A stretch of DNA of 44,806 bases from NCBI GenBank assembly GCA_029884425.1, contig JAOUHV010000020.1, forward strand, positions 1 through 44,806, in the 5' to 3' direction. Both the position numbers and the translations under genes were made by a program. This DNA comes from Gammaproteobacteria bacterium (GTDB lineage: Bacteria > Pseudomonadota > Gammaproteobacteria > S012-40). Each line of letters begins with the position of its first letter. Positions within the stretch are counted from its first letter, which is position 1. Below are positions 1 to 44,806 of this stretch, piece after piece. Below the pieces are notes generated by a model. That model did no database searches and had not been told where the DNA came from. It saw only the letters and a program-made list of their open reading frames with translations.

Positions 1-52
1 GTCCAAGGCATGATCATTCCTCTTTAGATTTCTCATGCCATCAGTCTAGATG

Positions 53-96
53 TGTTACCTATGTCTCCGAACGCTTTGTAACCCATGTCCCCGGTT
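53..96. repeat. Two diverged 20-bp direct repeats, possible IS terminus
   Basis: Copies lie at 53-72 (TGTTACCTATGTCTCCGAAC) and 77-96 (TGTAACCCATGTCCCCGGTT). Fourteen of 20 positions match, and the repeat period is 24 bp. Tandem transposase-binding repeats of this kind occur inside the termini of several insertion sequence families. No transposase gene is visible in the window, so this is either the outer end of an element lying to the left or a solo remnant. The assignment to a mobile element is inference. Confidence 0.4.
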
Positions 97-345
97 TGTA
101 CACATGGCGCACCCTACACTCGAGTGTTTTTGGGGAGGTTTGCGAGTGGAGCCAAACTTCCCTGTGGGTGAAACGCATCTTCAACACGTTTCACTGGCTC
201 CCTGAGACCTTTGCATCCGTTCCGGTGGGGGAGTGTTGTCGCGGCAGCTCCCGGTGGGGTTGCTGTTTGGCGACAGTGATTCCTAATCTATCAGATAAAA
301 TTCAGCGGGCCTATAGGCCGAATGGGCCTTGGCGAGCAAACCACG

Positions 346-351
346 TATAAT
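346..351 (+). promoter_or_regulatory. Candidate -10 box for the FKBP gene
   Basis: A perfect TATAAT lies 35 bp before the FKBP start codon. The -35 region is poor: at a 17-bp spacing only TGGGCC is found, and TTGGCG at 329-334 is too close. The call therefore rests on the -10 sequence and its position. Confidence 0.4.
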
Positions 352-386
352 CTCGATCATGGTTCATTAGATTGGGGATGCGATAA

Positions 387-830
387 ATGAAAACTGCGTT
401 ACTGGTGGGATTGTTGGTGGTTTCGGTATTGTTGGTGTTGGCGGCGTGTTCGGCGCCAAAATCGGACGCGCAGGTTTATGATGTGCCGGCGCTGGTGAAA
501 AATGACGTGCTGGAAGGTGAGGGGCAGGTGGCAGAGCCGGGCATGACGGTGTTTGTGCATTACACTGGCTGGTTGTATGACGAGGCTGCACCGAACAAAA
601 AAGGCAAAAAGTTTGATAGCTCACGCGATCGTGGCAGCGAATTTAATTTTCCATTGGGTCAGGGCCGTGTGATTCGTGGATGGGATGAAGGTGTGGCCGG
701 GATGAAAGTGGGCGGTCAGCGGACGCTGATTATTCCGTCCAGTTTGGGTTATGGTTCGCGCGGTGCGGGTGGCGCGATTCCGGGAAATTCTGCATTGGTG
801 TTTGATGTAGAGCTGCTGGGCGTACGCTAA
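387..830 (+). CDS. FKBP-type peptidyl-prolyl isomerase, lipoprotein
   Basis: This is a peptidyl-prolyl cis-trans isomerase of the FKBP fold, predicted to act in the periplasm as a lipid-anchored protein. The N-terminus is a classic lipoprotein signal: charged start, hydrophobic core, then the lipobox L-A-A-C with Cys21 as the lipidated residue. One FKBP domain fills residues 40-147, with the family landmarks VHYTGWL, FDSS, a conserved VIRGWDEG and LGYG followed by IPGNSALVFDVEL. The length of 147 aa is normal for a single-domain FKBP. The gene appears monocistronic and faces a convergent neighbour across a hairpin terminator. Substrates cannot be read from sequence. Confidence 0.93.
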   Translation: MKTALLVGLLVVSVLLVLAACSAPKSDAQVYDVPALVKNDVLEGEGQVAEPGMTVFVHYTGWLYDEAAPNKKGKKFDSSRDRGSEFNFPLGQGRVIRGWDEGVAGMKVGGQRTLIIPSSLGYGSRGAGGAIPGNSALVFDVELLGVR

Positions 831-845
831 ACGCGGGCAAAAAGA

Positions 846-872
846 AGAAGGGCGCCGTCATGGCGCCCTTCT
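846..872 (-). terminator. Intrinsic terminator of the CDGSH genes
   Basis: An 11-bp perfect stem (846-856 with 862-872) encloses a 5-nt loop. Read on the minus strand, the stem is followed by a T-rich run, so it suits the leftward CDGSH genes best. It lies between two convergent genes and could also slow readthrough from the FKBP gene. Confidence 0.8.
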
Positions 873-875
873 GCG

Positions 876-1112
876 TTATATCGAGCTATGACTGCCGTCA
901 CAGAACGGCGCTTTGCCGCTGTGTTTGCAGCCGCACAGATACACTGTCCGTTTTTGATCAACCTTGAATTCAATGGGTGAGAAATCACTGCCGGCGTGTG
1001 AGCCATCGCAGAATGGTTGTTTTTTTGATTTGCCGCAGGCGCACCAGTGATAGGTGCCGGGTTCCAGTTCAACGGCATAGGAGCCACGCTTGGCAATCTT
1101 GGGTTTGGTCAT
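876..1112 (-). CDS. CDGSH iron-sulfur protein with two cluster motifs
   Basis: This small protein has two tandem CDGSH-type motifs, each with the C-x-C, spacer, P-F-C-D-G-S-H pattern that binds a [2Fe-2S] cluster through three Cys and one His. The motifs are CACGKSKKQPFCDGSH and CGCKHSGKAPFCDGSH. I chose the ATG at 1112 (78 aa) over a TTG at 1136 because it has an AAAGGA ribosome site about seven bases upstream. No signal peptide or membrane anchor is seen, so it is probably cytosolic. It is followed by a terminator and preceded by a second CDGSH gene. Its physiological role is not known; redox or cluster transfer are the usual proposals for the family. Confidence 0.9.
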   Translation of the reverse strand: MTKPKIAKRGSYAVELEPGTYHWCACGKSKKQPFCDGSHAGSDFSPIEFKVDQKRTVYLCGCKHSGKAPFCDGSHSSI

Positions 1113-1155
1113 CGGTTTTCCTTTTGGTCTGGCCAATTCGATCGACTGAGTAGAA

Positions 1156-1386
1156 CTAGTCGATTATCTCGGCCAGCTTCCGCTTACGCAAGGTTTTGTT
1201 TTGACGACAAAGCATAATGGTCTGAGGTTTGTCGATGGTGACTTCGAGGGCATTTTTGCAAGGTTGGGCGTGACTGCCGTCGCAAAAAGGTTGAGCGCTT
1301 GAGCGACCGCACTGACACCAGAGGTAGGTGCCTGGACCGAGTTCGATAACATCATCTTCAATGAAAAACATTGGGACGTTGCTCAT
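1156..1386 (-). CDS. CDGSH iron-sulfur protein with one intact motif
   Basis: This 76-aa protein has one intact [2Fe-2S] motif, CQCGRSSAQPFCDGSH. At the position where the neighbouring gene has its second motif, only an L-C pair remains, followed by a basic tail without CDGSH. The ATG at 1386 is preceded by GGAGG five bases upstream, so a longer TTG start at 1398 is not favoured. It lies just upstream of the two-motif CDGSH gene in the same direction and is probably cotranscribed with it. The pair looks like an old duplication in which one copy lost a cluster site. Function is unknown. Confidence 0.85.
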   Translation of the reverse strand: MSNVPMFFIEDDVIELGPGTYLWCQCGRSSAQPFCDGSHAQPCKNALEVTIDKPQTIMLCRQNKTLRKRKLAEIID

Positions 1387-1465
1387 ACAGACCTCCAAAA
1401 GGTGAAGTGCCTACACAAAAGCGTAGTTGGTCTGTGAACGGAATGCAAAAGCTGGGCTGGGTAAG

Positions 1466-1494
1466 AAACCGACACGAACAAATCGTGTCGGTTT
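1466..1494 (-). terminator. Probable terminator after speE
   Basis: A perfect 12-bp stem (1466-1477 with 1483-1494) with a 5-nt loop lies just past the speE stop codon. The T-tract on the minus strand is short (TTTCTT), so termination may be incomplete and the CDGSH genes could receive readthrough. Confidence 0.65.
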
Positions 1495-1501
1495 GGAGCA
1501 A

Positions 1502-2359
1502 TTACTCGCCGTAAATCTCTTTGTAGAAGAATTCTGGCGCAGTTAACGCGGCGCGATGCACGGCTGCGTTGTAGTAACGGGTCGCAAACGGCTTGTTTTG
1601 CGCGTCGTTTTCGCGGAAAGTGGTCAGCGTGCTGTCCTTGCAACCCATGGTGGCGCTCCACCAGCCGGATGGATAAATGGGCTGGGGGAAGAAAATTGTC
1701 GCCAGGTCAACAAAGCCTGCACCGCCGATGGCGCTGTACATGCCCTTGATGATGTCCATGTGCAGCAGTGGTGATTCGCTTTGCTGAACAATGATGCCGT
1801 TGGCTTTCAGGCAGCGGTGCGCCTGCTCGAAGAATGGCTTGGAGAACAGACCTTCCGCCGGGCCAACCGGATCGGTGCTGTCGACGATGATCAGGTCGTA
1901 GGTTTCGTCAGCGGCGTCGTGAACCCACTTGATGCCATCAATGAACATGATGTTGGCGCGTGAGTCGTTGTTGGACTCGCACAGTTCAGGGAAGTGAATT
2001 TCTGCCGCGCGGGTAACCACTTCGTCGATTTCGATCATGTCCACATGCTCGACCGAAGGATGCTTGAGCACTTCCTTCAGGGTGCCGCAGTCGCCGCCAC
2101 CGATAATCAACACCCGGCGGGGGTTGGGATGGGTGAACAGCGCGGGGTGGGTGATCATCTCGTGGTAGAGGTAATTGTCGCGGGTGCTGACCATGGTCAG
2201 GCCGTCGATGGTCATGAGCTTGCCGAAATTTTCGGTCTCGTATACTTCCACACGTTGGAAATCACTGGTTTGATCGAAAACCTTCTTCTTGATTTTCAAG
2301 GAAAAAGCAGTGGTGGCACCGGGAGCCAGTTCGGTGTACCAAGTGTTGTCTAAGCTCAT
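1502..2359 (-). CDS. speE: Spermidine synthase
   Basis: SpeE transfers an aminopropyl group from decarboxylated S-adenosylmethionine to putrescine, giving spermidine and methylthioadenosine. The protein has 285 aa, the usual length. Visible landmarks are YHEM (65-68), the nucleotide-binding loop GGGDCG (87-92), an acidic E-I-D at strand two, and DSTDPVGPAEG from residue 160, which carries the catalytic Asp. The second glycine pair of the common GGGDGG loop is changed to Cys-Gly. The ATG has a TAGGAG site upstream. It is divergent from speA, so arginine-derived agmatine/putrescine synthesis and spermidine synthesis share one control region. The methylthioadenosine by-product would feed the mtn genes near 31-34 kb. 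Confidence 0.96.
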   Translation of the reverse strand: MSLDNTWYTELAPGATTAFSLKIKKKVFDQTSDFQRVEVYETENFGKLMTIDGLTMVSTRDNYLYHEMITHPALFTHPNPRRVLIIGGGDCGTLKEVLKHPSVEHVDMIEIDEVVTRAAEIHFPELCESNNDSRANIMFIDGIKWVHDAADETYDLIIVDSTDPVGPAEGLFSKPFFEQAHRCLKANGIIVQQSESPLLHMDIIKGMYSAIGGAGFVDLATIFFPQPIYPSGWWSATMGCKDSTLTTFRENDAQNKPFATRYYNAAVHRAALTAPEFFYKEIYGE

Positions 2360-2418
2360 TAATTTCTCCTACGGCCTGCCTTAGGGGCAGTGAAATGTGT
2401 TCAGTGGCAAAGCCATAA

Positions 2419-2426
2419 ATTATAAT
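2419..2426. promoter_or_regulatory. Symmetric -10 box shared by speE and speA
   Basis: The 8-bp ATTATAAT reads TATAAT on both strands (2421-2426 forward, 2419-2424 reverse) and sits between the divergent speE and speA genes. Such symmetric -10 boxes can support transcription both ways. The -35 candidates on either side are weak (TGTTCA at 2398-2403 for the forward direction). Transcription from here would start downstream of an upstream GTG in the speA frame, which supports the shorter speA start. Confidence 0.45.
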
Positions 2427-2462
2427 CGCTTTCTTTTCCCAGATGATAGCCGGAATCAGTAC

Positions 2463-4352
2463 ATGACAAATTGGACCATAGACGACGCCCGTGAGGCCTA
2501 CAACATTGCTCATTGGGGGGACGGCTACTTTGACATCAACGATGCCGGTCACGTGATGGTGCGCAACCGCCAGTTGCCGGAACACCCCGGCGTCGACCTG
2601 CATACGCTGGCGCATGAGCTGCGCGACCAGGGTTTATCCTGGCCGGTGTTGCTGCGGGTTACCGATATTCTGCGTCATCGTCGCGACAAGCTGTTCCAGT
2701 CGTTCGAGCGGGCGACTTCACAGCAGGGCTATCAGGGCAAGTACACTGCGGTTTATCCGATCAAGGTCAACCAGCAGCGTACGGTGGTTGAGCATTTGCT
2801 GGCCGATGACCAGTACATCATGGGCCTGGAGGCCGGCAGCAAGCCTGAGCTGATGGCGGTGCTGGCACTGGCGCCGGGTCAGGGGCGGACGCTGATCTGC
2901 AATGGCTACAAGGACCGCGAGTACATTCGTCTGGCGCTGATTGGCCGCCGTCTGGGCTATGAAATTTTTCTGGTGGTGGAAAAACTCTCCGAACTGGAAC
3001 TGGTGATCGACGAGTCGCGCAAGATGGGCATTGAGCCATTGCTCGGGGTGCGGGTGCGTCTGGCCTCCATCGGCAAGGGCAACTGGCAGAACACCGGCGG
3101 CGAGAAATCCAAGTTCGGTCTGTCGGCCAAGCAGGTGCTGCAAATGGTCGAGCGCCTGCAAAAAGAGAACTGCCTGCACTGGCTGCAGCTGATTCACTGT
3201 CATCTGGGGTCGCAGCTGGCCAACATCCACGACGTGCAAAAGGGCATGGGCGAGGTCGCACGCTTCTACTCCGAGCTGTGCAAGCTGGGCGCGCCGATTC
3301 GCAAAATGGACGTGGGCGGCGGTCTGGGGGTGGACTACGAGGGCACACGCTCGCGCAGTTACTGCTCCATCAACTACAGCGTGCAGGAATACGCCAATGA
3401 CGTGGTGTTCGCGCTGGCGCAGATTTGCCAGCAGCAGGGGCTGCCACACCCGGACATCATTTCCGAGTCCGGTCGCGCCATGACCGCGCATCACGCGCTG
3501 CTGATCAGTAACGTGATCGATGTGGAGCGTGCGCCCGGTCTGGAGCAGCCCACTGTGCCAGCCGCCGATGCGCCGGCAGTGCTGCACAATTTGTGGGAGT
3601 CGCTGCAAAACATCGACAAGCGCAGCGCGCTGGAAGCCTACCACGATGCGGTGCACTGGTTGTCTGAAGCGCAAACCCTGTTTAATCACGGCCTGATCGC
3701 GTTGTGGGATCGTGCGGCTGCCGAGCAGTTGTACTTCTGCATTTGCCGCAAGGTACGCCCGCTGTTGCTGACCTCGTCGCGTTCGCAGCGCGAGGTGCTG
3801 GACGAGCTGAACGAAAAACTGGTCGACAAGTATTTCTGCAACCTGTCCATTTTCCAGTCGGTGCCGGACATCTGGGCAATTGAGCAGATCTTCCCCATCA
3901 TGCCGTTGCAGCGGCTGAACGAGGAACCGGACACTCGCGCCGTGTTGCAGGATCTGACCTGCGATTCTGACGGCTCCATCGATCTGTACGTGGATCAGCA
4001 GAGTGTGGAAAACAGTTTGCGGGTGCATGAGATCAAGCCGGGCGAGGATTACTTGCTGGGGCTGTTCATGGTCGGCGCCTATCAGGAAATCCTGGGCGAC
4101 ATGCACAACCTGTTTGGCGATACCCACTCGATCAATCTGGAGTTCACCGAGGATGGCGGCTATTTGCTGTCTGATCCAGAGCAAGGCGACCGGGTCGACG
4201 AGGTGCTGGCCTTCGTGCACTACGAGAAGGAGACGTTGTTGCAAGCCTATCGCGACAAGCTGGCAGCGGTGGAACTGGATGCGGCGACACGCGCCCAGTA
4301 CCTGGCCGAGCTGGAAGCCGGCCTGACCGGTTACACCTATCTGGAGGATTAA
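2463..4352 (+). CDS. speA: Biosynthetic arginine decarboxylase
   Basis: SpeA decarboxylates arginine to agmatine, the first step of the agmatine route to putrescine, using pyridoxal phosphate. The protein is 629 aa from the ATG at 2463, close to the family length. Landmarks are the N-terminal NIAHWGDGYFD, the PLP lysine in VYPIKVNQ (Lys101), HCHLGSQ, DVGGGLGVDY and the substrate-binding CDSDGSID near residue 500. An in-frame GTG at 2397 would add 22 residues but lies before the likely -10 box. It is divergent from speE and is followed after two bases by a cupin gene with which it must be cotranscribed. Confidence 0.96.
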   Translation: MTNWTIDDAREAYNIAHWGDGYFDINDAGHVMVRNRQLPEHPGVDLHTLAHELRDQGLSWPVLLRVTDILRHRRDKLFQSFERATSQQGYQGKYTAVYPIKVNQQRTVVEHLLADDQYIMGLEAGSKPELMAVLALAPGQGRTLICNGYKDREYIRLALIGRRLGYEIFLVVEKLSELELVIDESRKMGIEPLLGVRVRLASIGKGNWQNTGGEKSKFGLSAKQVLQMVERLQKENCLHWLQLIHCHLGSQLANIHDVQKGMGEVARFYSELCKLGAPIRKMDVGGGLGVDYEGTRSRSYCSINYSVQEYANDVVFALAQICQQQGLPHPDIISESGRAMTAHHALLISNVIDVERAPGLEQPTVPAADAPAVLHNLWESLQNIDKRSALEAYHDAVHWLSEAQTLFNHGLIALWDRAAAEQLYFCICRKVRPLLLTSSRSQREVLDELNEKLVDKYFCNLSIFQSVPDIWAIEQIFPIMPLQRLNEEPDTRAVLQDLTCDSDGSIDLYVDQQSVENSLRVHEIKPGEDYLLGLFMVGAYQEILGDMHNLFGDTHSINLEFTEDGGYLLSDPEQGDRVDEVLAFVHYEKETLLQAYRDKLAAVELDAATRAQYLAELEAGLTGYTYLED

Positions 4353-4354
4353 GC

Positions 4355-4630
4355 ATGAGCAAGATCGAAGTGATTCGTCAGGCATCCGATGCCGAGATTG
4401 CCAAGCGCGGCATTCGCCAGTGGCCGACCTGGGGCAAACAAGCCTCCAAATTTCCCTGGACCTACGACGACAGCGAAACCTGCTACTTTCTTGAAGGCGA
4501 TGTCATCGTTACTCCCAAAGGTGGCGAGCCGGTGCGCATGGGCAAGGGCGATATCGTGACGTTTCCGGCGGGCATGAGCTGTACCTGGGAAATTTTGGCG
4601 GACGTGCGCAAGCATTACAATTTCTTCTAG
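4355..4630 (+). CDS. Small single-domain cupin protein
   Basis: This 91-aa protein consists of one small cupin barrel of the type grouped with EutQ and ureidoglycine aminohydrolase-like cupins. Visible features are the E-G-D-V-I-V-T-P turn, the G-x-G-D-I-V-T-F-P-A-G motif and WEILADVRKHY at the end. The first cupin motif lacks the usual H-x-H pair, so a classic metal site is not obvious. The ATG lies two bases after the speA stop with GGAGG overlapping the speA end, which implies tight coupling. The association suggests a role in arginine or polyamine metabolism, but no reaction can be assigned. Confidence 0.85.
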   Translation: MSKIEVIRQASDAEIAKRGIRQWPTWGKQASKFPWTYDDSETCYFLEGDVIVTPKGGEPVRMGKGDIVTFPAGMSCTWEILADVRKHYNFF

Positions 4631-4647
4631 GCGGTGACGTCGGAAGC

Positions 4648-4675
4648 AAAAAGCCCCGCAATGCGGGGCTTTTTT
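4648..4675. terminator. Bidirectional intrinsic terminator
   Basis: The GC-rich stem 4652-4659 with 4663-4670 has a 3-nt loop and is flanked by A5 on the left and T6 on the right. It can therefore end transcription of the rightward speA-cupin operon and of the leftward gene that stops at 4678. Confidence 0.9.
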
Positions 4676-4677
4676 GT

Positions 4678-5334
4678 TTAGAAGCGCAGGTTAAAACGCA
4701 GCGCTGCCGGGGTGCGGATGGTGGTGCTGCGGTCGCCGCCGTCACCGGCCAGGATCAGGTCAAAGGTGAGGAAGTCCCGTGGCAGCCAGCGCAAGCCGAT
4801 GGCTGTGCCGGTGTTGTAGGCACGGCTGGCCGGAGTTTGAAACTCGGCCCCCAGTTGAACTTCGTCCAGCCAGGACGGGGCTTGGCTCAGGCGGGTGAAA
4901 ACGGCGGTGGCAAAATGCAACTGCAGACTGCCTTTGCTACTGCTGACGTAGGGATTGAGGTTGAGGTACAGGTCGGCCTGGCGGATCTGGTAGGCCATGC
5001 CGGCGGTGAGATCAACCGCTGTGCCGGGGCCGGTGTTGACGTAGCCGATCAGGTAGGCGGACATGTCGTCGGCAACTGCACCTTTGGCGCCAATGGAATT
5101 CTCGCTGAGGATGCCTTCGCCGTAGGGGGTGGCGACGCGGATTTGGCTGTCCGCAGGAGGTGTCCAGGTGCCGGTGTTGTTGTACAGGTCAACGTAGATG
5201 TGGCCGCCGGTGTTTACCCGGCCCAGCTCCTGCAAAAATGCCCGGCTGGGTGCTGCGTGTGTCTGGCTGGTGGTTAATAGCAGAGCCAGCAGGCTGCTGG
5301 CTCCGATGAGTTGGCGAATGCGCGCCTTGACCAA
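4678..5334 (-). CDS. Predicted outer-membrane beta-barrel protein, unknown
   Basis: I do not recognise a named family. The 218-aa product starts with a Sec signal peptide (hydrophobic LLALLLTTSQTHA, cleavage near residue 27) and ends in FNLRF. Alternating hydrophobic strands and a terminal Phe are typical of outer-membrane barrels. Strand-like stretches include HIYVDLYNN, MSAYLIGYV, AYQIRQADLYLNLNPYV and LQLHFATAVF. The start is a TTG seven bases after the preceding stop codon, with no ATG or GTG available nearby in frame, so translation is probably coupled to the Rsd-like gene. Role unknown. Confidence 0.7.
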   Translation of the reverse strand: MVKARIRQLIGASSLLALLLTTSQTHAAPSRAFLQELGRVNTGGHIYVDLYNNTGTWTPPADSQIRVATPYGEGILSENSIGAKGAVADDMSAYLIGYVNTGPGTAVDLTAGMAYQIRQADLYLNLNPYVSSSKGSLQLHFATAVFTRLSQAPSWLDEVQLGAEFQTPASRAYNTGTAIGLRWLPRDFLTFDLILAGDGGDRSTTIRTPAALRFNLRF

Positions 5335-5340
5335 CGGCGG

Positions 5341-5799
5341 TTAGCCTCGACGCTTGGTCAGAATGCTGACCAGGCTGTCTTCCTGTTCGATGCGATCGGC
5401 AAGAATTTCGCCCAGGGTGGACAAATCGCGCTCCAGGTCTTTGAGACGCTGGCTGCAGTGCTCATTGGTGTCGTACTTGTCGTTAAAATCCAATATCTGC
5501 TGGGTAGATGTAGCGATGCTTGGATAAATCTTGTGGGCATGGACGGCAACTGCCTGGCGGCGCTCGCTTTGGGTGTCAATAAAACGATACAGGCGGAAGT
5601 GGGCATCGGCGCAGTAATCCACCAGTGACTGGCAGAAGCGCTGGATCAGCTCGCCCATTTCCTCGGAGTATGCAAACGGACGATGGGCAGCCAGTTCCGC
5701 GTAGCACGACAGCATGTCGGTACGGTGTCTGATCAATTGCTCAATGGCCTTGATGGAACCCTGGCGACGTTCACCACGAATTTGGTCGGCGGTAGTCAC
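5341..5799 (-). CDS. Rsd/AlgQ-family anti-sigma-70 regulator
   Basis: Proteins of this family bind domain 4 of the housekeeping sigma factor and shift RNA polymerase toward other sigma factors. In pseudomonads the member is AlgQ. The 152-aa sequence is all-helical and shows the family segments RFCQSLVDYCADAHFRLYR, IYPSIATSTQQILDFNDKYD and a C-terminal LGEILADRIEQEDSLVSIL. The start is a GTG. It precedes, by a few bases, an outer-membrane-like gene in the same direction. Identification rests on pattern memory of Rsd and AlgQ sequences. Confidence 0.82.
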   Translation of the reverse strand: MTTADQIRGERRQGSIKAIEQLIRHRTDMLSCYAELAAHRPFAYSEEMGELIQRFCQSLVDYCADAHFRLYRFIDTQSERRQAVAVHAHKIYPSIATSTQQILDFNDKYDTNEHCSQRLKDLERDLSTLGEILADRIEQEDSLVSILTKRRG

Positions 5800-5878
5800 G
5801 GCGTTTGATCCTCGGTGTCGGAGTTAAAGTTCATTTTATCAGAGAAACTTGCAGAAAGTGTACCTGAAATACCGCCAG

Positions 5879-6523
5879 CTAGTACCGGTGTTGGAAGTAC
5901 AGCGCGGTGCTGGAAAAACCGCCCGTCGTCCATTCTACGCCGACATGGCCGCCTGGGTGTAATTGCCAATCTAATCCGTAGGTTAGCACTTTAGACTGAG
6001 TCTGCAGCAGGGTTTGTGTCGAACTGCCTTGTTGGGCTTGTCCCTGTTGCTGGCCGGCGGTGATGCCAGTGTAAAGCGCGAGGGCGTCAAAGGCTTGCCA
6101 TTGGCCATACAACGATAGCTGCCAAATATGCCGATCCAGTTGTGTGCTGTTGGATTCCCGACGGCTGGAGTGATAACGGTATTCGCTGACTCCGGCCAAT
6201 TGCAGCCCTTGCCAGACGGGGCTGAGGACGCCAATACGCAGGCCGGCGAGGTAGCCATCGGTGTCGCTGGTCTGTGGTCCTTGCAGCTGATCAAACTGGC
6301 GGGCGACGAGCAGGGTGGCGTACAGTTGTTGGCTGTGAAGGTGGCTAAGCTCGGCCAGGGCAGTCTGGCTGTGCAGGTCCCAGCCGGGGGCGAGGCTTTG
6401 CTGGCTTTGCTGCAGGGTCAGGGTGAAGGCTTGTGGTTGCCTAACCCATTGATCAATAAAAGGTGTGCTGGCCTGGCAAACCCAGGGACAGAGGAGTAGC
6501 GGCAACAGGTTCAGGCGCTGCAT
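5879..6523 (-). CDS. Exported beta-strand-rich protein, unknown
   Basis: The family is not recognised. The product from the ATG at 6523 is 214 aa with a short signal peptide (MQRLNLLPLLLCPWVCQAS) and a Gln-rich, strand-rich body with repeated aromatic-hydrophobic alternation such as YATLLVARQF, LQLAGVSEYRYH, IWQLSLYGQWQ and ALALYTGITAG. It ends in LYFQHRY, consistent with an outer-membrane barrel. A longer frame reaching back to 6607 would overlap the upstream gene far more and lose the signal peptide. The chosen start overlaps the FemAB-like gene by 13 bases, so the two are cotranscribed. Confidence 0.68.
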   Translation of the reverse strand: MQRLNLLPLLLCPWVCQASTPFIDQWVRQPQAFTLTLQQSQQSLAPGWDLHSQTALAELSHLHSQQLYATLLVARQFDQLQGPQTSDTDGYLAGLRIGVLSPVWQGLQLAGVSEYRYHSSRRESNSTQLDRHIWQLSLYGQWQAFDALALYTGITAGQQQGQAQQGSSTQTLLQTQSKVLTYGLDWQLHPGGHVGVEWTTGGFSSTALYFQHRY

Positions 6524-7656
6524 GTGGAGTTGTCCTCGTGCCGGTAGGGGGAGTGGTTTTGCAGTTCCTGCATGTATTGGCGCATGGCGTGTTGTTCGCG
6601 CTGGCAATAGTCGCTGATGGCGCGGCGAAACTGCGGATCGGCAATCCAGTGCCAGGACCAGGTGGCCGTGGGCAAAAAACCACGGGCGATTTTGTGCTCG
6701 CCCTGGGCACCGGGCTCAAACGTCTGCAACTGGTTTTCAATGGCGAACTCAATGCCCTGGTAGTAGCACAGTTCAAAGTGCAGGCCGGGCAGGTTCTGGT
6801 CACAGCCCCAGTGGCGTCCCCACAGCGTGTGCTGGTTGTGGAACAGCAGTGCGCCGGCCAGATAGTTGTCACCGCGCCGGGCCAGTATCAGCAGGACTTG
6901 TTGGCCCATGCTGCGGGCGATATCGAGGAAAAACGGCAAATTCAGCGTCGCCAGCCCGTTTTTTTCTTCAAATGTGCTGCGGTAAAACCGCGTCATGGCC
7001 TGCCATTGCTCGTTGCTGGCATCACAGCCAAGAATGCGTTCGATAACCAGACCATGGGAGTGTGCCTGTTCGCGTTCTTTGCGAATTTGTTTACGCTTGC
7101 GCGAACTCAAACGCTGCAGAAAATCATCAAAGTTCGCATAACCCTGGTTGTGCCAGTGAAATTGACAGCCCAATCGCGCCAGCCAACCGGCGTTGGCAAA
7201 CGCCTGGTTGTCGGCTTCTTGCGTGAATAGCACATGGGCCGAGGACAGCTGATGCAGCTCGACCTGTTGCTGTAGTGTCTGGATGAGCTGGGCCCGTGCG
7301 GTCTCGGTGCTGGCCAGTAATCGTGGGCCACTGGCAGGGGTGTAAGGTACTGCGCAGACCAGCTTGGGGTAATAGTGCAATCCCGCTCGGCCATAGGCTT
7401 CGGCCCAGGCCCAGTCGAAGACCAGTTCACCATAAGAATTGTATTTAATATACGCCGGCAGCATGCCGATAATTCGATCAGCATCTGTGTGCAGAACATG
7501 GTGTGCCTGCCATCCCAGCGATGGACTGACGCAGCCATGGTGTTCGAGGGCGGATAAAAATTCGTACTGCAAAAATGGATTTTGCTCGCCACCCAGGAGT
7601 GATTGCCACTGGGCGATAGGGATACCAGACAGAGATTGAATGATTTGACTGTGCAT
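6511..7656 (-). CDS. FemAB-like / GNAT-fold acyltransferase (DUF482 type)
   Basis: This 381-aa protein belongs to the conserved FemAB-like family annotated in peptidoglycan biosynthesis or recognition (COG3146 type). Recognisable segments are NPFLQYEFLSALE near the start, LPAYIKYNSYGELVFDWAWAEAYGR, HYYPKLVCAVPYTPASGPRLL, SSRKRKQIRKER, ARRGDNYLAGALLF and FEPGAQGEHKIARGFLP. The GNAT-like fold suggests acyl transfer, but the substrate of this family has not been established. No signal peptide is seen. It is divergent from the Hpt-domain gene across about 55 bp and overlaps the exported protein downstream. Confidence 0.85.
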   Translation of the reverse strand: MHSQIIQSLSGIPIAQWQSLLGGEQNPFLQYEFLSALEHHGCVSPSLGWQAHHVLHTDADRIIGMLPAYIKYNSYGELVFDWAWAEAYGRAGLHYYPKLVCAVPYTPASGPRLLASTETARAQLIQTLQQQVELHQLSSAHVLFTQEADNQAFANAGWLARLGCQFHWHNQGYANFDDFLQRLSSRKRKQIRKEREQAHSHGLVIERILGCDASNEQWQAMTRFYRSTFEEKNGLATLNLPFFLDIARSMGQQVLLILARRGDNYLAGALLFHNQHTLWGRHWGCDQNLPGLHFELCYYQGIEFAIENQLQTFEPGAQGEHKIARGFLPTATWSWHWIADPQFRRAISDYCQREQHAMRQYMQELQNHSPYRHEDNSTCSA

Positions 7657-7711
7657 GATGATTTGCGGCTCGACAAGTCATCATACTAATGATCAACGGG
7701 TGAGAAATGCA

Positions 7712-8485
7712 ATGACCGATGGACTAGCGCAAAATTTGCTGGACGAACTGCGACAGGGGTATATCACTGCTCTGCCTAGCAAGGTGGAGGACATTGAGCT
7801 GCACTGTCTGGCCATGGAAAAAAGCGACGATTACGCCGAGCACTATGCCGAATTATATCGAGCAGTGCACAGTCTGAAGGGCAGCGGTGGTACGTATGGC
7901 TACCATATTATTTCTGGTATTTGTCACCAGATGGAAGATTGGCTGACGACATTGGAAAAATGCGTCAAACTTTCCTCCAGCCAGCTGGATATTCTGTTGG
8001 CCTACGTGGATCTGCTGCGCGATGCGATCAGCCATATTCAGCAAGCCGAGACCTCGTTCCAGGATATTGAGCAAACCCTGAGCGAAATCAAGAAACGTTC
8101 GCACCAAAACAAATTGCATGGTTTGGTGGTGGATCGTTCGTCCATGAATGCCAAAATCATTGCCAAAATACTGGGCGAAGACAACGTGCAATTGGCTGAG
8201 GCAAGGGACAGCATTAATGCGTTGTCGCGGGCATTGACTGAAAAATTTGATTTTGTGGTGGTGGCATCACAGGAGTTGGGGCCGCTGAGTGGTTCTGCGT
8301 TGATCGCTACGCTGAAACTGTCCAGTGGTGCCAGTGCCCAGAGCAAAACGATTTTGCTTTCCAGTAACACGCAATTGACAGAGCCAGTGGAACTTCAGCC
8401 GGATGTGGTGATCAAAAAGGATGCGAAATTGGTTTATAATCTTGAACAATCAATTATGTTGCTGGGATTGAAAAACGCGGCTTAG
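7712..8485 (+). CDS. Hpt domain fused to a degenerate receiver domain
   Basis: The 257-aa protein starts with a histidine phosphotransfer domain carrying HSLKGSGGTYG, with His53 as the phospho-accepting residue. Residues 135-252 have the strand pattern of a CheY-like receiver (LHGLVVDRSS, FDFVVVA, TILLSS, VVIKKDAK). However, one Asp of the acidic pair is Val140, leaving only Asp141, and the phospho-acceptor Asp is Ala185, while the distal Lys is kept. The receiver therefore probably cannot be phosphorylated and may act as a docking or output module. The ATG at 7712 follows GGTGAG. A DUF2835 gene starts two bases after the stop. The partner kinase is not in the window. Confidence 0.8.
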   Translation: MTDGLAQNLLDELRQGYITALPSKVEDIELHCLAMEKSDDYAEHYAELYRAVHSLKGSGGTYGYHIISGICHQMEDWLTTLEKCVKLSSSQLDILLAYVDLLRDAISHIQQAETSFQDIEQTLSEIKKRSHQNKLHGLVVDRSSMNAKIIAKILGEDNVQLAEARDSINALSRALTEKFDFVVVASQELGPLSGSALIATLKLSSGASAQSKTILLSSNTQLTEPVELQPDVVIKKDAKLVYNLEQSIMLLGLKNAA

Positions 8486-8487
8486 GT

Positions 8488-8712
8488 GTGACGTCCAAAG
8501 TATATTTTTCACTAAACATCAGTCATCAGGATTATTTGGCGCACTATCAAGGAGCGATACAGTGGGTGATCGTTCGTGCCCATGATGGACGCAAAGTACA
8601 ATTTCCTGCCTCATTGTTACGCCAATTTGTCGGCCATGATGGTGTACACGGCGCGTTCGAAATTCAGTTCGACGACAACTTCAAATTTCAATCCATGCGA
8701 CGCTTGCGCTGA
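8488..8712 (+). CDS. DUF2835 family protein
   Basis: This small protein of 74 aa belongs to the DUF2835 family found in many non-enteric gammaproteobacteria. The family pattern is visible: a FSLNIS strand, [40 protein letters not shown] and a final FKFQSMRRL. The start is a GTG two bases after the Hpt gene stop, so expression is coupled to it. The last 25 bases overlap the end of the convergent rluE gene. No function is established for the family. Confidence 0.85.
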
Positions 8713-9293
8713 GGTGGGCCAGACTTGCCGCGTGCACGGGTTTGCGGCAGATGAACCTGTTCTTCCCGCCAGTCTCCGGGAGCTAAACCTTCCAGTGTCC
8801 ATGAGCCAATCTGATATCGAATTAACCGCAGGGTAGGAAATCCAACGGCGGCGGTCATGCGGCGCACCTGACGATTTTTTCCTTCGCTGATGGTTAGTTC
8901 CAGCCAGCTGGTGGGAATGTTTTGTCGTTCGCGGATTGGCGGATTGCGTGGCCAAAGGCTGGTGGGTTCGGCAATGCGTCGTGCCTTGGCGGGACGGGTT
9001 AAGCCATCATTGAGTTCAACGCCCTGACGAAGCTGCGATAATGCGGCATCGCTGATTTCATTTTCCACTTGCACCCAGTAGGTCTTGTCGAGTTTATGCT
9101 TGGGGTGGGCGATGCGATGCTGTAACTCGCCATCGTCGGTCAGCAGTAGCAAGCCTTCACTGTCGTAATCAAGTCTGCCTGCAGGGTAAACACCCGGCAG
9201 ATCGACAAAGTTTTTCAACGTGGTTCGTCCCTGGTCGTCCAGAAACTGTGACATCACCTGAAACGGTTTGTTGAGTAAAATGAGTCGCGCCAT
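8688..9293 (-). CDS. rluE: 23S rRNA pseudouridine synthase RluE-type
   Basis: This enzyme converts a uridine of 23S rRNA (U2457 in E. coli numbering for RluE) to pseudouridine. The 201-aa protein has the RsuA/RluB/E/F layout: [11 protein letters not shown] at the N-terminus, then [17 protein letters not shown] with the catalytic Asp in R-L-D, then KTYWVQVE and [22 protein letters not shown]. There is no N-terminal S4 domain, as expected for RluE. The C-terminus is a basic tail. It overlaps the DUF2835 gene convergently by 25 bases. Confidence 0.93.
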
Positions 9294-9474
9294 GGCTGGG
9301 AAACCGTTGTGAAATTTAAGTTTTAGGGAGGGTTGACGTTTATAGCTATGACAAAACCGGTCACAATACGCGGCATCTTACGCCGGGTTGCGGCTGAACT
9401 CATTGATGTTTAAGAGGTCAGTTCGCATCAAAAGATATCGTTTCATCAAGAGAACATTTTACCTGAAAGGTTAC

Positions 9475-10929
9475 ATGGCAAGGATTAAATTACACCGAAG
9501 TGGCTGGTTGTTGGCTGTTGCCATGTTTAGCATGAGTTCGGCCGTGTGGTCGGCCGACGAAGAACCGCAGGTGTTTTCCCCATCGCTGCGTACGCCGGCG
9601 AGCACTGGCGAAATCCTTGATCCGTTTGAAAGTCGGGCTGAGGCTTTGCGTCGTGCCAAGCGTGAGCAGGAAAAAGCCCAAAAACTAACGGATGAAAAAA
9701 AGGCGCTATCGCCTAATGACGATGACTCCTTGTTGAAGGTGCAGGCGCAGACCGTGGTGGATTTTTGGGCCAAAAGTGCCGGCGGCGTGCCGGTGGTTGA
9801 GCATTCCGATGGCACGTTGGGTGAACCGAATACCTCGGCAGTGCTGGGTTACGCGGATGTGCACAGCACCATCGACACCGCTGAAAACAAGTGGTGGGAC
9901 AACGGCCAGTTTTACGCCAGGTTGCTGTTTACCTTTGGTACCAGCCCTTCGGTGTTTGCCGGGGATGTCCAGGGTGTCAGTAATGTGGACGCACGGGGAT
10001 ATGAGGTAGGCAAACTGATGGAGCTTTGGTATCAGCATGAATACCCTTACAGTCACGCCAATGTTCGTGTCGGCATGCAGGATGTCAAAGACCGGTTTTA
10101 CCAGATGGAATATACCGGCCTGTTTGTGAACAAGTCGCTGCAATTAGATGGTGTGTTCACCCACGCGGGTTTGATGCCCACCTATCCTAACGCGTCGTTA
10201 GGGCTTACTTTTCATACCAACTTGACGCCCGGTCTGTATTGGAGTGGTGGTCTGTACGATGGCACCCCCGGGGCGACAGATGAATATTTCAATACCAGTG
10301 TCAATTCCAGTGAAGGCGTACTGAGCATGATCGAAGCTGGCTACGCCAGTGGTGAGCGGTATACCGAAGCGGGCTATTGGCGCATCGCTGCCGGTGGCTG
10401 GTATTTGAAAAAAGAAATCCACGAAATGACCGGGCTTCCCACCGTAAATGAGAAGCACATTAATCAAGCAGGGTCTTACCGCTTCGACACTTGGTGGGTG
10501 AATCGTCCTGGGGTGGGTGGTGGCTACGCGATGTTAGAGGGGCAATTGATCGACAATCTTGGTGGTTTTGCCAAGTTTGCCATGGGCGATCAATTCGTTA
10601 ATCGCCTTTACCAGTTTTGGACAGTAGGTTTGCACGTGCGAGGATTGTTGCCGGGGCGCAACTTGGACGAGTTTGGTCTGGCATTGATCCAAACGCGACA
10701 GAGCCCTTATTTTTTAGCAAACAATCCGTTGATGTACCTCTGGGACGGGGATAACGTTGTTTCCGCGAAAGCCTTGTCAGCAGAAACCATTGTGGAAGTG
10801 ACTTATCAAGCCAAGGTGCGGCATTGGCTGAAGATTCAACCCAACATGCAGTTTATTCAAAACCCCGGTATGAGCGCGTTTAATGCGGCGTCTACGGTGA
10901 TGGGGGTGCGGATGATTGCGGACTACTAG
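9475..10929 (+). CDS. OprB-like carbohydrate-type outer-membrane porin
   Basis: This is a predicted outer-membrane channel of the OprB/carbohydrate-selective porin type. From the ATG at 9475 it is 484 aa, with a signal peptide (WLLAVAMFSMSSAVWSA, cleavage near residue 27) and then a charged, coiled-coil-like stretch (RAEALRRAKREQEKAQ) before the barrel. The barrel region is rich in aromatic strand patterns (YARLLFTFG, WYQHEYPYS, YWRIAAGGWYL, YQFWTVGLHVRG) and ends in MGVRMIADY, with a terminal aromatic residue. AAAGG lies five bases before this ATG, which favours it over an upstream in-frame start at 9388. The substrate is not evident. Confidence 0.78.
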   Translation: MARIKLHRSGWLLAVAMFSMSSAVWSADEEPQVFSPSLRTPASTGEILDPFESRAEALRRAKREQEKAQKLTDEKKALSPNDDDSLLKVQAQTVVDFWAKSAGGVPVVEHSDGTLGEPNTSAVLGYADVHSTIDTAENKWWDNGQFYARLLFTFGTSPSVFAGDVQGVSNVDARGYEVGKLMELWYQHEYPYSHANVRVGMQDVKDRFYQMEYTGLFVNKSLQLDGVFTHAGLMPTYPNASLGLTFHTNLTPGLYWSGGLYDGTPGATDEYFNTSVNSSEGVLSMIEAGYASGERYTEAGYWRIAAGGWYLKKEIHEMTGLPTVNEKHINQAGSYRFDTWWVNRPGVGGGYAMLEGQLIDNLGGFAKFAMGDQFVNRLYQFWTVGLHVRGLLPGRNLDEFGLALIQTRQSPYFLANNPLMYLWDGDNVVSAKALSAETIVEVTYQAKVRHWLKIQPNMQFIQNPGMSAFNAASTVMGVRMIADY

Positions 10930-10934
10930 TCAAC

Positions 10935-10955
10935 AAAAAGGGCGCCGAAGCGCCC
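10935..10955 (-). terminator. Terminator of the Sel1 gene
   Basis: The stem GGGCGC (10940-10945) pairs with GCGCCC (10950-10955) across a tetraloop that reads TTCG on the minus strand, and is followed there by T5. It lies between the convergent porin and Sel1 genes and suits the minus-strand gene. Confidence 0.8.
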
Positions 10956-10980
10956 GTTGAGGACAAGGAGTTCAGGAGAA

Positions 10981-11352
10981 TTATTTGGCTAATTGATCTT
11001 TCCAGTATTTGGCTTGTTTCTCGTCTTTCTTCAGGCCAAACCAGCCTTCCTGGTAAGCTGCAGCCAGATATTCCTGGGCTTCGGGTACACCACCTTCGGC
11101 GGCCTTGTGATAGAGTTTTACAGCGGTAGCTTCATCCATTTGGCCGGCGGCGCCGTTGTGGTACATGGTGCCCAGCAGGAATTGTGCGCGGGCATCATTT
11201 TTCAGTGCCAGAGGCTCAAGTTTGGCGGCAGCCTTGGTGTAGTCCGAGGCTTGGGCAGCCATGAAGCCGTCTTCGAATTCTGCTGCCTGGGCAAGACCTG
11301 CCGCAGCACTGATTCCAAGAATTACGATCGACTTTTTGAAAGCGCTAAACAT
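10981..11352 (-). CDS. Exported Sel1-repeat protein
   Basis: This 123-aa periplasmic protein has a signal peptide (IVILGISAAAGLAQA, cleavage near residue 23) and two to three Sel1-type helical repeats, seen in ARAQFLLGTMYHNGAAG, EATAVKLYHKAAEGGVPEAQEYLAAAYQEGWFG and KDEKQAKYWKDQ. Sel1 repeats mediate protein-protein contacts. GAGGA lies eight bases before the ATG. It ends in a strong terminator and appears monocistronic. The partner is unknown. Confidence 0.88.
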   Translation of the reverse strand: MFSAFKKSIVILGISAAAGLAQAAEFEDGFMAAQASDYTKAAAKLEPLALKNDARAQFLLGTMYHNGAAGQMDEATAVKLYHKAAEGGVPEAQEYLAAAYQEGWFGLKKDEKQAKYWKDQLAK

Positions 11353-11496
11353 AGGGGTATCCTCTCATGGGTTCTGTCTCAGTGTTCCTGAGATATGAAT
11401 CGGACTGGGGAGAGGGGCTTTGAGCGGCAAATGCTACGGGTTTTGCCAATCGCCTCACAGAATTGAAATAGCTCATTCTGAAATGTCATTTTCGAG

Positions 11497-12066
11497 ATGA
11501 ATGTTATGAAATTTGATTTAGACAGCGGGCTGTTCAGTGGAGTGACCAATCAGCCATCGCCAAATTGCGATGCGCGTCCGCTGGGCGAAGTGATTGATTT
11601 ATTGGTGATTCATGCCATTAGCCTGCCTCCCGGCCAGTTTGGCGGCCCCTACATCAGTGACTTGTTCTGCAACCGCCTGGACGGGGCGGCGCATCCCTAT
11701 TTTGCCGAGATTCACCAGATGGAGGTGTCGGCCCACCTGCTGGTTCGTCGCCAGGGCGAGGTGATCCAGTACGTGCCGCTGCAATTGCGGGCCTGGCATG
11801 CGGGTAAGTCGGTGTTTCAGGGGCGGGAAGGCTGTAACCGTTTTTCCATTGGCATCGAGCTGGAAGGCTGTGACGACGTGCCGTTTGAGCCGGTGCAGTA
11901 TCAGGTGTTGGTGCAGCTTTGCCGGGAAATTATGCGGGCCTACCCGGCGATTACTCCTGATCGAATCGTGGGTCACAGCGATATCGCGCCGGGGCGTAAG
12001 ACCGATCCCGGCCCTTATTTCGATTGGTCGCATTTTCGCCAGCTGTTGGCCGAGGCGGTGGCGTGA
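11497..12066 (+). CDS. ampD: 1,6-anhydro-N-acetylmuramyl-L-alanine amidase AmpD
   Basis: AmpD is a cytoplasmic zinc amidase that removes the peptide from anhydro-muropeptides during cell wall recycling. In many species it also sets the level of the AmpR inducer. The 189-aa product lacks a signal peptide and shows the family residues: zinc ligands His39 (LLVIHAIS), His160 and Asp170 (GHSDIAPGRKTDPG, with Lys168), and the catalytic Glu in SIGIELEG near 121. The start could equally be Met4. It leads a three-gene run, overlapping the PAP2 gene by one base. Confidence 0.95.
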   Translation: MNVMKFDLDSGLFSGVTNQPSPNCDARPLGEVIDLLVIHAISLPPGQFGGPYISDLFCNRLDGAAHPYFAEIHQMEVSAHLLVRRQGEVIQYVPLQLRAWHAGKSVFQGREGCNRFSIGIELEGCDDVPFEPVQYQVLVQLCREIMRAYPAITPDRIVGHSDIAPGRKTDPGPYFDWSHFRQLLAEAVA

Positions 12067-12644
12067 TGGATGGTTCGCTATTGCTGTGGATTAACCAGGG
12101 GTGGGCGCATCCCTGGCTGGATGTGTACTTTGAGCTGGTATCTGCCAAGGCGGGGTTTTCGTTCCCGCTGATGGCGCTGATTATTGTGGCGCTGGGGCTG
12201 CGCTATGGTGTTGCTGGTTGGCGCGTGGGCCTGGGGTTGCTGGTGCTGGTGGTTTTTGGCGATGCTTTTGGTAATTTGCTGAAAGATGGGTTTGGTATGC
12301 CGCGCCCCTGTCTGGACTGGGCCGCGCAGCTGCGGGGCCTGGGAGACAGCCTATTTATCGGTTGCGAAGTCAGTAACAGCGGAATGCCGTCTAATCACGC
12401 ACTGAATTTCTTTTCGACCTTTGTGTTCATGAGTCTGGTGCTGCGCCGCTGGTACTGGACGACCCTGTTTTTGCTGTTGGCGGTCTCGGTAGGGCTGTCG
12501 CGAATTTATTTGGGTAGCCATTTTCCGTCGCAAGTGCTGGTCGGCGCGCTGATCGGCGCCGCATGGGGTGGGGTGTTTAGCTGGATTTGTGTTCGTCACT
12601 TCGACTTTATGCGCCAGGTTTGGCAACAACGGAGTGCAGCATGA
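12066..12644 (+). CDS. PAP2-family membrane phosphatase
   Basis: This 192-aa integral membrane protein has about five hydrophobic segments and the three PAP2 phosphatase motifs: K-x6-RP (Lys73 to Arg80-Pro81), P-S-N-H (108-111, usually PSGH) and S-R-x5-H (145-152). The Asp that normally ends the third motif is Gln156 here. The family removes phosphate from lipid phosphates such as undecaprenyl diphosphate or phosphatidate. Next to ampD, a role in recycling the cell wall lipid carrier is plausible but inferred. ATG overlaps the ampD stop as TGATG, and the gene overlaps the next one as ATGA. Confidence 0.87.
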   Translation: MDGSLLLWINQGWAHPWLDVYFELVSAKAGFSFPLMALIIVALGLRYGVAGWRVGLGLLVLVVFGDAFGNLLKDGFGMPRPCLDWAAQLRGLGDSLFIGCEVSNSGMPSNHALNFFSTFVFMSLVLRRWYWTTLFLLLAVSVGLSRIYLGSHFPSQVLVGALIGAAWGGVFSWICVRHFDFMRQVWQQRSAA

Positions 12645-13321
12645 GATGGCTGGGCGCGTTGTTGCTGTTGTGTCTGGCTCTGCCGGTGGGGGCGCAGTCG
12701 CTGCCGGCAAGTTTCGAGGCGTTTTACGAAGTCAAAAAAGCCGGCTTGCTGATGGCATTGGCGGATCGCCGCTTCGAGCAGGCAAGCCTGGTTTATCAGT
12801 CAAACTTTCGTACAACCGGCGTGGCCGCGATGGTTGCCGCAGAGGATGTACGCGAAACCAGCTGGTTGCAGCAGTCGGATGGGCTGCGTCCTACGCGCTA
12901 TCAAAAAATTCGGCGGGGTGATATCAGCGAACGGATTGAGCAGACCTTTGATTGGGCCAAGGGCGAATTGCGGATCAGCATCAATGAACAGAAAAAACAG
13001 CATTCGCTGGATCATCTGGTGCTGGATCAGGCATCGTTTCAATTACGGCTAATGCAGGATCTGGCCAAGGGTGAGCGGCAATTCAGTTACACGATTGCCA
13101 GTGACAGTCGGTTAAAACAGTACAGTGTGACTTTGCTGCGTGAAGAAACACTGCAATTGGCGAAAGTGAATTATCGCACTTTGGTGATGTTTGCCGATGA
13201 CGGCAAGACTCAAACCACATTGTGGTGCGCGCCGGAGCTGGGCTTTGTGCCGATACGCATTGCCTATCGCGAAAAAGGCATTACCTTCACTGCCAACATG
13301 GTGCGTTACAAAGCGTTATAG
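12641..13321 (+). CDS. DUF3108 family exported protein
   Basis: From the ATG at 12641 this protein is 226 aa with a clear signal peptide (WLGALLLLCLALPVGAQS). It resembles DUF3108 proteins: an N-terminal FEAFYEVKKAGLLMALADRR strand block and a C-terminal LWCAPELGFVPIRIAYREKG. These are periplasmic proteins of unknown function, often encoded by cell-envelope operons. The start overlaps the PAP2 stop as ATGA. It overlaps the convergent thioredoxin-like gene by six bases. Confidence 0.82.
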   Translation: MRWLGALLLLCLALPVGAQSLPASFEAFYEVKKAGLLMALADRRFEQASLVYQSNFRTTGVAAMVAAEDVRETSWLQQSDGLRPTRYQKIRRGDISERIEQTFDWAKGELRISINEQKKQHSLDHLVLDQASFQLRLMQDLAKGERQFSYTIASDSRLKQYSVTLLREETLQLAKVNYRTLVMFADDGKTQTTLWCAPELGFVPIRIAYREKGITFTANMVRYKAL

Positions 13322-13816
13322 TCCCGCCCACCACAGACGCGCTTTTAATCCCCAATACGTGGTGTAACCCACTTCCAGATCGCTGATGTTGCCCTGCGGA
13401 TCAATGACGAAGCTGCTGGGAAAGCCGCGAATACCATAGTGTCTGGCCATCAGACCGAGATCATCGACCAGCACCGGCGCGGTGATGCCGACCCGTTTGA
13501 CGTGCTCGCGCACCTGCGACCGGCTGCCGGATTGGGTGGCGATGGTGATCACCTGATACTCGCTGGCCAGTTTGTCGATGCTGGCGTATTCCAGTCGGCA
13601 TACGCCACACCAGGTGGCCCAAAAATGCACCAGCACCGGCTTGTCGCGCATTTGTCGCAAATCAACGGGCTTGCCGTCCAGACTAATGCCAGACAATAAC
13701 GGAGCCGCGCCGCTGGGGGCGTCCTGGCCCTGGTAAAGCTGGATAGCCCAGTAGGCAACCAGAACGATGCTGATGTTGATCAGCCAACTTTTCCAATTAA
13801 ACCTGCTTTTTTTCAT
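13316..13816 (-). CDS. Membrane-anchored thioredoxin-like protein (TlpA/ScsD type)
   Basis: This thiol-disulfide oxidoreductase has one N-terminal membrane segment (WLINISIVLVAYWAIQLY) and a periplasmic thioredoxin fold. The active site is WATWCGVC with Cys70 and Cys73, followed by the cis-Pro motif GFPSSFVID. The length of 166 aa fits TlpA, ResA and ScsD-like proteins. The start is ambiguous: ATG 13816 places the membrane segment right after the start, while an upstream ATG at 13885 would add 23 polar residues. Such proteins reduce or oxidise specific periplasmic cysteines; the client is unknown. Confidence 0.85.
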   Translation of the reverse strand: MKKSRFNWKSWLINISIVLVAYWAIQLYQGQDAPSGAAPLLSGISLDGKPVDLRQMRDKPVLVHFWATWCGVCRLEYASIDKLASEYQVITIATQSGSRSQVREHVKRVGITAPVLVDDLGLMARHYGIRGFPSSFVIDPQGNISDLEVGYTTYWGLKARLWWAGL

Positions 13817-13943
13817 GGTGATATTTTCGTCCACAGATGGTCTTATCAATAGGTAAATGCAGTCTTTTACGCGATCGGAGTGCATTTAATTTTCACCGAA
13901 CGATTGCCGATATCCTTGTCGACAATGAACAGAGAATAAACCT

Positions 13944-14306
13944 ATGGCCAAAATATTATCGGTTGATGATTCAAAAACTATTCGAGATTTGGTGAGCGCG
14001 ATACTGACGGCGCAGGGTCATGAAGTGGTGACTGCCGAAGACGGTATGCAGGCGATGGATATTGCCCGTGCACAGAAGTTTGATCTGATACTCAGCGACA
14101 TCAACATGCCGGTGATGTCGGGGATCAGTCTGGTGTCCAAGTTGCGACGGCTTGAAGGCTACGAATTTATCCCGATTGTGATGCTGACAACCGAAGGCGC
14201 GGACTACAAGAAAAACAAAGCCAAGCAATCCGGGGCGACGGGTTGGTTGCAAAAACCCTTTACCCCTGAGCGTCTGCTGGGGGCGGTCAATAAGTTGATC
14301 AGCTAA
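13944..14306 (+). CDS. Single-domain response regulator (CheY-like)
   Basis: This 120-aa protein is a lone receiver domain with all catalytic residues: acidic pair Asp8-Asp9, phospho-acceptor Asp52 (LILSDINMPVMSG), Thr82/83 and Lys104 (LQKPFTP). No output domain is present, so it must work by protein contacts, as CheY or PilG/PilH-type regulators do. No kinase or chemotaxis gene is adjacent. It is monocistronic and ends in a strong terminator. Confidence 0.92.
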   Translation: MAKILSVDDSKTIRDLVSAILTAQGHEVVTAEDGMQAMDIARAQKFDLILSDINMPVMSGISLVSKLRRLEGYEFIPIVMLTTEGADYKKNKAKQSGATGWLQKPFTPERLLGAVNKLIS

Positions 14307-14326
14307 GCTGGACGGGCGAACACAGA

Positions 14327-14359
14327 AAAGGCCGGAATAGATCCGGCCTTTTGTTTTTT
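14327..14359 (+). terminator. Intrinsic terminator of the response regulator gene
   Basis: A 10-bp stem (14327-14336 with 14342-14351) with a 5-nt loop is followed by a T-rich run interrupted by one G. It lies 20 bases past the stop codon. Confidence 0.9.
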
Positions 14360-14380
14360 GAAAATCATTGCCGCTCAATG

Positions 14381-14566
14381 TTAGTGGGATTCGTTCTTCT
14401 TTTCGCCGCAGCGTTCACATTCGTATACGGTGACCAGTTTGCCCTGTTTTACGTCAAACAGCTGCTGCTTCAGGAGTTTCCATTTGTGAAAACCACGTCG
14501 GCATAAGGTGTTGCCTTTGTGTTTGTCTGAAAGCTTGGGTCGCTTGAAGGGAATGACTTCGCCCAT
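14381..14566 (-). CDS. Small conserved zinc-ribbon-like protein
   Basis: This 61-aa protein begins MGEVIPFKRPKLSDKHKG, then has a C-x4-H-like start (LCRRGFHKWK) and ends with a C-x2-C (YECERCGEKK). Together these could form one zinc-binding ribbon. Similar small proteins occur across pseudomonad-like gammaproteobacteria without an assigned function. AGG lies upstream of the ATG. It converges on the response regulator gene across the terminator. Metal binding is inferred from the cysteine pattern. Confidence 0.75.
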   Translation of the reverse strand: MGEVIPFKRPKLSDKHKGNTLCRRGFHKWKLLKQQLFDVKQGKLVTVYECERCGEKKNESH

Positions 14567-14721
14567 ACGTACCTGTCGTTGTTAGTGGCTGAAAGGGGCC
14601 GAAAACCGTTCCATCATAGCAAGTACTGGGTTCGGGGAGAACCTGAGGTTTTGTGGTTAAATTGACTTTTGTCAGCGCCTGTCACAGGCTGGTAGTGGGT
14701 CTGCCTAAAATCGGAATTCGT

Positions 14722-15390
14722 ATGTTATTGAAATTGGTGAGTTATAAACTGTGCCCTTATGCTCAGCGAGTGTTGATTACGCTGCGCCATAAAAAAGTCC
14801 CCTACGATATTGAGTTTGTCGATATTGCCCAGCCGCCGGCATGGTTGAAGGAATTGTCGCCCTTGGGCGAGGTGCCGATCATGGTGGTGGACAACAAGGA
14901 GGTACTGTTTGAATCCTCGGTAATCTGCGAATTCATCGACGATACCACGCCGGGAGGGCGGTTATTGCCCGAGGACCCGTTGCTGCGTGCTCTGGACCGG
15001 AGTTGGATGGCCTATGCCGGCAGCGCGTTGCGAGGCGTGAGTGGGGTGATGCATGCCCGTACCCAGACGCAATGGGATGAATCACTGGATGTGCTGAAAA
15101 ACAAAATGTGCTGGCTGCAAAATGAATTGCAGCAAACCCCGTATTTCAATGGGCAGGCATTGACGCTGGTGGATTTTGCCTACGCGCCGCTGTTCATGCG
15201 GATGCGCCTGCTGCAACTGGACCGGGAGTTGGGCCTGACGGAACATTATCCTAAAGTAGCGGCCTGGGCGAAGGTGCTGCTGGCTTTACCACTGGTGCAG
15301 GGATCGGTGGTGAGTAATTTTGACGAGTTGTTCCGCGCCAACGTCGTCACACACGGCCCATTCACCGCACAGCGACTGGGTTGGCGCTAG
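14722..15390 (+). CDS. Glutathione S-transferase family protein
   Basis: This is a cytosolic GST of 222 aa. The thioredoxin-like N-domain has a Cys-type active site, LCPYAQRV (omega, zeta or beta-like rather than Tyr/Ser type), and the glutathione-contacting VPIMVVDNKEVLFESSVICEFI with the V-P and E-S pairs. The C-terminal all-helical domain contains TLVDFAYAPLF, the conserved N-capping motif. The ATG at 14722 is preceded by GGAA; an in-frame GTG at 14653 would add residues not typical of the fold. Substrate unknown. Confidence 0.9.
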   Translation: MLLKLVSYKLCPYAQRVLITLRHKKVPYDIEFVDIAQPPAWLKELSPLGEVPIMVVDNKEVLFESSVICEFIDDTTPGGRLLPEDPLLRALDRSWMAYAGSALRGVSGVMHARTQTQWDESLDVLKNKMCWLQNELQQTPYFNGQALTLVDFAYAPLFMRMRLLQLDRELGLTEHYPKVAAWAKVLLALPLVQGSVVSNFDELFRANVVTHGPFTAQRLGWR

Positions 15391-15397
15391 GACACGG

Positions 15398-16558
15398 TTA
15401 GTGGTCGTACAGCGTGAGTTGTTTGGCGTGGCAGCCCAGCATGATGTCTCCGCGCAAAAACGAAATCAGCAAATCCCCCAGTACCTGTTTGCGCCAGCCG
15501 TGTTCGAGGGCTGAGCTGCTCGGATTGGCCAGAAACTGCTCCAGCATTTTGCGGGTGGCCAGCAGATTGGGGTGGAGTTCAAAATCAGCGGCGGTCAGGC
15601 TGACGATGGCCTGCAGGGCATCGACCAGGGCGAAGTCTGCCGGAGACAGCTTTTGTTTGCGCTCATAGTCCGGCAGTGGCACAGGCGGCTGGGATTTGGC
15701 GGTGTGAATCAACTCGACCAGCGCCTGGCCGTGGCGGCGGACAAATCCTTCGGTCAGGCCACGGATATGCGCCAGCTCTTGTACCTTGTCGGGCAACTGA
15801 CGGCAAATGTCGATCAGCACCTCGTCCTTGCAGAGCCAGCCGCGTGGCAAGTCTTGCTGTTGCGCAGTGATTTCCCGCCAACTGGCCAATGCCTGCAGCA
15901 CACTGAGCTGTTGCGGTCGCAGTTTGTTGGCCTGCTTTACCCGCAGCCAGGCGGTTTCCGGTGGATTCTGGTACAGCGACGGCTCGGTCATGGCGGCAAA
16001 ATCGCTGTCCAGCCATTGCAGGCGATTACGCTCTTCCAGCATGGATTTCAGCTTGGGGTAGATTTGCGCCAGGTAGGTCACGTCTTCAATCGCGTATTGC
16101 AGCTGATTGGCCGGCAGCGGGCGACGGGTCCAGTCGGCGCGGGCGTGGCTTTTGTCCAGATTGACGCCCAACAGTTCCTGCACCAGGCTGGCATAACCCA
16201 GTTGCTCATCCAGGCCAATCAATGGCGCAGCCACTTGCGTGTCAAAAATGGGGCTGGGCAGTTCGCCGCGCAGGTTGTAAAAAATTTCCAGATCCTGACG
16301 GCCGGAATGCATCACCTTGGTGATGTTGCGGTTGTACAGCAGATCCAGCAGGGGCGACAGGTCGTCGATGGCCAGAGGATCAATGCAGGCAGCCAGCTCG
16401 GGCGTGGCAATTTGCACCAGGCACAGTTTGGGATAATAGGTTTTTTCCCGTAGAAATTCGGTATCCAGGGCGATCCAGGTTTGGTTTTGCAGCTGCTGAC
16501 AAAAGCTATCCAGAGCGGCGCCATCGGAAATAACTGTATAATCTGTATTGTTTTTCAT
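15398..16558 (-). CDS. rnd: Ribonuclease D
   Basis: RNase D is a 3'-to-5' exoribonuclease that trims tRNA precursors and other stable RNAs. The 386-aa product has the DEDD exonuclease core first (LDTEFLREKTYYPKLCLVQIA with Asp32 and Glu34, then HSGRQDLEIFYN and YAIEDVTYLAQIY), followed by the HRDC domain from about residue 210 (LSVLQALASWREITAQQQDLPRGW). The leader holds a 9-bp hairpin immediately before the ATG and no clear Shine-Dalgarno sequence. It follows the L,D-transpeptidase gene after 42 bases. Confidence 0.95.
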   Translation of the reverse strand: MKNNTDYTVISDGAALDSFCQQLQNQTWIALDTEFLREKTYYPKLCLVQIATPELAACIDPLAIDDLSPLLDLLYNRNITKVMHSGRQDLEIFYNLRGELPSPIFDTQVAAPLIGLDEQLGYASLVQELLGVNLDKSHARADWTRRPLPANQLQYAIEDVTYLAQIYPKLKSMLEERNRLQWLDSDFAAMTEPSLYQNPPETAWLRVKQANKLRPQQLSVLQALASWREITAQQQDLPRGWLCKDEVLIDICRQLPDKVQELAHIRGLTEGFVRRHGQALVELIHTAKSQPPVPLPDYERKQKLSPADFALVDALQAIVSLTAADFELHPNLLATRKMLEQFLANPSSSALEHGWRKQVLGDLLISFLRGDIMLGCHAKQLTLYDH

Positions 16559-16560
16559 GC

Positions 16561-16590
16561 GCCAAGACTACCAGATGTGGCAGTCTTGGC
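16561..16590 (-). promoter_or_regulatory. Hairpin in the rnd leader
   Basis: A perfect 9-bp stem (16561-16569 with 16582-16590) ends two bases before the rnd ATG. It lies between the transpeptidase stop and rnd and lacks a T-tract, so it is not a usual terminator. It covers the place where a ribosome site would lie. It may influence rnd translation or define the 3' end of the upstream message. Confidence 0.4.
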
Positions 16591-16600
16591 AAATAGGTCA

Positions 16601-18241
16601 TCAGCTGTTCGGCAGTATTTCCACCGGCCCGGTAGCGATGTTTTCGTTGCGATCATAAATATCGTCGCGGAACTGCACCCGGCCATGTTCATCCACCCAG
16701 GCGGTCCAATACAGCAGGTAGATGGGAACGGTTTTTTTCAGGGTAATGCGCTGGGTTTTGCCGTCGCGAATGGTGTCGCGAATTTTGCGCTGATCCCAGC
16801 CCTCGTCGTTCAACAGTTTGTACGCCAGGGTGATAGGGCGCTCAATGCGAATACAGCCGGAACTGAAAGTGCGCACTTCCTTGTTGAACAGTTCGCGTGA
16901 AGGCGTGTCGTGCAGATAAATGCTCCAGCTGTTGGGGAACATGAACTTGATGTTGCCCAGGCTGTTGTTGGGGCCGGGGTCCTGCACCAGATAATACGGG
17001 AAATTGTCTTCATTCAGCGTGGTCCAGTCGACCTGCAGCGGGTCAATTTCAGTGGCGTCCTTTTTCCATGAATCGAATACGCGCATCCGGTTGGTGGTCA
17101 GGAACTGACCATCTTTCTGGATTTTGGGCAGCAAATCCTGTTTGGCGATGCTCGCCGGGACGTGCCAGGTTGGGTTGATGTCCAGGTACTCAATCTGGTT
17201 GGCAAAGGCCGGTGTGCCTCGATAGGTCTTGCCGATGATAACGCGCATCTCCAGGCTGGGCGTGCCGTTTTCCACCAGCTCCAATTGATAGCCGGCCATG
17301 TTTACCATTACATAGCGCTGCCCCAGATCGCGTGGCAGCCAGCGCCAGCGTTCCATGTTTTGCTGAATCTGCTTGATGCGATCATCCAGTGAAATGTTCA
17401 GCGAGCGGCGAGTGATGCGGCCGACCATGCCATCCACCTCGTGGCCGTATTGATGCTGAAAGTCACGAACCGCCTGCTCCACATCCGTGTCGAGCAGATC
17501 GGCGTAGGTCGGCGGTGTGTTGGCCAGAAACCCTTCGCTGATCAGGCGCTGCCGCAGTGGAATAATGGCGGGATCACGATCGCCCAGGCGCAGGGTATTG
17601 CGTCCAGGTACCGTGGGCCAGGTGGGGGTTTGACTTTGCAGTTGACGATAATTGGCCAAGGCGCGCTTGAGTAGCTGATACTGCGGATGCGGCGGCGGCA
17701 GTTCGCGCAGCAGTTTGGGCAGGTTGCGTTCGTCAATGGCTTGCCGCAGCAGGGTGATGGGGTCGACCTTGGGTGGATCCACATACCAGCGGGGATCAAC
17801 GGCGCGGGGATACTGATAGCCGGCGCGAACCTCAATGGAGTAACGCAAAAACGCGTCGGTAAGCAGCAACTCCAGGCGGGCGCGGTTAATGATGCGGTTT
17901 GACTTCCAGAGGTAGCGAATGCCGTCGATGTGATACTCACTGGGATCCAGACCCTCCAGGTGGCTGTCAATCAGGGCGTCGCGAAACAGTGCAGCGTTTT
18001 CACTCATGCCCCAGGTGGCGTCCCAAATAGGTTGATACTGGCGAGGCGTGTAAAATTCGCGCAGCATGGGGCGATTGATGTCGGGGGCCCAGCTGGAGGG
18101 GCCTTCCTGAGCCAGTAGTTGTTCGATGTGCTGTGGAATCGTGGGCTCTGGTGCCTTTTCGGCACTGTGAACCTGGCCAATGGGAAAAGCCAATGACAGC
18201 AAAATCAACAGGATAGCGTAATTACAAACAGCGTTGCGCAT
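16601..18241 (-). CDS. YcbB-type L,D-transpeptidase
   Basis: This periplasmic enzyme forms 3-3 cross-links in peptidoglycan. The 546-aa protein has a signal peptide (AILLILLSLAFPIGQVHSA), an N-terminal scaffold domain (LNCIKE region replaced by REFYTPRQYQPIW), a peptidoglycan-binding domain near 230-280 (LRQRLISEGFL, VRDFQHQYGHEVDGMVG) and a YkuD catalytic domain from about 310. The active site is the H-D-T-P-S loop and SSGCIRIE, with the nucleophilic Cys near 460. This matches the LdtD/YcbB subfamily by length and domain order. It is likely cotranscribed with rnd. Confidence 0.93.
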   Translation of the reverse strand: MRNAVCNYAILLILLSLAFPIGQVHSAEKAPEPTIPQHIEQLLAQEGPSSWAPDINRPMLREFYTPRQYQPIWDATWGMSENAALFRDALIDSHLEGLDPSEYHIDGIRYLWKSNRIINRARLELLLTDAFLRYSIEVRAGYQYPRAVDPRWYVDPPKVDPITLLRQAIDERNLPKLLRELPPPHPQYQLLKRALANYRQLQSQTPTWPTVPGRNTLRLGDRDPAIIPLRQRLISEGFLANTPPTYADLLDTDVEQAVRDFQHQYGHEVDGMVGRITRRSLNISLDDRIKQIQQNMERWRWLPRDLGQRYVMVNMAGYQLELVENGTPSLEMRVIIGKTYRGTPAFANQIEYLDINPTWHVPASIAKQDLLPKIQKDGQFLTTNRMRVFDSWKKDATEIDPLQVDWTTLNEDNFPYYLVQDPGPNNSLGNIKFMFPNSWSIYLHDTPSRELFNKEVRTFSSGCIRIERPITLAYKLLNDEGWDQRKIRDTIRDGKTQRITLKKTVPIYLLYWTAWVDEHGRVQFRDDIYDRNENIATGPVEILPNS

Positions 18242-18362
18242 GACCTTTACCGGTCTCTCCGGGAATATCCGCCAAAACTAATATACTATTCGACACATCA
18301 GCCGGGATTTTGATAGTTGGAATCCAAAATATTTATGTCTGTCAGCCAGGGGGCGCTGTAAC

Positions 18363-18950
18363 GTGAGTCGATTACTGATTGATTTTAGACCAGAATTTGA
18401 AACGGACTCGAAACTGCCAATGCTGCTGGAAGGCAGTCTGGCCGAGCACGAGCAAATCTGGCTGTGGGACCACTTTTTTGCGTTGGTGATGCAGCAGTTG
18501 GCCGAGGATGAACTGGCCAATCACTTGCTGGAAACCCTGGGGCAGTGGGCTGGCGCCTATGCGACCAAAATATTTTTGCCGGTGAATGAATTGCACGCCG
18601 AGGGCGCGATGCGGCTGGATGGCAAGCTGACGATTGCGACCATCAGCGGCAGCGTCGACGAGTGCTACGTGATCCAGGCGCAACCTCGCGCCGGCGACTG
18701 GCCGCAAGTGACCGTCCGGTTGCCCGAACAGCCAACCCCCAACCGTCTGGCCTATGCCCCGATCGCGGTTGCGCAATTTTTTCTGAATAAAAATCCACTA
18801 TTTTTCCGAGAGTTGCCGCTGCATATTTTGGCCATGCGCAAGTTTTATCAACAACACAGCCGGCGGGAGGCGAGCAGCGTCAGTGAGGCACCCGGCTATG
18901 CTTTCCAGATGGCCATGCGCTTTTTTGACGACATGCAGCGCAAGTCCTGA
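18363..18950 (+). CDS. Uncharacterised 195-aa protein upstream of hrpB
   Basis: I do not recognise the family. The sequence has no signal peptide or membrane segment. It is acidic and helix-rich at the start (EHEQIWLWDHFFALVMQQLAEDELANHLLETLG), with a strand-rich middle (MRLDGKLTIATISGSVDECYVIQ) and a conserved-looking PIAVAQFFLNKNPLFFRELPLHILAMRKFY. The start is GTG with AGGGGG upstream. It ends five bases before hrpB, so the two form an operon. Codon use is like that of its neighbours. Confidence 0.75.
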   Translation: MSRLLIDFRPEFETDSKLPMLLEGSLAEHEQIWLWDHFFALVMQQLAEDELANHLLETLGQWAGAYATKIFLPVNELHAEGAMRLDGKLTIATISGSVDECYVIQAQPRAGDWPQVTVRLPEQPTPNRLAYAPIAVAQFFLNKNPLFFRELPLHILAMRKFYQQHSRREASSVSEAPGYAFQMAMRFFDDMQRKS

Positions 18951-18955
18951 TTGCC

Positions 18956-21442
18956 ATGTCGTTACCGATTGAAGCCTATCTCGCGCCGCTGCAGCAGCTG
19001 CTGGTCCAGCATCCCAATGTCATTTTGCAGGCTGAACCCGGCGCGGGGAAAACCACCGTCGTGCCGCTGGCCTTGCTGCAGGCGCCGTGGCTGGCCGGCC
19101 AGCGCATTGTGATGCTGGAGCCGCGTCGTCTGGCGGCACGCAGCGTCGCGGTGTACATGGCCAGTTGTCTGGGCGAGGAACCGGGGCAGACCGTGGGATA
19201 TCGCACCCGCATGGACAGCAAGGTGAGCAAGCAGACCCGGCTGGAAGTGGTCACCGAAGGTGTGCTGACGCGCATGTTGCAGGATGATCCTGCGCTGGAA
19301 GCCTATGGATTGGTGATTTTTGACGAATTTCACGAACGATCGCTGCAGGCCGATCTGGCGCTGGCGCTGTGTCTGGATGTGCAGGCGAATCTGCGCGACG
19401 AGCTGAAGCTGCTGCTGATGTCGGCCACCCTGGACAGCGATGTGCTCAGCCGCATGCTGGGGCAGGCGCCCGTGCTGAATTGTCCGGGCAGGCAGTTTCC
19501 GGTGACGGTGAATTACCGCCCCTGCGAGCCTCGCCAGCGCTGGGATGTACTGGTCAGCGTGATCATGCAGGCGTTGCAGCAACACGCTGGCAGCCAGTTG
19601 GTGTTTTTGCCCGGCAGTGGCGAGATTCGACGGGTGGAAGAAATGCTGCGCCAGCAATCGCTGCCGGCGGAGGTGCTGATTGCTCCGCTGTATGGCGATC
19701 TGGATCGGCAGCAGCAACTGCAGGCGATTACCGCGCCCGCGCCGGGGCGGCGCAAGATTGTGCTGGCGACCAACATCGCCGAGACCAGTTTGACCATCGA
19801 AGGCGTCAATGTGGTGATCGACAGCGGGCAGGCGCGGCAGGCGCGATTCGATGCTGACAGCGGTATGAGCCGGCTGCAGTTGCGGCAGATTTCCCAGGCT
19901 TCGGCGCGGCAGCGTGCCGGACGTGCCGGGCGTCTGCAGGCGGGGGTGTGCTACCGGCTGTGGGCGGAGGCCGAGCAAGCGCGGATGCTGGAATTTGACG
20001 ATGCCGAAATCAAATCCGCCGACATGCTGCCATTGGTGCTGGAACTGGCGCAGTGGGGCGTGCGCGACCTGAACCAGTTGCGCTGGCTGGACGTGCCCAG
20101 TGCCGGCAGCGTTGAGCAGGCGCGGACGTTGGCGCGGCAGCTGGAGTTGCTCGACGAGCAGGGGCAGTTGACCGAACTGGGGCGGCAGGCGGCGAAGTTG
20201 GGCGTGCATCCCCGTCTGGCGCACATGATGCTGCGCGCCAGCCAGCTGGGGCTGGGCGAGGCCGCGTGCGAGCTGGCGGCGATGCTGGGCGAGCGACCGC
20301 TGCTGGGCAATCAGGAAGCCGACCTGTGGGAACATTTTCAGGCGCTGCAGGCCGCCAAGCGTGGCAAGTCGCGTCAGGATGCCGGACTGGTGCAGCGCAT
20401 CGTCCGTCAGGCGGGGCAATGGCAGCGACAACTGGCAGGCAGTGGCGGCCAGATTCGTGAGGCGAGTCAGCTCGGTTTGCTGCTGGCACTGGCCTATCCT
20501 GATCGGGTCGCGATGTTGCGCAGTCCCGGCAGTGGCCGTTACCGCCTGAGCAATGGTCGTGGCGCGGCATTGGTGGCGCATCACCCGCTGGCAACACACC
20601 CATTTCTGGCCGTGGCCGAGCTGGGCAGCGACGCGGCCGAGCCGGTGATCCGGCTGGCGGCTCCGCTGCTGGAAGCTGATCTGCGCCAGCAGTTTGCAGC
20701 CCAGATCGAACAGTTCGACCAGGTTGGCTGGGACAGGGCCAGTGGTGCGGTGGTGGCGCAACGGCAGTGGCGGCTGGGCGAGCTGTTGTTGCAAAAACAG
20801 GAGCTGACACCGGATACGGCTCAGCGGCAGCAGGGTTTGCTGCAGGGCATACGCCAACAAGGTCTGGATTGTTTGCCGTGGGACGATGGCAGTCGTCAGC
20901 TGTGCGCACGGTTACAGTTGCTGCGCGAGTGGTTGCCGGAACAGGGTTGGCCGGATTGTTCGGCGCAAGCTCTGCTGGACACGCTGGAGGGCTGGCTGTT
21001 GCCGTATCTAGACCGCATGAACCGTCTTACTCACCTGTCGCAACTGAATCTGCGCGATATTCTGCTGGCCAGACTGGACTGGAACCAACAGCAACAACTG
21101 GAGGCATTGGCGCCTACGCATTTTGTAGTGCCGACCGGTTCGCGCATTGCCATCGATTACAGTGTCCAGCCGCCGGTATTGGCGGTACGGCTGCAGGAAT
21201 TATTCGGCTATGACCAGCATCCCAGTATCGCCCAGGGGCGATTGCCGCTGACGTTGCATCTGTTGTCGCCGGCCATGCGCCCGGCGCAGGTTACCCAGAA
21301 TCTGCCCGGCTTCTGGCGTGACAGTTATCAGTTGGTGAAGAAGGATTTGAAGGGGCGTTATCCCAAGCACTCCTGGCCCGATGATCCGCTGCAGGCGGTG
21401 GCGATACGCGGCACCAAGAAACAGTCAGGTAACCTGCCCTGA
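18956..21442 (+). CDS. hrpB: ATP-dependent RNA helicase HrpB
   Basis: HrpB is a DEAH-type helicase of unknown cellular target, widespread in proteobacteria. The 828-aa product has the full motif set: Walker A GAGKTT (29-34), motif Ia LEPRRLAARS, motif II DEFH (123-126), motif III SATLD, motif V ATNIAETSLTIEGV and motif VI QRAGRAGR. A helical HA2-like domain follows, and the HrpB-specific C-terminal region ends with LPGFWRDSYQLVKKDLKGRYPKHSWPDDP. Length is typical. The gap that follows has no gene and contains DnaA-box repeats. Confidence 0.96.
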   Translation: MSLPIEAYLAPLQQLLVQHPNVILQAEPGAGKTTVVPLALLQAPWLAGQRIVMLEPRRLAARSVAVYMASCLGEEPGQTVGYRTRMDSKVSKQTRLEVVTEGVLTRMLQDDPALEAYGLVIFDEFHERSLQADLALALCLDVQANLRDELKLLLMSATLDSDVLSRMLGQAPVLNCPGRQFPVTVNYRPCEPRQRWDVLVSVIMQALQQHAGSQLVFLPGSGEIRRVEEMLRQQSLPAEVLIAPLYGDLDRQQQLQAITAPAPGRRKIVLATNIAETSLTIEGVNVVIDSGQARQARFDADSGMSRLQLRQISQASARQRAGRAGRLQAGVCYRLWAEAEQARMLEFDDAEIKSADMLPLVLELAQWGVRDLNQLRWLDVPSAGSVEQARTLARQLELLDEQGQLTELGRQAAKLGVHPRLAHMMLRASQLGLGEAACELAAMLGERPLLGNQEADLWEHFQALQAAKRGKSRQDAGLVQRIVRQAGQWQRQLAGSGGQIREASQLGLLLALAYPDRVAMLRSPGSGRYRLSNGRGAALVAHHPLATHPFLAVAELGSDAAEPVIRLAAPLLEADLRQQFAAQIEQFDQVGWDRASGAVVAQRQWRLGELLLQKQELTPDTAQRQQGLLQGIRQQGLDCLPWDDGSRQLCARLQLLREWLPEQGWPDCSAQALLDTLEGWLLPYLDRMNRLTHLSQLNLRDILLARLDWNQQQQLEALAPTHFVVPTGSRIAIDYSVQPPVLAVRLQELFGYDQHPSIAQGRLPLTLHLLSPAMRPAQVTQNLPGFWRDSYQLVKKDLKGRYPKHSWPDDPLQAVAIRGTKKQSGNLP

Positions 21443-21482
21443 GTCGCAGCGAGACAATCAGTGCAAGCGCTGATGTGAGCGG

Positions 21483-21732
21483 TTGCTAGCGTCTTTTTGT
21501 CAAGCGATTGCCAAATAATTGTCAGACTTTTCCACAGCGAAAATTTTGATTGACAGCCATCGGTGAAAATTTCCTGCCTAACTTGGCTTGACTTATAAAA
21601 TCGCATATAAAACATATAGTTACGTCATGGCTAGTTTTTTGATCAATTTAAAGTGGAGCACCATATCATGCGGGTTTGAGCCACTTTCCCCCAATGCATC
21701 CACATACTTATCCACAGGTTTTGTGGATAAGT
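21483..21732 (+). repeat. Origin-like unit, copy A
   Basis: In order this unit has: a 21-mer TTGCTAGCGT... ending CTTTTTGTCAA (21483-21503); a TTTTCCACA box (21528-21536); an AT-rich block around 21590-21650; GATCAATTTAAAG (21641-21653); CTTTCCCCCAA (21684-21694); and the palindrome made of TTATCCACA (21708-21716), a 5-bp spacer and TGTGGATAA (21722-21730). From the GATC element to the first consensus DnaA box is 67 bp, identical to copy B. Confidence 0.75.
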
Positions 21733-22026
21733 GAAAAATTCGTAGGCAGATGCCTGAGTTAGCCTCGTTTGTGCAATTTGAGGGTGAATGATGCGCGGTA
21801 TCTCTGGGGAAAATATCCGGGATGAGGTGTGGATGAGGGGGGAGTGAAAATGGGTTTGGGGGCGAGATTTGGGACTGGCGAGAATGGCGCGACTCTGGTT
21901 GGATGATTGGTAGCGCGGAGGGGGAGTTGTAGCTGGAACAGGCGTTTTATTGCTCGTGTGGAAAACCGTCGCGCGAAAGCTTGCGGAGGCAATCTTGGAT
22001 TGTAGTTTGTCACCGAAAGTGGGTGT
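21733..22026. other. G-rich spacer between the two origin-like units
   Basis: This is a 294-bp spacer without a gene. The plus strand is markedly G-rich, with four G-tracts (21837-21842, 21852-21854, 21858-21862, 21871-21873) that could form a quadruplex with long loops. It also has single-mismatch DnaA boxes at 21828-21836 and 21957-21965, both in the reverse orientation. Confidence 0.5.
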
Positions 22027-22284
22027 TTGCTAACGCCTTTTTGTCAATGCAAAGCCAATTTCTTGGCGAGGTTTTCCACAGCGGTCTTATTTTGTACGAG
22101 GAGCGCTGATTGGATGTCGGGAGTGGCTGGAATTTGATTTTTATTCAATAAATACAATAAAAACAGCTAGTTATAATTGAGTGAAAAATGATCAATTTAA
22201 AGCGTTGGCCGATTTGGCAAGAACAAACCCAGCTTTCCCCCAAGAGATGCACAGAGTTATCCACAGATTTTGTGGATAACTCTG
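22027..22284 (+). repeat. Origin-like unit, copy B
   Basis: It repeats the layout of copy A: the 21-mer ending CTTTTTGTCAA (22027-22047, 2 mismatches to copy A); TTTTCCACA (22072-22080); an AT-rich block around 22135-22190; GATCAATTTAAAG (22190-22202); CTTTCCCCCAA (22233-22243); then TTATCCACA (22257-22265), a 5-bp spacer and TGTGGATAA (22271-22279). The palindrome has 14-bp perfect arms here (22252-22265 with 22271-22284). Sequence between these blocks is not conserved with copy A. Confidence 0.75.
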
Positions 22285-22305
22285 GGGCTGTGAATGTTGT
22301 GGATG

Positions 22306-22773
22306 TCAGGCGACGCCAGTGACTGGATTTTTCGCCGCGCCGGTGCCAAGAGGCGGGTGGTTGTTGTCCATTTCGGTTTCGGTATCGAAGTCCATGGTTT
22401 GGTAGCGTGGTGCGAGGCGAGGGCTTTCTACATCGTCATTGGTGGCGTCGTGAGCGTTGCCCTCCAGCGGCTGGGTCAGTTGCTGTGGTGGGTTTTCGCA
22501 TAGCACCTGGGCACCATTGCTGAGGTGTTGATAAATTTTTTGGTAATTGCTGGCCATTTCCTGCAGTAATTGCGCACTTTGGCTGAAGTGCTGGTCGACT
22601 TTTTGCCGGTAGAGCACTTGTTCGCGCTGCATGTCCTGCAGTTGGGCTTCCATCTCGGCGGAGCGTTTGCGGTAGTTTTTGAGGTAGAGGTTGCGGTTGA
22701 CCAGTGCGCCAATGCCGGCGCCGGCGGCCAGGGCGATCAGGCCGACAACCCATGTGATGGCAGATCCTTCCAT
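22306..22773 (-). CDS. zapG: ZapG/YhcB-type cell envelope protein (DUF1043)
   Basis: This inner-membrane protein has one N-terminal transmembrane helix (ITWVVGLIALAAGAGIGALV, residues 6-26) and a cytoplasmic coiled coil (RKRSAEMEAQLQDMQREQVLYRQKVDQHFSQSAQLLQEM), then SNYQKIYQHLSNGAQVLC. These are hallmarks of YhcB, renamed ZapG, which links cell division and envelope synthesis. It has 155 aa with a low-complexity acidic tail. AGGA lies about seven bases before the ATG. It reads leftward and ends at the edge of the origin-like region. Confidence 0.9.
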   Translation of the reverse strand: MEGSAITWVVGLIALAAGAGIGALVNRNLYLKNYRKRSAEMEAQLQDMQREQVLYRQKVDQHFSQSAQLLQEMASNYQKIYQHLSNGAQVLCENPPQQLTQPLEGNAHDATNDDVESPRLAPRYQTMDFDTETEMDNNHPPLGTGAAKNPVTGVA

Positions 22774-22847
22774 GATGTTTCCTCGCGGCTAGGTTGGGGG
22801 AGTCCCCATCCTACCCGGATTCCACTGGTCAGGCCAACGCCAACGGG

Positions 22848-23303
22848 CTATTTGAGTTTGGCTTGGGCGCGCAGTTTGCTGCGGATGAACGCGTCGTGCT
22901 TGAGGTAAAGCAGGTCGCTGATTTTGCGCAGCAAATGCTCTTCGTATCGGTCGAGATTGCCGTCGGCGTAGGCGATGTCCCACAGATACTCCAGCAGCAG
23001 TTCGCGCTGCTCGGGGCTGAAGTGGCGGGTTATCAGCGAAGTGAATTGGTGATAATCGGTGGCATCGCCGCTTTCCTGGCGGGCCAGTTCGACCAGCTCG
23101 TGGGTTTGCTGTTCGCTGAGCGAAAACTTGGCTTGCAGCGACTCGATCAGTGTCTGATGTTCCGACTGGTATTCGCGGTCGTCGACACGCATGACCTCAA
23201 TCATCAGTGCCGCACTCGCCAGGTGCAGGCGATGCGTCTGATCAGTGCTGTCGCTGCTGTTTTGCAGGTGCTGGCTGAAGAAATCCTGGATGGCTTTGAG
23301 CAC
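22848..23303 (-). CDS. TerB-like domain protein
   Basis: This small all-helical protein (151 aa from a GTG at 23303 that is preceded by GGAGAG) has the TerB-like fold. Characteristic acidic segments occur twice: MIEVMRVDDREYQSEHQTLIESL and LWDIAYADGNLDRYEEHLLRKISDLLYL. TerB-like domains are metal- or partner-binding modules first seen in tellurite resistance operons; stand-alone forms like this are common and uncharacterised. It sits between the RRM protein gene and zapG on the same strand. Confidence 0.82.
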   Translation of the reverse strand: MLKAIQDFFSQHLQNSSDSTDQTHRLHLASAALMIEVMRVDDREYQSEHQTLIESLQAKFSLSEQQTHELVELARQESGDATDYHQFTSLITRHFSPEQRELLLEYLWDIAYADGNLDRYEEHLLRKISDLLYLKHDAFIRSKLRAQAKLK

Positions 23304-23325
23304 GCAATTCTCTCCGACGTGCCGG

Positions 23326-23832
23326 TTAGTCGCGTTTGTTGGCGCGGCTGACTTTGAGCTCGCGACCAAAGAAATCGGCGCCGTCGAGTTTGGCAACGAT
23401 GTTGTCGGCATCCACGGTGTTGACTTCGACAAAGCCATAACCTTTGGGCTTGCGGGTGGCGCGGTCGGTCACAATGCGGGCATTGATGATAGTGCCGTGC
23501 TCAGCGAACAGCTTCATCAAGTTGTGGCGATTGGCGCGAAATGCCAGGTTGCCAACGAACAGGGTTTCGGTTTCACCGTTGCTGCTGATGGGAGCAGCGG
23601 CGCGGCTGTCGGCGGTGTCATTTTTGGCTGCGCGGGCGGGTGCGCGGTTCGGTGCTTTGGCGGCCGGACGCGGACGGGTGTTGGCCGTGGCGATGATCAC
23701 TGTGGCAATGATGCCGCCCAGCAGTATGCCTAGGGACAAGGAACCTGCGGCTAGGCCGAGGACAGGCGCCAGGAAATAACTGGTGACCGCGATGATCGCT
23801 GTGATGGTCAGGGCTTTGGCTGCTGGAGTCAT
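23326..23832 (-). CDS. Membrane-anchored RNA-recognition-motif protein
   Basis: This 168-aa protein has two N-terminal hydrophobic helices (about residues 8-26 and 30-50), an Ala/Pro/Arg-rich linker (51-85) and one RRM domain. RNP2 is LFVGNL (91-96) and RNP1 is KGYGFVEV (130-137), both with the aromatic RNA-contacting residues. Bacterial RRM proteins are usually soluble; here the RRM would face the cytoplasm from a membrane hairpin. It is followed on the same strand by the TerB-like gene 22 bases on. RNA targets are unknown. Confidence 0.88.
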   Translation of the reverse strand: MTPAAKALTITAIIAVTSYFLAPVLGLAAGSLSLGILLGGIIATVIIATANTRPRPAAKAPNRAPARAAKNDTADSRAAAPISSNGETETLFVGNLAFRANRHNLMKLFAEHGTIINARIVTDRATRKPKGYGFVEVNTVDADNIVAKLDGADFFGRELKVSRANKRD

Positions 23833-24149
23833 ATGGGTTACTCAATTCGGGTTTCGGTTGGTGCTCGGGGCCTGGTACAACGCCGACTGTCGTTAATGGG
23901 CGCCATGCTAAAGGCGCGGATTATACCTGTATTTGCGGTGCGGCAATAGGTTGTTAGCCAAAATTGCTGATCTATAGCTGTAGATGAGTATTGCCCTGTA
24001 ACTGATTGTTCATCAAGGCAGGAGGGCTGGCGTCTGTAGCTGCCTCCGGTATAGCAGCGAAAATTGGATTGGTCATCTGTCGGGGGACTGGCATATAAGG
24101 GTGATTACAAGTACCATAGCGCGTTTTTTGAACACGGGTTAATCAACGC
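23833..24149. promoter_or_regulatory. Divergent intergenic region upstream of the RRM gene and miaB
   Basis: This 317-bp stretch has no gene. On the minus strand a TATAAT (23920-23925) lies about 90 bases before the RRM gene and may be its -10 box. On the plus strand TATAAG (24094-24099) with TTGGTC at 24069-24074 (19-bp spacer) may drive the miaB operon; both are weak matches at -35. Small inverted repeats are present but none looks like a known riboswitch. Confidence 0.35.
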
Positions 24150-25529
24150 ATGGCGGACAAGCTTTACATTCTTACCAATGGTTGCCAGATGAACGAGTAC
24201 GACTCCTCCAAAATGGCGGACGTGCTGGATCAAGCCTATGGCATGCAGGTGGTCGGAACGCCGGAAGAGGCCGATGTTTTGTTGCTAAATACCTGCTCGG
24301 TGCGCGAAAAGGCGCAGGAGAAGGTGTTTTCCCATCTGGGCCGCTGGCGCGAGCTGAAAGAAAAGCGTCCGGAATTGGTGATTGGCGTCGGTGGTTGCGT
24401 TGCCAGTCAGGAAGGCGAAGGCATTCGCACCCGTGCGCCGTTTGTCGACATTGTGTTCGGCCCGCAGACTCTGCACCGCCTGCCGGAAATGGTCAAATCC
24501 GTGCGCGAACAGCGCAAGCCCGTGGTTGATGTCAGTTTTCCCGAAATCGAAAAGTTTGATCGCCTGCCCGAGCCTCGTGCCGATGGCCCCAGTGCCTTTG
24601 TTTCTATCATGGAAGGTTGCAGCAAGTACTGCACGTTCTGCGTAGTGCCCTATACCCGTGGCGAAGAAGTTTCCCGACCTTTTGATGATGTGTTACTGGA
24701 AGTTTCCCAGCTGGCTGCCCAGGGTGTTCGCGAGGTCAATTTGCTGGGGCAAAACGTCAATGCTTACCGTGGCGCTACCCACGATGGTGGAGTTGCCGAT
24801 CTGGGTGATCTGATTCGCTTTGTGGCGGCGATTGAGGGCATCGGTCGTATTCGTTTCACCACATCGCACCCGGTGGAAATGAATGAGAACATTATCTCGG
24901 CCTTTGTCGATGTGCCGCAGTTGGTCAGCCATCTGCATTTGCCGGTGCAAAGTGGTTCCGACCGCATTCTGGCGCAGATGAAGCGTGGCCACACCGCACT
25001 GGAATACAAATCCAAAATTCGCAAGCTGCGCGCCGCGCGTCCTGACCTGTGCATGTCGTCGGATTTCATTATCGGTTTTCCGGGTGAGACCGATGCGGAT
25101 TTTGAAGCAACCATGAATTTAATCGCGGACGTGGGCTTTGATCTCTCGTTCAGTTTTATTTACAGCCCGCGTCCGGGGACGCCAGCGTCCGGTCTGCCGG
25201 ATGACGTGCCGGCGGACGTGAAAAAAGAGCGTCTGGCGCTTTTGCAGCAGCGCATCAATCAGCAGACGCAGGACATCAGCCGTCGCATGGTGGGAACTGT
25301 GCAGCGCATCCTGGTGGAAGGGCCGTCGAGAAAAGACCCCAACGAGCTGCGCGGACGCACTGAAAACAACCGTGTGGTCAACTTTCTCGGCGATGCGTGC
25401 TGGATCGGTAAATTCGTTGACGTGCGCATCGTCGACGCTCTCCCCAACTCGCTGCGTGGTGAGTTCGTGGCCGGTGAGGGTGAAAAAGCGTTTAAAATGG
25501 CCGCTAACTTAACAGAGACACTAGCTTGA
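24150..25529 (+). CDS. miaB: tRNA-2-methylthio-N6-dimethylallyladenosine synthase MiaB
   Basis: MiaB is a radical-SAM methylthiotransferase that adds a methylthio group to i6A37 of tRNAs reading UNN codons. The 459-aa product has the N-terminal UPF0004 domain with Cys12, Cys49 and Cys83 binding the auxiliary 4Fe-4S cluster, the radical SAM motif CSKYCTFC (157-164), and a C-terminal TRAM domain ([21 protein letters not shown]). All six cysteines are present. It heads the miaB-phoH-ybeY-ybeX-lnt operon; its stop overlaps the phoH start. Confidence 0.97.
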
Positions 25530-26518
25530 AAGGTTTAGACTCAATTTTGAATTCCCCCGTATCGTCGACCCTGGACTTTCACCTCGAGCCAGTGGACAAC
25601 AGCCGATTGGCTAATCTTTGCGGCCAGTTTGGCGAACATCTCCGTCAAATCGAATCCCGTTTCGGGGTGCAGATCAATCACCGAGGCAATGCATTTCGCA
25701 TCGTGGGCGTCGCTGACGATGCTCAGGCGGCGGCGTTGGTGTTGCAAAATTTGTATGCTGATACAGTCAAAGAAAGTTTAACCCCGCAACGAGTGCAGTT
25801 GTCGCTACAGGAGGCAGGTGTGGAAGTATTGCGTGATCCCAGTGCCGAACACAGTGCGCCATTGGAGCTGGTGTTGCGGCAAAAAGTGGTGCGTGTGCGT
25901 GGTGCCAATCAGGCCAGATACATTCAGCGCATTCGTGAATACGATATCAATTTTGGCATCGGTCCGGCCGGTACGGGTAAAACCTATCTGGCGGTGGCTG
26001 CGGCAGTGGAAGCGCTGGAAGACGAACGCGTCAGTCGCATTATCCTGGCCCGTCCAGCGGTGGAAGCCGGCGAGCGTCTGGGCTTTTTGCCTGGTGACCT
26101 GGCGCAGAAAATCGATCCCTATTTGCGGCCGCTGTACGATGCGCTGTATGAAATGCTCGGTTTTGATCACGTTGCCAAACTGATAGAGCGTCACATTATT
26201 GAAGTGGCACCGCTGGCCTTTATGCGCGGTCGTACGCTCAATGATGCCTACATCATTCTCGACGAGGCGCAGAACACGACCCGCGAACAAATGAAAATGT
26301 TTTTGACGCGGATTGGCTTTGGTTCCAAGGTGATTGTTACCGGTGACGTTACCCAGACAGACTTGCCGGACAAACGTGCCTCAGGTCTGCTGCATGTCAC
26401 CACCATCCTCAAGGATGTCGAAGGTGTCAGCTTTACCATGTTTGAGAAAAAAGACGTGGTGCGTCATCCTCTGGTGCAGCGCGTGGTAGCCGCCTACGAA
26501 AAACACGAAAATGCTTGA
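25526..26518 (+). CDS. ybeZ: PhoH-like ATPase (YbeZ)
   Basis: This is a cytosolic PhoH-family NTPase that works with YbeY in RNA and ribosome metabolism. The protein of about 330 aa shows a KH-like N-terminal part ([24 protein letters not shown]) and the PhoH domain with Walker A GPAGTGKT (146-153) and Walker B IILDEAQN. The start is a TTG whose TG falls in the miaB stop (TTGA), so translation is coupled; a TTG seven codons later is also possible. The next gene, ybeY, overlaps by eight bases. Confidence 0.94.
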
Positions 26519-26960
26519 GCTGGATGTGCAGTTTGCCGTGGACACGGCGGGTTTGCCTGACGAGGCGCAACTGCGTCAGTGGGTGCAGGCCGCGCTGGCG
26601 GGCGCAGGCTATCACAAGCCAGCCGAAGTAAGCATTCGCATTACCGATGCCGCCGAGATTAGCCAACTGAATCGCGACTACCGTGGTAAAGATTACGCCA
26701 CCAACGTGTTGTCGTTTCCGATGGAATTACCCGAAGAATTAGATCTGCCGATGCTCGGTGATATTGTCGTTTGCGCCCAGGTGGTGGCGGACGAATCCCG
26801 CGAGCAGGACAAGGCGCTGATGGCGCATTGGGCCCACATGATCGTGCATGGCACGTTGCATTTGTTGGGTTTTGATCATATAACTGATAACGAAGCTGAG
26901 GAAATGGAAGGGCTGGAGCGTCAAATTCTGGCCACCCTTGGCTTCCCCGATCCCTACTAA
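26511..26960 (+). CDS. ybeY: Endoribonuclease YbeY
   Basis: YbeY is a metal-dependent RNase needed for 16S rRNA 3' maturation and ribosome quality control. The 149-aa protein has the full H-G-x-L-H-L-x-G-F-D-H motif with zinc ligands His113, His117 and His123, and the family segment [14 protein letters not shown]. It overlaps the PhoH-like gene by eight bases and is followed by ybeX. Confidence 0.97.
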
Positions 26961-26974
26961 CATTAAGAAGAGAT

Positions 26975-27850
26975 ATGAAAGAAGGACGAAGTAGTAACGG
27001 CCTTGAAGGCCGTTCGTGGCTGGATAAAATCAGCCAGGTGTTTGGTGCCGAGCCCAAAGACCGAAATGACTTGATCGAAATTCTGCGTGATGCCGAACGC
27101 CGCGATTTGGTCGGCGGCGATGCCCTGGCGATGATTGAGGGGGTGATGCAGGTATCTGAGATGCAGGTGCGTGACATCATGATTCCCCGTTCGCAAATGG
27201 TGGTGGTGGAGCGCGATCAATCCCCAGAACAGTTCCTGCCCGTGATCATGGAGTCAGGACATTCCCGATTCCCTGTGATTGGCGACAGCCGCGACGAGGT
27301 GGTTGGCATTTTGTTGGCCAAAGACCTGTTGGGCTATTTTTCTACCCGCCAACAAGGCAGCGACAGCTTTGATATTCGCGACGTGATGCGTTTGCCGGCA
27401 TTTATTCCGGAGAGCAAACGTCTGAACGTGCTGCTCAAGGAATTCCGCGCCAAGCGTAACCACATGGCAATCGTGGTCGACGAATACGGCGGTGTTTCTG
27501 GTCTGGTGACTATCGAAGATGTACTCGAACAAATCGTCGGCGATATCGAGGATGAGTACGATGTCGACGAAGATAGCTACATCATGAAATACAGCGAGAA
27601 GAAATTCTCGGTGAAGGCGCTGACGCCAATTGATGAATTTAACGACTACTTTGGTAGCAAATTCTCTGATGAAGAATTCGATACCATTGGTGGTTTTGTC
27701 CTCAACCGTTTTGGTCATTTGCCCAGTCGTGGCGAAGTGGTACAGATCGACAAGTATCGCTTTGAAGTGTTGCGTGCGGACAACCGCCGCATCCACCTGT
27801 TGCAGCTGACCAAAGTCTCAAAAAATAAATCAGAAAAAATCAGTGAATAA
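26975..27850 (+). CDS. ybeX: CBS-domain transporter-associated protein YbeX/CorC
   Basis: This 291-aa cytosolic protein has two CBS domains (MIPRSQMVVVERDQ to FPVIGDSRDEVVGILLAKDLL, and MRLPAFIPESKRLN to VDEYGGVSGLVTIEDVLEQIVGDIEDEYD) and a C-terminal CorC_HlyC domain (GGFVLNRFGHLPSRGEVV). It lacks the membrane DUF21 part, as expected for CorC/YbeX. It has been linked to magnesium and cobalt efflux and to ribosome metabolism. AAGAAGAG precedes the ATG. It overlaps lnt by eight bases. Confidence 0.95.
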   Translation: MKEGRSSNGLEGRSWLDKISQVFGAEPKDRNDLIEILRDAERRDLVGGDALAMIEGVMQVSEMQVRDIMIPRSQMVVVERDQSPEQFLPVIMESGHSRFPVIGDSRDEVVGILLAKDLLGYFSTRQQGSDSFDIRDVMRLPAFIPESKRLNVLLKEFRAKRNHMAIVVDEYGGVSGLVTIEDVLEQIVGDIEDEYDVDEDSYIMKYSEKKFSVKALTPIDEFNDYFGSKFSDEEFDTIGGFVLNRFGHLPSRGEVVQIDKYRFEVLRADNRRIHLLQLTKVSKNKSEKISE

Positions 27851-29366
27851 TTCGTTGGCTTTTTTGCAGGGGCGCCGCGGCGACCTGACGGCGCTGCTTG
27901 CCGGTTTGATGCTGCCGATGGCATTTGCGCCGTTCAACATGTGGCCGCTGGCGGTTGTTTCGTTATTGATCCTGTTCATGGCCTGGCAGCAGGTGAGCGC
28001 CAAACGTGCGTTTTGGCGCGGCTGGCTGTTTGGCGTGGGCATGTTCACCATCGGTGTTTCCTGGGTGCATGTGTCGATGACACGGTTTGGCGGTGTGGAC
28101 GAGCTGTTGTCCATGGCGCTGACGCTGTTGTTTGCCTTGTTCCTGGCGCTGTTCCCGGCCTTGGCTGGCGGTCTGGCGCGACGCTTTAAGCGCGTCGAAC
28201 AGCAACCGTACCTGCAGCTGGTGGTGTTGATGCCCGTGCTGTGGGTGTTGCTGGAATGGGTCCGCAGCTGGATTTTCACCGGCTTTCCCTGGTTGACGGT
28301 GGGCTATTCGCAAATTGACAGTCCGTTGGCTGGTTGGGCGCCGGTGTTTGGCGTGTTTGGCTTGTCATTGTTTATCGCGATGTCAGCGGGACTGTTGGCG
28401 CTGATCTGGCTGCAGGGGCAGACGGTGCTCAGACGTACTGCGCCGGTGTTGGTGCTGCTGTGGTTGCTGCCACTGCTATTGATGCGGGTCGATTGGTCGA
28501 ACCCTGCCGGCGATCCCATCAGTGTCGCGCTGGTGCAGGGCAATGTCAGCCAGGATCAGAAGTGGTTGCCGGAGCAGCGCATTCCGACGCTGGATTTGTA
28601 CGCCAATCTCAGTCGTGAAAACTGGGGCACCGATTTGATCGTTTGGCCGGAAACCGCCGTGCCGGCGGTGTATCACCAGATCAAGCCGTTTTTGCATGCG
28701 GTAGCGCAGGAAGCGCGGATGAACGGCAGCGAAATGCTGGTCGGGATTCCGGTGTACGATCAGCGCACGAAGCATTTTTACAACAGCATGCTGAGTCTGG
28801 GTGGCGAAGAGTTATTTTACTTTAAACGTCATCTGGTGCCGTTTGGCGAGTACCTTCCGCTGCCGGATTTGCTGGGCGGTATTATCAACTTCTTCCAGAT
28901 TCCCATGTCGGATTTTGAACCTGGGGACTCAGAGGAAGCACCGCTGCTGCGACTGGTTGGCCACGAGGCGGGCATTTCCATCTGCTATGAGGATGTGTTC
29001 GGCAACGAGGTGATTGAGGCACTGCCATCGGCGGCGTTTTTGGTGAACGCCAGCAACGACGCCTGGTTCGGCGACTCCATGGCCCCACACCAGCATTTGC
29101 AGATTGCGCGGATGCGCTCGTTGGAAACGGCGCGCTACATGTTGCGATCCACCAACACCGGCGTATCGGCCATTATCGACGCCAAGGGACAGTTGTTAGC
29201 CACCTCGCCGCAGTTTGCGGTGCATGTGCTCAAAGGGGAAATCCAGCCCCTCACCGGCATGACGCCGTTTGCGGTATTCGGCAACCTGCCGGTCGTTATC
29301 TTCTGCGTGCTTGGCGTGCTGGCCCTGATTCTGGTCAGCGTGTTTCGTCGTCCCAAGAGCAATTAG
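27843..29366 (+). CDS. lnt: Apolipoprotein N-acyltransferase
   Basis: Lnt adds the third acyl chain to the N-terminal Cys of lipoproteins in the inner membrane. The 507-aa product has about seven membrane helices in the first 210 residues and in the final segment (LPVVIFCVLGVLALILVSVF). Between them is a periplasmic nitrilase-type domain with the catalytic triad Glu (VWPETAVP, near 268), Lys (in YFKRHLVPFGEYLP) and Cys (ISICYEDVFGNE, near 381). The start is a GTG inside the end of ybeX. It ends the operon and its tail overlaps a small convergent gene by 32 bases. Confidence 0.96.
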   Translation: MNNSLAFLQGRRGDLTALLAGLMLPMAFAPFNMWPLAVVSLLILFMAWQQVSAKRAFWRGWLFGVGMFTIGVSWVHVSMTRFGGVDELLSMALTLLFALFLALFPALAGGLARRFKRVEQQPYLQLVVLMPVLWVLLEWVRSWIFTGFPWLTVGYSQIDSPLAGWAPVFGVFGLSLFIAMSAGLLALIWLQGQTVLRRTAPVLVLLWLLPLLLMRVDWSNPAGDPISVALVQGNVSQDQKWLPEQRIPTLDLYANLSRENWGTDLIVWPETAVPAVYHQIKPFLHAVAQEARMNGSEMLVGIPVYDQRTKHFYNSMLSLGGEELFYFKRHLVPFGEYLPLPDLLGGIINFFQIPMSDFEPGDSEEAPLLRLVGHEAGISICYEDVFGNEVIEALPSAAFLVNASNDAWFGDSMAPHQHLQIARMRSLETARYMLRSTNTGVSAIIDAKGQLLATSPQFAVHVLKGEIQPLTGMTPFAVFGNLPVVIFCVLGVLALILVSVFRRPKSN

Positions 29367-29547
29367 CCGCCTGGCTTCCAGGCGCACAACCTGCCAGTTG
29401 CTGGTGTTGATGCCAGCGCTGGTAGCAGTCCAGCCCGAAATAATGTGAAACGTATTCGTCAGCCTCGGCGTTGTAGCCGACGCTGGCGGGTATTTCTTTG
29501 AGGCAGACATCGCATCTGAGTGAAGTGTTGTTTGTGACGGTGGCCAT
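29335..29547 (-). CDS. DUF3330 family small cysteine-rich protein
   Basis: The 70-aa product shows the DUF3330 pattern: LRCDVCLKEIP with a C-x2-C, then EADEYVSHYFGLDCYQRW. Proteins of this family are often found near metal or mercury resistance genes, and the cysteines may bind a metal. It has a very strong ribosome site (AAAGGAGG) before the ATG. Its last 32 bases overlap the end of lnt on the other strand. It is divergent from a small membrane protein gene. Function unknown. Confidence 0.85.
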   Translation of the reverse strand: MATVTNNTSLRCDVCLKEIPASVGYNAEADEYVSHYFGLDCYQRWHQHQQLAGCAPGSQAANCSWDDETR

Positions 29548-29588
29548 AAAACCTCCTTTGGCGAGCGACCCGGGGGTCGAAAAGAATA

Positions 29589-29626
29589 TAAGGTTATGCT
29601 AATATTTAATTTAGTACTACCTTATA
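29589..29626. promoter_or_regulatory. Inverted repeat between divergent small genes
   Basis: ATAAGGT (29589-29595) and ACCTTAT (29620-29626) form an inverted repeat around an AT-rich centre that itself has dyad symmetry (CTAA...TTAG). TATAGT at 29635-29640 may be the -10 box of the rightward gene, which would place the repeat over its -35 region. This looks like an operator, but no regulator gene is adjacent. Confidence 0.4.
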
Positions 29627-29667
29627 AAGCAAGTATAGTGCGCGGTTGGGCGCGAGGAGGCAAAAAA

Positions 29668-29889
29668 ATGACGTGGTTGGATAAATTACCGTTGTTCCCG
29701 CTGGTGGTGATTGCCATCATGCTGGCCCTGGCGCCCTTTGTGCCGGAGCCGCATTTGCTGGAAAAGCTGAAGATGTTGCTGGATGGCTCGCTGCAGCGGC
29801 CACTGGATATTTTTGACTTGCTGATGCATGCCACGCCGTTGTTGTTAGTGGTGATCAAGCTGATCAGACGCAACAAGGCTAAAAATTAA
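29668..29889 (+). CDS. Small two-helix membrane protein
   Basis: This 73-aa protein has two hydrophobic helices (LFPLVVIAIMLALAPFV and LLMHATPLLLVVIKLI) joined by an amphipathic stretch, PHLLEKLKMLLDGSLQRPLDIFD. Similar short proteins in pseudomonads and marine gammaproteobacteria are labelled RND transporter-like, without evidence of transport. The ATG at 29668 has GAGGAGG upstream. Its end overlaps the convergent exported-protein gene by 11 bases. Confidence 0.8.
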   Translation: MTWLDKLPLFPLVVIAIMLALAPFVPEPHLLEKLKMLLDGSLQRPLDIFDLLMHATPLLLVVIKLIRRNKAKN

Positions 29890-30256
29890 ATTTCAGGCCG
29901 ATCTGTTTGTTGTTGTTGACGAAGTTGAGCTGCATTCCCAGCGTGCTTAACTGAAAGGCGCGACGATACTTGTGCGGTATCAGGTAGGCCGCGCCGGTAT
30001 GCAGGATGGCTGTTCCTAAAAAGTAGGAATTCACCTCCGCCAGGCTGGGACAGCGGCCCAGCAGCAGGTTGGTTTCGGAGTAGCTGCCACCACTGTTGCA
30101 ATGCACCGAGATGTCGCGGGTTTGCCCCCAATCGGCAACGTGAGCGGTCAAATAGGCGCCCTGCCACATGCTGTCCTGGGTGCTCCACGCCTGTGCGGGA
30201 CTCATGACTAACCATCCTCCCAGGAACATGATCAGGAAACGCCAAGCTCGGTGCAT
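29879..30256 (-). CDS. Exported protein of unknown family, paralogue 1
   Basis: This 125-aa protein has a signal peptide (FLIMFLGGWLVMSPAQA). The mature part has the motif ADWGQTRDI, one Cys shortly after it and a second in LLLGRCPSLAEVNSYFLGTAILH, then RRAFQLSTLGMQLNFVNNNKQIGLKFNF. The two cysteines could form a disulfide. It is clearly paralogous to the gene at 30398-30781 in the same orientation, 141 bases upstream. A strong GGGAGGGG site precedes the ATG. Function unknown. Confidence 0.8.
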   Translation of the reverse strand: MHRAWRFLIMFLGGWLVMSPAQAWSTQDSMWQGAYLTAHVADWGQTRDISVHCNSGGSYSETNLLLGRCPSLAEVNSYFLGTAILHTGAAYLIPHKYRRAFQLSTLGMQLNFVNNNKQIGLKFNF

Positions 30257-30397
30257 AATCCCCCTCCCTTGATGTGTCGGTGGATATCCGAGTTGTCGAC
30301 ACAGGATTTGCCAGGACTAAGCACAAAAACTGCGAACTGGGTCACAGAACGCAGGATTTGGCCTTGCTGCGGATGAAATTGGCTATTGCATTGATTT

Positions 30398-30781
30398 TCA
30401 GAAGGAAATCTTCAGGCCGATTTTTTTGTTGTTATTGATGGAATTGATTTGCAAGGCGAGGGTGCCCACCTGGAACATGCGGCGATAGCGGGGTGACAGC
30501 GTTTGGGCGATTTTGTAGTGCAGCACGCCAGTGGTCAGAAAATACACGTCGACAGTGGTGGTAGACGGGCAGCTGCCCAATAAGGGATTTTTTTCGTAGT
30601 AGTTCAAATCGCCGTTGCAGTGGGCAGCGATGTCACGGGTTTGGCCCCAGTCGGCGAGGTGGACCGCCATGTAGGTGGCTTCCCAGGCGGTGTCGTGGTT
30701 GCTCCAGTTTTCGGCGTGGACGGGGGTGGTCATCATCAGCAAAATGCTCAATGCTGCAAGTTGACGACCTACATATCTCAT
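30398..30781 (-). CDS. Exported protein of unknown family, paralogue 2
   Basis: This 127-aa protein has a signal peptide (LAALSILLMMTTPVHA) and the same layout as its neighbour: LADWGQTRDIAAHC, NPLLGSCPSTTTVDVYFLTTGVLHY, a basic YRRMFQVGTLALQINSINNNKKIGLKISF ending. Shared features are the D-W-G-Q-T-R-D-I motif, two conserved Cys, L-L-G-x-C-P-S and the N-N-N-K-x-I-G-L-K end. GGGAG precedes the ATG. The two genes arose by tandem duplication. Function unknown. Confidence 0.8.
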   Translation of the reverse strand: MRYVGRQLAALSILLMMTTPVHAENWSNHDTAWEATYMAVHLADWGQTRDIAAHCNGDLNYYEKNPLLGSCPSTTTVDVYFLTTGVLHYKIAQTLSPRYRRMFQVGTLALQINSINNNKKIGLKISF

Positions 30782-30909
30782 CCCACATACTCCCTGCCCA
30801 AACCACGTGTAGTTAATTTCGGCTGGTGACAGGGAGTGATGAAAATTAAAACCGTGACTTGGTTCTCACTTTGAAGGCGGCAAGATGTTTCTGGTGGAAT
30901 ATTGGGCAA

Positions 30910-31536
30910 TTAGCCTTGTCGTGCCAGATAAGACATTAAAAACTCAAGAATTTCTACTCGGTTATAGGCTTCCTGCAGGTTGCGGCCCCAGACGGTGATG
31001 CCATGATCGCGAATCATCATTGCCGTCAGTTGACTGGGGTTGGTCTGGTAAAAGGCGCACATTTGCTCGGCGATGCGGGGAACTTCCAGAATGTTGTCGA
31101 ACACCGGCAGGTCAATTTCTGGATTCTGCTGCCAGATATTAAAGCCCTTGATCATTTCCAGCGCCGGCAGGCGCAGCAAACCATCACGGGCGAATTTTTG
31201 GGTGGCGATGACTGCGTCTACCGTGTGCACGTGCAGGCAGGCGCCGGCATCGCTGAACTGCTGGTAGATGACCTGATGAATGCAGGTTTCAGCCGAAGGT
31301 TTGTTGCCCTCGGCCAGTTGTTCGAGCATGTCGCCGCTGTGAATATCGACGCGGACGAAGTCGTTTTCATCGAGTTGGCCCTTGGGCTTGCCGCTGGCGG
31401 TCAGCCAAAAGCTGTCCTCGTCATGGCGTTTGCTCAGGTTGCCGGCGGTGCCGAACATCCAGCCGCGCTGGTGGAATTGTTTGCCTACCTGGGCCAATGC
31501 CTGTCTGGCTGGCATGTCATCGAAAGTCAGGGCCAT
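30910..31536 (-). CDS. mtnB: Methylthioribulose-1-phosphate dehydratase
   Basis: MtnB dehydrates 5-methylthioribulose-1-phosphate in methionine salvage. The 208-aa product belongs to the class II aldolase/adducin family and shows GTAGNLSKR, SGKPKGQL, the Glu-containing KPSAETCIHQ and zinc ligands in LHVHTVDA and IRDHGI. The start directly abuts the mtnX stop, so it is the last gene of the mtnD-W-X-B run. Confidence 0.93.
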   Translation of the reverse strand: MALTFDDMPARQALAQVGKQFHQRGWMFGTAGNLSKRHDEDSFWLTASGKPKGQLDENDFVRVDIHSGDMLEQLAEGNKPSAETCIHQVIYQQFSDAGACLHVHTVDAVIATQKFARDGLLRLPALEMIKGFNIWQQNPEIDLPVFDNILEVPRIAEQMCAFYQTNPSQLTAMMIRDHGITVWGRNLQEAYNRVEILEFLMSYLARQG

Positions 31537-32181
31537 TTAGTCTAGCTTGCTCCGCAGTTGTTGCTGAATATCATCAAAATCGCGCCAGGCGCAGACCTTG
31601 GTTTGCCCCTGCATGTGGGCCAGTAGTTTATCACGGGCAAACACCAGATCTGCCTGTTGAGCGATCTGAAAATCTGACATGGAATCGCCAATGGCGATAT
31701 TGAAATCCGCCCGGTAGCTGGCCATGACCGTGGCTTTGGGCATGGCCTCGCGGGCGTCATCGTAGGGCAGAACCAGGCGCAGGTGCTCGCCGTCGATTTC
31801 AGTTCGCAGGGCGTGCACGGCGTGGATTTTGTCCAGCCAGGGCTGCAGTTTGGTCAGGATGTAAAAGTCCAGACCGCTGGAGAGAATGACCAGCGGAATA
31901 TCGCGCTGATGCAAAAACTCGACGAAGCGGTCAAAGCCCGCGTGCATGGGTTCGAGCAGGATTTGCTGGCTCATGCGCTCACGGCAGTCACTGGGCAGCA
32001 GTGCCGTCAGGTCGATCAGCGCCTGACGCAAACTGAGTTGACCAGCATCCAGTCGCGCCAGTATCGCCGGCGCTTGCTGTGGCAGCCATTGGACAAACAT
32101 GCCACGCAAGGTTTCGTTGACGGTGATGGTGCCGTCAAAATCACAGAACACCATCAGCGGACAGGTCTTGTTGTCAGTCAC
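31537..32181 (-). CDS. mtnX: 2-hydroxy-3-keto-5-methylthiopentenyl-1-P phosphatase
   Basis: MtnX is a HAD-family phosphatase that dephosphorylates the enolase product to the acireductone. The 214-aa protein starts its core with FCDFDGTIT (nucleophile and acid Asp), has the Ser/Thr motif in VILSSGLDFYI, and ends with IAIGDSMSDFQIAQQADLVFAR as motif IV. The start is GTG and overlaps the mtnW stop by eight bases. Its place between a RuBisCO-like gene and mtnB makes the assignment firm. Confidence 0.92.
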   Translation of the reverse strand: MTDNKTCPLMVFCDFDGTITVNETLRGMFVQWLPQQAPAILARLDAGQLSLRQALIDLTALLPSDCRERMSQQILLEPMHAGFDRFVEFLHQRDIPLVILSSGLDFYILTKLQPWLDKIHAVHALRTEIDGEHLRLVLPYDDAREAMPKATVMASYRADFNIAIGDSMSDFQIAQQADLVFARDKLLAHMQGQTKVCAWRDFDDIQQQLRSKLD

Positions 32182-33367
32182 CGCCCCATTTCTCCAGGGC
32201 TGTTTTCAGTTCTCGCGGGTGATCAACGGCGGCATTCAGCGGACGCTGGTGTTTGACGGCGTCCAGCGCCTGGAAGAAGGCGCGCACGCCGGCAGCAGCG
32301 CCCAGCGGGTGATCAAAAATGGCCGAGCCGGCATTAAGTGCGACGTCGTTGCCATAATCGGCCAGCGCGCGACGGGTAATGCCAGGGGTGACACCGGCTG
32401 AGGGCACGGGCAGCACTTTGCGTCGTCCGGCGGGTGGATTGCGCAGGATGTCGCGAATGCGAAACTCGCTCTGGGCGGCAAACGGCAGCGAGCCATAGTG
32501 TGCCGGCACCAGCACCGCGTCGGCTCCGCCATAGGCCATCAGGGTGCCGAGCAGTACGCTGTAGTCGATGCCGTAATCGCTGCTGCCGTCGGTGGCACCG
32601 CCAATGGCACCGGACAGCGCCGGGTGGGCAAAAATGGGCACTTCAACATCGGGATGGGCAGCCAGTGCTTCCAGTACCGAGTAGCCAAAGCACAGCACGT
32701 TGAGCAGCAGCGCATTGGCACCGGCGTCCTGCAGGCGGCGGGCAGTGTCGACGATCTGGTCGGCGCGGCCACTGATGTTGACGGCGTACAGCAGGTCTCG
32801 GCCCTGTTTTTGGCGCAATTCCTCAAGGACGCGATGACAGGCTTTGACTCGATCCAGGGTTGGCGCGGTGCGCAGGTCAAAGTTGATTTCGTCGTCCTTG
32901 ATCAAATCCAGTCCCTCGGGCGCAACCTGGGACAGCAGATCGGCATGATCCTGGGCTGACAGACCCAGGGCGGGTTTGAAAATGGCCATGATCAACGGTC
33001 GGTCGTGAACCTCGAGCTTGGCGCGTATACCCTCAATGCCGAATTTGGCGCCGGTGCCGTAGTCGTCGGGCAACTCAATGGCCATGACGCGGGCGGGGCC
33101 GGCCAGGCTGAATTTGCCAAAAATCATGGTCAGCAGGCTGGCGATGTCGTTTTCGGTATTAATGCGTGGAAAACCAATGCGGGCAATATGACTGCCGTCG
33201 GCCTGTGGCTGGATGTCCAGCACCTGGGCGGTGTGGGCGGCCATGGCCTGGGCGCGGTGCGAAAATTCCGCACCCCATGAGCCAACGGTTTGGCCAATGG
33301 CAATGACCTTCGCCAGTTTGGCAGCGTCGGCACCGGCTGGAAAACGATAACTGACTGTAATCATCAT
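32174..33367 (-). CDS. mtnW: RuBisCO-like protein, probable DK-MTP-1-P enolase
   Basis: This form IV RuBisCO-like protein of 397 aa most likely tautomerises 2,3-diketo-5-methylthiopentyl-1-phosphate. The metal site is kept: LIKDDEINFD holds the Lys that is carbamylated in RuBisCO plus the Asp-Glu ligands. The first active-site lysine is kept in FKPALGLS, but the second lysine of the K-P-K motif is Ala, which rules out carboxylase activity. The phosphate-binding end is altered (ALNAGSAIFDHP). AGGAG precedes the ATG. Neighbours mtnD, mtnX and mtnB place it in methionine salvage; the exact RLP clade is not determined. Confidence 0.85.
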   Translation of the reverse strand: MMITVSYRFPAGADAAKLAKVIAIGQTVGSWGAEFSHRAQAMAAHTAQVLDIQPQADGSHIARIGFPRINTENDIASLLTMIFGKFSLAGPARVMAIELPDDYGTGAKFGIEGIRAKLEVHDRPLIMAIFKPALGLSAQDHADLLSQVAPEGLDLIKDDEINFDLRTAPTLDRVKACHRVLEELRQKQGRDLLYAVNISGRADQIVDTARRLQDAGANALLLNVLCFGYSVLEALAAHPDVEVPIFAHPALSGAIGGATDGSSDYGIDYSVLLGTLMAYGGADAVLVPAHYGSLPFAAQSEFRIRDILRNPPAGRRKVLPVPSAGVTPGITRRALADYGNDVALNAGSAIFDHPLGAAAGVRAFFQALDAVKHQRPLNAAVDHPRELKTALEKWGGD

Positions 33368-33387
33368 ATTGCTCCTAATCGGTAGCG

Positions 33388-33413
33388 ATTAAAAAAGGCC
33401 CCGCAGGGCCTTT
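33388..33413 (-). terminator. Hairpin with T-tract between mtnD and mtnW
   Basis: The stem 33394-33401 with 33406-33413 has a 4-nt loop and, on the minus strand, a T-tract that extends the stem. It lies directly after the mtnD stop and 20 bases before the mtnW ribosome site. It should terminate or attenuate transcripts coming from mtnD. Confidence 0.8.
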
Positions 33414-33415
33414 GC

Positions 33416-33991
33416 TTAATCTGCTGTGGCGGCGCTCCAGGGGAGGGTCTCGGGAGTAAACTGAATCTGTCGCTGGGTATATTCGGGTACCCAACCGCTG
33501 GTGTCGATGAAATAACGCACGGCTTTGATTCGACTGGAATCGCCCAGGGTGAACCAGTGCTCGGCGTTGGCGGGGACGTTGATGTAGTCACCGGCGTTAA
33601 CCTCGACCAGGAATTGTTCGCCATCGGCAGTGACAAAACCAAAATAGCCCTTGCCGGCGAGGATGTAGCGCACTTCATCGTCCGCGTGGGTGTGGATGCT
33701 CTCAAACTTGGCCAGCAGATCGGATAGGCCGGGAATGTCTTCGTGCAGCACGATCATGTCGCGGGTGGTGTAACCCAGTTCGTCCTTGAGCTGATCAAAG
33801 TAGTGATTGACCGATTGCAGCAGGCTGGTTTTTTGGCTGTCATCCAGGGCTTTGGCCGCCAGTAATGACTGGCTGTCGGTATCGGTTGGGACTGGCCAGT
33901 AACGCAAACTGACATTCAGCGGCGCCAGGGTGGCTTGAATTTGTTTTAGGTCGTGGATCTGGCGACCGTCGGTAAAAATGATGCGAGCCAT
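33416..33991 (-). CDS. mtnD: Acireductone dioxygenase
   Basis: MtnD is a cupin dioxygenase that cleaves acireductone to formate and the 2-keto precursor of methionine (iron form), or to an off-pathway product with CO (nickel form). The 191-aa protein has the metal ligands H-x-H-x3-E in IHTHADDEVRYIL and the later His in PANAEHWFTLG. GGAGAG precedes the ATG. A strong hairpin follows the stop, so it may be expressed at a higher level than mtnW, mtnX and mtnB. Confidence 0.94.
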   Translation of the reverse strand: MARIIFTDGRQIHDLKQIQATLAPLNVSLRYWPVPTDTDSQSLLAAKALDDSQKTSLLQSVNHYFDQLKDELGYTTRDMIVLHEDIPGLSDLLAKFESIHTHADDEVRYILAGKGYFGFVTADGEQFLVEVNAGDYINVPANAEHWFTLGDSSRIKAVRYFIDTSGWVPEYTQRQIQFTPETLPWSAATAD

Positions 33992-34173
33992 TGTCTCTCC
34001 TTCAGGAATGCGCGTTGATGTTCACGGCAACAGGCTGTCGAAGCGCAGATTTTATCACAGCGCCGGTGGATTTGTTCGAGGGCGGCGGAATGCCCGTCCC
34101 TCAATCCGAGAGGATTCTGTATACCATAGTTGCGGGCTTGTGTACTTGTTGTTGACCGTAAAATTGTGGTGAA

Positions 34174-35523
34174 TCAGGCGAGAAAAATAGAGGCAAGCCC
34201 CAGGAACGCAAAAAAGCCAACCACGTCTGTCACTGTGGTGAGGATGACGCTGCCGGCCAGCGCCGGATCGGCACCATAGCGGATCAGCATCAACGGGATG
34301 GTGGCACCGGCGAGGGCGGCGACGATCAGGTTGGTGATGATTGCAAAGGCGATGATGGCGCCAAGGGAGACGCTGCTAAACCACAGCGCCGACAGCACGC
34401 CGATCACGATGGCCCAAATGATGCCGTTGACCGCACCCACCGCCAGCTCTTTGCGCAGCAGGATGCGGGAGTTGGTCTTGCCGATCTTGCCCAAGGCGAG
34501 GCCACGGGTAACCAGGGTGAGCGTCTGGCTGCCGGCGATGCCGCCCATGCTGGCGACGATGGGCATGAGTATCGCCAGGGCGACCAGATTTTCGATGGTG
34601 GCGTCGAACAGGCTGATGACCCAGGACGCCAGTAATGCAGTGAGCAGGTTGATCCCCAGCCAGACGGTACGGCGTTGGGCGCTGCGAACCACCGGCGCAA
34701 ACATGTCGGTTTCTTCGTCCAGACCGGCCGAACTCATGTAGGTATGGTCGGCTTCTTCGAGGATAACGTCGACCACGTCGTCGATGGTGATCCGGCCCAG
34801 TACCCGCTGCTGGCTGTCGACCACCGGTGCCGAGACCAGGTTGCGGCGGGCGAACAGATCGGCAACATCATGGGTGGTGGCGCTGGCGAGGATCGCGGGG
34901 ACATCCCGCAGCATGGCGTCCTTGACCTCCGTGTCCGGGTCCAGGGTCACCAGTGCAACCAGTGGCAGGATGCCAAGCAGTACGCCATCACGATCCACGA
35001 CGACCAGCGAGTCAGTGTTTTCCGGCAGTTTGCCGCGGGTGCGGGTGTAGCGCTGTACCACTTCCAGGGTCACGTCCGGGCGCACGGTGACCGCGTCGAT
35101 GTTCATCAGGCCGCCTGCGGTATCCTCGGAAAATTGCAGTACCGCTTCCAGGCGATTGCGGTTCTGCTCGTCCATGGACTGCAGCAGTTCGTTAATGACG
35201 GTTTCCGGCAAGTCGGGAAGAATGTCCGCCAGGTCGTCGGTGTCGAGTTTCTCGGTGGCGGCGAGCAGCTCTTCCTTGGCCATGTCGCCAATGAACAGTG
35301 CGCGGATTTCGTCATTAACGTAAGTGAGAATATCGCCATCAAGCGATGGGTCGACCAGTTCCCAGGCCCGCACGCGATGCTCGCGCGGCAGAGCTTCAAG
35401 CAGGTGGGCAATTTCAGCCGGGTGCAGGCTGTTGAGCAGAACGCCGGCGTCGGTGACATTGTCCTGCTGTAGCCAGCGGCTGATTTGCTGCAAGTGGTCG
35501 GCGATTTGATCCGTAGCCTGCAT
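34174..35523 (-). CDS. mgtE: MgtE-type magnesium transporter
   Basis: This 449-aa protein has the MgtE layout: a helical N-domain (LLNSLHPAEIAHLLEALPREHRVRAWEL), two CBS domains (from about residue 140, LVVVDRDGVLLGILPLVAL and APVVDSQQRVLGRITIDDVVDVI), the plug helix, and five membrane helices with the pore motif in GGIAGSQTLTLVTRGLALG. It is predicted to be a Mg2+-gated Mg2+ channel of the inner membrane. It is 31 bases downstream of the HPr gene on the same strand and ends the long kds-lpt-rpoN-pts block. Confidence 0.93.
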   Translation of the reverse strand: MQATDQIADHLQQISRWLQQDNVTDAGVLLNSLHPAEIAHLLEALPREHRVRAWELVDPSLDGDILTYVNDEIRALFIGDMAKEELLAATEKLDTDDLADILPDLPETVINELLQSMDEQNRNRLEAVLQFSEDTAGGLMNIDAVTVRPDVTLEVVQRYTRTRGKLPENTDSLVVVDRDGVLLGILPLVALVTLDPDTEVKDAMLRDVPAILASATTHDVADLFARRNLVSAPVVDSQQRVLGRITIDDVVDVILEEADHTYMSSAGLDEETDMFAPVVRSAQRRTVWLGINLLTALLASWVISLFDATIENLVALAILMPIVASMGGIAGSQTLTLVTRGLALGKIGKTNSRILLRKELAVGAVNGIIWAIVIGVLSALWFSSVSLGAIIAFAIITNLIVAALAGATIPLMLIRYGADPALAGSVILTTVTDVVGFFAFLGLASIFLA

Positions 35524-35554
35524 GGCCTGTCCTGTTGATGGGGGTGGTGACGAG

Positions 35555-35824
35555 TTATTCGTCTTCGTTGAAACGACGGTTGATGAGTTCTTTCAGTGCG
35601 GCTAATGCCGCATCGGCGTCATCGCCCTCGGCGCGCACGCTGATTTGACTGCCTTTGCCGGCGGCGAGCATCATGATGCCCATGATGCTTTTGCCGTTGG
35701 CGCAACGATCGTCCTTGCACAGCAGAATATCCGCCTGAAAAGCGCTGGCGGTGGCGACGAATTTGGCGGCCGCGCGGGCATGCAGACCTAGTTTGTTGAT
35801 GATTTCCAAGTGCATTTCAGGCAT
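35555..35824 (-). CDS. HPr-family phosphocarrier protein
   Basis: This 89-aa HPr/NPr protein has both regulatory sites in canonical positions: His15 (NKLGLHARAAAKF), phosphorylated by Enzyme I, and Ser46 (ANGKSIMGIMML), the target of HPr kinase. The start is three bases after the EIIA stop. The intact Ser46 region fits the hprK gene in the same cluster. Because no sugar permease or Enzyme I gene is adjacent, it is probably a regulatory carrier (ptsH/ptsO-like). Confidence 0.93.
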   Translation of the reverse strand: MPEMHLEIINKLGLHARAAAKFVATASAFQADILLCKDDRCANGKSIMGIMMLAAGKGSQISVRAEGDDADAALAALKELINRRFNEDE

Positions 35825-35827
35825 GGA

Positions 35828-36226
35828 TTATCTCTGTGGCTCGGGGCTGGCGAGTATGCCTTCGCGGCCGCCGCTCAAGGCTTTGGCAACCAGTTCGCTC
35901 AAGGTTAAGTGCGGGTAGTTTAACACGCGGATCAACATCGGCAGGTTTATTCCCGCCACCACAACGCAGCGACCTAGGGTCTGCAGCGCGCAGGCAATGT
36001 TGCTGGGCGTGGAGCCAAAAATGTCGGTCATGATCAGCACGCCATCGCCGGTTTGCAATTTGCGCCAGTGTTCTTTGGCAGAGGCTGTGATTTTATCGAT
36101 GTCGCAATCGCAGGCGACGTTGATGACCGCCGCATCCAGCGGGCAAAAACTTAGGGTGTTGATGGCGGTATCCAGTAGCGCCTGACCAACGTGTTCGTGG
36201 GTGATAATCAATATGCCGACGGCCAT
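35828..36226 (-). CDS. PTS EIIA component, mannose family
   Basis: This 132-aa protein is a stand-alone EIIA of the mannose/fructose family. His10 in IITHEHVG is the phosphorylation site, and DGVLIMTDIFGSTPSNIAC is the family core motif. No EIIB, EIIC or EIID partner is visible, so a regulatory rather than transport role is likely. It lies between rapZ (three bases apart) and the HPr gene. Confidence 0.92.
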   Translation of the reverse strand: MAVGILIITHEHVGQALLDTAINTLSFCPLDAAVINVACDCDIDKITASAKEHWRKLQTGDGVLIMTDIFGSTPSNIACALQTLGRCVVVAGINLPMLIRVLNYPHLTLSELVAKALSGGREGILASPEPQR

Positions 36227-36229
36227 GAT

Positions 36230-37081
36230 TTACAAATCCCGGTTACGACTGAGCACAAGACCGCGTGGCGCAAAATGCGCTCTGAGCCGTTCGGTCATGT
36301 ACACCGAGCGATGATGGCCGCCGGTGCAGCCAATGGCAATGGTCAAATAGGTGCGACTGCCGGCCTCAAACGTAGGAATCCAGCGTTCGAGAAACGTGCG
36401 GATGTCGTCGTACATCTGCTGTACGTCGTCATGCTTTTCGAGAAAATCCTTGATCGGTTGCTGCAAGCCGTTGAACGAACGTAGCTCCGGGTCCCAATAG
36501 GGATTGGGCAGACAGCGGACATCGAATACCAGATCGGCATCGACTGGAACGCCGTGCTTGAAACCAAACGACTGGAACATGATGGACATGTCGTGCGAGC
36601 TGCGGTTGGCGACGCGCTGTTTGATGAGCGCACGTAAATCGTGCAGGCTGGTCTGGGTGGTATCCAGATACAGGCTGGCTTCTTCGGAGACAATTTGCAG
36701 CAGTTGGCGTTCCTGGGCGATGGCTTCGGGCAGGCCGGTGGCATCGCTGGTCAGTGGGTGCTTGCGGCGGGTTTCGCTGAAGCGACGCAGCAAAATGTGA
36801 TCGTCGGCATCCAGATAGATGACTTCCACATCCACGCCAGTGTCACGCAGTTCTTGCACGATACGCGGAAAATGTTTGAGTTCGTTGTGGCGGTTGCGGG
36901 CGTCGATGCTAATTGCCGCGTGGGAGTAGCACACGTCGGTGTTGTCGCACATGGAATTGGCAAACTGCGGCAGCAAGGTGATGGGCAGGTTGTCGATGGC
37001 GTAATAGCGCAAATCTTCCAGTACGTGCAGTACGGTGCTTTTTCCAGACCCTGACAGGCCGCTGACGATCACCAGTTTCAT
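36230..37081 (-). CDS. rapZ: RNase adapter protein RapZ
   Basis: RapZ binds nucleotides and, in E. coli, guides RNase E to the GlmZ small RNA to control glucosamine-6-phosphate synthase. The 283-aa product has Walker A GLSGSGKS (8-15) and the conserved C-terminal RNA-binding domain (SFGFKHGVPVDADLVFDVRCLPNPY and TIAIGCTGGHHRSVYM). The ATG at 37081 overlaps the hprK stop as ATGA, so the longer frame upstream is not used. Confidence 0.94.
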   Translation of the reverse strand: MKLVIVSGLSGSGKSTVLHVLEDLRYYAIDNLPITLLPQFANSMCDNTDVCYSHAAISIDARNRHNELKHFPRIVQELRDTGVDVEVIYLDADDHILLRRFSETRRKHPLTSDATGLPEAIAQERQLLQIVSEEASLYLDTTQTSLHDLRALIKQRVANRSSHDMSIMFQSFGFKHGVPVDADLVFDVRCLPNPYWDPELRSFNGLQQPIKDFLEKHDDVQQMYDDIRTFLERWIPTFEAGSRTYLTIAIGCTGGHHRSVYMTERLRAHFAPRGLVLSRNRDL

Positions 37082-37950
37082 AGTGTGCGCACTATCTCCC
37101 CGCTTGCTGCGTTGCCGACATCGGCATGCAGCGTTAAGTTTTCCGCCAATGACACCTGGCGTTGATTGACCTTTGTGGCAAATTCTTCCACCAGCTCGCA
37201 AGCCTCTGGAATATCGGCCTGCAGTTCGAGCAGCGGAAAGGATTGCGTGCCCAGTTTGATCATGGACCCCGGCGGCGCAATCGGGCGCTTATGCTGCGCT
37301 ATCCGAATGATAGCGTCAAGCGTTTGCGCGACAGGTCGTTGTGCGATGGAAAACGCCTTGGCCAGATCAATAAATCCCTGTTGGCGCAGATGCAGCCATT
37401 GAATGCGTCTGCGCGCGGTGCCGTGCCCTCTTAGTCCAAGCCCATCATTATAAAAATAGACACTGTCGTCAGCGATGATGGCATGGCCGCGCTGCAACAG
37501 TTGAAGGCTGAGGCTGGATTTGCCGCAGCCGGGTTCGCCCAGTATCAGTATGCCTCGTCCGTGGATGCGCAGAAAATTACCGTGGACGTACAATCGCGGT
37601 GCGCATCGCCAGGCCAGGGTTTGCGTGATACGAGTTATCAACTGCTGCGTGGGCATGCTGGCGCGGAAAACCGGCGGCAGCATCTGTGCCAGTGCAGTGG
37701 GAGGTTCGCCGCAGATTATCAGGGCAATGGTTGTGGTCGGGATTGGCTTGATGTCTGCGGAATATTGTTCGCTATCCAGCACCAATAGTGGGCCGACATG
37801 GCTGGCTGCAAATGGTGGTTCGAATGTGATGCTGTTTAGTGTAAGCGGGGCGGAATTGAGCGGTTGTAATTGCAGCTCGCGCTGGAGCTGTCGCAATAGC
37901 GATGCGGCGCTGACTGGCCGCGCCGCTATTGTGACTGTTTGGGTGCCCAA
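37078..37950 (-). CDS. hprK: Divergent HPr kinase/phosphorylase
   Basis: HprK phosphorylates Ser46 of HPr and can reverse it. The protein of about 290 aa keeps Walker A GEPGCGKS (138-145), the upstream His (His123 in YVHGN) and the double Asp of IIADD (161-162). The signature after it, L-E-V-R-G-x-G in typical enzymes, is changed to WLHLRQQGF, and the C-terminal G-R-N loop is not evident. It may therefore be a kinase with altered phosphorylase activity. The start is uncertain: a TTG at 37950 overlaps ptsN by 25 bases with no clear ribosome site. Confidence 0.82.
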   Translation of the reverse strand: MGTQTVTIAARPVSAASLLRQLQRELQLQPLNSAPLTLNSITFEPPFAASHVGPLLVLDSEQYSADIKPIPTTTIALIICGEPPTALAQMLPPVFRASMPTQQLITRITQTLAWRCAPRLYVHGNFLRIHGRGILILGEPGCGKSSLSLQLLQRGHAIIADDSVYFYNDGLGLRGHGTARRRIQWLHLRQQGFIDLAKAFSIAQRPVAQTLDAIIRIAQHKRPIAPPGSMIKLGTQSFPLLELQADIPEACELVEEFATKVNQRQVSLAENLTLHADVGNAASGEIVRTL

Positions 37951-38393
37951 TGGGTTAACAGGGTGTAGAGCTCGTCACTGCTGTGAGCGCTGCGAAGCTG
38001 CTGACGGAACTGCTCATCACGACACATTTCCGACAATGCGGCCAGAATCTGCAGGTGTTCCTGAGTGGATTCGGGTGGCACTACCAAGGCGAACAGCAGG
38101 TCGACCGGCTGGTTGTCGGGGGCATCATAGTCGATGCCTTCCTTTAGCTGGGCAAAAGCCAGCAGCGTTTTGTCGCTGGCTTTGAGGCGGCCATGCGGGA
38201 TGGCCACCCCTTTGCCCAAGCCGGTACTGCCGAGGCGTTCGCGGTTGATCAGGCTTTCAAACACTTCCTGTTGATTGATGTCGGGCTCGTTGCTGGCGAT
38301 CAACTCGCTGAGTTGCTCCAACACTCGTTTTTTACTGCCGGAGAGAATGTCACAGGCAATACGGTCCCGCACTAACAAATCGGAAAGTTGCAT
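37926..38393 (-). CDS. ptsN: Nitrogen PTS EIIA (PtsN)
   Basis: PtsN is the regulatory EIIA of the nitrogen PTS, which affects potassium transport, sensor kinases and stress responses. The 155-aa protein has the phospho-accepting His67 in GVAIPHGRL and the family segments LINRERLGSTGLG and DLLFALVVPPESTQEHLQILAALSEM. It follows hpf by 42 bases and overlaps hprK. Confidence 0.94.
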   Translation of the reverse strand: MQLSDLLVRDRIACDILSGSKKRVLEQLSELIASNEPDINQQEVFESLINRERLGSTGLGKGVAIPHGRLKASDKTLLAFAQLKEGIDYDAPDNQPVDLLFALVVPPESTQEHLQILAALSEMCRDEQFRQQLRSAHSSDELYTLLTHWAPKQSQ

Positions 38394-38435
38394 AGCTTTG
38401 TCTCTAACCTAAAAACCACACGACCGCTGCGCGGA

Positions 38436-38756
38436 TTACTCTCCGGCGGCGGCGTTGGGTGCTGCACCGCGATGAGACTGAATTTTCTCTTTGTGCTTGA
38501 GAATCTGGCGATCCAGCTTGTCAGCCAGTGCATCAATGGCGGCATACAAATTTTCGTCGGTTGAGCTGGCGAACAGTTTGTTGTTGGCAACCAGAATGGA
38601 AGCCTCTGCTTTCTGCACTTGCTTTTCAACGCTCAAAATAACGTGGATGTCGGTGACGCGATCGAAGTGGCGGGTCAACTTTTCCAGTTTCTCTTGTACA
38701 TAGCTGCGGATAGAATCAGTGATTTCCACATGGTGGCCGGACAAGTCAATTCTCAT
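38436..38756 (-). CDS. hpf: Ribosome hibernation promoting factor, short form
   Basis: HPF binds the small ribosomal subunit in stationary phase and promotes 100S dimers. The 106-aa protein is the short gammaproteobacterial type: MRIDLSGHHVEITDSIRSYVQEKLEKLTRHF at the start, then KAEASILVANNKLFA and DLYAAIDALADKLDRQILKHKEK-like helix, without the long-form C-domain. It lies between rpoN and ptsN, the standard order. Confidence 0.95.
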   Translation of the reverse strand: MRIDLSGHHVEITDSIRSYVQEKLEKLTRHFDRVTDIHVILSVEKQVQKAEASILVANNKLFASSTDENLYAAIDALADKLDRQILKHKEKIQSHRGAAPNAAAGE

Positions 38757-38775
38757 ATCAATACTCCAATCGTGC

Positions 38776-40257
38776 TTATGCTAGTCGTTTACGTTCATTG
38801 GATGGCGGGATGACCAGCGCGTCGCGGTATTTTGCCACGGTGCGGCGGGCGACATTGATTCCCTGATCCGACAGAATTTTTGCGATTTTGCTGTCGCTGA
38901 GGGGCTTTCTGGGGTCCTCGGCGGCAACCATTTTCTTGATCAGTGCGCGAATGGCGGTGGACGAACATTCTCCACCACTGGCGGTACTGACATGGCTGGA
39001 GAAGAAATACTTCAGCTCGAAAATGCCTCGCGGGGTATGCATGTACTTTTTGTTGGTGATGCGCGAAATGGTGGATTCGTGCATGCCAACGGCTTCGGCA
39101 ACATCATGCAGTACCAAGGCTTTCATGCCTTCTTCGCCCTGTTCGAGGAAGCCTTGCTGGCGTTCGACGATGCAGGTGGCGACTTTCATCAGGGTCTCGT
39201 TACGGCTTTGCAGGCTCTTGATTAGCCAACGCGCTTCTTGCAACTGACCCTGCATGTAGGTGTTGTCTGCGCTGCGATTGGCGCGCTGAATCAGGCTGGC
39301 GTACATCGAATTGATGTTCAGCCGTGGCGTGGCATCCGGATTGAGTGATACGTGCCAAGAACCATTGATCTTACGGACATAAACGTCGGGAACGATATAT
39401 TCGGCCTGCCCTGATGCCACCAGGTTGCCGGGGCGGGGATTGAGGCCGTGAATGAATTTGACGACTTCACGCAGCTCATCCTCGTTAAGTTTGAGTTTGC
39501 GTTTGAGTTGTGCAAAATCACGTTCCGCCAGCAGCTCGAAATGGCTGGTCACCATGGCCTTGGCTTCCTGGTACCACGGAATTTCAGGGTCGAGCTGGGA
39601 AATTTGAATCAACAGGCATTCGCGCAAGTCGCGTGCGGCCACGCCGGGTGGATCAAAGTTCTGCACGCAACGTAGCACCGCTTCGACTTCTTCAATGTCG
39701 ATTTCCAGTTCGTCTTTTAGCGATTCCCAAATGGCTTGCACGGTGTCGCCCAGGTAGCCGTCATCACTGACCGAGTCAATGATGGAGGTGGCTATGGCTT
39801 GATCGATTTCGGTCATGGGCGTCAGGCGCATTTGCCACAGCAAATGATCCTGCAGGGATTCCTGCTCGCAATTGCGGCTGTCAATGTCGCGGTCATCTTC
39901 ATCGTTGAAGGAGCCGCTGCTATTGGAGTAGTTGGTGGGTTCGTAGGTGTCTTCCCAGGAGCTGTCGACGGGCAAGTCGTTGGGAATTTCATCAACTTTC
40001 AGATCAACCGTGGTTTCCTGGAAGTCGCGATCATCGGTGTTGGTGTTGCCCTCGGCGGCGCGGGTTTCTGCCTCGGTATGGGCATGTTCGCGTTGCTCGC
40101 CATCTTCGATCAATTCCAGCATTGGATTGCTTTCCAACGCATCCTGGATTTCCGATTTAAGCTCGAGCGTCGACAGTTGCAGGAGGCGGATAGCCTGCTG
40201 TAACTGCGGTGTCATCGTGAGATGTTGACCTAGACGAAGTTGGAGAGATTGTTTCAC
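38776..40257 (-). CDS. rpoN: RNA polymerase sigma-54 factor
   Basis: RpoN directs transcription from -24/-12 promoters with enhancer-binding activators. The 493-aa product has the Gln-rich region I ([28 protein letters not shown]), an acidic region II (about 50-115), the core-binding domain, and the RpoN box [10 protein letters not shown] (470-479). The start is a GTG that gives the conserved N-terminus. It lies between lptB and hpf. Confidence 0.97.
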
Positions 40258-40320
40258 TACAAACTGCTCTCTGTTCCCTGATAGTTATAATGGAAAAACA
40301 TCGTTTTTCGTTTAGTACCG

Positions 40321-40326
40321 ATTATA
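40321..40326 (-). promoter_or_regulatory. Candidate -10 box upstream of rpoN
   Basis: On the minus strand a TATAAT lies 64 bases before the rpoN start in the 123-bp gap after lptB. A good -35 box is not seen. It could give rpoN, hpf and the pts genes a promoter separate from the lpt genes. Confidence 0.35.
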
Positions 40327-40380
40327 CATCATACCCGCCGGAGAATGGCTACTGTTTGTTTGTTGCTGGCGACAGGCCGT

Positions 40381-41103
40381 TCAAAGGCGGAAATTTTGAC
40401 CAAGATAGACTTCTCGCACCAGCTGATTCTCCAGAATCCGCTCCGGCTGGCCTTCGGCGATGACCGTGCCCTGACTGATGATGTAGGCCCGTTCGCAAAT
40501 CCCCAGGGTTTCGCGGACGTTGTGATCGGTGATTAAAATGCCGATGTTGCGCTGCTTTAGGTGACGAATGATGCGCTGGATGTCGATGACCGAAATGGGG
40601 TCCACGCCGGCAAACGGCTCATCCAGCAGGATAAAGCGCGGCTCGGCAGCCAATGCGCGGGCAATTTCCACCCGGCGACGTTCGCCGCCCGACAGGGCCA
40701 TGCCCTGCGAGTCGGCGATGTGGGTGATCTGGAATTCCTGCAGCAGTTCTTCCAGTTTGGCCTGGCGTTGTTGCTCGCTGAGTTCGGGCCGTCCCTCAAG
40801 TACGGCGAGGATGTTTTCCTCGACGGTGAGTTTGCGAAAAATCGATGCCTCTTGCGGCAGATAGCCTATGCCCAGTTGTGCCCGCTTGTGCAGTGGGTAG
40901 CCGGTCAGGTTTTGCTCATCCAGCAAAATATTGCCCGCGTCCGACGGAACCAGGCCGACGATCATGTAGAAACTGGTGGTTTTGCCCGCGCCGTTGGGGC
41001 CGAGCAAGCCCACCACTTCGCCGGCATTGACCGTCAGCGAGACGTCTTTGACCACGTGACGGGATTTATAGCGCTTGGCCAGATTGTTTGCGACGAGTGC
41101 CAT
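40381..41103 (-). CDS. lptB: LPS export ABC transporter ATPase LptB
   Basis: LptB powers extraction of lipopolysaccharide from the inner membrane by LptB2FGC. The 240-aa protein has Walker A GPNGAGKT (35-42), the signature [16 protein letters not shown] and Walker [13 protein letters not shown] with the catalytic Glu, then the H-loop LITDHNVRE. It follows lptA after eight bases. Confidence 0.97.
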
Positions 41104-41111
41104 GAGGGGAA

Positions 41112-41609
41112 TTATTCCTCCAGCGTACTGGGCTGGATTACGACTTGTACCCGCTGGCTGGATTGGTCGTCACTTTCGGCGCGCACGTAGCTCTGATTGA
41201 GGTCGTAAAGGATGCGATTGCCGCTGAACATGTTCATGCCCTGGTTGAGGCTGGCGCTCCGGGTCAGGATCAGCTTGCCGTCACGCGCCAGATATTCGAG
41301 CTGTAGCGCCTTGGCGACGACATCGAGCTTGCCTGCCTCGGGTTTTTGGCGGAACGTCGAGGGCTTGCCGTTGGCGATGATTTTGACCAGTACGCGGTTT
41401 TCGGTGTGGACGACGATGTTGTCCGCCGTCAGGCGAATACTGCCCTGGATGAGTTGCACCTTGCCGCTGTAGGTGCTGACGCCATTGCGGTCATCAATGT
41501 CGACCTGGTCGGCTTCGATGTGAATGTTTTGTTTGGAGTCATCCGGCAGCGCCCAGGCGTTGCTGGCGACTATCCAGGTAATGATCCATAGCAACTTACG
41601 GCTGAACAT
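41112..41609 (-). CDS. lptA: LPS transport periplasmic protein LptA
   Basis: LptA forms the periplasmic bridge that carries lipopolysaccharide to the outer membrane. The 165-aa product has a signal peptide ([15 protein letters not shown]) followed by the beta-jellyroll repeats: [40 protein letters not shown]. The start overlaps lptC by 14 bases. Confidence 0.94.
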
Positions 41610-42162
41610 AGGTGCCTCGTACCTTGGAGTGCAGTTGCATTTGTCGGCTGTCGAACAACAGGTGCATGCCGTGGGCTTGAATCGTGGCCGAAGCGTAGTA
41701 AATCTGTACCAGCCCAGGTGCGTAGCTGGTGCGGGTATTCATGTCGACATTGAGTTGATCGGTTTCGACCTGCAGGTAGCGCGCGGCATGGTCGGCCAGT
41801 TGTTCGATGCGGACATTGTGGTTGAGTGTGAGCTGGCCTTTCAGCAGTGAACCCTGTTCGGCGGTCAGGCGCCACAGCGGCTGGTCGTCTTGCAGAATGG
41901 TGATGTCGGGTGACTGCAGTTCCGTGTGGCGATCGGCAAAATGAGCCAGGCGCGAACCGCTCAACTGCTTGGTCAGCTTGCCCTGTTCATCGGTTTCGCT
42001 GAGGCGAAAATTTTCCATGTAGTAATCCGCTTCCTCGTTCAGCAGCGCGCTGGTGTCAGCATTGCGCAACTGCTGTTCGGTTTCCGTCAGCCACAGAATG
42101 ACGACGACCGCCAGCAAAAGCGCAATGATCAGGGTGGGCTGCAGGCCACGGGAAAACGCCAT
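41596..42162 (-). CDS. lptC: LPS export protein LptC
   Basis: LptC is the bitopic inner-membrane partner of LptBFG that passes lipopolysaccharide to LptA. The 188-aa protein has one N-terminal membrane helix (LIIALLLAVVVILWL) and a periplasmic jellyroll with ADYYMENFRLSETDEQGKLTKQLSGSRLAHF and an SLLKGQLTLNHNV strand. It lies between kdsC and lptA, the standard order. Confidence 0.93.
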   Translation of the reverse strand: MAFSRGLQPTLIIALLLAVVVILWLTETEQQLRNADTSALLNEEADYYMENFRLSETDEQGKLTKQLSGSRLAHFADRHTELQSPDITILQDDQPLWRLTAEQGSLLKGQLTLNHNVRIEQLADHAARYLQVETDQLNVDMNTRTSYAPGLVQIYYASATIQAHGMHLLFDSRQMQLHSKVRGTYVQP

Positions 42163-42165
42163 GGG

Positions 42166-42690
42166 TTATACCAGATAGTGTTGAAGTTGCGATTCTAGCG
42201 TGGATTGGGCTTCCATGATCAGTTCGCAGACATCACGGGCTGCGCCCTGGCCACCCAGGTTGGGGGTTTGCCAGTGGGCGTGTTTTTTGACCAGACTGTG
42301 GGCATCCTGCACCGCGATGGCCAGACCAACTTTGAGCATGACCGGCAAATCAACCACATCATCGCCGACGTAGGCCACTTGCTCAGGACTGAGCTCGAGC
42401 TTGCTGATCAGTTCGCGAAACGCCGGGACTTTGTCTTTTTGGCCCTGGTAGACGTGTTTGATGCCCAGCTCATTCATCCGGTGGGTGACGATGCCGGAGG
42501 TGCGGCCAGTGATAATGCCAACGTTGACGCCAGTGCTTTGCAGCATTTTCATGCCGTGACCGTCGCGGGAATGAAAGGCTTTGATTTCGTCGCCGGATTC
42601 GGTGACGTACAGTCGGCCGTCGGTCAGAACACCATCGACATCAAAAATAACCAGTTTGACCTGGGCGGCCTTGGCCAGAATATCGCGCAT
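42166..42690 (-). CDS. kdsC: 3-deoxy-D-manno-octulosonate 8-phosphate phosphatase
   Basis: KdsC removes the phosphate from Kdo-8-phosphate in lipopolysaccharide core synthesis. The 174-aa protein is a C0-type HAD phosphatase with FDVDGVLTDG (Asp17 and Asp19), the Ser/Thr motif around GIITGRTSG and VAYVGDDVVDLPVM as motif IV. It overlaps the kdsD stop by one base (TAATG) and precedes lptC by three bases. Confidence 0.96.
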   Translation of the reverse strand: MRDILAKAAQVKLVIFDVDGVLTDGRLYVTESGDEIKAFHSRDGHGMKMLQSTGVNVGIITGRTSGIVTHRMNELGIKHVYQGQKDKVPAFRELISKLELSPEQVAYVGDDVVDLPVMLKVGLAIAVQDAHSLVKKHAHWQTPNLGGQGAARDVCELIMEAQSTLESQLQHYLV

Positions 42691-43700
42691 TAAACCACTC
42701 CTGCTCTGAAAAGATCGTGCATGTTGAATGCGCCGACCACTTGATTATGTTCGTTGACCACGGGCATGCCGTTGACCTTGCGTTCTTCCATCAGCTTGAG
42801 CGCTTCGGCAGCCAGTGCTCCCTGCTGAATGCGCACACCGTCGCAGGTCATGATGTCCTGAATGCGAGTGTTATGCAGATCGGGCTGATGTTGCAGCAGG
42901 CGGCGCAAATCGCCATCAGTGAACATGCCCAGCAGGTTGTTTTGTGCATCGACCACGGTGGTGAAACCCAGTCGCTTGGCACTCATCTCAATGATGGTTT
43001 CGCTGAGCGTGGCATCGGCACTGACCTGCGGGATGTGCTCGCCAGTTTGCATGATGTCATCGATCAACAGCAACAGGCGACGGCCCAATGCGCCACCGGG
43101 ATGAGAGCGGGCAAAATCTTCGGCAGTGAAGCCACGGCTTTCCAGCAGGGCAACGGCCAGCGCATCGCCCATGGCCAGGGTGGCGGTGGTGCTGGCGGTG
43201 GGGGCGAGTCCCAGTGGACAGGCTTCCTGCTCAACGCTGATGTCCAGATGGACGTTGGCATTGCGCGCCAGGGTCGAATTCGGATTGCCGGTCATCGCCA
43301 CCATCGGTACGTTTTGGCGCTTGATCAGCGGCAAAATCGTCAGGATTTCGCCGGTCTCGCCGGAGTTGGAAATCGCCAGAACCACATCCTTGATGGTGAT
43401 CATGCCCAGGTCGCCATGGCTGGCTTCGCCGGGGTGAACGAAAAAGGCCGGACTGCCGGTGCTGGCCAGGGTGGCGGCGATTTTGCCACCAATGTGGCCG
43501 GATTTGCCCATGCCGACCACAACGATACGGCCTTCGCAGGACAGCAAGGTGTGGCAGGCGCGGACGAAGCTGTTGTCCAGTCGGTCTTTCAGGCGGGCGA
43601 CAGCGCGGGATTCAATATCGAGTACCGCTTTGCCCATGTCGATCAGGGCCTGATCGTGAGGGGTGCTGGCGGGCAAAATGCGTTTTTCGCTGAGGGTCAT
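42690..43700 (-). CDS. kdsD: Arabinose-5-phosphate isomerase KdsD
   Basis: KdsD interconverts ribulose-5-phosphate and arabinose-5-phosphate, the precursor of Kdo. The 336-aa product has an N-terminal SIS domain (VVGMGKSGHIGGKIAATLASTGSPAFFVHPGEASHGDLG and ISNSGETGE) and two C-terminal CBS domains (from about residue 215). Length and layout match KdsD. Its ATG overlaps the stop of the preceding metal-binding protein gene as ATGA. Confidence 0.96.
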   Translation of the reverse strand: MTLSEKRILPASTPHDQALIDMGKAVLDIESRAVARLKDRLDNSFVRACHTLLSCEGRIVVVGMGKSGHIGGKIAATLASTGSPAFFVHPGEASHGDLGMITIKDVVLAISNSGETGEILTILPLIKRQNVPMVAMTGNPNSTLARNANVHLDISVEQEACPLGLAPTASTTATLAMGDALAVALLESRGFTAEDFARSHPGGALGRRLLLLIDDIMQTGEHIPQVSADATLSETIIEMSAKRLGFTTVVDAQNNLLGMFTDGDLRRLLQHQPDLHNTRIQDIMTCDGVRIQQGALAAEALKLMEERKVNGMPVVNEHNQVVGAFNMHDLFRAGVV

Positions 43701-43903
43701 GCCTTTTTTTCCGGGTAGCCGATTTCGGTTAATTTGGCGGACAACTGCGTCCGATCCAGGGGCTCGCCCTGTACCGTGACCTGGCCGGAGGCCAGATCGA
43801 CGTCAACGGCCTGGATGTTGGCCAACGCGCCCAGTTTGTTTTTGATGTTGGCGACACAGCCGCCGCATTTGACGTTGGCTACGGTAAATTGTTCGGTGCT
43901 CAT
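43697..43903 (-). CDS. Heavy-metal-associated (CopZ-like) domain protein
   Basis: This 68-aa protein is a single HMA ferredoxin-like domain with the metal site VKCGGCVANI (Cys13 and Cys16) and the pattern IQAVDVDLASGQVTV. The common M-x-C-x2-C is changed to V-K-C-G-G-C. AAGGAG precedes the ATG at 43903. Stand-alone HMA domains usually carry copper or other soft metals to a P-type ATPase, but none is visible. It is placed between a CaX exchanger and kdsD and is translationally coupled to kdsD. Confidence 0.88.
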   Translation of the reverse strand: MSTEQFTVANVKCGGCVANIKNKLGALANIQAVDVDLASGQVTVQGEPLDRTQLSAKLTEIGYPEKKA

Positions 43904-43912
43904 CAACGCTCC

Positions 43913-44806
43913 TTAGGCGGATGCCATGTAGTAAATGGTGCCAAGATAGCCCAGAAAAATCGCCAGCAGCGATCCGCCGGCCACTCGTCCTATCTTGCCG
44001 CCAGTGCCCCGTTGGCCTTTGGCCATGAAATACAGCAAAACCGTCAACAGTAACATGACCGGAATGTCGCGGGTCATGACCTCCACATCCAGGGCGGCGG
44101 GGGCGATCACGGCTGGAATTCCCAGAACCGCCAATAAATTGAAGATATTGGAGCCGATTATGTTGCCGATGGCAAGGTCGTCTTCACCCTTGCGCGCACT
44201 CATCACTGTGGCGGCCAGCTCGGGCAGGCTGGTGCCGATCGCGACGATGGTCAGGCCGATGATCAGGTCACTGACGCCCAGGGCTTGGGCAATGGCGACC
44301 GAACCCCAGACCACCAGACGGGCACCGATCAGCAAACCTGTCAGGCCGATGACCAGCCACAGAATGGATTTGTTCAGCGGTAATGACTGGGGAAGTTCGT
44401 CGGTGACTTCCTCGGTCATGGGATCTTTTTGCATGCGTTGCTGCTGCGCCAGATGAATCATCCACCACAGGAAGCAGAGCAAACCGCCGAGCAATAATAT
44501 GCCGTCAATGCGTTCGAACTGGCCGTCCAGGAACAGCAAAATCACCAGGGCCATGATGGCCATCAAAATGGGAAATTCGCGGCGAATCAAATCCGAATGC
44601 ACTGCCAGCGGCAGCATCATTGCGGTCATGCCCAGAATCAGGCCAATGTTGGTGATGTTGGAGCCGATGGCATTGCCGACAGCCAGATTGGTGTTGCCTT
44701 CCATTGCGGCAATGGCGCTGACCAGCATTTCCGGTGCGGAGGTTGCCCAGCCGACAACGATCAGGCCGATGATCAGTGGCGATACGCCCAGGGTGCGCGC
44801 CAAACT
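43913..44806 (-). CDS. Calcium/sodium:proton exchanger (YrbG/CaX type), partial
   Basis: This is an inner-membrane cation exchanger of the CaCA superfamily. The visible 297 residues lack the N-terminal 35-40 residues, which lie beyond the window. Two alpha-repeats are clear: GWATSAPEMLVSAIAAMEGNTNLAVGNAIGSNITNIGLILG and AIGTSLPELAATVMSARKGEDDLAIGNIIGSNIFNLLAVLG, each with the ion-binding Glu in S-x-P-E. They are separated by a short cytoplasmic loop rich in charged residues. It is the first gene of the minus-strand block, as yrbG is in E. coli before kdsD. Confidence 0.93.
   Translation of the reverse strand, partial: SLARTLGVSPLIIGLIVVGWATSAPEMLVSAIAAMEGNTNLAVGNAIGSNITNIGLILGMTAMMLPLAVHSDLIRREFPILMAIMALVILLFLDGQFERIDGILLLGGLLCFLWWMIHLAQQQRMQKDPMTEEVTDELPQSLPLNKSILWLVIGLTGLLIGARLVVWGSVAIAQALGVSDLIIGLTIVAIGTSLPELAATVMSARKGEDDLAIGNIIGSNIFNLLAVLGIPAVIAPAALDVEVMTRDIPVMLLLTVLLYFMAKGQRGTGGKIGRVAGGSLLAIFLGYLGTIYYMASA

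Follow-up and report, generated by a model that had tools for sequence, protein, structure and literature searches.

The analysed stretch of DNA (44,806 bp, hereafter the window) contains an 863-bp gap (21443-22305) where the 3′ ends of hrpB and a zapG-like gene converge, and this gap is occupied by two tandem units, A and B, repeated with a period of 549 bp (Table 1). Each unit holds two perfect TTATCCACA DnaA boxes in inverted orientation, separated by a 5-bp spacer; this pairing had been described in the initial annotation and was confirmed when the coordinates were re-read from the sequence. Other features named there were also recovered, including the block GATCAATTTAAAG 67 bp ahead of box II in both units, the block CTTTCCCCCAA 24 bp ahead of it (starts 21684 and 22233), the shared 21-mers, and the general pattern of conserved blocks amid diverged sequence, which is seen in the alignment of unit A with unit B. 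The upstream box TTTTCCACA is present in both units as claimed, but not in a fixed register, as it lies 180 bp from box II in unit A and 185 bp in unit B. A third DnaA box, absent from the initial annotation, was located 3 bp ahead of each palindrome, with two mismatches in each unit. The order is therefore box III, 3 bp, box II, 5 bp and inverted box I (III-3-II-5-inverted-I).

Three occurrences of the palindrome TTATCCACA-N5-TGTGGATAA were counted in the 2.9-Mb genome, whereas its reversed control pattern gave no match in the same genome and the palindrome was found in none of 20 first-order-Markov copies of the window, indicating that it is not a product of chance. A scan for further copies, as had been suggested, identified the third unit on contig C50, just upstream of priA and with the same III-3-II-5-inverted-I layout. 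A search for RNA elements and tRNAs found none. The spacer between the units (21740-22020) is noncoding and G-rich on the + strand, and nothing was recognised there.

Table 1. Features of the hrpB–zapG gap and its two flanking genes. Negative offsets are counted from box III; DARS, DnaA-reactivating sequence.
Feature	Position	Strand	Basis or remark
hrpB (ATP-dependent helicase)	18956-21442	+	TIGR01970, 1053.8 bits; 3′ end faces the units
Unit A, 21-mer TTGCTAGCGTCTTTTTGTCAA	21483-21503	+	19/21 positions identical to 22027-22047
Unit A, distal DnaA box TTTTCCACA	21528-21536	+	Perfect match to TTWTNCACA; -168
Unit A, IHF-like site AAACATATAGTTA	21610-21622	+	-86; 2 mismatches to WATCAANNNNTTR
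Unit A, block GATCAATTTAAAG	21641-21653	+	No gaps relative to core across 22 family copies
Unit A, candidate degenerate fourth DnaA box TTTCCCCCA	21685-21693	+	Corresponds to CTTTCCCCCAA; 2 mismatches to TTWTNCACA; 2 bp before box III
Unit A, putative DARS-type core	21696-21730	+	III-3-II-5-inverted-I layout as in E. coli DARS1/DARS2; unbiased box III position test
Unit A, box III GCATCCACA	21696-21704	+	
Unit A, box II TTATCCACA	21708-21716	+	Perfect
Unit A, inverted box I	21722-21730	-	Perfect
Unit B, 21-mer TTGCTAACGCCTTTTTGTCAA	22027-22047	+	Overlaps terminator-like hairpin 22021-22038
Unit B, distal DnaA box TTTTCCACA	22072-22080	+	-173
Unit B, IHF-like site AAACAGCTAGTTA	22161-22173	+	-84; 2 mismatches
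Unit B, block GATCAATTTAAAG	22190-22202	+	No gaps relative to core across 22 family copies
Unit B, candidate degenerate fourth DnaA box TTTCCCCCA	22234-22242	+	Same gap test as unit A
Unit B, putative DARS-type core	22245-22279	+	Same layout and box III position test as unit A
Unit B, box III AGATGCACA	22245-22253	+	
Unit B, box II TTATCCACA	22257-22265	+	Perfect
Unit B, inverted box I	22271-22279	-	Perfect
zapG-like gene	22306-22773	-	NF008672, E 4e-17, 62.4 of 150 bits (below curated cut-off); 3′ end faces the units

Core geometry

The III-3-II-5-inverted-I arrangement is identical in units A and B, in the priA copy, and in both E. coli DARS1 (TAATACACA-TGG-TTATCCACA-GGAAT-AGTGGATAA) and E. 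coli DARS2 (TTCTTCACA-ACT-CTATCCACA-GAAAA-GGTGAATAA). According to a review, the box spacing is equal at DARS1 and DARS2, and box I is opposite to boxes II and III (PMC5742627). The spacing was also tested with no layout presupposed, by collecting, from 56 genomes, every perfect box pair whose spacer measured 0-25 bp. The 5-bp spacer was found in 45 of the 48 pairs, and one of the remaining three joined boxes III and I of a single unit. A third box (≤2 mismatches) was located at exactly 3 bp in 43 of these 45 pairs, while most other gaps gave 0-3. As a positive control, the pattern applied to Enterobacteriaceae recovered DARS1 between bioD and uvrB (94-95% identity to E. coli UvrB).

E. coli DARS1 resembles units A and B in its three boxes, their equal spacing and orientation, and its noncoding gap; however, it is a single copy beside uvrB, and its scanned flank is without an IHF-consensus site. 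E. coli DARS2 (rppH-mutH) has the same core geometry, but is also single and occupies another genomic place. Two of the marks by which a DARS is recognised, namely a three-box core with box I opposite to boxes II and III at the DARS1/DARS2 spacing, and a place in noncoding DNA away from oriC, were found for the units. Judged from these sequence features, the gap probably carries two tandem DARS-type elements, with a third copy upstream of priA, and we put the probability of this reading at about three in four.

The best-surviving alternative, though an unlikely one, is that the units form a DnaA sink or an inactivating site (titration or datA-like), which would lower free or ATP-bound DnaA and be enlarged by the doubling. 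The many strong boxes per unit, the duplication of the unit and the IHF-like site would suit titration or datA-type hydrolysis as well, and E. coli datA likewise combines clustered DnaA boxes with an IHF site, within a noncoding gap (PMC5742627). Nevertheless, the III-3-II-5-I geometry of DARS1 and DARS2 is missing from datA, where the best match has 6 mismatches, and the datA type was rejected for the units because they possess this geometry. A plain sink, moreover, needs no fixed 3-bp/5-bp spacing, yet the spacing is nearly invariant.

Flanking module

Upstream of the core, the family set of 22 copies could be aligned gap-free over ~100 bp. The block CTTTCCCCCAA next to box III reads as a degenerate fourth DnaA box; one relative (L194) has a perfect TTTTCCACA in this place, and a box-like 9-mer was present at this gap in 20 examined flanks, compared with 0-3 at most other gaps. 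The GATCAATTTAAAG block, near -50, has a family consensus of approximately C[AG]AT[CT]T[AG]A. GATC itself is not conserved in it, and an E. coli-type 13-mer or GATC-methylation block was rejected because the family copies do not keep GATC. A Fis site was also rejected for this block, since the window copies are without a consensus match. No exact Fis consensus was found in the two window units, and the priA copy has one exact match at -66. DARS1 does not need the DARS2-type Fis sites (FBS2-3).

Nearly all of the 22 family copies have an IHF-like site at -84 to -86, which is consensus-perfect in some of them, and these three offsets together account for 21 matches with ≤2 mismatches. When the whole upstream stretch was considered, the best IHF-like site per copy had 0-1 mismatch in 20/22 copies, versus ~4.8 in mononucleotide shuffles; the sites of the window units are weaker than those of most relatives. 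Further upstream, a perfect R-box on the same strand occurs at -165 to -177 in 12 of the 22 copies, and only two others occur elsewhere in the scanned flanks. Many family copies also contain a TGTCAA motif at about -150, ~20-25 bp past the distal DnaA box, which resembles the end of the 21-mer shared by units A and B.

In E. coli DARS2, IHF-consensus sites on the box III side were found at -87 and -71, in agreement with the published IBS1-2, 3 bp apart (PMC4245941), and they compare with a site at about -85 in the units. The distal DnaA box of DARS2 is at -185 and on the other strand, unlike those of units A and B. The essential Fis sites of DARS2 are located past its IHF sites (PMC4245941), but no such sites were found in units A and B. 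On the other hand, the C[AG]AT[CT]T[AG]A block and the core-adjoining TTTCCCCCA box of the units have not been described for DARS2, and no counterpart of the GATCAATTTAAAG block was identified in E. coli DARS2. In their flanking module the window units thus appear to resemble DARS2 more than DARS1, with weak IHF-like sites of their own.

Distribution and gene neighbours

The core (≤1 mismatch) was detected in 165 of 276 genomes of the class, mostly with 1-3 copies each, and its reversed control gave no match in these 276 genomes. The class is Gammaproteobacteria, as the enterobacterial DARS1 matches fall within it. In a second survey, matches were counted in about 44 of 89 genomes within the class and in about 24 of 160 outside it; because of the three-box matches in the other classes, the core alone is no proof of DARS function. 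Among the named genomes, 20 of 80 units were within ~500 bp of priA (in Xanthomonas, Dyella, Cycloclasticus and others), and other units neighboured genes that we take, from their sequence, to be hemW/gltA, xseA/exbB, rimI/lpdA and rpmE. No such unit was found in the E. coli priA region. Betaproteobacterial units (L051, L062, L070 and L075) lie between genes read as xseA and exbB, a conserved site other than priA.

Within the family of the window, a unit lies 3′ of zapG in three genomes (G001, G007 and G008) and near neighbouring genes in others, and units also occur upstream of priA. The comparison of the hrpB-zapG region among relatives, which the initial annotation had proposed, thus showed the position 3′ of zapG to be conserved. 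At the zapG locus a single copy was present in each sampled relative, so that the doubling appears to be a recent event in this lineage. Tandem pairs were also found in G002 and G432 (upstream of priA in both), G220, G269 and G189.

It is very improbable that the units represent a DnaA-controlled transcription element, such as a DnaA-regulated priA promoter of which the window copies would be displaced relics. Many copies are indeed a short way ahead of priA and oriented towards it; however, other copies are located beside unrelated genes such as hemW, xseA and rimI (names read from sequence), and E. coli DARS1 is itself upstream of uvrB, so that a promoter-side place is compatible with a DARS. 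The window copies lie between the convergent ends of hrpB and zapG and were rejected as promoter elements for this reason, and the promoter-like matches at the units numbered 1 against 1.2 expected.

Marginally less probable again would be another kind of checkpoint site built on the three-box arrangement of DnaA, such as one that triggers replication or an anchoring platform read at fork duplication. The intergenic, noncoding and positionally conserved setting would agree with such a role, as would the two copies on opposite sides of dnaA in five genomes (three of the genome lengths being rounded). The known DARS sites, however, share both the geometry and the placement on both arms (+32.9% and -20.6% in E. 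coli), and no new function is needed.

Position of the replication origin

The initial annotation had interpreted the locus as the chromosome origin with a doubled core, or alternatively as a DnaA-binding control locus, and had remarked that dnaA is not nearby. The remark is correct, as dnaA is located on contig C1 in the classical gene order gidA-mnmE-yidC-rnpA-rpmH-dnaA-dnaN-recF-gyrB. The dnaA-dnaN gap (L013 14399-14629) has 34% GC and contains two perfect DnaA boxes, 14410(-) and 14456(+). About 150 bp downstream of this gap, at 34774, the cumulative G-C of C1:1-60000 reaches its minimum. Read contig by contig, the GC-skew minimum that had been expected at the units is therefore at dnaA-dnaN. 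The skew of the window is positive throughout and does not turn at the units, and that of contig C50 is uniformly negative. The dnaA-dnaN gap is probably the oriC of this genome. Like the units, it contains DnaA boxes within AT-rich noncoding DNA; unlike them, it holds the skew minimum and is without a three-box unit, while at the units neither the skew minimum nor adjacent dnaA or origin genes were found. A doubled-core origin, whether the only one of the chromosome or a second active one, can be practically dismissed: AT-rich blocks and DnaA boxes speak for it, but the skew evidence speaks against it, and so does the occurrence of the element, which is found at two loci here and in 1-3 copies in many genomes. 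The origin part of the earlier interpretation is thus abandoned, whereas its DnaA-site part is retained in the form of a DARS-type core with predicted DnaA binding.

Proposed function

At DARS1 and DARS2, ADP-DnaA molecules bound head-to-head at boxes I and II lose their ADP, aided by IHF bending, and the resulting apo-DnaA then binds ATP (PMC5742627, PMC8682772). As DARS-type elements, units A and B could likewise promote the exchange of ADP for ATP on DnaA. ADP-DnaA would bind boxes I and II head-to-head, and box III together with the degenerate box IV would add DnaA protomers in the same orientation. IHF would bend the DNA around -85, possibly drawing the distal box near -170 into the complex. 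The head-to-head pair would then release ADP, and apo-DnaA would leave and take up ATP, supplying more ATP-DnaA for the next initiation at oriC. The binding of DnaA and IHF and an additive effect of the doubling are all predictions of this scheme. Among the encoded proteins, DnaA, Hda, IHF-alpha and Fis score above the curated cut-offs, and the best DiaA match, at 210 bits, falls short of the 276 bits set for it.

DARS have been studied in E. coli; in the open-access literature as searched, DARS-like sequences were described for its near relatives only (enterics, Vibrio and Shewanella), with nothing relevant found outside these groups. As far as this literature was searched, the kind of element is known, while its wider spread, its placement at priA and zapG, the module specific to the family and the tandem doubling are new. 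We consider it somewhat more probable than otherwise that the DARS is an old element across the Gammaproteobacteria in the broad sense (including Betaproteobacteria), commonly located upstream of priA with a second, lineage-specific site; that in this family it forms a fixed-register module of distal DnaA box, IHF site, block near -50 and four boxes; and that the tandem doubling sets the dosage of ATP-DnaA regeneration. The recurring association with priA hints at an ancestral location of the system. If the units work, the recharging of DnaA at DNA sites would be a general device of the class, and the differences that nature offers in position, number of copies and flanking module could serve as a comparative experiment on initiation timing. 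A copy number above the usual 1-3 was noted in one relative, G053 (L175-L178), with four perfect box pairs and six core matches. Outside the class (G325 and G352), some of the matches have the palindrome flanked on either side by a third box, giving a symmetrical four-box form.
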